DNA of 28,465 bases, taken from IMG/VR virus record IMGVR_UViG_3300044695_002844, positions 1-28,465 of that record. One strand, 5' to 3'. The DNA comes from a virus. Below are positions 1 through 28,465 of the stretch, piece by piece; position 1 is the stretch's first letter; the number at the start of each line of letters is the position of its first letter. The notes under the pieces were generated by a model that saw nothing but the letters and a program-made list of their open reading frames with translations, searched no databases and was not told the DNA's origin. A program made the translations under genes and the position numbers.

Positions 1-179
1 TGCGAACATTCTTAGATTCGAATCCGCATTTTGTACAAAGCACACCCGCTACTACAAATACTAAAACCAATATCGCAGCAATTAACACAAAGAAACTGGA
101 CATTACTTCATTAGATATGAAGAATCCAGAACACCGTAAGATTTATGCTGAATATCGTAAATCTTCTGGTTTAGCCTAA
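1..179 (+). CDS. Prohead scaffolding protein, C-terminal part (5' end missing)
   Basis: The frame starting at base 3 is open from the window edge to a TAA at 177-179 and gives 58 residues, including FLDSNPHFVQ and ending in KNPEHRKIYAEYRKSSGLA. It sits directly upstream of the major capsid gene, the usual place of a scaffold. The polar composition and the NPxxRKxYAxYR-like tail fit scaffold C-termini, which bind the capsid protein during prohead assembly. The missing N-terminal part is very probably the open frame at 28051-28465: base 28465 plus bases 1-2 make a CTG codon and the frame continues. Assignment rests on context and composition, with no catalytic motif. Confidence 0.65.
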   Translation, partial: RTFLDSNPHFVQSTPATTNTKTNIAAINTKKLDITSLDMKNPEHRKIYAEYRKSSGLA

Positions 180-199
180 CAATATAAAGGAGATTTATT

Positions 200-1045
200 A
201 TGGCTGGTTCAACAACCTCAACACTAAATGACTTGCTCCCACAAATCGTGGCAGAGGCAATGTTTGTAGCACAAGAACGCAGTATTATGCGTGGTCTTGT
301 AAAGAATTATACCTTGGCACCTGCCCAAGGTAAGACTGTTACTGTTCCAATTTACCCAACACAAACTGCTGCCGCAGTTACAGAAGGTAATGAAATTGAC
401 AACACAGCAGTCAGCACAAGCGGTGCAACACTAACTGTTTCTACAGTTGGTATCCGTACATTGTTAACAGACTTGGCACGTGTGTCGGCTGCTAGCAACG
501 TTGTTGCAGATATGGGTCGTTTGTTTGGCGAAGCAATTGCCAAGAAAATTGACACAGATTTAGTTACATTGTTCTCAAGTTTCACTGGTAACGTTGGTGG
601 TGCTAGTACAGCATTGTCAGCAGCCGTTGTTGCACAAAGTGTTGCCAAGTTACGTGCTGCTAGCGTACCAAGCGATGCATTGGCTGTTGTTGTTCACCCT
701 TACGTTGCTTATGATCTTAAAGCCAACTTGACCAATACATTTGCTAACCCAAATGCTGGTATGTTGCAGAACGAAGCAATGATGCAAGGTTACGTTGGTA
801 CTCTGTTTGGAGTTCCAGTTTACGAAAATGCAAACGTTCCTGATACAGGTACTGCTGGTGACTACACTGGCGCTATCTTCCATCGTGACGCATTGGGTCT
901 TGCAATGATCGGTGATATCAATATCGAAACACAACGTCGTGCTAGTTACATCGGTGATGACATTGTTGGTACTTGTCACTATGCTGTTGGCGTACTGTAT
1001 AATGCATACGGTCAGGCCATCATCAGCGATAGTTCGATCATCTAA
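200..1045 (+). CDS. Major capsid protein (HK97-fold type)
   Basis: This 281-residue protein should form the icosahedral shell. It lies between the scaffold and head-tail connector genes, as expected for a major capsid protein. The N-terminal helix-rich arm (residues 1-40) is followed by a Thr/Val-rich strand region with VTVPIYPTQTAAAVTEGNEI, typical of HK97-type E-loop/P-domain segments. The middle holds an alanine-rich spine helix (about 95-125) and an A-domain-like stretch (about 150-200, with VVHPYVAYDL). The C-terminal part, GAIFHRDALGLAMIGDINIETQRRAS, is a common capsid ending. The start is supported by AAAGGAG eight bases upstream of ATG 200. The fold assignment is from pattern recognition, not alignment. 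Confidence 0.85.
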   Translation: MAGSTTSTLNDLLPQIVAEAMFVAQERSIMRGLVKNYTLAPAQGKTVTVPIYPTQTAAAVTEGNEIDNTAVSTSGATLTVSTVGIRTLLTDLARVSAASNVVADMGRLFGEAIAKKIDTDLVTLFSSFTGNVGGASTALSAAVVAQSVAKLRAASVPSDALAVVVHPYVAYDLKANLTNTFANPNAGMLQNEAMMQGYVGTLFGVPVYENANVPDTGTAGDYTGAIFHRDALGLAMIGDINIETQRRASYIGDDIVGTCHYAVGVLYNAYGQAIISDSSII

Positions 1046-1057
1046 CAGGAGATAGAG

Positions 1058-1567
1058 ATGGCCTTCATTACAAATGGTAGCACAGTAATTTCTTTTGCCG
1101 AGTATCAAGATGTTGTTGATGCCGATCAGAGATTATTTGAAGCCAACGAAGGCCTCACTGACGACGTAGTAGAAACTATGTTGATCCGCAGTACTGAACG
1201 CATTTTAGAATTGCTTAGAGCAACTGATTGGTGGGCCGAGTTGTACATAACCAAGTCCACTAATCTTTCTCTAAAAACACGTGCCGATATCCCACCATTG
1301 GATATCAATCGAATTCAAGCGCGATACAATGATTTTACAGACCTTTGTGTGTATTATGGATTGTATGATAAGATATTGCCCAAGATTGCTGACTTCAGCA
1401 CTGAGGACAATGCCGAACGTGCAAAGATTGGATTTTATCAGCAAAAGTATGATTCACTGTTTGGTGAATTGGTTACTCGAGGTGATTGGTACAACTTTGA
1501 TGGTGCCGCAGGCATCGACAGCAACGATAAGATGCCTGGTGTATACAATTTACGGAGAATTAGATGA
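1058..1567 (+). CDS. Head-tail connector protein
   Basis: This 169-residue acidic protein begins 12 bases after the capsid gene behind an ACAGGAG site. It starts with a helical SFAEYQDVVDADQRLFEANEGL segment, continues through further predicted helices and ends in a short basic tail (LRRIR). Size, helicity and position between capsid and tail-tube genes fit a head-completion or adaptor protein that joins the portal ring to the tail. Its stop overlaps the next start by ATGA, suggesting coupled translation. No diagnostic motif is visible, so the role comes from position. Confidence 0.55.
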   Translation: MAFITNGSTVISFAEYQDVVDADQRLFEANEGLTDDVVETMLIRSTERILELLRATDWWAELYITKSTNLSLKTRADIPPLDINRIQARYNDFTDLCVYYGLYDKILPKIADFSTEDNAERAKIGFYQQKYDSLFGELVTRGDWYNFDGAAGIDSNDKMPGVYNLRRIR

Positions 1568-1962
1568 GATCTGACTTTATTGCCTATATCAAGTCTCTAC
1601 AGTTAGGTAGTTATAGACTAACTGAAGAATTGCCTTGGGACAATAACGGTCAGCCATTATATCTAAGTAATCTGAAAACCATCTATGTGGATGCAGATCA
1701 GATTGAACAGATACCATTAATTGATACACTAGGTTCAGCGGGTTGTGTAGATGAAGTTACTACAGTCCGTGTCTACTTCGTGAATGACGCAAAAACTCTG
1801 CCGTCAAACTATGAAAGTCTTGTTGCCAATATTAAACAGGCACGCACACAATCGTTTACACTAGGATACATCCAAAAGATATGTCAGGTGTCAACAAGTT
1901 TTGTGTCGGACAGGATGATTACCGAGTTCGACTTCAGTTTCAGACAATTACTAACCAACTAA
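1564..1962 (+). CDS. Tail terminator / tail completion-like protein
   Basis: This 132-residue protein starts at the ATGA overlap with the connector gene and ends 10 bases before the tail-tube gene. That is the usual slot of the tail terminator (lambda gpU or HK97 gp10-like), which caps the tail tube and joins it to the head. The alternating hydrophobic pattern (KTIYVDADQIEQIPLIDTL, VTTVRVYFVND) and the ending in FDFSFRQLLTN suggest an alpha/beta fold like that family. There is no direct motif match and the call rests on synteny. Confidence 0.5.
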   Translation: MRSDFIAYIKSLQLGSYRLTEELPWDNNGQPLYLSNLKTIYVDADQIEQIPLIDTLGSAGCVDEVTTVRVYFVNDAKTLPSNYESLVANIKQARTQSFTLGYIQKICQVSTSFVSDRMITEFDFSFRQLLTN

Positions 1963-1972
1963 AGGAACAAAT

Positions 1973-2440
1973 ATGTCATACATTTATCCCGCTCCTGGTG
2001 TTACTGATGTACAAGTAGTGTTGAACCTAAAAAAAGGCGCAACAGCAAACTTGGCCATTCCAGCACTTCAGAACGTAACCATTAATAACTCCAACGATGT
2101 GTTCACTTGGACACAATTGGATACAGGTTCTAAACTACAGGTTGCTACTACAGCAACAAATAGTTTGGCTCTTAACTTAGTACTAGACCAGAAGACATTC
2201 TTCGGTAACACAGCAGCCAGTGCCGGTTCTACTGCACTAGCAGGTGTATTTGGACTAAGCAAAGATAAGACTCTAGTAGATTTTTATCTTTATATGGGCG
2301 ATGAATCAGATGGTACAGCAGGTAAAACAGTCAGTGGACAAGGTTATGTCACTGGTTTAGCACCTACAGTTAGTGCAGACGCACCTGTATGGGTTAGCCC
2401 AGTAACTATCACTGTCACTGGTGACTTTACTCTGTCGTAA
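1973..2440 (+). CDS. Major tail tube protein
   Basis: This 155-residue protein is rich in Thr, Ser, Val, Ala and Gly with beta-strand periodicity, as in tail-tube subunits that stack as rings. It starts with MSYIYPAPGV after an AAAGGAAC ribosome binding site and ends in a strand (PVWVSPVTITVTGDFTLS). It sits between the terminator-like gene and the tail chaperones, the standard place of the tube gene. A strong rho-independent terminator follows directly, in keeping with a highly expressed structural gene that ends a transcription unit. Confidence 0.75.
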   Translation: MSYIYPAPGVTDVQVVLNLKKGATANLAIPALQNVTINNSNDVFTWTQLDTGSKLQVATTATNSLALNLVLDQKTFFGNTAASAGSTALAGVFGLSKDKTLVDFYLYMGDESDGTAGKTVSGQGYVTGLAPTVSADAPVWVSPVTITVTGDFTLS

Positions 2441-2457
2441 TCCACAGCAATAACAAT

Positions 2458-2486
2458 GACGGGGCTCTAGGGCCCTGTCTTTGTTT
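2458..2486 (+). terminator. Rho-independent terminator after tail tube gene
   Basis: An 8-bp stem pairs GACGGGGC (2458-2465) with GCCCTGTC (2472-2479) with one G-U pair, a six-base loop and a T-rich tract (TTTGTTT) directly after. It lies 17 bases past the tail-tube stop codon. It would end the head and tail-tube transcript before the chaperone genes. Confidence 0.8.
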
Positions 2487-2488
2487 AC

Positions 2489-2496
2489 ACTAAATA
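2489..2496 (+). promoter_or_regulatory. T4-late-like box ACTAAATA
   Basis: ACTAAATA follows the terminator directly and lies 11 bases before the next start codon. It matches 6 of 8 bases of TATAAATA, and the identical octamer recurs before the scaffold gene at 28011. Its position between a terminator and a gene supports a promoter, but the short leader leaves little room for a ribosome binding site. Confidence 0.4.
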
Positions 2497-2507
2497 ATAG
2501 AGTAGAT

Positions 2508-2687
2508 ATGGACGTAATAGATTCAAAGACAGATGAGGAACTTTTAAAAAGTTTACTCGCAGAGATAGCCAAGGCCACAAATGAAATACGTTGTGCCCGG
2601 GGCGACATAGATAAAGCAAGCAGTAGACTTAACTTTCTACTGGTAGTTGCTAACACACTGATTAATAGACAGGAGATCGATAGATGA
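2508..2687 (+). CDS. Small helical protein upstream of tail chaperones
   Basis: A 59-residue charged protein beginning MDVIDSKTDEELLKSLLAEI. Heptad-like hydrophobic spacing across residues 10-50 suggests a helical, possibly coiled-coil protein. The ATG at 2508 is preferred over an upstream in-frame TTG at 2481, which lies inside the terminator T-tract. It overlaps the chaperone gene by ATGA at 2684-2687, so the two are probably co-translated. It might be an extra tail-assembly factor, but I do not recognise the family. Confidence 0.6.
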   Translation: MDVIDSKTDEELLKSLLAEIAKATNEIRCARGDIDKASSRLNFLLVVANTLINRQEIDR

Positions 2688-2980
2688 ACTTAAAAGAACT
2701 TGCAGCAAAACCACAACTAATCAAACTGACCTTAGATGATGAGGATACTTTGGCCGAATACAAAGAGCCATTGGATTTTCACATTATGGATCGTCAACCC
2801 ATTGACGTTTTTGTCAAACTGGCTGGCCTCTCACTAGATAACCTAGGTGAGATTGTTACCATTGTAAATGATTTGATCCTTGATGAGTCGGGCGAAAAGA
2901 TTGTGGCCAATGATTATGTATTACCGCAGAAGTTGTATATGCGTGTAGTTGAGAAGGTTATTAAGCAACTGGGGGAGTAA
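2684..2980 (+). CDS. Tail assembly chaperone, short form (gpG-like)
   Basis: This 98-residue acidic protein lies upstream of the tape-measure gene, where lambda-type phages encode gpG. It begins MNLKELAAKPQLIKLTLDDE and includes a MDRQPIDVFVKLAGL segment typical of chaperones that coat the tape measure until the tube polymerises. It ends in KQLGE followed by TAA, at a GGGGG run where a -1 shift would extend it into the next frame. The short form should be the major product. Confidence comes from synteny and the lambda-like frameshift arrangement. Confidence 0.65.
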   Translation: MNLKELAAKPQLIKLTLDDEDTLAEYKEPLDFHIMDRQPIDVFVKLAGLSLDNLGEIVTIVNDLILDESGEKIVANDYVLPQKLYMRVVEKVIKQLGE

Positions 2981-3228
2981 CCAACGCCGACATCAGTAAA
3001 GATGACATAGAATTAATGTTGATGTTAGACACTCTAGGTCAGCGATACGGATGTTTGCCCAGTGAGATTTTGGCGAAGGGCGATTCAATAGACATTAAGA
3101 TAATGACTACCAGTATCGCCTGGCACAATGAACGTGAACGTAGAGCACAAGAAGGTTATAAGATGCCCAACAATCACGGTTATACCACAGAAGAGTTGCT
3201 TAAAATGAAGGAAAGGACGAACCGATGA
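2684..3228 (+). CDS. Tail assembly chaperone, frameshifted long form (gpGT-like)
   Basis: The -1 frame is open from 2965 to the TGA at 3226-3228 and encodes DDIELMLMLDTLGQRYGCLP and SEILAKGDSIDIKIMTTSIAWHN, resembling the T domain of phage tail chaperones that recruits tail-tube protein. The first ATG in that frame (3016) has no ribosome binding site and would cut off part of the domain, so the T part is best explained as a fusion. Ribosomes decoding GGG at 2972-2974 can slip back one base and keep full pairing, then read GGA GTA ACC onward. The fusion would be about 181 residues. Lambda and many long-tailed phages use the same device. Confidence 0.6.
2969..2980 (+). promoter_or_regulatory. 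Probable -1 ribosomal frameshift site (CTG GGG GAG TAA)
   Basis: The zero-frame codons are CTG GGG GAG followed by stop TAA. The five-G run at 2971-2975 lets the tRNA on GGG re-pair perfectly after a one-base backward slip. The stop codon two codons downstream may add a pause. It is not a canonical XXXYYYZ heptamer, so it would act by single-tRNA slippage. Confidence 0.5.
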
Positions 3229-3530
3229 GTATAAAATGCAATATTGATCAAGCCTTAAATCAATTTAAGCAACTTGCTGAAGTGCCAGACAAGGTAGTAC
3301 AGCAGGCCTTTAGATATTTTGTTAAGATAACTCCCATTGGATCCGGTCCGGATTCCGGTAACGCTCGACGTAACACACGATTAGAAAATGATACTACCAT
3401 TGTAGCAGACTACGTTTATTCAGAAAGATTGGATAAAGGTTATAGTAAACAAGCACCCAATGGTATGGTCAAACCAACAGAAGCAGAAATTAGAAAACTT
3501 CTGGATCGAGAAGTTAACAAAATAAAATAG
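3225..3530 (+). CDS. Tail-associated protein, HK97 gp10-like
   Basis: A 101-residue basic protein overlapping the chaperone frame by ATGA and ending 10 bases before the tape-measure gene. The GSGPDSGNARRNTRLEND segment and the VADYVYSERLDKGYSKQAPN segment match the pattern of HK97-gp10-like and minor-capsid-like proteins, where a Tyr-rich strand is followed by GxSxQAPxGM. Such proteins usually act at the neck or in tail completion. Its place between chaperones and tape measure is unusual for that family, so the precise role is uncertain. Confidence 0.5.
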   Translation: MSIKCNIDQALNQFKQLAEVPDKVVQQAFRYFVKITPIGSGPDSGNARRNTRLENDTTIVADYVYSERLDKGYSKQAPNGMVKPTEAEIRKLLDREVNKIK

Positions 3531-3540
3531 GACACGCAAG

Positions 3541-6045
3541 ATGGCTTCGATACGCACCGTACTAGAATTAGCAAACCAGCAGTTTATGTCTGCTATCAAG
3601 CAGTCTAGTGATGCAGTTAAGAATTTTGAAAAAGATTCTGTTAATGCTGGATCCAATTCAACTGGATCATTTAAGAAAATAGATGTTGCTGCTGCGGCAT
3701 TGACTGCAACAATGATAGCATTAGGTAAGCAAACACTTACATTTGCTGATGACCTAGTAGACATCGCCAATGCAACACAATCATCAGTATCCAGTATCCT
3801 AGGACTTGGTGCTGCCTTACAAGAAAGTGGTGGCAAGGCCGAAAACTCGGGGCGTTTGTTCCAGGCACTGTCAAATAAGATAACAGAAGCCAACAGTGGT
3901 AATCTTAAGACGATCGACCTATTCAACAAGTTAGGTATTAGTTTTACTGATCTTGGTAATGCCAGCGAAACACAGATACGTAATAAATTAATTAAATCCA
4001 TTGCCGAACTGCCTACTGCCAGTGAACGTGCAGCACGTGGTATGGATATGTTCGGCAAGGCTGCATTGGGTGTAGACTTCTTAACACTTGCTGCCAACAT
4101 AGATAAAAATACAGAAAAATACAAACAGTATGAAGGTGCACTAAAGACTGCGGCTGATGCCAACGATGCATTGCAACGTATTGTTATGGATCTCAAAGTT
4201 GCATTTGCCACAGCATTTGAGCCAATCTTCAAAGTCATTGCCAATCTCAATATTAACGTAGATACATTGTCCTTGGCATTGAAAGGCATTGCTGCTGTAC
4301 TACTAGTATTGGGTAGTGCTGCTGTGATCAGTGGAATCATCGGTGTCGCCAAAGCCATTGTAGGTATCGGTCTAGCATTGAATGCTATTCCCATTGCTCG
4401 ACTGGCCAGTATTATTGCAATTGCCGGTATTGGTGTCTTAGAATATACCGGACTAGTAGATAAACTTACCAATGCCACAGCAAACAACACTGATACAATA
4501 AATGAACAACTAGATGCATTAAAACAAAACGGAGAACTGACTGGACGAGATCAATCTGGTGCGCTGGATGCAATTGCCAAGCAAGGTGCGGGTCTTAGAG
4601 ACATTATTGACCGCTATAAGGAATCCAACAAGGCCATACGTGAAAAACTAGACCTTGAAATGCAAGGTATCACGCAAGGTGAGCAACAGAAGCGTATCAG
4701 CCAAACAACTGCAGAGATACAGCAAAATGCAGAAAAGGCCCTGATTGATCTCAAGAAGCAATACTTTGGATTGGATGCTGAAGGCCGTGGTCGTCAAAGT
4801 GCTGCCTATGAAGCACAGAAAAAGATCATTATGGACATTGCGGAAACTGAAAAGGCCGCAGTAACAGAACAGATCAAACGTATTGAAACACTTAAATCTG
4901 CACAAAAAGATTTAACAACTGGTCTACAGATTCGTGGCAAGGCCGAAGAAGAGATCTATAAAATACAACAAGGATTGACACCTCGTGGTAATAGTCAAGA
5001 GATTGTCAACAACGAAGAAATCAATCGTGTACTGCAACGTCGCCAGGTACTGTTGGAATGGGTTATTGCCAACAAAGCCAATATCAGTTTGTATGAAATT
5101 GGCGAAGGCTTACTAAAAGGTACTGGTAGTGCCAGTGAGTTTACAACACAAATACAAGCAGCAATTGATAAAGTTAAAGCCTTAGGCGAAAGTGATCTTG
5201 ATGTTAGTGATCTATTTAAATCAGTAGAAGATCAGTTATTGGCCATTGATCAGGCTGCTGCCTCATTAACACAAACTAAACTAGATGCTGCCGATCAACA
5301 GCGTAGTTTCTCTTATGGCTGGTCAAAGGCATTTAATGAATATGCTGATAGTGCCAGCAATGCAGCCAACACAGCAAGAACATTATTTGGAAAAGCCACA
5401 CAAGGTATGGAAGATGCCTTGGTCAAATTTGCCAAGACTGGTAAGTTTGAATGGAAGCAATTCCTCAATATGATGTTGGAGGAATTGCTCCGCGCACAAA
5501 TTAAAAGTGTGTTTGCTAAATTGTTAGGCGGAATGGGCGGACTGTTTGGCGGTGGCAGTGGCGGTGGTGGAGGATTATTAGGAAGTTTATTTGGTGGTGG
5601 TGGAGCCAAAGGTGGCAAAAGCGGTGGAGGATTATTAGGTGGACTAATTGGTGGTGTCAGCAAAGGTGTTGGCAAACTAGTTGGTGGCATCGGTAGCGCC
5701 ATTGGTGGCCTATTTGGCGGTGGCAGCAGTGATAGAATGACAGGCACTGCTGGAGGCGGCGGATTTGGTACTGGTGCCGACTTTGGTAACCAAGACTTTG
5801 GTGGATTCTTTGCCAGCGGCGGAACACTTGCTTCCGGTAAATGGGGTATTGCCGGAGAAGCAGGACCAGAATTGATAACAGGTCCAGCCAACATAACACC
5901 ACTCGCACAAATGGGCACAACCAACGTCACTTACAATATCAATGCCGTTGATGCAGCAAGTTTTAAACAAATGATCGCAAGAGATCCACAATTCATATAT
6001 GCTGTGACACAAATGGGTGCCCGTAGCATACCAGGAGCAAGATAA
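3541..6045 (+). CDS. Tape measure protein
   Basis: This 834-residue protein is the longest of the tail operon upstream of the fibres and follows the tail chaperones, as tape measures do. The N-terminus is helical (residues 1-230), then hydrophobic segments at about 245-305 could cross a membrane during DNA injection. A charged coiled-coil region covers about 310-620, a glycine-rich stretch about 655-740, and the end has ASGGTLASGKWGIAGEAGPE, a signature of tape-measure C-termini. At the usual 0.15 nm per residue it predicts a tail of roughly 125 nm. No peptidase or lytic transglycosylase motif is evident. Confidence 0.85.
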   Translation: MASIRTVLELANQQFMSAIKQSSDAVKNFEKDSVNAGSNSTGSFKKIDVAAAALTATMIALGKQTLTFADDLVDIANATQSSVSSILGLGAALQESGGKAENSGRLFQALSNKITEANSGNLKTIDLFNKLGISFTDLGNASETQIRNKLIKSIAELPTASERAARGMDMFGKAALGVDFLTLAANIDKNTEKYKQYEGALKTAADANDALQRIVMDLKVAFATAFEPIFKVIANLNINVDTLSLALKGIAAVLLVLGSAAVISGIIGVAKAIVGIGLALNAIPIARLASIIAIAGIGVLEYTGLVDKLTNATANNTDTINEQLDALKQNGELTGRDQSGALDAIAKQGAGLRDIIDRYKESNKAIREKLDLEMQGITQGEQQKRISQTTAEIQQNAEKALIDLKKQYFGLDAEGRGRQSAAYEAQKKIIMDIAETEKAAVTEQIKRIETLKSAQKDLTTGLQIRGKAEEEIYKIQQGLTPRGNSQEIVNNEEINRVLQRRQVLLEWVIANKANISLYEIGEGLLKGTGSASEFTTQIQAAIDKVKALGESDLDVSDLFKSVEDQLLAIDQAAASLTQTKLDAADQQRSFSYGWSKAFNEYADSASNAANTARTLFGKATQGMEDALVKFAKTGKFEWKQFLNMMLEELLRAQIKSVFAKLLGGMGGLFGGGSGGGGGLLGSLFGGGGAKGGKSGGGLLGGLIGGVSKGVGKLVGGIGSAIGGLFGGGSSDRMTGTAGGGGFGTGADFGNQDFGGFFASGGTLASGKWGIAGEAGPELITGPANITPLAQMGTTNVTYNINAVDAASFKQMIARDPQFIYAVTQMGARSIPGAR

Positions 6046-6048
6046 GTT

Positions 6049-6672
6049 ATGACAACAGCATTCCAATACATATTTGATCGTGCAGAAAGCATATCCATAG
6101 ACAGACGTGCAGTAGTGGCACAAACAGTAACAAGAGATCAAACAATACGTTCAGTATCACGTGGCGGAAACATTTGGCGATTCGAAGTTAAAATGCCAAA
6201 TGGTATTCCTTGGTCACAAATGCGCCCATACATTGAAAGCAGCGACTTTGCTGATCGTTTCACTGTGGGCAATGTGCAATTAAACAATTCTGGCTACAAC
6301 AGTTGGTTTACTGCCTATCAAGGTAACAGCATCAACTCCACAGGATTTGCAGCCAATTGGACACAAGGATCAAGCACAGTTACCTTAACCACAAGTCCAA
6401 CTACTGCCAGCGGAAATAAGTTTTTGTCCGGTGATATCATACAATTGGGCACCAGTGGTCGTGTGTATTCTATTGTGTCAAACGTTGCATTTAACAGTAA
6501 CACAGTATCGGTCAATAGACCAGTATTAGACACAACTGGGTCGGGCACACTCAAAGTAGGGCCAGCAGTAACTTGGCAAGTTCTTTGTACAGAGATGCCA
6601 ACTTGGACAATATTTGCACGAGATCAGGTCAGTTGGTCAGGGTCATTTAAATTTGCGGAATATATGTTATGA
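6049..6672 (+). CDS. Distal tail protein-like structural protein
   Basis: A 207-residue beta-rich protein directly after the tape measure, the usual slot of distal-tail proteins that start the tail-tip complex. It opens with FQYIFDRAESISIDRRAVVA and ends with MPTWTIFARDQVSWSGSFKF, with a Ser/Thr-rich segment between (about 95-170) that resembles an inserted carbohydrate-binding or oligosaccharide-binding-type domain. The ATG at 6049 comes after GATAAGTT with a weak ribosome site and is probably coupled to the tape-measure stop three bases upstream. Identity is by synteny. Confidence 0.5.
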   Translation: MTTAFQYIFDRAESISIDRRAVVAQTVTRDQTIRSVSRGGNIWRFEVKMPNGIPWSQMRPYIESSDFADRFTVGNVQLNNSGYNSWFTAYQGNSINSTGFAANWTQGSSTVTLTTSPTTASGNKFLSGDIIQLGTSGRVYSIVSNVAFNSNTVSVNRPVLDTTGSGTLKVGPAVTWQVLCTEMPTWTIFARDQVSWSGSFKFAEYML

Positions 6673-7241
6673 GTTTAGATTTAAGTACCTACGGTGAAAT
6701 ACAAACAGCATTATTCTGTAGGATTGATGTACCTGATTATGAAGTTTTACGATTCAGCAATTATTCATTGCCCTTAACCATTGATGGTGAATCATACACT
6801 GGCATAGGTAATCTTATGAGTGTGACTACCAGTGCAAGTGAATTGCGTGTAAGTACCAGTGAAGTAACTGTGACCATATCTGGCATACCAAGTAAGAACA
6901 TCAGCGATGTGCTGACTTACAAGTTCCGTGGATCCAACATCATTGTGTATCGTGCCATCTTCAATCCTACAACTGGCATACTACTAGACATAGCCAGTAA
7001 CCCAGTAGGCAAATTTCGTGGCATTGTTAACAACTATAGCCTTAACGAAGATTGGTCCGGCACAGATGCATCCAACACAATTAGCCTAATGTGTACCAGT
7101 ACTATTGGTCTGTTAAATAATAAAGTGACCGGTAGAAAGACAAACCCAAACGATCAGAAGTTATATTATCCAGATGATATAAGTATGGATCGTGTGCCAA
7201 ACCTAGCCAATAGTAATTTTAATTTTGGCGCAAGGAAATAA
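6669..7241 (+). CDS. Tail-tip protein, DUF2163-like
   Basis: This 190-residue protein overlaps the upstream gene by ATGA. Its pattern ALFCRIDVPDYEVLRFSNY, then TGIGNLMSVTTSASELRVST, then VTVTISGIPSKNISDVL, then RGSNIIVYRAIFNPTTG recalls DUF2163-type and related tail-tip proteins of phages and gene transfer agents, in which a strand-rich N-domain precedes the hub. It would sit between the distal tail ring and the hub encoded next. Family membership is my recall of the pattern, not a search result. Confidence 0.5.
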   Translation: MSLDLSTYGEIQTALFCRIDVPDYEVLRFSNYSLPLTIDGESYTGIGNLMSVTTSASELRVSTSEVTVTISGIPSKNISDVLTYKFRGSNIIVYRAIFNPTTGILLDIASNPVGKFRGIVNNYSLNEDWSGTDASNTISLMCTSTIGLLNNKVTGRKTNPNDQKLYYPDDISMDRVPNLANSNFNFGARK

Positions 7242-7251
7242 GGATTAATAG

Positions 7252-8076
7252 ATGAGTTTTTTAGATGATATACTGGGTGACGTTGGAGGATTTTTTAAAA
7301 ATACCTTTGGCGACAGTGCTGGATTAATTGGTGGATTGCTGTCCACAGCACTCACTGGTTTCGCACTCAAGAAAGTAAATGACAGCGTAACCAAAGAAAA
7401 TGAAACAAAGACAACTACCACTACCACCGAAGCAGCAACCACTTCTGCAATCACATCTTCTGTTAGTGACAGCGCCGGTGTTAGATTACAGGTTGCACCA
7501 AACGTAGATCAAAGAGTACCTGTGTTGTATGGATCTGCTTTCTTTGGTGGAATTGTAACAGAAGCAGTTTCCTCATCAGACAATCAAACAATGTATTATG
7601 TTCTTACATTGTGTGAAAAGACTGGAACCAAAATAAGTGATGACTTACCAAGCCAATTTACATTTAAAGATGTGTACTTAAATGATAATCGTGTAGTGTT
7701 TTACCCAGATGGATATACTGTAAATTATACACTAGACCGTGATAATAACTTTGATCGTAACTATGATGGATTGATTAAAATCTACGCTTACGATGGTGGT
7801 AGTACTAATACAGTAAATTTTGAAGATTATAGTAATCCAGCATTACCAACTGCATCACAAGTGATACCTACCTGGACTACTGCTCATTCAATGACCAACT
7901 TGGTTTTTGCAATAATAAGTATTACCTATAATAGTGAGCGTGGAGTTACAGGACTCCCAACAGTTACTTTTAATATTGAAAATTCTATGATTATGCCCGG
8001 TGATTGTTTATATGATTATATGACTAATACTCGTTATGGTGCAGGTATAGCAGCAGAGGAGATATTTGTACAATGA
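7252..8076 (+). CDS. Tail-tip hub protein, N-terminal part (gpJ-like, split)
   Basis: A 274-residue protein with a hydrophobic N-terminal segment (LIGGLLSTALTGFALKKV) and a Thr-rich linker (about 45-70). It then has VPVLYGSAFFGGIVTEA and YDYMTNTRYGAGI, both typical of the N-terminal half of large gpJ-like hub or central-fibre proteins. In the relatives I recall this half continues directly into an RYxINGLL segment; here the frame stops at EEIFVQ, and that segment appears only at 10485, after another gene. The stop overlaps the next start by ATGA. A ribosome site (GAGGAG) lies inside its 3' end. It looks like the first piece of a split hub gene. Confidence 0.6.
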   Translation: MSFLDDILGDVGGFFKNTFGDSAGLIGGLLSTALTGFALKKVNDSVTKENETKTTTTTTEAATTSAITSSVSDSAGVRLQVAPNVDQRVPVLYGSAFFGGIVTEAVSSSDNQTMYYVLTLCEKTGTKISDDLPSQFTFKDVYLNDNRVVFYPDGYTVNYTLDRDNNFDRNYDGLIKIYAYDGGSTNTVNFEDYSNPALPTASQVIPTWTTAHSMTNLVFAIISITYNSERGVTGLPTVTFNIENSMIMPGDCLYDYMTNTRYGAGIAAEEIFVQ

Positions 8077-10448
8077 ACAGTCTAAATGATTTGAATTCGT
8101 GGAGTAATGTTAGTATCTCTTATCAGGATCTTCGGGCTCCATTAGTAACCTTTATTGCCGAGCCAGTTAATCAAAGTACTTCTACATATGTAACCAAACC
8201 CTTTATAGCACCATTGGGCGTAGATATAAAATCTATCAGCAATGTAATAAGTGAAGATATTAAATTTGTAGTTAATGTAGCATTGACACCAACAGCAAAC
8301 GTTTTTTGGTCTGCATTGGCACCTGGTCTAACCTCCAATAGTGTCGGAAATGTTTATACAGTTTATGGTATTAACAATATAGTTGAATGGAAAACTGCAA
8401 GACAACCCATTATTACTGTGCCCGATAACACACCAAATTTTACATATACCAGTAGTGTTGTTTATGAAGGCGGTAACAGTAAATCATTTATTACCGCAGT
8501 CACAGTTGATACATTAAATCAATTTACAGCAGCCAGTGATTTTTATTATCCAGCAAACACAAATAAAAATTTAATCACTGGACATCCAACAGTCACGGAT
8601 CTTGAAGATTTTCCAACTGAAAGTTATTCATTAACTGTCGTTGCAAACGACAATAGAGTGTTTGGTAACTTAACCATTGATAATGCATTTGCATCTAATG
8701 CAACATTTACCAGCAACACTTTTTCTGTGGCTGGTAATTTATCTGTGATCAATAATCACTTGAATGCATTAAAGTATCAGCCACGTGCAAACATTGATAT
8801 TGATTGGATAGCAACGTATTCATTGCAAAATCCAGTATCTGGTTATACAAGTATCAGAACACAAGATATTAGATCACTGTCGTCATTGATATTAGAATCT
8901 GCTACCACAGATGTGTATGTTAAAAATACATTCCGTTACGTAAGTGGATCACCCACAATCAAAGCAAATGCCTTTGTTGGCAACACACAGGCAGTATTTA
9001 GATTAGATATTAGTCCAACCAATTACGTATCAACACCCGCATCGATGATCAGTAATATTACTTCCAGCATTGGTGTTGCTTGGGGTAACTTAACGGCCAA
9101 TACCACTGCTGGTGTATATTGGGACAATACTAATAAAATATTCACCGCCAAGAACACTCGAGTTAATTTAAACAATCTATTAGGCAACGTTCAGATACAG
9201 CCTGGTATTGATTTCGAAGATACTATCTACTTAAATTATCAGGTTACTTGCCCAACCACAGGAGATGAGTTTAATCCCAATCCTGCCGGTAACGTAGCAG
9301 TCAAAGTACAAGCATTGTTAAAGACTGATACTGATCCTGCGGCTATTTCAAATATCAACAACACAAGATACTTCCAAAAGAATTCACCGGACTATTTGTT
9401 TACTGTCTCTGTTCCTCAAATATTAGAAACAGTTAGTGAATGGTCTTATACAGTTTATTTCTCTAGCCCTGCTGGACGCTTTGGATTGACTGATACTAGC
9501 ACTAGTGCAACATTTAGTTACACTGGCAACTATACACAGATCAATGCAATGCTGCCAACATTGAGATTCTATCCCTACAAAGATGTAACTGGAACACAGC
9601 AATTCAATTATAAACAATATAAAAATGGCCTATTGCAATTTGAATCCAATGTGCCATTGATTGGATCTGGTACCACAGTTATCACAGGTAATGTGGTCGA
9701 AGTATTAACCAATTCAGGAACATATTCCCCTACATTCCAAAATGCATTTTATCGTACTGCCAAGATTGCTGCAATTGGCGGTGGTGGTTTGCCCTTGACG
9801 ATCAACCGCGGCTTCAATTCCAATGGGCAGTATGTAACTGACAATATTAGAGGTGGTGGTGGTGGTATGGCTGTATTAGAAGATATTAGACTTGGATACA
9901 ATACTACATATAAAAATGGTGGTGCGATCCCAATTACAATTGGTGATTGGGCATCTGGATTTGCAAAAAGCACTATATTTGGTAATTTAGTAGCAAGTAC
10001 TGGTGCAAAAGCATTTATTAACCAAATTTATAATGGTCCACCAATTTCACAGAGTTATGTTTCAATTAATACACCACCGCAAGGAGGTGCATATGCTACC
10101 GGAGGTAATGCACGTGTCGGGGCCAATCCTCCGTTTAAAAGTGGCGGTAATGCTGCAACAGCCACTTACACTATCAGTTACTTTCCTACAGTTACCTATT
10201 CGGTACCGGTTATTGTGCCCGCCGAAGATGGTAATCTAATACCATTTGGTACTAATGCTAATGTAAAATTTGGTGCTGGTGGCGGAATTACATTCATTGC
10301 TGGTAACATCAATACACAATATCAAACTAGTGATGGTAATACGGCAAGTTATGTCGGATCCCCATCTATATATGGTAGTGCTAGTATACTTTCAGATTTT
10401 CCTCCTACCTCAAATAGAGGTGCAGTAATAATTTTATATTACGTATAG
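8073..10448 (+). CDS. Tail-tip adhesin with Ig-like repeats and glycine-rich C-terminus
   Basis: This 791-residue protein starts with MNSLNDLNSWSNVSISYQD, which reads like the continuation of the upstream hub protein. It then changes into a long beta-rich adhesin. Three segments share an L..L.hxP..D pattern: INNHLNALKYQPRANID near 226, NLNNLLGNVQIQPGIDF near 364 and INAMLPTLRFYPYKDV near 490, suggesting three Ig- or cadherin-like repeats. From about 558 the chain is glycine-rich (IAAIGGGGLP, RGGGGGMAVL) and ends GAVIILYYV, as in glycine-rich phage adhesins. A receptor-binding role at the tail tip is likely. Start: ATG 8073 after GAGGAG. Confidence 0.6.
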   Translation: MNSLNDLNSWSNVSISYQDLRAPLVTFIAEPVNQSTSTYVTKPFIAPLGVDIKSISNVISEDIKFVVNVALTPTANVFWSALAPGLTSNSVGNVYTVYGINNIVEWKTARQPIITVPDNTPNFTYTSSVVYEGGNSKSFITAVTVDTLNQFTAASDFYYPANTNKNLITGHPTVTDLEDFPTESYSLTVVANDNRVFGNLTIDNAFASNATFTSNTFSVAGNLSVINNHLNALKYQPRANIDIDWIATYSLQNPVSGYTSIRTQDIRSLSSLILESATTDVYVKNTFRYVSGSPTIKANAFVGNTQAVFRLDISPTNYVSTPASMISNITSSIGVAWGNLTANTTAGVYWDNTNKIFTAKNTRVNLNNLLGNVQIQPGIDFEDTIYLNYQVTCPTTGDEFNPNPAGNVAVKVQALLKTDTDPAAISNINNTRYFQKNSPDYLFTVSVPQILETVSEWSYTVYFSSPAGRFGLTDTSTSATFSYTGNYTQINAMLPTLRFYPYKDVTGTQQFNYKQYKNGLLQFESNVPLIGSGTTVITGNVVEVLTNSGTYSPTFQNAFYRTAKIAAIGGGGLPLTINRGFNSNGQYVTDNIRGGGGGMAVLEDIRLGYNTTYKNGGAIPITIGDWASGFAKSTIFGNLVASTGAKAFINQIYNGPPISQSYVSINTPPQGGAYATGGNARVGANPPFKSGGNAATATYTISYFPTVTYSVPVIVPAEDGNLIPFGTNANVKFGAGGGITFIAGNINTQYQTSDGNTASYVGSPSIYGSASILSDFPPTSNRGAVIILYYV

Positions 10449-10464
10449 TGATTAAAGGATCAAT

Positions 10465-12987
10465 ATGGTAACAGTAGTAGACAATCGGTACAGGATAAAC
10501 GGTTTATTGGCAGCCGAAACTCCTGTATTGCAAAATTTAGAAAAATTATGCAATGCCGCCGGCACTTGGTTAACCTATGACATACAAGATGGACTATGGT
10601 CATTGATCATCAACAAGTCCGGCAATAGTGTACATAGTTTTGATGACAGTAATATAATTGGTGGCATAAGCATCAATGGCACAGGACTTTATAATTTATA
10701 TAATAAAGTTATTGTGTCTTATCCACACGTTGATCTCAATGATCAGAAAGATAATATTATTATTGAAATACCTGCCGGAGACAGAAACGCCAACGAACCT
10801 GACAATACATTGAATATCAATTATGACATTGTAACCAATCCTGTGCAGGCACAGTTATTGGGTTTCATTGAATTGAAGCAAAGTCGTGTAGATCAAATTA
10901 TTGTATTCCGTACTGACTTCAGTAAGATTGATGTCAAGGCTGGAGATATAATTGATATCACCAATAGCATATATGGATTCAATCAAAAGAAATATCGTGT
11001 AGTCACAGTTAGAGAAGTAGACAGTAATGAAGGCGCAATTGATATTGAAATTACTGCATTGGAATATGATGATGCAGTATATGATGAAAGCAATTTATCA
11101 AGATACACAGTTTCAACATCCACAGGTATTGCCAGTATTGGTGCCATTGCCCCACCTGATCAACCTACTGTGGTCAAATTTGAACAGGATGCTAGACCAA
11201 GAGTTGAAATCAGCACCATAGTCAATAATGGATTAGTTGATGGAGTTGAGTTCTGGATCACTTACAATGTGGGTGAGGCATTTCCAGATGATGCTCTTAG
11301 AACATACACACTATTAACTACTGCTCGTCCTGGTAATGGCACAGTATTTGGTGTTAATGAAACAGTTCAGGTAGATGTCGATTTTCTCAATGCCAGCAGT
11401 TTCTTAGTCAAGTGTCGTTGTACTAATGGATCAGCAACCAGTGCCTTTAGTGGTGCAAGTGGCCTGCAGGTATTCCAACCAGTACAAACAACACAGGCAA
11501 TTACTGATGATACTGGTTTATATGATAATACTGGTCTACTAACTGCAATCAGCGCATTGGCATTATTACAAAGTTTATTAAGTTATTTTGATCCAGATAC
11601 TGGATACACTTTCCCCGGGTCCGGAGGTCCCGGGGGTGGGTCGACCTTTCTTCTTCTGACATTTGAAAACATTTATCAGAGTAGTGCAGGTCTAAAATTA
11701 TTACCACAGGGCGGAACCGTTGAAGGACCTTCGGGTCCTACCGCCTATTATTATCCTCCTGATTATTTTATTCCATTAGTTGGCATAGTAAGTCCCGCTG
11801 AGTCTGCCACTATGGTGGGCATTGATCAAAACTTTTTGCCACAGTATGTAACTACTGATCTAACTAATAATCCCAATCTTGGCACACAAAATTTATACAA
11901 ATATATTTGGCCTGATCCTGTACTTACTGAAGAAACCGGTCCTGGTTTCCCTGATCGAACTTTAATACGATATATATCCGAAAATCAATTTGGTGTTGAC
12001 TTAGTAGCCTACAAACATTACTATCCTGATGCAACGGAATTTAAGATTGATCTACGTGGCTACTGGCAAAAAATAATACAACAACAAAATACTGGTAATG
12101 TATTAGTAGATCAATATTATGCTACCGGCATTGGATCCGGCACTGGTATACGTGTAAGGGCACACATATATACAGATACGTTTCCACAACAAGGTGGAAA
12201 TATTAGTCCTATTCTCACTGGTGTGGCTGGGACTGGCAATTGGTTTGTGGGAAATACGCTAGTATCTAAATACTATGTTCCAACTGGTGGTGCCAATGAA
12301 CCAGAATATACAATCTCCAATGAAGTAGTAGGATACTCTAACGTTGCCAACGTTGGCAATGTGGCAACTTATAGATTTGGCAGCAATGGCACTGGATTCT
12401 CAACTGCAATAGCAGTAAGCACAGCAGTGGACTTTGCCAGCAATGGTGGCGGTGTTGGTCCCAGTCGGGGATTAAGTCTAGGCACATTTAACTATGATTT
12501 ATCAGCACAATACGCACAAGATGCACCATCATTTTCATTGGTGCCAAGGATATTAAGTAACACAGTACAAGTTCCTTATACCTGGGAATTTAGATATGAA
12601 GGTGGTGACATTGTAGGTGTACAGCCAGCAACATCAGTTAACACACCTGCAGATTTTTTCTATGCCAATATGGCCAATGTAAATTTAAATTCCAGTACGC
12701 CATTTACCACTCAATCTATCTCAACATTAGTACAGGTTCCTATGTCTGCTGTGGTGTATGAGTATCCACTTGATAGCGATTACATAGTAGTAAGGACTAT
12801 CTCATATGCAACAGTTAGAGGTAACTTAACACAGGCCGGTCCTGAAGGCATAGATGTTAAACGTGTTGGAGTTACGTTTGCATCTAATATTGGATACGAT
12901 GATTATGGCGGAGCCATATATGCCAAGAATGCAAACGTAACTCCAGTTCTTGCTGGCAACGTGTATCTCAAAACTACCGTGGTATAA
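10465..12987 (+). CDS. Tail-tip hub protein, C-terminal part, with fibre-like extension
   Basis: This 840-residue protein begins MVTVVDNRYRINGLLAAETP and continues VLQNLEKLCNAAGTWLTYD and GLWSLIINK, the middle of gpJ-like hub proteins. Residues 10-210 therefore probably form the hub domains that close the tail tube. An Ig-like segment at about 225-340 (PDQPTVVKFEQDARPRVEIS) follows, then a Gly/Pro linker near 385-400 and a beta-rich tail to 840 that may form a central fibre. The start follows AAAGGATC, 16 bases after the preceding adhesin stop. Its lack of an N-terminal hub half is explained by the gene at 7252. Confidence 0.65.
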   Translation: MVTVVDNRYRINGLLAAETPVLQNLEKLCNAAGTWLTYDIQDGLWSLIINKSGNSVHSFDDSNIIGGISINGTGLYNLYNKVIVSYPHVDLNDQKDNIIIEIPAGDRNANEPDNTLNINYDIVTNPVQAQLLGFIELKQSRVDQIIVFRTDFSKIDVKAGDIIDITNSIYGFNQKKYRVVTVREVDSNEGAIDIEITALEYDDAVYDESNLSRYTVSTSTGIASIGAIAPPDQPTVVKFEQDARPRVEISTIVNNGLVDGVEFWITYNVGEAFPDDALRTYTLLTTARPGNGTVFGVNETVQVDVDFLNASSFLVKCRCTNGSATSAFSGASGLQVFQPVQTTQAITDDTGLYDNTGLLTAISALALLQSLLSYFDPDTGYTFPGSGGPGGGSTFLLLTFENIYQSSAGLKLLPQGGTVEGPSGPTAYYYPPDYFIPLVGIVSPAESATMVGIDQNFLPQYVTTDLTNNPNLGTQNLYKYIWPDPVLTEETGPGFPDRTLIRYISENQFGVDLVAYKHYYPDATEFKIDLRGYWQKIIQQQNTGNVLVDQYYATGIGSGTGIRVRAHIYTDTFPQQGGNISPILTGVAGTGNWFVGNTLVSKYYVPTGGANEPEYTISNEVVGYSNVANVGNVATYRFGSNGTGFSTAIAVSTAVDFASNGGGVGPSRGLSLGTFNYDLSAQYAQDAPSFSLVPRILSNTVQVPYTWEFRYEGGDIVGVQPATSVNTPADFFYANMANVNLNSSTPFTTQSISTLVQVPMSAVVYEYPLDSDYIVVRTISYATVRGNLTQAGPEGIDVKRVGVTFASNIGYDDYGGAIYAKNANVTPVLAGNVYLKTTVV

Positions 12988-12990
12988 ATA
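12983..12990 (+). promoter_or_regulatory. T4-late-type promoter box TATAAATA
   Basis: The exact octamer TATAAATA overlaps the stop codon of the hub gene and is followed by ACACTATG. The next gene starts at 13045, giving a leader of about 50 bases with a strong TAAGGAGAG site. In T4 this octamer is the whole late promoter, read by gp55. It probably drives the adhesin block. Confidence 0.65.
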
Positions 12991-13044
12991 ACACTATGCT
13001 TCCGGCCTCAGTCGCAAGCACATTTCCCTAAGGAGAGAAATATT

Positions 13045-13548
13045 ATGGCCGGAATCCTAAATTTCCAACAATATCTTGGCGGTCCTGACTCAATCAAATG
13101 CGAACAGGTCTTCCCATCAAACCAAAAAACATTACTATATGATTTCGACCGTGACGTTACCGGTTGGACATTCGCAGCAGATTACCAAACATTAGTTATT
13201 GATCAAATTGCGTTCAATCGCAACACCGGCCAACCTAATTTTTCTCAAAGTCAAGTAATTGGATCATTTGTCAAAGTGGAAATGACAGGTGATGCAGCAC
13301 CAGATGTTATCACTGTGGGCACAGGCAAAGTACACGTTTACTTTCCATCAAGTATGTATACCGGACCAATTATTCCTGACGCACGTCAAAACGTGCCAAT
13401 CACCGTTGTTGGTGTTACTTGGACAGATAACAGTACTCCAGCACAAATTAATACACATCGTTGGGCATTGATCCAATGTTGGGAACCAGATGTAACAGTA
13501 GGTGACCCTACATTAGCAGCAGGTTATACTGCATTGACATTAGGATAA
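13045..13548 (+). CDS. Baseplate or fibre-base structural protein
   Basis: A 167-residue beta-rich protein, first gene of the adhesin block, with a strong TAAGGAGAG ribosome site and the upstream TATAAATA box. The segments [20 protein letters not shown] and [18 protein letters not shown] recall N-terminal domains of fibre-attaching proteins such as the BppU type, where a short beta domain binds the tail and holds the fibre. It ends 4 bases before the collagen-like fibre gene, so the two are probably made together. Family recognition is weak. Confidence 0.4.
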
Positions 13549-13552
13549 TAAA

Positions 13553-16500
13553 ATGGCCAATATTGTAACTATCACAGAACTTACACCAAATGTAAGCATT
13601 ACTACAGATTCATTTCCAGTAACAGTTTCATATAATACAGTATCATTGCCCGGCGCAACAGGTGCTACAGGCCCAGCGGGCGCAACAGGTGCTACGGGTG
13701 CAACCGGTATACAGGGCATTCAGGGTAATGTGGGAGCCACCGGAGCCACCGGAGTAACTGGCGCAACTGGCCCCGCAGGTGCAACTGGTGCTACTGGTGT
13801 ACAAGGCATTCAAGGAGTTGTAGGGGCAACTGGCTTAACAGGCTCAACTGGCTTAACAGGCTCAACAGGGCCAACTGGCGCTACAGGTGCTACAGGTGCT
13901 ACAGGCACACAAGGAATTCAAGGACAAATCGGTGCAACAGGACCTACAGGCGCAACTGGGCCAACCGGCGCAACTGGTCCCGCAGGAGCAACTGGTGCCA
14001 CCGGAGCGAGCGGATTAAATGGCACCAGTGTAAGTTTAAAAGGCAGCGTAGCAACTGTAGCGGATTTAGATGATATTGTAAGTCCTGCTATTGGAGATCT
14101 ATATGTAGTTCTTGCTACTGGCGATGGGTACGTATGGAGTGGTTCTACTTGGAACAACGTAGGCGCAATTCGTGGACCCACTGGAGCAACTGGACCTACT
14201 GGGGCAACAGGTGCAACTGGTGCAACTGGTATACAGGGCATTCAGGGTAATGTGGGAGCCACTGGTGCAACTGGTATACAGGGCATTCAAGGTAATGTGG
14301 GAGCGACAGGTGCAACTGGTATACAGGGCATTCAAGGTAATGTGGGAGCGACAGGTGCGACAGGTGCGACCGGAATAACAGGTGCGACCGGACCACAAGG
14401 AGATGTTGGGGCAACTGGTGCTACAGGTGCTACGGGTGCAACCGGTATACAGGGCATTCAGGGTAATGTGGGAGCCACAGGAGCAACCGGTATACAGGGC
14501 ATTCAGGGTAATGTGGGAGCCACAGGAGCAACCGGAATAACTGGTGCAACAGGTGCTCAAGGCGATACTGGCGCAACAGGACCCACAGGAGCAACCGGAG
14601 TAACAGGTGCAACAGGTGCTCAAGGCATTCAGGGTAATGTGGGTGCTACAGGTGCAACAGGAATAACTGGCGCAACAGGGCCCGCCGGAGCAACAGGGCC
14701 CGCCGGAGCAACCGGAGTAACTGGTGCAACAGGTGCTCAAGGCATTCAGGGTAATGTGGGAGCCACAGGTGCTACTGGCCTAACCGGACCAGGATTACCA
14801 GCAGGCGGCGTAGCGGGAGAATATATTGTTAAGAATAGTTCAACCGATTATGATACAGTTTGGACTGACAGAGTCAATGCCAAGACAATTTATGAAAATG
14901 TTAAAAACGTTTCAGGTGGATCATTAAGCAAAGGCACACCTGTTTATCAGGTTGGAATGGCGGGCAATACTGTTACAGTTGGTGCGGCACGTGCTGATAC
15001 TACAACCAAAGTAGCAGTGGGCGTACTGGATGAAACCATTGCTGATGAAGCCGAAGGACGAATGTTAATTCTTGGCGAAATCAAAGGTGTTAATACCGCT
15101 GCATTTGCAATAGGTGATCGTGTTTATCTTGGTGAAACAGGTGGATTTACTAATGTAGCACCCACTGCATCAGGTGTTGCAATTCAATTCCTGGGTGTTG
15201 TATTCCGTGTTCACGCAAGCAATGGATCCGGATTTATTACTGGGACATTAACACCAGATGCTATCAAATATTCTTCTGGTAGTTTCTATGGGTGGACAGG
15301 TTCTGCTTGGGATTTATTAGAATTACAAGGTAATGTGGGAGCCACTGGCGCAACCGGAATAACTGGCGCAACCGGCGCAACCGGACCCGCAGGTGCCACT
15401 GGCCCCGCAGGAGCAACAGGTGCCACTGGACCACAGGGAGATGTAGGAGCAACAGGATCGGCAGGTGCTACTGGCGCAACTGGACCTGCCGGATTAGATG
15501 GTAGTGCATTCTCTGGTAACCTAAGCGGCAACGTATTATACGATGGCACAAACAATCGTATATTTGCCAATGCTTTCCCACTATCAACACCCACTGCCAC
15601 AACAGGCACAAGTTTTGTTAACTTTATTGTAACCAAGCCAACATACATCAGCGGCGTGCTACAACCTCCTGCATCTGGAACAACTGGTGTTGTTGCCACT
15701 GCGGTAATATCCAGTAACATTGCATTGCAAAGTTCATATCAAACGGCCAATAACCGTAACACTTCTGGTGTTATGCAGTATGCACAAATTTGGCCCACAA
15801 CAGCCAACATTATGACTGGCAGTGACCGTATACGTGCAGCAGCAATCAACACTGACATTATGTTGAATGGCAAGACCTGGGGCACAATGAGCACTGCCAG
15901 TGTCAACAACAACTCAATTACCAACGGTTCAACCAATATCAACATCGTTGGCACAGGTGAAGCAGCGGCTGTTATTGGTCAATATAACGTGGTTCAAAAC
16001 GTTCCAATCAGTGGTAGTGCCAACATTCAGTATGCAACAGCAACACAATCATTTGTTGGTTATGCTACTGGCGCAGGCGCAACAGCCAGTAACATTGCAT
16101 ATGCACGTTTGTATTCAGGACAAATTTCGGGAGCAACCAGCACATTTGTTATTACCAATGCTGTTGGATTACACTTACCATCAGGTTGGCCCAGTAATGC
16201 TACCAACAAGTATGCTATCCTAAACGAAGACTCCGCTTCTGTTATTCAAACCAACGGTAATATTATTACCACTGCTAACTTATCAGTGAGTGGTAACATT
16301 ACTGCACTAGGTAACGTAACCACAAGTGGTAACATTACTGCACTAGGTAACGTAAGCATAAGTGGTAAAACACAGTTGGTTTCATATGCAGAAACCAGTG
16401 TGCCCCTGGGCAACATATCCGGAACAGTGACCATTAATGGTGCATTGGGCAGTATATTCTCCGGAACAGTTACAGGTAATATTACACTTAACACCAATAA

Positions 16501-16705
16501 CTTTGCCAACTTCCAGGTGGGACAAAGTGCTACTATTGTGTTAATACAAGATGGCACAGGCGGTAGAATTTTAACATCTAATTTAAAGTATGCTGGCGGT
16601 GGTAATGTATTGAGCACAGCAGCAGGCGCCTGCGATACCATTAGCGTTCTTTATTTTGGAGCCGGAGCCTCACCATTGGCTGCAATAGTTAAAGGATATG
16701 TCTAA
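13553..16705 (+). CDS. Collagen-like tail fibre protein
   Basis: At 1050 residues this is the largest protein here. Residues 1-33 form a short attachment domain. Gly-X-Y collagen-like repeats run about 34-155, 207-415 and 592-647, dominated by GAT, GPT, GPA and GIQGIQGNV units, and should form a stiff triple helix. Small globular domains interrupt them at about 157-206 ([19 protein letters not shown], typical of fibre-knob inserts) and 416-590 ([28 protein letters not shown]). The last 400 residues are beta-rich with repeated GNITALGNV units near 905-925. It should be a trimeric side or receptor fibre. Start coupling to the preceding stop is likely because the ribosome site is weak. Confidence 0.8.
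14228..14362 (+). repeat. Tandem 45-bp repeats in the fibre gene (three copies)
   Basis: Near-identical 45-base units start at 14228, 14273 and 14318, each beginning GGTATACAGGGCATTCA and encoding [15 protein letters not shown]. Earlier and later copies start at 13706, 14444 and 14489, with partial copies near 14620 and 14738. They keep the reading frame and the Gly-X-Y period. The close nucleotide identity suggests recent expansion by slippage or recombination. Confidence 0.85.
14444..14533 (+). repeat. Second tandem 45-bp repeat pair in the fibre gene
   Basis: Units starting at 14444 and 14489 repeat the same [15 protein letters not shown] module as the set at 14228, again 45 bases apart. 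They are separated from the first set by a more varied Gly-X-Y stretch. Confidence 0.8.
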
Positions 16706-17583
16706 TGTTTGCCAGTGCGAGACTTAGCCAATATCTAGCAAATGCCGAACCACCCGCAGCATCAGGTATTGAATACCTTTTAGTTGCGGGTGGTGCAGGT
16801 GGTAGTGCTGGCGTTGGTGGTGGCGGTGGTGCAGGTGGATTATTATCTGGAACATTTACCCCAACAACTAGTGTAGTTTACACAGTAACCATTGGTTCTG
16901 GTGGTTCTGGAGGTACAGTCTCCGGGGGATTTGCAACCGCCGGTGGAAATGGTGGTAATTCCATTATTTCTGGAACAGGCTTGACTACACTAACTGCCAT
17001 TGGTGGTGGCACGGGTGGTGTTGCCGGTTTTACTACTGTCAGAGGTGCCAATGGTGGTTCTGGTGGTGGTGGATGTTATAATACCGACAACAATGGTAAT
17101 CTGGGCGGGTCAGGCACTGCTGGCCAAGGTAATGATGGCGGTGCAGGTGCTCCTTTAACCAGTCCTTATCCAACAGGTGGTGGTGGTGGTGCTGGTGCAG
17201 TGGGCGGAACATATTCTGGCAGCAATTCTGGTGCCGGTGGTAATGGATCGCAATCATCAATTACAGGCACAGCAACTTATTACGCAGGTGGCGGTGGTGG
17301 TGGTGGTTCTTCGCAAGGTGCTGTTGCTGGTGCAGGTGGCCTAGGTGGTGGTTCATCTGGATCAACAGGCAATGCCAGTAATGCCACAGCCAATACCGGA
17401 GGCGGTGGTGGTGGTGGTGGTAATGATAGTGCATTCAATGGTGGTGCAGGTGGTTCAGGTGTTGGTATCTTACGTTTGTTAACTTCAAATTATACAGGAA
17501 CAACTACAGGCTCACCTACAGTTACAACAGACGGTTCTTATACTGTAGTTAAATTCACCGGTTCTGGTACATACACAGCATAA
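16705..17583 (+). CDS. Glycine-rich adhesin
   Basis: A 292-residue protein starting at the TAATG overlap with the fibre gene. After a short N-terminus ([16 protein letters not shown]) it has EYLLVAGGAGGSAGVGGGGG and many further polyglycine tracts separated by short loops, then a beta-rich end (YTVVKFTGSGTYTA). This is the glycine-rich domain type seen in phage receptor-binding proteins, including adhesins of T4-like phages that pack as a polyglycine II sandwich. The variable loops between glycine strands would contact the receptor. It probably sits at the tip of the collagen-like fibre encoded just upstream. Confidence 0.65.
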   Translation: MFASARLSQYLANAEPPAASGIEYLLVAGGAGGSAGVGGGGGAGGLLSGTFTPTTSVVYTVTIGSGGSGGTVSGGFATAGGNGGNSIISGTGLTTLTAIGGGTGGVAGFTTVRGANGGSGGGGCYNTDNNGNLGGSGTAGQGNDGGAGAPLTSPYPTGGGGGAGAVGGTYSGSNSGAGGNGSQSSITGTATYYAGGGGGGGSSQGAVAGAGGLGGGSSGSTGNASNATANTGGGGGGGGNDSAFNGGAGGSGVGILRLLTSNYTGTTTGSPTVTTDGSYTVVKFTGSGTYTA

Positions 17584-17592
17584 GGAAATGAA

Positions 17593-17922
17593 ATGGCAAA
17601 TTACGCAATCATAGACGACAACGATAAAGTTATAAATGTAATCAGAGCCGAGCAAGATTTTATCGACGCCGGGTCAGCAGGTGATCCAGCCCGATGTATT
17701 CAAACCAGTTACAACACACGTGGTGGAGTCCATTACGGAGCGGATGGCCTACCAGATAGTGGAGTTGCATTACGATTAAATTATGCTGGCATTGGATTCA
17801 CATACAATAGAGAACTAGATGCATTTGTTGCTCCACAACCTGACGCCAACTTTACATTAGATACCAATACTGGACTATGGATCAATCCCGATCCCAATGC
17901 TGTTTTTGGTATTCGAATATAG
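17593..17922 (+). CDS. Small tail-associated protein of the NYAGIG type
   Basis: A 109-residue protein beginning MANYAIIDDNDKVINVIRAE and containing RLNYAGIGFTYNRELDAFVA followed by PQPDANFTLDTNTGLWINP. I recognise this arrangement from many aquatic phages, where it is encoded near fibre genes and has no settled function; fibre assembly or a minor virion role has been suggested by context. The ribosome site is TAAGGAAATGAA before ATG 17593. It closes the adhesin block. Confidence 0.6.
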   Translation: MANYAIIDDNDKVINVIRAEQDFIDAGSAGDPARCIQTSYNTRGGVHYGADGLPDSGVALRLNYAGIGFTYNRELDAFVAPQPDANFTLDTNTGLWINPDPNAVFGIRI

Positions 17923-17928
17923 TAAATA
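17921..17928 (+). promoter_or_regulatory. Weak T4-late-like box AGTAAATA
   Basis: AGTAAATA overlaps the stop of the preceding gene and lies 20 bases before the 18-residue frame at 17949. It keeps the TAAATA core only. An AGGAG site follows at 17940-17944. Confidence 0.3.
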
Positions 17929-17948
17929 TTATATTAATAGGAGTTATA

Positions 17949-18005
17949 ATGGCTTACAAAAAAGCATCAAAACCAAAACCAAAACCTGGCCGCGGCCGTT
18001 ACTAA
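17949..18005 (+). CDS. Eighteen-residue basic peptide
   Basis: The frame encodes MAYKKASKPKPKPGRGRY and stops at 18003-18005. It has a good ribosome site (AGGAG at 17940-17944) and its TAATG junction overlaps the next start, so it is placed like a real gene. The Lys-Pro repeat and GRGR tail suggest nucleic-acid or membrane contact. It may also serve as a leader for translation of the next gene. No family can be assigned to so short a peptide. Confidence 0.55.
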   Translation: MAYKKASKPKPKPGRGRY

Positions 18006-18148
18006 TGCCCGTTGTTAAAACAACCAAACAAGGTAAGGTAGCCTACAAGTGGGGCAGTTCCGGGCGAGCCTACACAGGTCCCGGAGCCAAACAAAAGGCA
18101 GAGGCACAAGGTCGTGCCGCATACGCTGCGGGATACCGAAAGAAGTAA
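18005..18148 (+). CDS. Small basic phage protein of the KWGSSGRAYTGPGAK type
   Basis: A 47-residue basic protein (MPVVKTTKQGKVAYKWGSSG, then RAYTGPGAKQKAEAQGRAAY). Short proteins with this GKxYxGxGAKxKAxxQGRAxxA arrangement recur in many unrelated phages; their function is not known to me. The start at 18005 overlaps the 18-residue peptide by TAATG. An in-frame ATG at 17897 would run through the upstream gene and is unlikely. Net positive charge suggests binding to nucleic acid. Confidence 0.65.
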   Translation: MPVVKTTKQGKVAYKWGSSGRAYTGPGAKQKAEAQGRAAYAAGYRKK

Positions 18149-18166
18149 ACCCACTTAGCACTTGTA

Positions 18167-18174
18167 CTTAAATA
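18167..18174 (+). promoter_or_regulatory. T4-late-like box CTTAAATA, predicted start of transcription at the ATG
   Basis: CTTAAATA ends five bases before ATG 18180. With T4 late spacing (box at about -13 to -6) the first transcribed base would be the A of that ATG. There is no ribosome site in front of the gene. Confidence 0.4.
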
Positions 18175-18179
18175 TCAGT

Positions 18180-18488
18180 ATGAGTGAAAAAACCCCACCA
18201 ATCGAAATACCTGATGAGATTGTATTACGTGATGGCCGAAAGTTCGATGTTGATAAATTAATAAAAAACATTGGTCCCAGAGACATAGTAAATTTACGAA
18301 CAGGTTACATCAAAAAACCCGCAGTGAAAAGAGCGTCAACAATTCATCCTACATTTTCTGATGAAGAAAAGATATGGATGTCCACAGTATCCCCCGATGA
18401 GGTCATTGAACGTTATCCAACGCTAAAAAGACCTTACGTTTATGTGCTGCAACAGCACGGTCGAAAAATATTACAAGATAATGGCTAA
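18180..18488 (+). CDS. Unknown protein with HTH-like C-terminus
   Basis: A 102-residue protein starting MSEKTPPIEIPDEIVLRDGR. The ATG at 18180 is preferred over one at 18162, which lies upstream of the promoter-like box. The C-terminal part FSDEEKIWMSTVSPDEVIER followed by YPTLKRPYVYVLQQHGRKIL resembles a helix-turn-helix and is similar in pattern to the C-terminus of the HNH protein at 19267. This suggests DNA binding, perhaps regulatory. It overlaps the next gene by eight bases (ATGGCTAA). I do not recognise the family. Confidence 0.55.
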   Translation: MSEKTPPIEIPDEIVLRDGRKFDVDKLIKNIGPRDIVNLRTGYIKKPAVKRASTIHPTFSDEEKIWMSTVSPDEVIERYPTLKRPYVYVLQQHGRKILQDNG

Positions 18489-18831
18489 AATGGATGCCGC
18501 ATTGGCAGAATGGAAAGTGGACTTCCAATTGGCCTATTTCGAATATACCAATAAACTTCCTAATTTATATCCGGGCCAAGAGCCCATAACTGATATCATA
18601 CTGACCAAAATGAAGTTTGGCGTACTCAAGGATGTCTGGTACTATTACAACATTGACCAAATACAATCTAGAAAATGGAGTGCAATTTTACACACAGTAA
18701 AATCAACTAGACCCGACATAGATGTTAAATTAAGTACAGCCATAGATCTAAGTGCTGCTATGGGTATGAATATAGATAATATATTCAATTTCCCCGCATT
18801 ATGGATTATTTCTGTTGAGTATCTTGACTAA
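18481..18831 (+). CDS. Unknown soluble protein
   Basis: A 116-residue protein beginning MAKMDAALAEWKVDFQLAYF and ending PALWIISVEYLD. It is aromatic-rich with mixed helices and no signal peptide or membrane segment. The start at 18481 lies inside the end of the upstream gene, indicating coupled translation. It is followed by an exact TATAAATA box, so it ends its transcription unit. No family or function recognised. Confidence 0.55.
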   Translation: MAKMDAALAEWKVDFQLAYFEYTNKLPNLYPGQEPITDIILTKMKFGVLKDVWYYYNIDQIQSRKWSAILHTVKSTRPDIDVKLSTAIDLSAAMGMNIDNIFNFPALWIISVEYLD

Positions 18832-18834
18832 TAG

Positions 18835-18842
18835 TATAAATA
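18835..18842 (+). promoter_or_regulatory. T4-late-type promoter box TATAAATA
   Basis: Exact TATAAATA followed by ACTATATAATAG, very like the copies at 20380 and 20916. The next gene starts at 18878 behind TTAGGAGAGG. The trailing TATAAT could also serve as a bacterial -10 box, so the site may be read by two forms of polymerase. Confidence 0.65.
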
Positions 18843-18877
18843 ACTATATAATAGTTTTGTTAACTTAGGAGAGGTAA

Positions 18878-19270
18878 ATGACAAAAGTAATTAATTATGT
18901 TCCAAAGCAGACCACAGCAAAAACCATTTATAGAGAACTACGTGAAGAAGATCACAATTGGCTATTAAGCCAATTATCTACTTGGTTAGTTAAAATGGCC
19001 ACACTATCCAACACCACCAATGAAGACCTACGTGCCCTGAGAGATCAATATTGGCGCAAACGTAGAAGCAATTTGCCAAAAGGCAAAGATGGCACAAACA
19101 GTCCCGAAAGTATGGTAGCCGGTATTCTGGACAATATGTTGTACAGCACTAACTTACAGCGCGACTTTTCAGAAAAACAATGTGATGCAATCGAAGATAT
19201 CAGCCGTTGGATGAATGCATTTGATCCTGCCTTGGAAGACATCACATTTCAAATAGGATTATTCCAATGA
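18878..19270 (+). CDS. Unknown helical protein, first gene of the HNH operon
   Basis: A 130-residue protein beginning MTKVINYVPKQTTAKTIYRE, strongly helical and charged, with RDQYWRKRRSNLPKGKDG as a basic patch and DFSEKQCDAIEDISRWMNAF near the end. It has a good TTAGGAGAGG ribosome site and overlaps the HNH gene by ATGA, so the two proteins are probably co-expressed. The basic patch allows nucleic-acid binding. I do not recognise the family. Confidence 0.55.
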   Translation: MTKVINYVPKQTTAKTIYRELREEDHNWLLSQLSTWLVKMATLSNTTNEDLRALRDQYWRKRRSNLPKGKDGTNSPESMVAGILDNMLYSTNLQRDFSEKQCDAIEDISRWMNAFDPALEDITFQIGLFQ

Positions 19271-19818
19271 CCCGCAAAACAAGTAAACGAGATCGTGTAG
19301 GCGATCGATTGATTGATAGACAGTCATATGAACGACGTATTGCACCCGCAGATGCCAATGGATGTCGTATGTGGTTGGGTGTTACCAACAATATCGGTTA
19401 TGGATTCATTAATTTTGCTAAAATAGATGGTAGCAAAGGCGGAATGATGACAGCCCATAGATTGGCCCTGATGCTTAAACTGGACAGGGAAATTGCCCCA
19501 GGTATGAATGCCAATCACAGTTGCCACAACAGATTATGTTGCGAACCCTCACACCTAAGTGAAGGCACACAGCAACAAAAAATGAAACAACTCAGCATAG
19601 ATGGCCGAGCCGGTGGTAATACTAGTCCACGTGGTCCATTAAATCACAAACAATTGAATAGAACCTACAAGTATAACGAAGAAGAAATACAATGGATACG
19701 CAACGCAGATCTGGACGCAATTATGCAGAGATTTAATATAGTGCAACGAAATCGTGCGGCCAAACTGCGGTGGGCCTGCAGAAATTCATATTCTTGGTTG
19801 CTTTGGACAAAGTCCTGA
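19267..19818 (+). CDS. HNH endonuclease
   Basis: A 183-residue protein with AHRLALMLK (His64), then NANHSCHNRLCCEPSHLSEG (His84, Cys86, Cys91, Cys92, His96), the HNH_3-type layout in which paired Cys/His residues frame a metal-binding nuclease centre. The usual CVNPxHL is CCEPSHL here, with Glu at the Asn position. The C-terminal region (EEEIQWIRNADLDAIMQRFN) looks like a helix-turn-helix that would place the nuclease on DNA. It could be a free-standing homing endonuclease, or assist packaging as HNH proteins do in HK97-like phages, though it is about 4.5 kb upstream of the terminase genes. A terminator follows. Confidence 0.75.
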   Translation: MTRKTSKRDRVGDRLIDRQSYERRIAPADANGCRMWLGVTNNIGYGFINFAKIDGSKGGMMTAHRLALMLKLDREIAPGMNANHSCHNRLCCEPSHLSEGTQQQKMKQLSIDGRAGGNTSPRGPLNHKQLNRTYKYNEEEIQWIRNADLDAIMQRFNIVQRNRAAKLRWACRNSYSWLLWTKS

Positions 19819-19865
19819 TTGACAATGAATTGTGTTTATTTTACAATTATTGGGATTGAGGGACA

Positions 19866-19898
19866 GAGGCCCGGGTAATGGTGCTCGGGTTTCTTTTT
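19866..19898 (+). terminator. Rho-independent terminator after the HNH gene
   Basis: GAGGCCCG (19866-19873) pairs with CGGGTTTC (19886-19893), with two G-U pairs and a 12-base loop, followed by TTTTT. It ends the 18878-19818 operon. Confidence 0.7.
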
Positions 19899-19918
19899 GA
19901 CTAAATTTAGGAATTAGT

Positions 19919-20143
19919 ATGAAAATGACAATATCTGTATTAGTGTTATGCTTGTTGACTGGTTGTGGTTATGGTGGTGCCCCATTGCTGTTGGGTGCAT
20001 ATTTTGATCGCCAAGATCCTTGCCAAAGCCGCGGCAGACCCAACTATCAATATCCTGCCTTTTGCGGAGCAGCCGCGGGCCCTGTTGCCTACGTGCGTGA
20101 CTATCGCACAGGTCGTGTAGTACAAACCATTAGAGGTAATTGA
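19919..20143 (+). CDS. Small outer-membrane or periplasmic lipoprotein
   Basis: A 74-residue protein with a short signal peptide, MKMTISVLVLCLLTGC, ending in a lipobox (LLTGC), so Cys16 should be lipidated after cleavage. The mature part is small and contains two further cysteines (DPCQSRGRPN and PAFCGAAAG) and RDYRTGRVVQTI near the end. Phage lipoproteins of this size are outer-membrane spanins or exclusion proteins; no inner-membrane spanin partner overlaps it, and it is not proline-rich. The start has TAGGAATTAGT upstream. Lipidation is well supported, the role is open. Confidence 0.65.
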   Translation: MKMTISVLVLCLLTGCGYGGAPLLLGAYFDRQDPCQSRGRPNYQYPAFCGAAAGPVAYVRDYRTGRVVQTIRGN

Positions 20144-20144
20144 A

Positions 20145-20378
20145 GTGACTGAACAACTAGCCCGAAAACTCATCAGCGAAGGTATTGCAACTCCGCGTTT
20201 ATATACCACAATGAAACAGATGTATGAGCAGTATACTGGAGAACAAATAGCCAATACCATTGCTTACATACGTGCCGAAATTACACTGGGACATTGGCAG
20301 GCACGAGAATCTATCCCACTAGACCCACCTGTGGTCACTCGCACACGTAAAACGGAAAAATTAGTACTTGATAGATAA
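20145..20378 (+). CDS. Unknown small protein (GTG start)
   Basis: A 77-residue protein read from GTG 20145, one base after the lipoprotein stop, so translation is probably coupled. It includes ARKLISEGIATPRLYTTMKQ and ITLGHWQARESIPLDP, with a basic end (TRTRKTEKLVLDR). The first half looks helical and could be DNA-binding. Its last codons lie in the first copy of the 84-bp repeat. No family recognised. Confidence 0.5.
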   Translation: MTEQLARKLISEGIATPRLYTTMKQMYEQYTGEQIANTIAYIRAEITLGHWQARESIPLDPPVVTRTRKTEKLVLDR

Positions 20379-20423
20379 ATATAAATACTATATAATGTAG
20401 TTATAGTTTAACACAAGGAGAAG
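20340..20423 (+). repeat. 84-bp direct repeat, copy 1
   Basis: These 84 bases are identical to 20876-20959, a spacing of 536 bases. The copy holds the 3' end of the preceding gene, the box TATAAATA with the trailing TATAAT, and a complete ribosome site (AAGGAGAAG). It is a mobile-looking promoter and leader cassette, here driving the 50-residue frame at 20427. Confidence 0.95.
20380..20387 (+). promoter_or_regulatory. T4-late-type promoter box TATAAATA (repeat copy 1)
   Basis: Exact TATAAATA followed by CTATATAATG, 39 bases before the start at 20427. It matches the T4 late box including the trailing CTAT. A bacterial -10 (TATAAT) overlaps downstream. Confidence 0.65.
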
Positions 20424-20426
20424 TAA

Positions 20427-20579
20427 ATGGATTTAATACAGATTGTTCGTGAAAACCCACGTGCCCGCCTGATAATTCTTGCTCAGAATGAAGCAGATAC
20501 TATGCGTAAGTATGGTTTAACTTTGTCACAGGCCCGGCAAGTTCACCAATATGCCGCTATGTTGGAGGCCGCAGAGTAA
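20427..20579 (+). CDS. Unknown 50-residue protein
   Basis: The frame encodes MDLIQIVRENPRARLIILAQ, then a helical NEADTMRKYGLTLSQARQVH segment, ending LEAAE. It has the strong AAGGAGAAGTAA ribosome site supplied by repeat copy 1 and its own promoter, so it is very likely a real gene despite its size. It is soluble and mixed-charge. Its position in a block of tiny separately promoted genes recalls phage host-takeover genes, but no function can be stated. Confidence 0.6.
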   Translation: MDLIQIVRENPRARLIILAQNEADTMRKYGLTLSQARQVHQYAAMLEAAE

Positions 20580-20610
20580 TGTTGCAAAAATACAACACTT
20601 TCTGGGCTGA

Positions 20611-20640
20611 TTAGACAGATAAATCAGTTAAATGTATACT
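20611..20640 (+). promoter_or_regulatory. Possible sigma70-type promoter
   Basis: TTAGAC (20611-20616) and TATACT (20635-20640) are 18 bases apart in front of the 72-residue gene. Unlike its neighbours, this gap has no TAAATA box (only GATAAATC). A 6-bp hairpin GTAGCA/TGCTAC at 20650-20665 lies between it and the ribosome site. Confidence 0.35.
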
Positions 20641-20681
20641 GTTGATATGGTAGCAATGGTGCTACAACAAAGGAGAAGTAA

Positions 20682-20900
20682 ATGGCTAAGAACTCACGTT
20701 TAACCCCAGCAGAATGGGAAAATGTTATTCAGCACTTTAGGGCAATGTCACCAGTAGAACTCAAGCGAGAGCATATCCGCCAGACTCGCCAGATGATGCG
20801 AACAGATCCAGATCTTCGTGATCAACTACAAGTGATCCTGGATCGGCAACAAGCAGAACTTCGAGTATTGGAGGCCGCACACGTAAAACGGAAAAATTAG
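20682..20900 (+). CDS. Unknown small helical protein
   Basis: A 72-residue protein starting MAKNSRLTPAEWENVIQHFR and continuing with long charged helices (REHIRQTRQMMRTDPDLRDQ, LDRQQAELRVLEAA). The ribosome site AAAGGAGAAGTAA is nearly identical to that of the 50-residue gene. The last residues (HVKRKN) are encoded by repeat copy 2 in a different frame from copy 1, so the original C-terminus was probably replaced when the repeat arrived. It may be a small nucleic-acid-binding or regulatory protein; no family recognised. Confidence 0.55.
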   Translation: MAKNSRLTPAEWENVIQHFRAMSPVELKREHIRQTRQMMRTDPDLRDQLQVILDRQQAELRVLEAAHVKRKN

Positions 20901-20959
20901 TACTTGATAGATAAATATAAATACTATATAATGTAGTTATAGTTTAACACAAGGAGAAG
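20876..20959 (+). repeat. 84-bp direct repeat, copy 2
   Basis: Identical to 20340-20423. The left edge abuts a 12-base box (TTGGAGGCCGCA, 20868-20879) that also ends the 50-residue gene at 20562-20573. The copied gene end is out of frame here, so this copy is probably the derived one. Confidence 0.95.
20916..20923 (+). promoter_or_regulatory. T4-late-type promoter box TATAAATA (repeat copy 2)
   Basis: Same box and flanks as at 20380, here 41 bases before the start at 20965. Confidence 0.65.
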
Positions 20960-20964
20960 AGACT

Positions 20965-21165
20965 ATGAATCAAGAGCAAATTCAACAAGTAGTAGATGCA
21001 TTAGATTACATTGCCAGCAACATTGAAGACAACAGTGTAGCAAATATAAAAGGTGATGGAACTGGTTGGACAATAGCAGATAGTTTAGAAAACTTACACC
21101 AGATATCAGAAAATTTAGAAAGTATTGCTAACACACTAAAGAAAATAGAAGCAAAAATGAAATAA
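20965..21165 (+). CDS. Unknown small coiled-coil protein
   Basis: A 66-residue acidic protein, MNQEQIQQVVDALDYIASNI at the start and LENLHQISENLESIANTLKK near the end, with clear heptad spacing in the second half that suggests a coiled coil. It is expressed from repeat copy 2 with the site AGGAGAAGAGAC. A terminator follows 5 bases after its stop. The sequence just past that terminator is a perfect 12-base complement of its ribosome site. Function unknown. Confidence 0.6.
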   Translation: MNQEQIQQVVDALDYIASNIEDNSVANIKGDGTGWTIADSLENLHQISENLESIANTLKKIEAKMK

Positions 21166-21170
21166 ACAAG

Positions 21171-21189
21171 AAGGCCCGAAAGGGCCTTT
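21171..21189 (+). terminator. Terminator hairpin after the small-gene block
   Basis: AAGGCCC pairs with GGGCCTT around a GAAA tetraloop (21171-21188). The T tract is short (TTT), so termination may be partial and some transcripts could run on into the polymerase-like gene. Confidence 0.65.
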
Positions 21190-21206
21190 GAGTACCCGAT
21201 GTGATT

Positions 21207-21218
21207 GTCTCTTCTCCT
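21207..21218 (+). promoter_or_regulatory. Twelve-base complement of an upstream ribosome binding site
   Basis: GTCTCTTCTCCT is the exact reverse complement of AGGAGAAGAGAC at 20952-20963, the ribosome site and spacer of the 66-residue gene. Eight of the bases also complement the sites at 20416-20423 and before 20682. In a read-through RNA it could mask that site. Confidence 0.35.
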
Positions 21219-21252
21219 GAATAATACATCGTTACACTAGATAACAAAGAAA

Positions 21253-22434
21253 ATGACATATAATCCAAACTTTAACGACCCACGTGTGCTAGCAAGAACA
21301 ACTCAAGCACTTGGCTTTGCTCTTGCAGTAATGAGCAAAACACAACCACATCCGTGGAGCACGAGATATATCGACAGGTACTTCGGACAACAACAATTAC
21401 CACTTAGCAAATACCTACGTGATGTGTTATTGATTACTACCAACAATCATTGGAGTAAAGACACAGGTAAGTGCAAAGAATACATACTTAACGAGTCAGG
21501 TGTGAGATATCTACGTGACATAATACAAGAAACAACTACTATGACTTGGAATGAGTATAAATCATCTCTGACAGATTCCGAGAATCACAATCTCGATAAC
21601 TACTATCACTCTATACCCTATTGTATAGGATCTCCGAATGTGTGTGACGAAGTCCGTAATAATGAACGGAAATGGGACTATAAAATAGTAAATCAATGGG
21701 TTCGAAGAGAATTCGAAAATGAACTTGCTGCCTTACAGTTCAATTATGATGATAAAAGTGATAGGTTATGGCATCCAATACAAAGTATCCGAAGTGAATA
21801 CAAAGACGCCATACTTGCCGAACAGGGATTGCGCTATCAATACGACATCCAATGTGCAGCACCCACACTGATACATCAATATGCACAACAACTTGATATG
21901 GATTTGTGGTTAACTGATTTGCGAAACTATATCAACAACAAAGAACAAATTAGAGCAGAACTTGCTGAGTCTGCAGACTTACCCGTTAAAACAATTAAAG
22001 TGTTGATCAATGCACTATTCTGCGGAGCAAAATTGGGCAACAACCCTGAGTTTGCACTATCACACCTGTTAAATTACGACGCCGCAAGGATAGAATTTAT
22101 TAAAACAAATGCATTTATACTAGCACTTCGAGGCGATATTAAGACCTGCTGGCAAGCAATTGAACCGCACACTACACAGATCTATACAAAGACACAAGCA
22201 GGTCAAGAAAGACGTGTGCCAATGAATTCTAAACGCAAGTGGGGAGTATATTTTAATTTGGAGCGACAGGTATTAAATGCAGTAAGACAATACCTAACCA
22301 AAACCCATAATCCACATTTTCTAGAACACGATGGTTGGAGCACAGTCAACGCTGTTGATCAACAGCAACTGATACAACACGTAACACAAGCAACAGGATT
22401 TGTAATAAAGTTGGACTTAATACAAATTGGCTAA
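21253..22434 (+). CDS. Putative compact palm-domain polymerase (family A / T7-like)
   Basis: A 393-residue protein with three ordered motifs that fit a family A palm. Motif A is YDIQCAAPTLIHQY, with Asp198 as first metal ligand. Motif B is KVLINALFCG, with Lys249 nine residues before Gly258, the spacing of the catalytic Lys and YG pair in Taq polymerase and T7 RNA polymerase. Motif C is FLEHDGWST (His359-Asp360). The gaps (51 and 111 residues) are close to Taq (53 and 122). A helix precedes motif C and a strand (VIKLDLIQIG) ends the chain, as in family A. The N-terminal 190 residues show no exonuclease motif I recognise. It could make DNA or RNA, or prime. No strong ribosome site precedes ATG 21253. 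The assignment is inferred from motifs, not homology search. Confidence 0.5.
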   Translation: MTYNPNFNDPRVLARTTQALGFALAVMSKTQPHPWSTRYIDRYFGQQQLPLSKYLRDVLLITTNNHWSKDTGKCKEYILNESGVRYLRDIIQETTTMTWNEYKSSLTDSENHNLDNYYHSIPYCIGSPNVCDEVRNNERKWDYKIVNQWVRREFENELAALQFNYDDKSDRLWHPIQSIRSEYKDAILAEQGLRYQYDIQCAAPTLIHQYAQQLDMDLWLTDLRNYINNKEQIRAELAESADLPVKTIKVLINALFCGAKLGNNPEFALSHLLNYDAARIEFIKTNAFILALRGDIKTCWQAIEPHTTQIYTKTQAGQERRVPMNSKRKWGVYFNLERQVLNAVRQYLTKTHNPHFLEHDGWSTVNAVDQQQLIQHVTQATGFVIKLDLIQIG

Positions 22435-22624
22435 ACCACTTACACCAGCCCAATTAATGCAAAACCAACAGGCACGAGCAATTGTACGTGATATTAAATT
22501 TTATAATCACTTGCGAACAAGATTCGGATCACGTGCAGCGTGGCAACAATGGTTAAATACTTCAGAGGGACTGGTTGAAGCCCTTAGGGACACTAGATAC
22601 TTGACCTGGCCCGAAGTGGACTAA
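22427..22624 (+). CDS. Unknown small basic protein (TTG start, coupled)
   Basis: A 65-residue protein read from TTG 22427 inside the overlap TTGGCTAA with the polymerase-like gene; an ATG at 22457 is the alternative start. It has helical, basic segments (NQQARAIVRDIKFYNHLRTR, FGSRAAWQQWLNTSEGLVEA). Close coupling suggests it works with the polymerase-like protein, perhaps as a DNA-binding accessory factor. That link is an inference from position only. Confidence 0.5.
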   Translation: MAKPLTPAQLMQNQQARAIVRDIKFYNHLRTRFGSRAAWQQWLNTSEGLVEALRDTRYLTWPEVD

Positions 22625-22649
22625 ATCTATCCAACTAAAAACAAAACAA

Positions 22650-22657
22650 GATAAATA
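22650..22657 (+). promoter_or_regulatory. T4-late-like box GATAAATA
   Basis: GATAAATA, 7 of 8 bases matching the T4 late box, at the head of the 153-base gap. The predicted start near 22663 coincides with the first hairpin of the structured RNA. No protein-coding frame follows before the terminator. Confidence 0.45.
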
Positions 22658-22662
22658 ATTGC

Positions 22663-22750
22663 ATAAGGTTACTGTCATTTCCTTATAATTGTTATATTCC
22701 TTAATTCCTAAGGTCTCAAGGGTACCCATAAAACAGGTACCCTTTTCTTT
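22663..22750 (+). ncRNA. Putative small structured RNA
   Basis: Three hairpins lie in a row: ATAAGG/CCTTAT (22663-22686, 12-base loop), CCTTA/TAAGG (22699-22713, 5-base loop) and the terminator AAGGGTACC/GGTACCCTT (22718-22744) with a T tract. A late-type box sits just upstream and a second promoter box lies after the terminator, so this is a separate transcription unit of about 88 bases with no credible open frame. The repeated AAGG and CCTT segments permit alternative pairings, so a switching leader is also possible. Confidence 0.45.
22718..22750 (+). terminator. Rho-independent terminator before the glycosyltransferase gene
   Basis: A perfect 9-bp stem AAGGGTACC (22718-22726) with GGTACCCTT (22736-22744), a nine-base loop and TTTTCTTT. 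This is one of the strongest terminators in the window. Confidence 0.85.
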
Positions 22751-22753
22751 GGC

Positions 22754-22761
22754 CATAAATA
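22754..22761 (+). promoter_or_regulatory. T4-late-like box CATAAATA
   Basis: CATAAATA followed by CTCTA directly after the terminator and 16 bases before ATG 22778. It keeps seven of eight consensus bases. Confidence 0.5.
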
Positions 22762-22777
22762 CTCTACAGGAAAACAA

Positions 22778-23872
22778 ATGACAAAATTCACCCTGCACGT
22801 ATTAGGCGTGCCACACACCAAAACAACCCCAGAATTCAATGGATGTGCCTTTACTGCAAAAGTCCTAAAGTTTTGCCGTATGATGCATCAACGTGGACAC
22901 CGGGTGATACACTATGGTCACCAAGACAGCCAAGTGGAATGCTCTGAACACGTGACAGTAACTACCAATGCTACACTTGAAGCAGCATACGGTGATTACC
23001 GTTGGAAAGAATTGGGATTTGCACACTACTATCGCACAGATGACCTAGCGCACAAGACCTTTCACGCTAATAGTATAAAAGAGATTGAGAAGCGTAAGCA
23101 GCCCAATGATATACTGTTATGTTTCTGGGGTTGGGGTCACAAGCCCATTGCTGATGCACATCCGGACCTGATTGCCATTGAACCTGGCATTGGTTATGGT
23201 GGTGCTTGGGCACGTTGGCGTGTGTATGAAAGCCATAGTGTAATGAATTGTCTAGCGGGCCCTAGAGCAGTCAGTGAGTGTCTTCAAGACTGGTATCACG
23301 TGGTTATACCCAATTACTTTGATCTAGATGACTTTACCTATGAAACACACAAGCAGGACTATATCTTATACCTGGGCAGAATATACAGTGGCAAAGGTGT
23401 AGATATTGCAATAGATGCAGCACAAAAGGCAGGGAAAAAGTTAATTATCGCTGGGCAAGGCACACTAAAAGCAATGGGGTACTCAACAGTACCTGATCAC
23501 GTTACCGAGTTTGGTTATGCTGGCTCAGAGGATCGTAGACGTTTACTCAAGGATGCCAGTGCATTGTTTATTGCATCACGCTATGCAGAACCATTTGGTG
23601 GTGTGCAGGTAGAAGCCTGGATGTCTGGCACACCAGTTATATCACCAGATTGGGCAGCATTTGCCGAATTCAATCAACACGGTGTCACTGGTTATCGCTG
23701 TAGGACATTCAAGGATTTTGTCACTGCCATTGAGTCTGTTGATCAAATACGTCCACGGGCCTGTAGGCTAAATGCAGCACAATTTACCTTTGATCACATT
23801 GCACCGCAATATGAACGTTACTTTCAAGATGTTACTGATGTATATACTGGACAAGGATGGTACCAACAATGA
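22778..23872 (+). CDS. GT-B fold glycosyltransferase (GT4-like)
   Basis: A 364-residue protein. The N-terminal half has a GT-B opening (FTAKVLKFCRMMHQRGHRVI) and PDLIAIEPGIGYGGAWARWR. The C-terminal half has YILYLGRIYSGKGVDIAIDA, KKLIIAGQG and the nucleotide-sugar motif AEPFGGVQVEAWMSGTPVIS with Glu271 and Glu279 in EX7E spacing. It should transfer a sugar from a nucleotide donor. The target could be phage DNA, virion protein or a host surface glycan; there is no base-modifying partner enzyme here to favour DNA. It begins a transcription unit that leads through two small genes to the terminase. Confidence 0.8.
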   Translation: MTKFTLHVLGVPHTKTTPEFNGCAFTAKVLKFCRMMHQRGHRVIHYGHQDSQVECSEHVTVTTNATLEAAYGDYRWKELGFAHYYRTDDLAHKTFHANSIKEIEKRKQPNDILLCFWGWGHKPIADAHPDLIAIEPGIGYGGAWARWRVYESHSVMNCLAGPRAVSECLQDWYHVVIPNYFDLDDFTYETHKQDYILYLGRIYSGKGVDIAIDAAQKAGKKLIIAGQGTLKAMGYSTVPDHVTEFGYAGSEDRRRLLKDASALFIASRYAEPFGGVQVEAWMSGTPVISPDWAAFAEFNQHGVTGYRCRTFKDFVTAIESVDQIRPRACRLNAAQFTFDHIAPQYERYFQDVTDVYTGQGWYQQ

Positions 23873-24048
23873 CAATAGATTCAGCACCACTACTACCACG
23901 AGAACAATTGATAGAGATATTGGATGATGGTGGTGACCCTAGAGCAAGAAACTTTTTGGAGTTTCTAGATCACGATCGTCAACGTATGCTAAGTTATATT
24001 GTGCATCGCGTGAGACAATATGATAAAAAACATAATGAGATACTATAA
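23869..24048 (+). CDS. Unknown small protein
   Basis: A 59-residue protein starting MTIDSAPLLPREQLIEILDD at the ATGA overlap with the glycosyltransferase gene. It is charged and helical, with FLDHDRQRMLSYIVHRVRQY and a basic end. It is translationally coupled to its neighbour. No family recognised. Confidence 0.5.
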   Translation: MTIDSAPLLPREQLIEILDDGGDPRARNFLEFLDHDRQRMLSYIVHRVRQYDKKHNEIL

Positions 24049-24268
24049 TATAGAACGCAGGCATTTGGAACTGCACCCACACCTTAGGGATCTATTGTGG
24101 CCCGACACTGACTGCGGTGTGTGGTGCCAGAATCAAATACACGGCTTCTATGGTGTGCCAGAATCACATCCCAACATATTGTTTATTGTTGCCTTGGCTG
24201 AGGACGGTATGTGGTTCGAAGCCACATACACAACCACAACACCGGCAGTGGTTCAAATACTAATCTAA
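24020..24268 (+). CDS. Unknown small protein before the terminase
   Basis: An 82-residue protein, overlapping the previous frame by 29 bases; ATG 24035 gives a shorter 77-residue form with a smaller overlap. It contains RHLELHPHLRDLLWPDTDCG and HPNILFIVALAEDGMWFEAT, suggesting a small alpha/beta fold. Its stop lies inside the promoter-like box at 24267. No function recognised. Confidence 0.45.
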   Translation: MIKNIMRYYNIERRHLELHPHLRDLLWPDTDCGVWCQNQIHGFYGVPESHPNILFIVALAEDGMWFEATYTTTTPAVVQILI

Positions 24269-24274
24269 TAAATA
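24267..24274 (+). promoter_or_regulatory. T4-late-like box AATAAATA, predicted start of transcription at the TerS ATG
   Basis: AATAAATA ends five bases before ATG 24280, the same spacing as the box at 18167. T4-type spacing puts the first transcribed base on the A of the start codon. Confidence 0.4.
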
Positions 24275-24279
24275 AACTT

Positions 24280-24729
24280 ATGACAACTAATGTTAATACC
24301 GAATTGCCAGTTGAAGAAGACGTAGAATCGGTTGCACCTGAACAAGCAGCCGCGCACAAATGGGAATTCCGTCCAAGACAAAATCCACGTTGGGGTACAG
24401 TTACTCGCGAAGGATTGATTGTGGGGCGTGGTGATAATAAAAAGGTTATTCCACCCGATGAAGTTTATTATCTTGCCAGCCTGGGCGTTAACTATAAAGA
24501 ACTAGGGGAATGGTATGGTGTCCCAGAAGATACCATACGCTATAATTTTAAACCCTATGTAGAAAAAGCCAGAGAAGAAACAAAGCAGAAACTGAGACAA
24601 GCACAAATCAAATTGGCCCTGAGTGGTAATGCTGTTATGTTGATCTGGTTAGGTAAGAATATGCTGGGACAAAGCGACAGTCCTCTCAACGTAGATACAG
24701 ATAAGATTCTACCTTGGCAGGATAATTAA
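24280..24729 (+). CDS. terS: Terminase small subunit
   Basis: A 149-residue protein starting MTTNVNTELPVEEDVESVAP. Residues 60-90 (DEVYYLASLGVNYKELGEWY, then GVPEDTIRYNF) form a helix-turn-helix for recognising the packaging site. The rest, ETKQKLRQAQIKLALSGN followed by MLIWLGKNMLGQSD, is the conserved helical oligomerisation region of small terminases. It overlaps the large subunit by TAATG. There is no ribosome site, but the late-type box lies five bases upstream. A start at 24211 is in frame but would read through the upstream gene and promoter. Confidence 0.85.
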   Translation: MTTNVNTELPVEEDVESVAPEQAAAHKWEFRPRQNPRWGTVTREGLIVGRGDNKKVIPPDEVYYLASLGVNYKELGEWYGVPEDTIRYNFKPYVEKAREETKQKLRQAQIKLALSGNAVMLIWLGKNMLGQSDSPLNVDTDKILPWQDN

Positions 24730-25979
24730 TGCCACTTAACCCCGGCCAAGTACAAGTAAGTGATAGTGCTGCTCGGTTCCGTGTAGTCATAGCCGGGCGT
24801 CGTTGGGGTAAGACTTATCTTGCCATTAGAGAAGTAGCCAAGGTAGCACGTTACCCAGACAAGCGTGTGTTTCTAGTATATCCAACATATCGTCAAGCAC
24901 GTCAGGTTATCTGGGATGCACTCAAATATCGACTTATGGATCTCAATTGGGTCGACAGAGTCAATGAAAGTGATCTTACTATTAAATTAAAAAATGGCAG
25001 CCGCATCAGTCTACGTGGCGCCGACAACCCCGACAGTTTACGTGGAGTGGGCTTGGACTTTCTGGCAATGGATGAATTTGCTATGATTGATGAAAAGGCC
25101 TGGACCGAAGTATTACGTCCCACACTAAGTGATCGTGGTGGCACAGCAATGTTTATCTCAACTCCTATGGGCACCAGTAACTGGTCCTATGATCTGTTTA
25201 ACCGTGGATTAGATCCAACAGAGCATCAATGGGAAAGTTTCCAATTTACAACACTGGATGGGGGCAACGTCAGTGCCTCTGAAATTGAACAAGCACAGCA
25301 AGACCTAGATGAGCGTACATTCAGACAAGAATATATGGCCACCTTTGAATCATATCAGAATCGTATTTGGTATGCATTCAATCGTGGCACCAACGTTCGT
25401 CCTTGGACTGCACCAACACCCAGCGTAGTTTATGTGGGTATGGACTTCAACATTGATCCAATGAGTATGATTGTATTTGCCCGCGAAGGAGATGACTTAT
25501 ATGCTATTGATGAAGTTGAGATATATTCTAGCAACACACAGGAAGCAGTGGATGAACTCAAAACTCGCTTCCCAAAACAAAGGATTTGGGTCTACCCCGA
25601 TCCAGCCTGTCGTCAACGAAAGACGTCGGCTGGGGGTGCTACTGACTTATCCATCCTCCAAAACGCAGGATTCACAGTAAAGGTACCCAATTCACACAAC
25701 CCCGTGCGTGATGGTATAAATGCGGTAAATAGTAAGTTAAGGTCTGCCAACGGCTCATCATCGTTGTTTATTGATCCCAAGTGTAAGAAAACAATTGAGT
25801 GTTTGGAAAAACATTCGTACAAGGCAGGAACCAATCAACCTGACAAAGATTCAGGATTCGATCATATGGCTGATGCAATGCGTTATGCCGTGGACTATAT
25901 GTTCCCAGTTCGAAGGGCAGTAGATCCAGAACAATTAAGACCTCAACGCTGGTCACATAATATAGGAACAACAGTATGA
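24729..25979 (+). CDS. terL: Terminase large subunit (ATPase and nuclease)
   Basis: A 416-residue packaging motor. The Walker A motif is AGRRWGKT (22-29), Walker B is LDFLAMDEF (109-117, Asp115-Glu116), and the coupling motif is FISTPMG (142-148). The nuclease domain starts with VGMDFNIDP (Asp239) and ends with HMADAMRYAVDYM, with Asp382 as a later metal ligand. Length and motif order are normal. It would drive DNA into the prohead through the portal encoded next and cut the concatemer. It overlaps the portal gene by ATGA. Confidence 0.95.
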   Translation: MPLNPGQVQVSDSAARFRVVIAGRRWGKTYLAIREVAKVARYPDKRVFLVYPTYRQARQVIWDALKYRLMDLNWVDRVNESDLTIKLKNGSRISLRGADNPDSLRGVGLDFLAMDEFAMIDEKAWTEVLRPTLSDRGGTAMFISTPMGTSNWSYDLFNRGLDPTEHQWESFQFTTLDGGNVSASEIEQAQQDLDERTFRQEYMATFESYQNRIWYAFNRGTNVRPWTAPTPSVVYVGMDFNIDPMSMIVFAREGDDLYAIDEVEIYSSNTQEAVDELKTRFPKQRIWVYPDPACRQRKTSAGGATDLSILQNAGFTVKVPNSHNPVRDGINAVNSKLRSANGSSSLFIDPKCKKTIECLEKHSYKAGTNQPDKDSGFDHMADAMRYAVDYMFPVRRAVDPEQLRPQRWSHNIGTTV

Positions 25980-27688
25980 GCACAATGCAAACCGTAGACC
26001 AACTGATAGCAGAGATTATGAGTACAAATCAAATGTACTTAGATAATCGTAATCAATGGAAGTATCTACTAGAAAGTTATTTAGGCGGAGCAGACTATCG
26101 CCAAGGGCAACACTTAACACGCTATCAATTGGAAACTGCCAATGAATACCTAGCAAGATTACAAAGTACTCCACTAGAGAATCATTGTAAGAGTGTGGTA
26201 AGTGTTTATAACAGTTTCCTATTCCGTGAAGACCCCGATCGTGATTTTGGATCAATCAGCAATGCTGTAGAATTAGATTCATTCCTTAAAGATGCAGACC
26301 TAGATGGTCGCAGCCTCAACAGTTTTATGAAAGATGTGGCCACCTGGTCCAGTGTATTTGGTCATTGCTGGATCATTATGGCCAAGCCTAGTGTTGGTGC
26401 TGTGACACGTGCCGATGAATTGGCAGCAGGTGTGCGCCCTTACGTGAGTCTAGTTACTCCCCTGACAGTTATGGATTGGAGTTGGCATCGTCAGCCCAAT
26501 GGATACTATGCATTGGACTATCTAAAGTATGTTGAAGAAATCACCGGTGATGTGCAAGTAATTAAAGAATGGACACCCGAAACAATTACCACTTGGGAAG
26601 TTGACATTAACAAACGGCTCATCAATATGGAAGTTGTTGAAGACAATGAGTTGGGTCGTATCCCAGCAGTAATTGCCTATGGTAATCGCAGTATGGTTCG
26701 TGGCTTGGGTATCAGTGACATCAGTGACATTGCTGATGCACAACGTTTCATTTATAACAACACCAGTGAAGTAGAACAAAGCATTAGATTAGACTCGCAC
26801 CCCAGCCTGGTCAAGACACCAGAGACCATTGCAGGTTCTGGTGCTGGTAGTATGATCCATATGCCCGAGAACTTGGACTCTGGATTGCGGCCTTACTTGT
26901 TAGAATATTCGGGAGCCAGTGTTGCCAGTATCTATCAGGCAATCAAACACACTATCGACAGTATCGACAAGATGGCCAACACTGGTGCTGTTCGTGCCAC
27001 TGAGTCACGTGATATGTCGGGTGTGGCTATTGAAACAGAATTCCAATTACTAAATGCCAAGTTGAGCGAGAAAGCCGACAACTTGGAATTAGCCGAAGAA
27101 CAGATGTGGAAGTTATGGGCCGAGTATATGGGCTATGAGTGGGATGGCGAAATCGACTATCCTGGATCATTCAACATACGCGATACCGAAACAGAAATTA
27201 GACAACTACAAATGGCCAAATCAACTGCCACAGACCCAGTGGTCTTGCGCAAGATTGATGAGCACATATTAGAATGGATGGACGAAGAGAAAGAAGTGTT
27301 ACCATACATTGATCTAGTGCCGATACCTGGGCGCACATATCCAGATGGTGCTGCCGTTCCTGAAAGTCTTCCACCAGCATATCAAGACTCTACCAACCCC
27401 GAAGTTCCAGTGGGACAAAACTGTGCCAACTGTGAATACTACAAATCAAGTGAACAATACTGTATGAAGTTTGATGCCGCTGTGCGTCCACTTTATTGGT
27501 GTGCTAAATGGGAAGGTGATGAAGAATCAATGTCAGAATCATCAGAAATGTTAACACCTGAATTGATGGCTAGAATACAAGAATTATTGATGTCAGGTAT
27601 GAGCAACGCGGACATTATGGCTGAACTACCTGGTATCACAGTAGAAGATATTGTTGCTGCTGCTGCCGAGGCTGCACGACGTAATTAA
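25976..27688 (+). CDS. Portal protein with a four-cysteine C-terminal motif
   Basis: A 570-residue protein directly after the large terminase. It has SFLFREDPDR, a TWSSVFGHCWIIMAKPSVGA segment, PLTVMDWSW and an ESRDMSGVAIETEFQ helix, the pattern of portal proteins that form the DNA channel. Near the end, C483-X2-C486-X9-C496-X12-C509 with a following Trp512 (NCANCEYY, YWCAKWEG) resembles a HiPIP-like iron-sulfur or zinc-binding motif. The final 45 residues (LTPELMARIQELLMSGMSNA onward) are helical and acidic. The four-cysteine unit is not part of the core portal fold. Confidence 0.85.
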   Translation: MSTMQTVDQLIAEIMSTNQMYLDNRNQWKYLLESYLGGADYRQGQHLTRYQLETANEYLARLQSTPLENHCKSVVSVYNSFLFREDPDRDFGSISNAVELDSFLKDADLDGRSLNSFMKDVATWSSVFGHCWIIMAKPSVGAVTRADELAAGVRPYVSLVTPLTVMDWSWHRQPNGYYALDYLKYVEEITGDVQVIKEWTPETITTWEVDINKRLINMEVVEDNELGRIPAVIAYGNRSMVRGLGISDISDIADAQRFIYNNTSEVEQSIRLDSHPSLVKTPETIAGSGAGSMIHMPENLDSGLRPYLLEYSGASVASIYQAIKHTIDSIDKMANTGAVRATESRDMSGVAIETEFQLLNAKLSEKADNLELAEEQMWKLWAEYMGYEWDGEIDYPGSFNIRDTETEIRQLQMAKSTATDPVVLRKIDEHILEWMDEEKEVLPYIDLVPIPGRTYPDGAAVPESLPPAYQDSTNPEVPVGQNCANCEYYKSSEQYCMKFDAAVRPLYWCAKWEGDEESMSESSEMLTPELMARIQELLMSGMSNADIMAELPGITVEDIVAAAAEAARRN

Positions 27689-27712
27689 CCAACACATTAA
27701 AGAGTCATACCT

Positions 27713-27988
27713 ATGAGCAGAGACTTTATAGATACTATACAAGATGAGGAGACCAATCTTGCATTACACACAAGATTGTGTGCCCAACGGTATGAACAAA
27801 TTACCAATAAGTTTGATGATATCGATGATAGATTATTGAACATAGAAACTAATTTAATTGAAATTAAAACAGCAATAACACAAGATCAAAACAATAATAG
27901 TAAACTGTATCTTAAATGGGCAGGATTTATTATTGTTACATTGTTGGCCGGTGTGGGGTACCTGATAGATCGATTACTGTCAATGTAA
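27713..27988 (+). CDS. Holin-like or membrane-anchored coiled-coil protein
   Basis: A 91-residue protein with a charged coiled-coil N-part (EQITNKFDDIDDRLLNIETN, then LIEIKTAITQDQ) and one C-terminal membrane segment at about 66-86 (KWAGFIIVTLLAGVGYLIDR). This is the architecture of XhlA-type proteins that work with holins, and of some single-span phage membrane proteins. It lies between portal and scaffold genes, away from any recognisable lysin. A lysis role is plausible, and a virion or exclusion role cannot be excluded. Confidence 0.5.
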   Translation: MSRDFIDTIQDEETNLALHTRLCAQRYEQITNKFDDIDDRLLNIETNLIEIKTAITQDQNNNSKLYLKWAGFIIVTLLAGVGYLIDRLLSM

Positions 27989-28010
27989 CAACTACCCAAC
28001 AATTATATCA

Positions 28011-28018
28011 ACTAAATA
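28011..28018 (+). promoter_or_regulatory. T4-late-like box ACTAAATA before the scaffold gene
   Basis: ACTAAATA, the same octamer as at 2489, lies 32 bases before the scaffold start. It is the last such box before the capsid operon, and a late promoter would be expected there. Confidence 0.45.
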
Positions 28019-28050
28019 TATTACTACACTCTAAAAGGAGGCGATGCACA

Positions 28051-28465
28051 ATGTCAGACAATACATTGGTACAAGACAACGCAACTGATGCGGCAACTTT
28101 AGAAACTGAAAATCAGGCACAGGCGACAAAAACTTATACGCAAAAAGAAGTAGATGATATGATGGCTCGTACAAAGAGTTCATTGCAGAAGAAACTATTG
28201 AAACCGTATGAGGACTTGGGAGACCCAGATGAACTACGTGCTTTGCGACAAGATGCTGAAAAGCGTCAGATCGAACAACAAATGAAACGTGGTGAATTTG
28301 AGAAAACTCTACAAGAATTGGCCGCTAAAAAGGATACTGAAATATCCAAAAGAGATGCGATAATTAAGGAATACAAAGTTAATACACCTCTTGTAAGTGC
28401 CGCCGCAAAGTTTAGAGCAGTAGCACCTGAGCAAGTTAAAAGTTTATTAGCCAATAGTGTTAGAC
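28051..28465 (+). CDS. Prohead scaffolding protein, N-terminal part (3' end missing)
   Basis: The frame begins at ATG 28051 after AAAAGGAGG and is open to the window edge (138 full codons). It starts MSDNTLVQDNATDAATLETE, is acidic and Gln-rich, has MARTKSSLQKKLLKPYEDLG and DELRALRQDAEKRQIEQQMK, and a coiled-coil middle, the usual make-up of scaffold proteins. It reaches VAPEQVKSLLANSVR at the edge. Joined to bases 1-179 in frame it gives about 197 residues. Position after the portal and before the capsid supports the call. Confidence 0.7.
   Translation, partial: MSDNTLVQDNATDAATLETENQAQATKTYTQKEVDDMMARTKSSLQKKLLKPYEDLGDPDELRALRQDAEKRQIEQQMKRGEFEKTLQELAAKKDTEISKRDAIIKEYKVNTPLVSAAAKFRAVAPEQVKSLLANSVR

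Follow-up and report, generated by a model that had tools for sequence, protein, structure and literature searches.

The window, the whole 28,465-nucleotide stretch of DNA analysed here (IMG/VR virus record IMGVR_UViG_3300044695_002844), carries genes for capsid, tail, terminase, portal and glycosyltransferase-like proteins and belongs to a tailed phage, with its main open reading frames (ORFs) on the + strand. The head scaffolding gene is split over both ends of the window, and alignment with relatives places about 100 bp of missing sequence between them; the record is therefore a nearly complete, permuted genome of 28.5 kb. The polymerase-like gene and the features that frame it are as follows.

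3..179, + strand: C-terminal part of the head scaffolding gene, from alignment with relatives
20340..20423, + strand: 84-bp direct repeat, copy 1, with promoter-like hexamers and a ribosome-binding site, from a repeat scan
20876..20959, + strand: 84-bp direct repeat, copy 2, exact, from the same scan
21253..22434, + strand: polymerase-like gene, 393 aa, the sole recognised phage replication gene, from the ORF, its homologues and a structure model
28051..28465, + strand: N-terminal part of the head scaffolding gene, running off the window end, from alignment with relatives

The polymerase-like gene is intact and starts with ATG. Both copies of the 84-bp repeat lie upstream of it, each preceding a small ORF. 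An HNH endonuclease is encoded nearby (19267-19818), and its relatives likewise lie near the polymerase in several related loci; just 3' of the polymerase gene is the glycosyltransferase-like gene (22778-23872; phrog_3408, E 6e-144), with relatives in loci L004, L011 and L027. Elsewhere, 13553-16705 encodes a tail fibre of 1050 aa that contains numerous collagen-like repeats of glycine. Scans for Rfam families and tRNAs found none in the window.

Neither a helicase nor a primase nor another polymerase was recognised in this near-complete genome. Searches for DnaB_C, D5_N and Helicase_C gave no match in the window or in 16 relatives of 28-52 kb, and the control genomes scored. The Walker A proteins of the related loci are mainly terminases, with AAA+ proteins in six loci, an SbcC-like protein in one pair, and a remainder of chance or bacterial matches. 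The AAA+ ATPase, which is about 290 aa long and has no Pfam match, is found at 11995-12873 of L002 and in five other loci and is a possible replication helper; an unrecognised helper may also be among the window proteins without assigned function. The original prediction, made from the sequence of the window, that no other replication gene is in view thus holds for what is nearly a whole genome, and its proposal of a minimal replication or priming enzyme fits both this genome and the 16 relatives without helicase-family matches.

Homologue searches gave 32 loci in viral contigs, a number that includes near-duplicates. Two more lie in bacterial contigs, which bear the titles Caballeronia udeis and uncultured Legionella. 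The Caballeronia copy occupies 9977-11092 of L036, with FtsY-like sequence about 5 kb downstream; a few of its neighbours were scanned, and none of these clearly matched phage proteins. No further polymerase copies turned up in 300 surveyed genomes from the order of Caballeronia. The relatives of the window have at least two kinds of terminase, and the polymerase therefore travels among structural modules, in a set of contigs that was itself selected by the polymerase gene. Within the gene the following parts can be distinguished.

21280..21525, codons 10-91, + strand: N-terminal domain of predicted winged-helix topology (three helices, beta hairpin, helix), from two models and weak PDB matches
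21547..21732, codons 99-160, + strand: two helices in the thumb position, with a low-confidence loop at residues 115-127, from the model
21745..21774, codons 165-174, + strand: beta hairpin YDDKSDRLWH with invariant R171, the template-strand Arg of family A and TV-Pol enzymes, from the model, the alignment and PMC2579912
21835..21870, codons 195-206, + strand: motif A with the predicted catalytic D198, from the model and the alignment
21997..22026, codons 249-258, + strand: motif B, fingers helix with invariant K249 and G258, from the model and the alignment
22261..22266, codons 337-338, + strand: invariant Glu-Arg ahead of motif C, from the alignment
22315..22338, codons 355-362, + strand: motif C, H359-D360, from the model and the alignment

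Conservation was assessed in an alignment of 30 divergent homologues that are 36-51% identical to the window protein. R171, Q177, D198, R234, K249, G258, E337, R338, H359 and D360 are invariant in all 30. They include every residue from which motifs A, B and C of family A polymerases had originally been read (D198, K249, G258, H359 and D360). The spacings given at that time, 51 residues from A to B and 111 from B to C, with K249 nine residues ahead of G258, are indeed present, and across the homologues they range over 50-64 and 97-113. As the residues are invariant and the spacings kept, the motifs are not a chance resemblance. A Cys three residues after the motif A Asp (D+3) had also been taken as a mark of T7 RNA polymerase; it is Cys in 23 of the 30 homologues and Ser, Thr or Ala in the others, and as it is not conserved this likeness was rejected. 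D+5 is Ala, Cys or Ser throughout, the Pol I-type Glu being absent, and K+8 is Ala, Cys, Gln, Ser, Asn or Met, the Pol I-type O-helix Tyr being absent. At K-4 the 30 homologues have Glu, Val, Pro, Ser, Thr, Gln, Tyr, Ala or Ile, so that the RxxxK signature of TV-Pols is lacking; the invariant R234 sits 15 residues before K249.

The full-length model is confident (mean pLDDT 90.9, pTM 0.84; only residues 115-127 fall below 50) and contains the family A palm and fingers that the motifs had implied. The absence of an exonuclease domain, also part of the original prediction, is borne out by the model and by the length of the protein. Along the chain, helices at 10-59 are followed by a beta hairpin at 60-79 and a helix at 81-91, then by helices 99-112 and 127-160 and by a hairpin at 166-173 (strands 166-168 and 171-173) that carries R171. 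The catalytic part comprises the palm strand with D198, the fingers helices with K249, helix 326-350 with E337-R338, and motif C at 359-360. The modelled thumb and the probable N-terminal winged helix had been missed in the first reading. Foldseek placed family A DNA polymerases at the top of the PDB (8jrb, E 6.5e-4, and Bst, Taq and Pol theta; probability 1.00), and a second structure aligner gave T7 DNA polymerase (Z 13.2, rmsd 4.8, 247 residues), Pol theta (Z 12.5), Klenow (Z 12.2) and yeast mitochondrial RNA polymerase (Z 11.2). In the BFVD viral structure library, uncharacterised Caudovirales proteins come first (E 4e-10), and the entries below them include virophage replication proteins, from Qinghai Lake virophage and from Zamilon (E 4e-6 to 5e-6). 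Prediction and comparison together show a family A type of palm and fingers with a short thumb. Neither of the two findings that would have spoken against the original prediction, a confident model without a palm and homologues that vary at D198, K249 or D360, was obtained.

The main alternative, which the mitochondrial match would favour, is an RNA polymerase like those of T7 and of mitochondria, for which the conserved DNA sites described below would serve as promoters in its own locus. At D+5 the T7 enzyme has Gly, and the loss of the DNA polymerase Glu from this position in the present family points the same way. DNA polymerases nevertheless rank above RNA polymerases in both structure searches and a T7-type promoter-recognition domain is not visible, so that, with the evidence of the sites themselves, an RNA polymerase is considered unlikely.

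Searches against Pfam, PHROGs and PDB sequence profiles matched the protein to no family, and a profile of the family (A2) gave chance rows only against PDB sequences. Elsewhere A2 matched a protein encoded by Polaromonas plasmid pW9NP1 (E 8e-20) and one from a Desulfovibrio phage (E 8e-12). Compared profile to profile with a five-member TV-Pol-like set, made up of plasmid and phage relatives and a Calothrix plasmid fragment, A2 gave Prob 99.2 and E 2e-19, the alignment extending over 222 columns from the hairpin through the C-terminus, and comparison with MAP_030 of phage Ma-LMM01 alone gave E 1.3e-3 with the motifs in register. The five-member set matched Pol I and T7 gp5 in turn (E 1.9e-4); A2 compared directly with these two sequences gave nothing, so that it is structure and the intermediate set that carry the link to Pol I. 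MAP_030 itself, which adjoins transposase genes, matched a second Polaromonas plasmid (E 2e-4); its homology and its transposase neighbours suggest that the TV-Pol assigned to Ma-LMM01 in the 2008 paper cited below is this protein. The viral contigs searched with the Polaromonas plasmid relative gave no match.

The proteins of Polaromonas plasmids pW9NP1 and pH8NP1 and of the Desulfovibrio phage are the closest in sequence outside the polymerase family, but they are 538, 501 and 767 aa long, with different N-terminal regions, and the two plasmids carry a RepA gene as well. In these small glacier plasmids the TV-Pol-like protein is unannotated or misnamed (L058 37-1653 and L079 6095-7600), and one copy lies directly before RepA. 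The 767-aa protein is encoded at 5101-7404 of L010, a 142-kb unannotated record, and has the same motif A/B region and an HDG motif.

TV-Pols, as described by Iyer, Abhiman and Aravind in 2008 (PMC2579912), have an anti-parallel two-helix thumb, a hairpin with an absolutely conserved Arg, a two-Asp palm and, inserted in it, fingers that bear RxxxK and a conserved Asp. They occur in mobile elements, Sputnik and phage Ma-LMM01, joined to a D5-like helicase or a TV-PolN domain or as standalone forms, and both priming and polymerising have been proposed for them (PMC2579912). The window protein is linked to them by fold and tentatively by profile. It shares the hairpin Arg, the two-Asp palm, the fingers inserted in the palm, the lack of an exonuclease and the phage or mobile-element setting, and its model has a minimal two-helix thumb (99-112 and 127-160) ahead of the hairpin. 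It differs in having no Arg at K-4, which is likewise absent from its nearest plasmid and phage relatives, no D5 helicase fused or nearby, and no recognised all-helical TV-PolN domain, in place of which there are a winged-helix-like N-terminus and putative cognate sites within the gene. As the O-helix Arg is not conserved and the D5 helicase is absent, the protein is described as TV-Pol-like rather than filed as a TV-Pol; TV-Pol is nonetheless its nearest described kind, rather than Taq or T7 RNA polymerase.

A compact family A catalytic core on a mobile element is also found in the CcPol-MP and PolA-SSB primases of SCC elements. CcPol of SCCmec shows primase activity with its partner MP (PMC10061031); in contrast to the window protein, it keeps part of the exonuclease domain and requires an OB-fold partner, none being recognised for the window protein. 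No neighbour gene is conserved across the loci, and a conserved single-strand binding partner of the kind that CcPol priming requires was not recognised among them.

Residues 1-96 modelled alone give a winged-helix topology with a pLDDT of 94. Their PDB matches are nearly all winged-helix regulators, mostly of MarR/PadR type, although weak (best Z 5.0), and Foldseek gave no match with E below 0.1; on these models a resemblance to a winged helix is probable. The region that follows codes for a linker and contains a conserved DNA site.

21612..21634 (core 21615-21625), + strand: conserved site TATACCCTATTGTA-TAGG-ATCTC in linker-coding DNA, a putative initiator-binding site or origin, from site scans

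Iteron-like repeats common to the relatives were sought in the upstream regions and not found. A direct-repeat scan of the loci yielded the pattern TATACCCTA[GT]TGTA (ACCCTA[GT]TGTA). With one mismatch allowed, and with the zone from -400 to +200 of the gene counted as near the polymerase, there are 29 sites in 55 kb near the gene and one in 711 kb elsewhere (Fisher p 2e-32). All 29 are on the sense strand of the polymerase; the lone outside site is on the opposite strand, 440 bp upstream of the Caballeronia copy in L036. Inclusion of the variant cores CATATAGTGTA and CTCTTATTGTA raises the count to 52 near the gene and two elsewhere, and at least one site is then present in 27 of the 32 genomes, the other five having no recognisable site. 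Two copies are present in 21 genomes, usually at codons 97-134 and around the stop codon and 755-848 bp apart, and A[AT][GC]TC stands four bases past the core in most copies. Exceptions are L011, with both copies after the gene, L001, with one before it, and the window, which has the linker copy and none at the stop codon. The reading frame of the site in the window differs from that in most relatives, and it is therefore the DNA and not the peptide that is conserved.

As the pattern was derived from these same loci, a blind scan of all viral contigs was run with ATACCCTAKTGTANNNNAWSTC. It returned 36 stretches, 26 of them from contigs unused before, and 10 of these 26, including all new stretches with two copies, carry a polymerase gene there in the orientation of the site. 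The remaining single matches, two of which lie at a contig end, are by our own rough estimate about as many as chance would produce in so large a collection. In these scans the sites are nearly exclusive to the polymerase locus. The variant CATATAGTGTA was found only alongside the LGTR[WY]I form of the winged-helix-like domain, a co-variation of site and N-terminal subtype that is confounded by common descent.

The strand-specificity of the sites would suit promoters, and their reverse complement, TACACTAGGGTATA, recalls CACTATAGGG of T7-class promoters. Were that likeness real, however, transcription would be directed opposite to the main ORFs of the window, which are on the + strand. Furthermore, promoters would have to be nearly confined to one locus, since the single other site is itself beside a polymerase.

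Paired copies could also be read as recombination sites or homology arms bracketing a mobile or exchangeable cassette, the catalytic half. Direct repeats of about 14-48 bp do flank this half in about 20 genomes, and their flanks are 72% identical within a genome against 42% between genomes, 17 of 20 first copies matching their own partner best. The two halves of the protein do not, however, appear to be freely swapped, as the identities of the N-terminal and catalytic parts correlate (r 0.73). No recombinase was recognised in the searches run, and in L011, L001 and the window the copies are arranged otherwise. A cassette is thus rather improbable.

Also rather improbable is an accessory repair or translesion polymerase in a phage replicated wholly by its host. 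Its model is divPolA2, proposed as a non-replicative polymerase of phages that have a main polymerase (PMC11348598), and BFVD gave a weak structural match to the DNA polymerase of a barbavirus (E 2.2e-3). Both divPolA1 and divPolA2 resemble the window protein in being divergent family A polymerases of phages that lack exonuclease activity, but they occur beside a regular polymerase and in larger genomes, of 80-190 kb for the described groups (PMC11348598); divPolA2 also has no recognisable thumb, whereas thumb helices are modelled here. No other replication gene was recognised in the near-complete genome, a gene content that suits a repair role poorly. The gene is moreover what contigs of differing terminase type have in common, albeit contigs selected by that gene, and dedicated DNA sites and a DNA-binding type of N-terminal domain are unexpected for a repair enzyme.

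The reading that best accommodates sequence, models and analogy, with a probability of about 0.6, is that the protein is a single-chain initiator with a built-in primase-polymerase and with its sites beside or inside its own gene. The protein probably starts the copying of the phage DNA largely alone, in a family that usually has two sites. The closest analogy for the sites is the lambdoid origin, which lies in the middle of gene O and has two components, iterons to which O binds and a tract rich in AT (PMC7466680); lambda O is thought to have an N-terminal DNA-binding domain and a C-terminal P-binding domain with a flexible linker between them (PMC6022878). The window protein would share with O the order of DNA-binding-type domain, linker and C-terminal effector, and the location of sites in mid-protein coding DNA. 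It differs in that the effector is of polymerase type, rather than a binder of the helicase loader P, and in that one to three sites, the second at the stop codon, take the place of four to six adjacent iterons. By this analogy the N-terminal domain would bind the conserved sites as O binds the iterons within its gene. The catalytic half would then lay down a primer or a first DNA strand at the site, as proposed for TV-Pols and shown for CcPol-MP, and host proteins would provide the helicase and perhaps the bulk of the synthesis.

Several observations count against a single-chain initiator. The winged-helix match is weak, five of the 32 genomes have no recognisable site and the window has one copy rather than two; one to three sites, mostly 760-850 bp apart, are unlike a compact iteron array, and no conserved single-strand binding partner was recognised among the neighbours. 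A wider proposal, that a lineage of small tailed phages replicates by such an initiator, primase and polymerase in one chain reading its own origin sites, one in linker-coding DNA and usually one at the end of the gene, with the copies in each genome perhaps kept similar through the mechanism of replication, is correspondingly more tentative and falls somewhat short of even odds.

The new elements here are the winged-helix-like residues 1-96 and the DNA site in the linker-coding part and at the stop codon. To our knowledge, no phage initiator has been described in which a single protein this small both binds an origin sequence-specifically and carries a family A catalytic core. If the single-chain reading is true, the protein would show with how few components a dsDNA phage can begin to replicate, would provide a standalone test case for the long-standing idea that TV-Pols both prime and polymerise, and would be a family A enzyme reduced by nature to a minimum. 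Through the conserved site, binding, footprint and priming start points become directly accessible with one 393-residue protein and one 60-bp duplex.

Two minor observations concern individual contigs. L092, L106, L096 and L113 start or stop near the repeated site, a pattern that breaks in assembly at direct repeats would produce. In L110 (12948-14156) the polymerase homologue is broken into two open frames, and both sites are retained.
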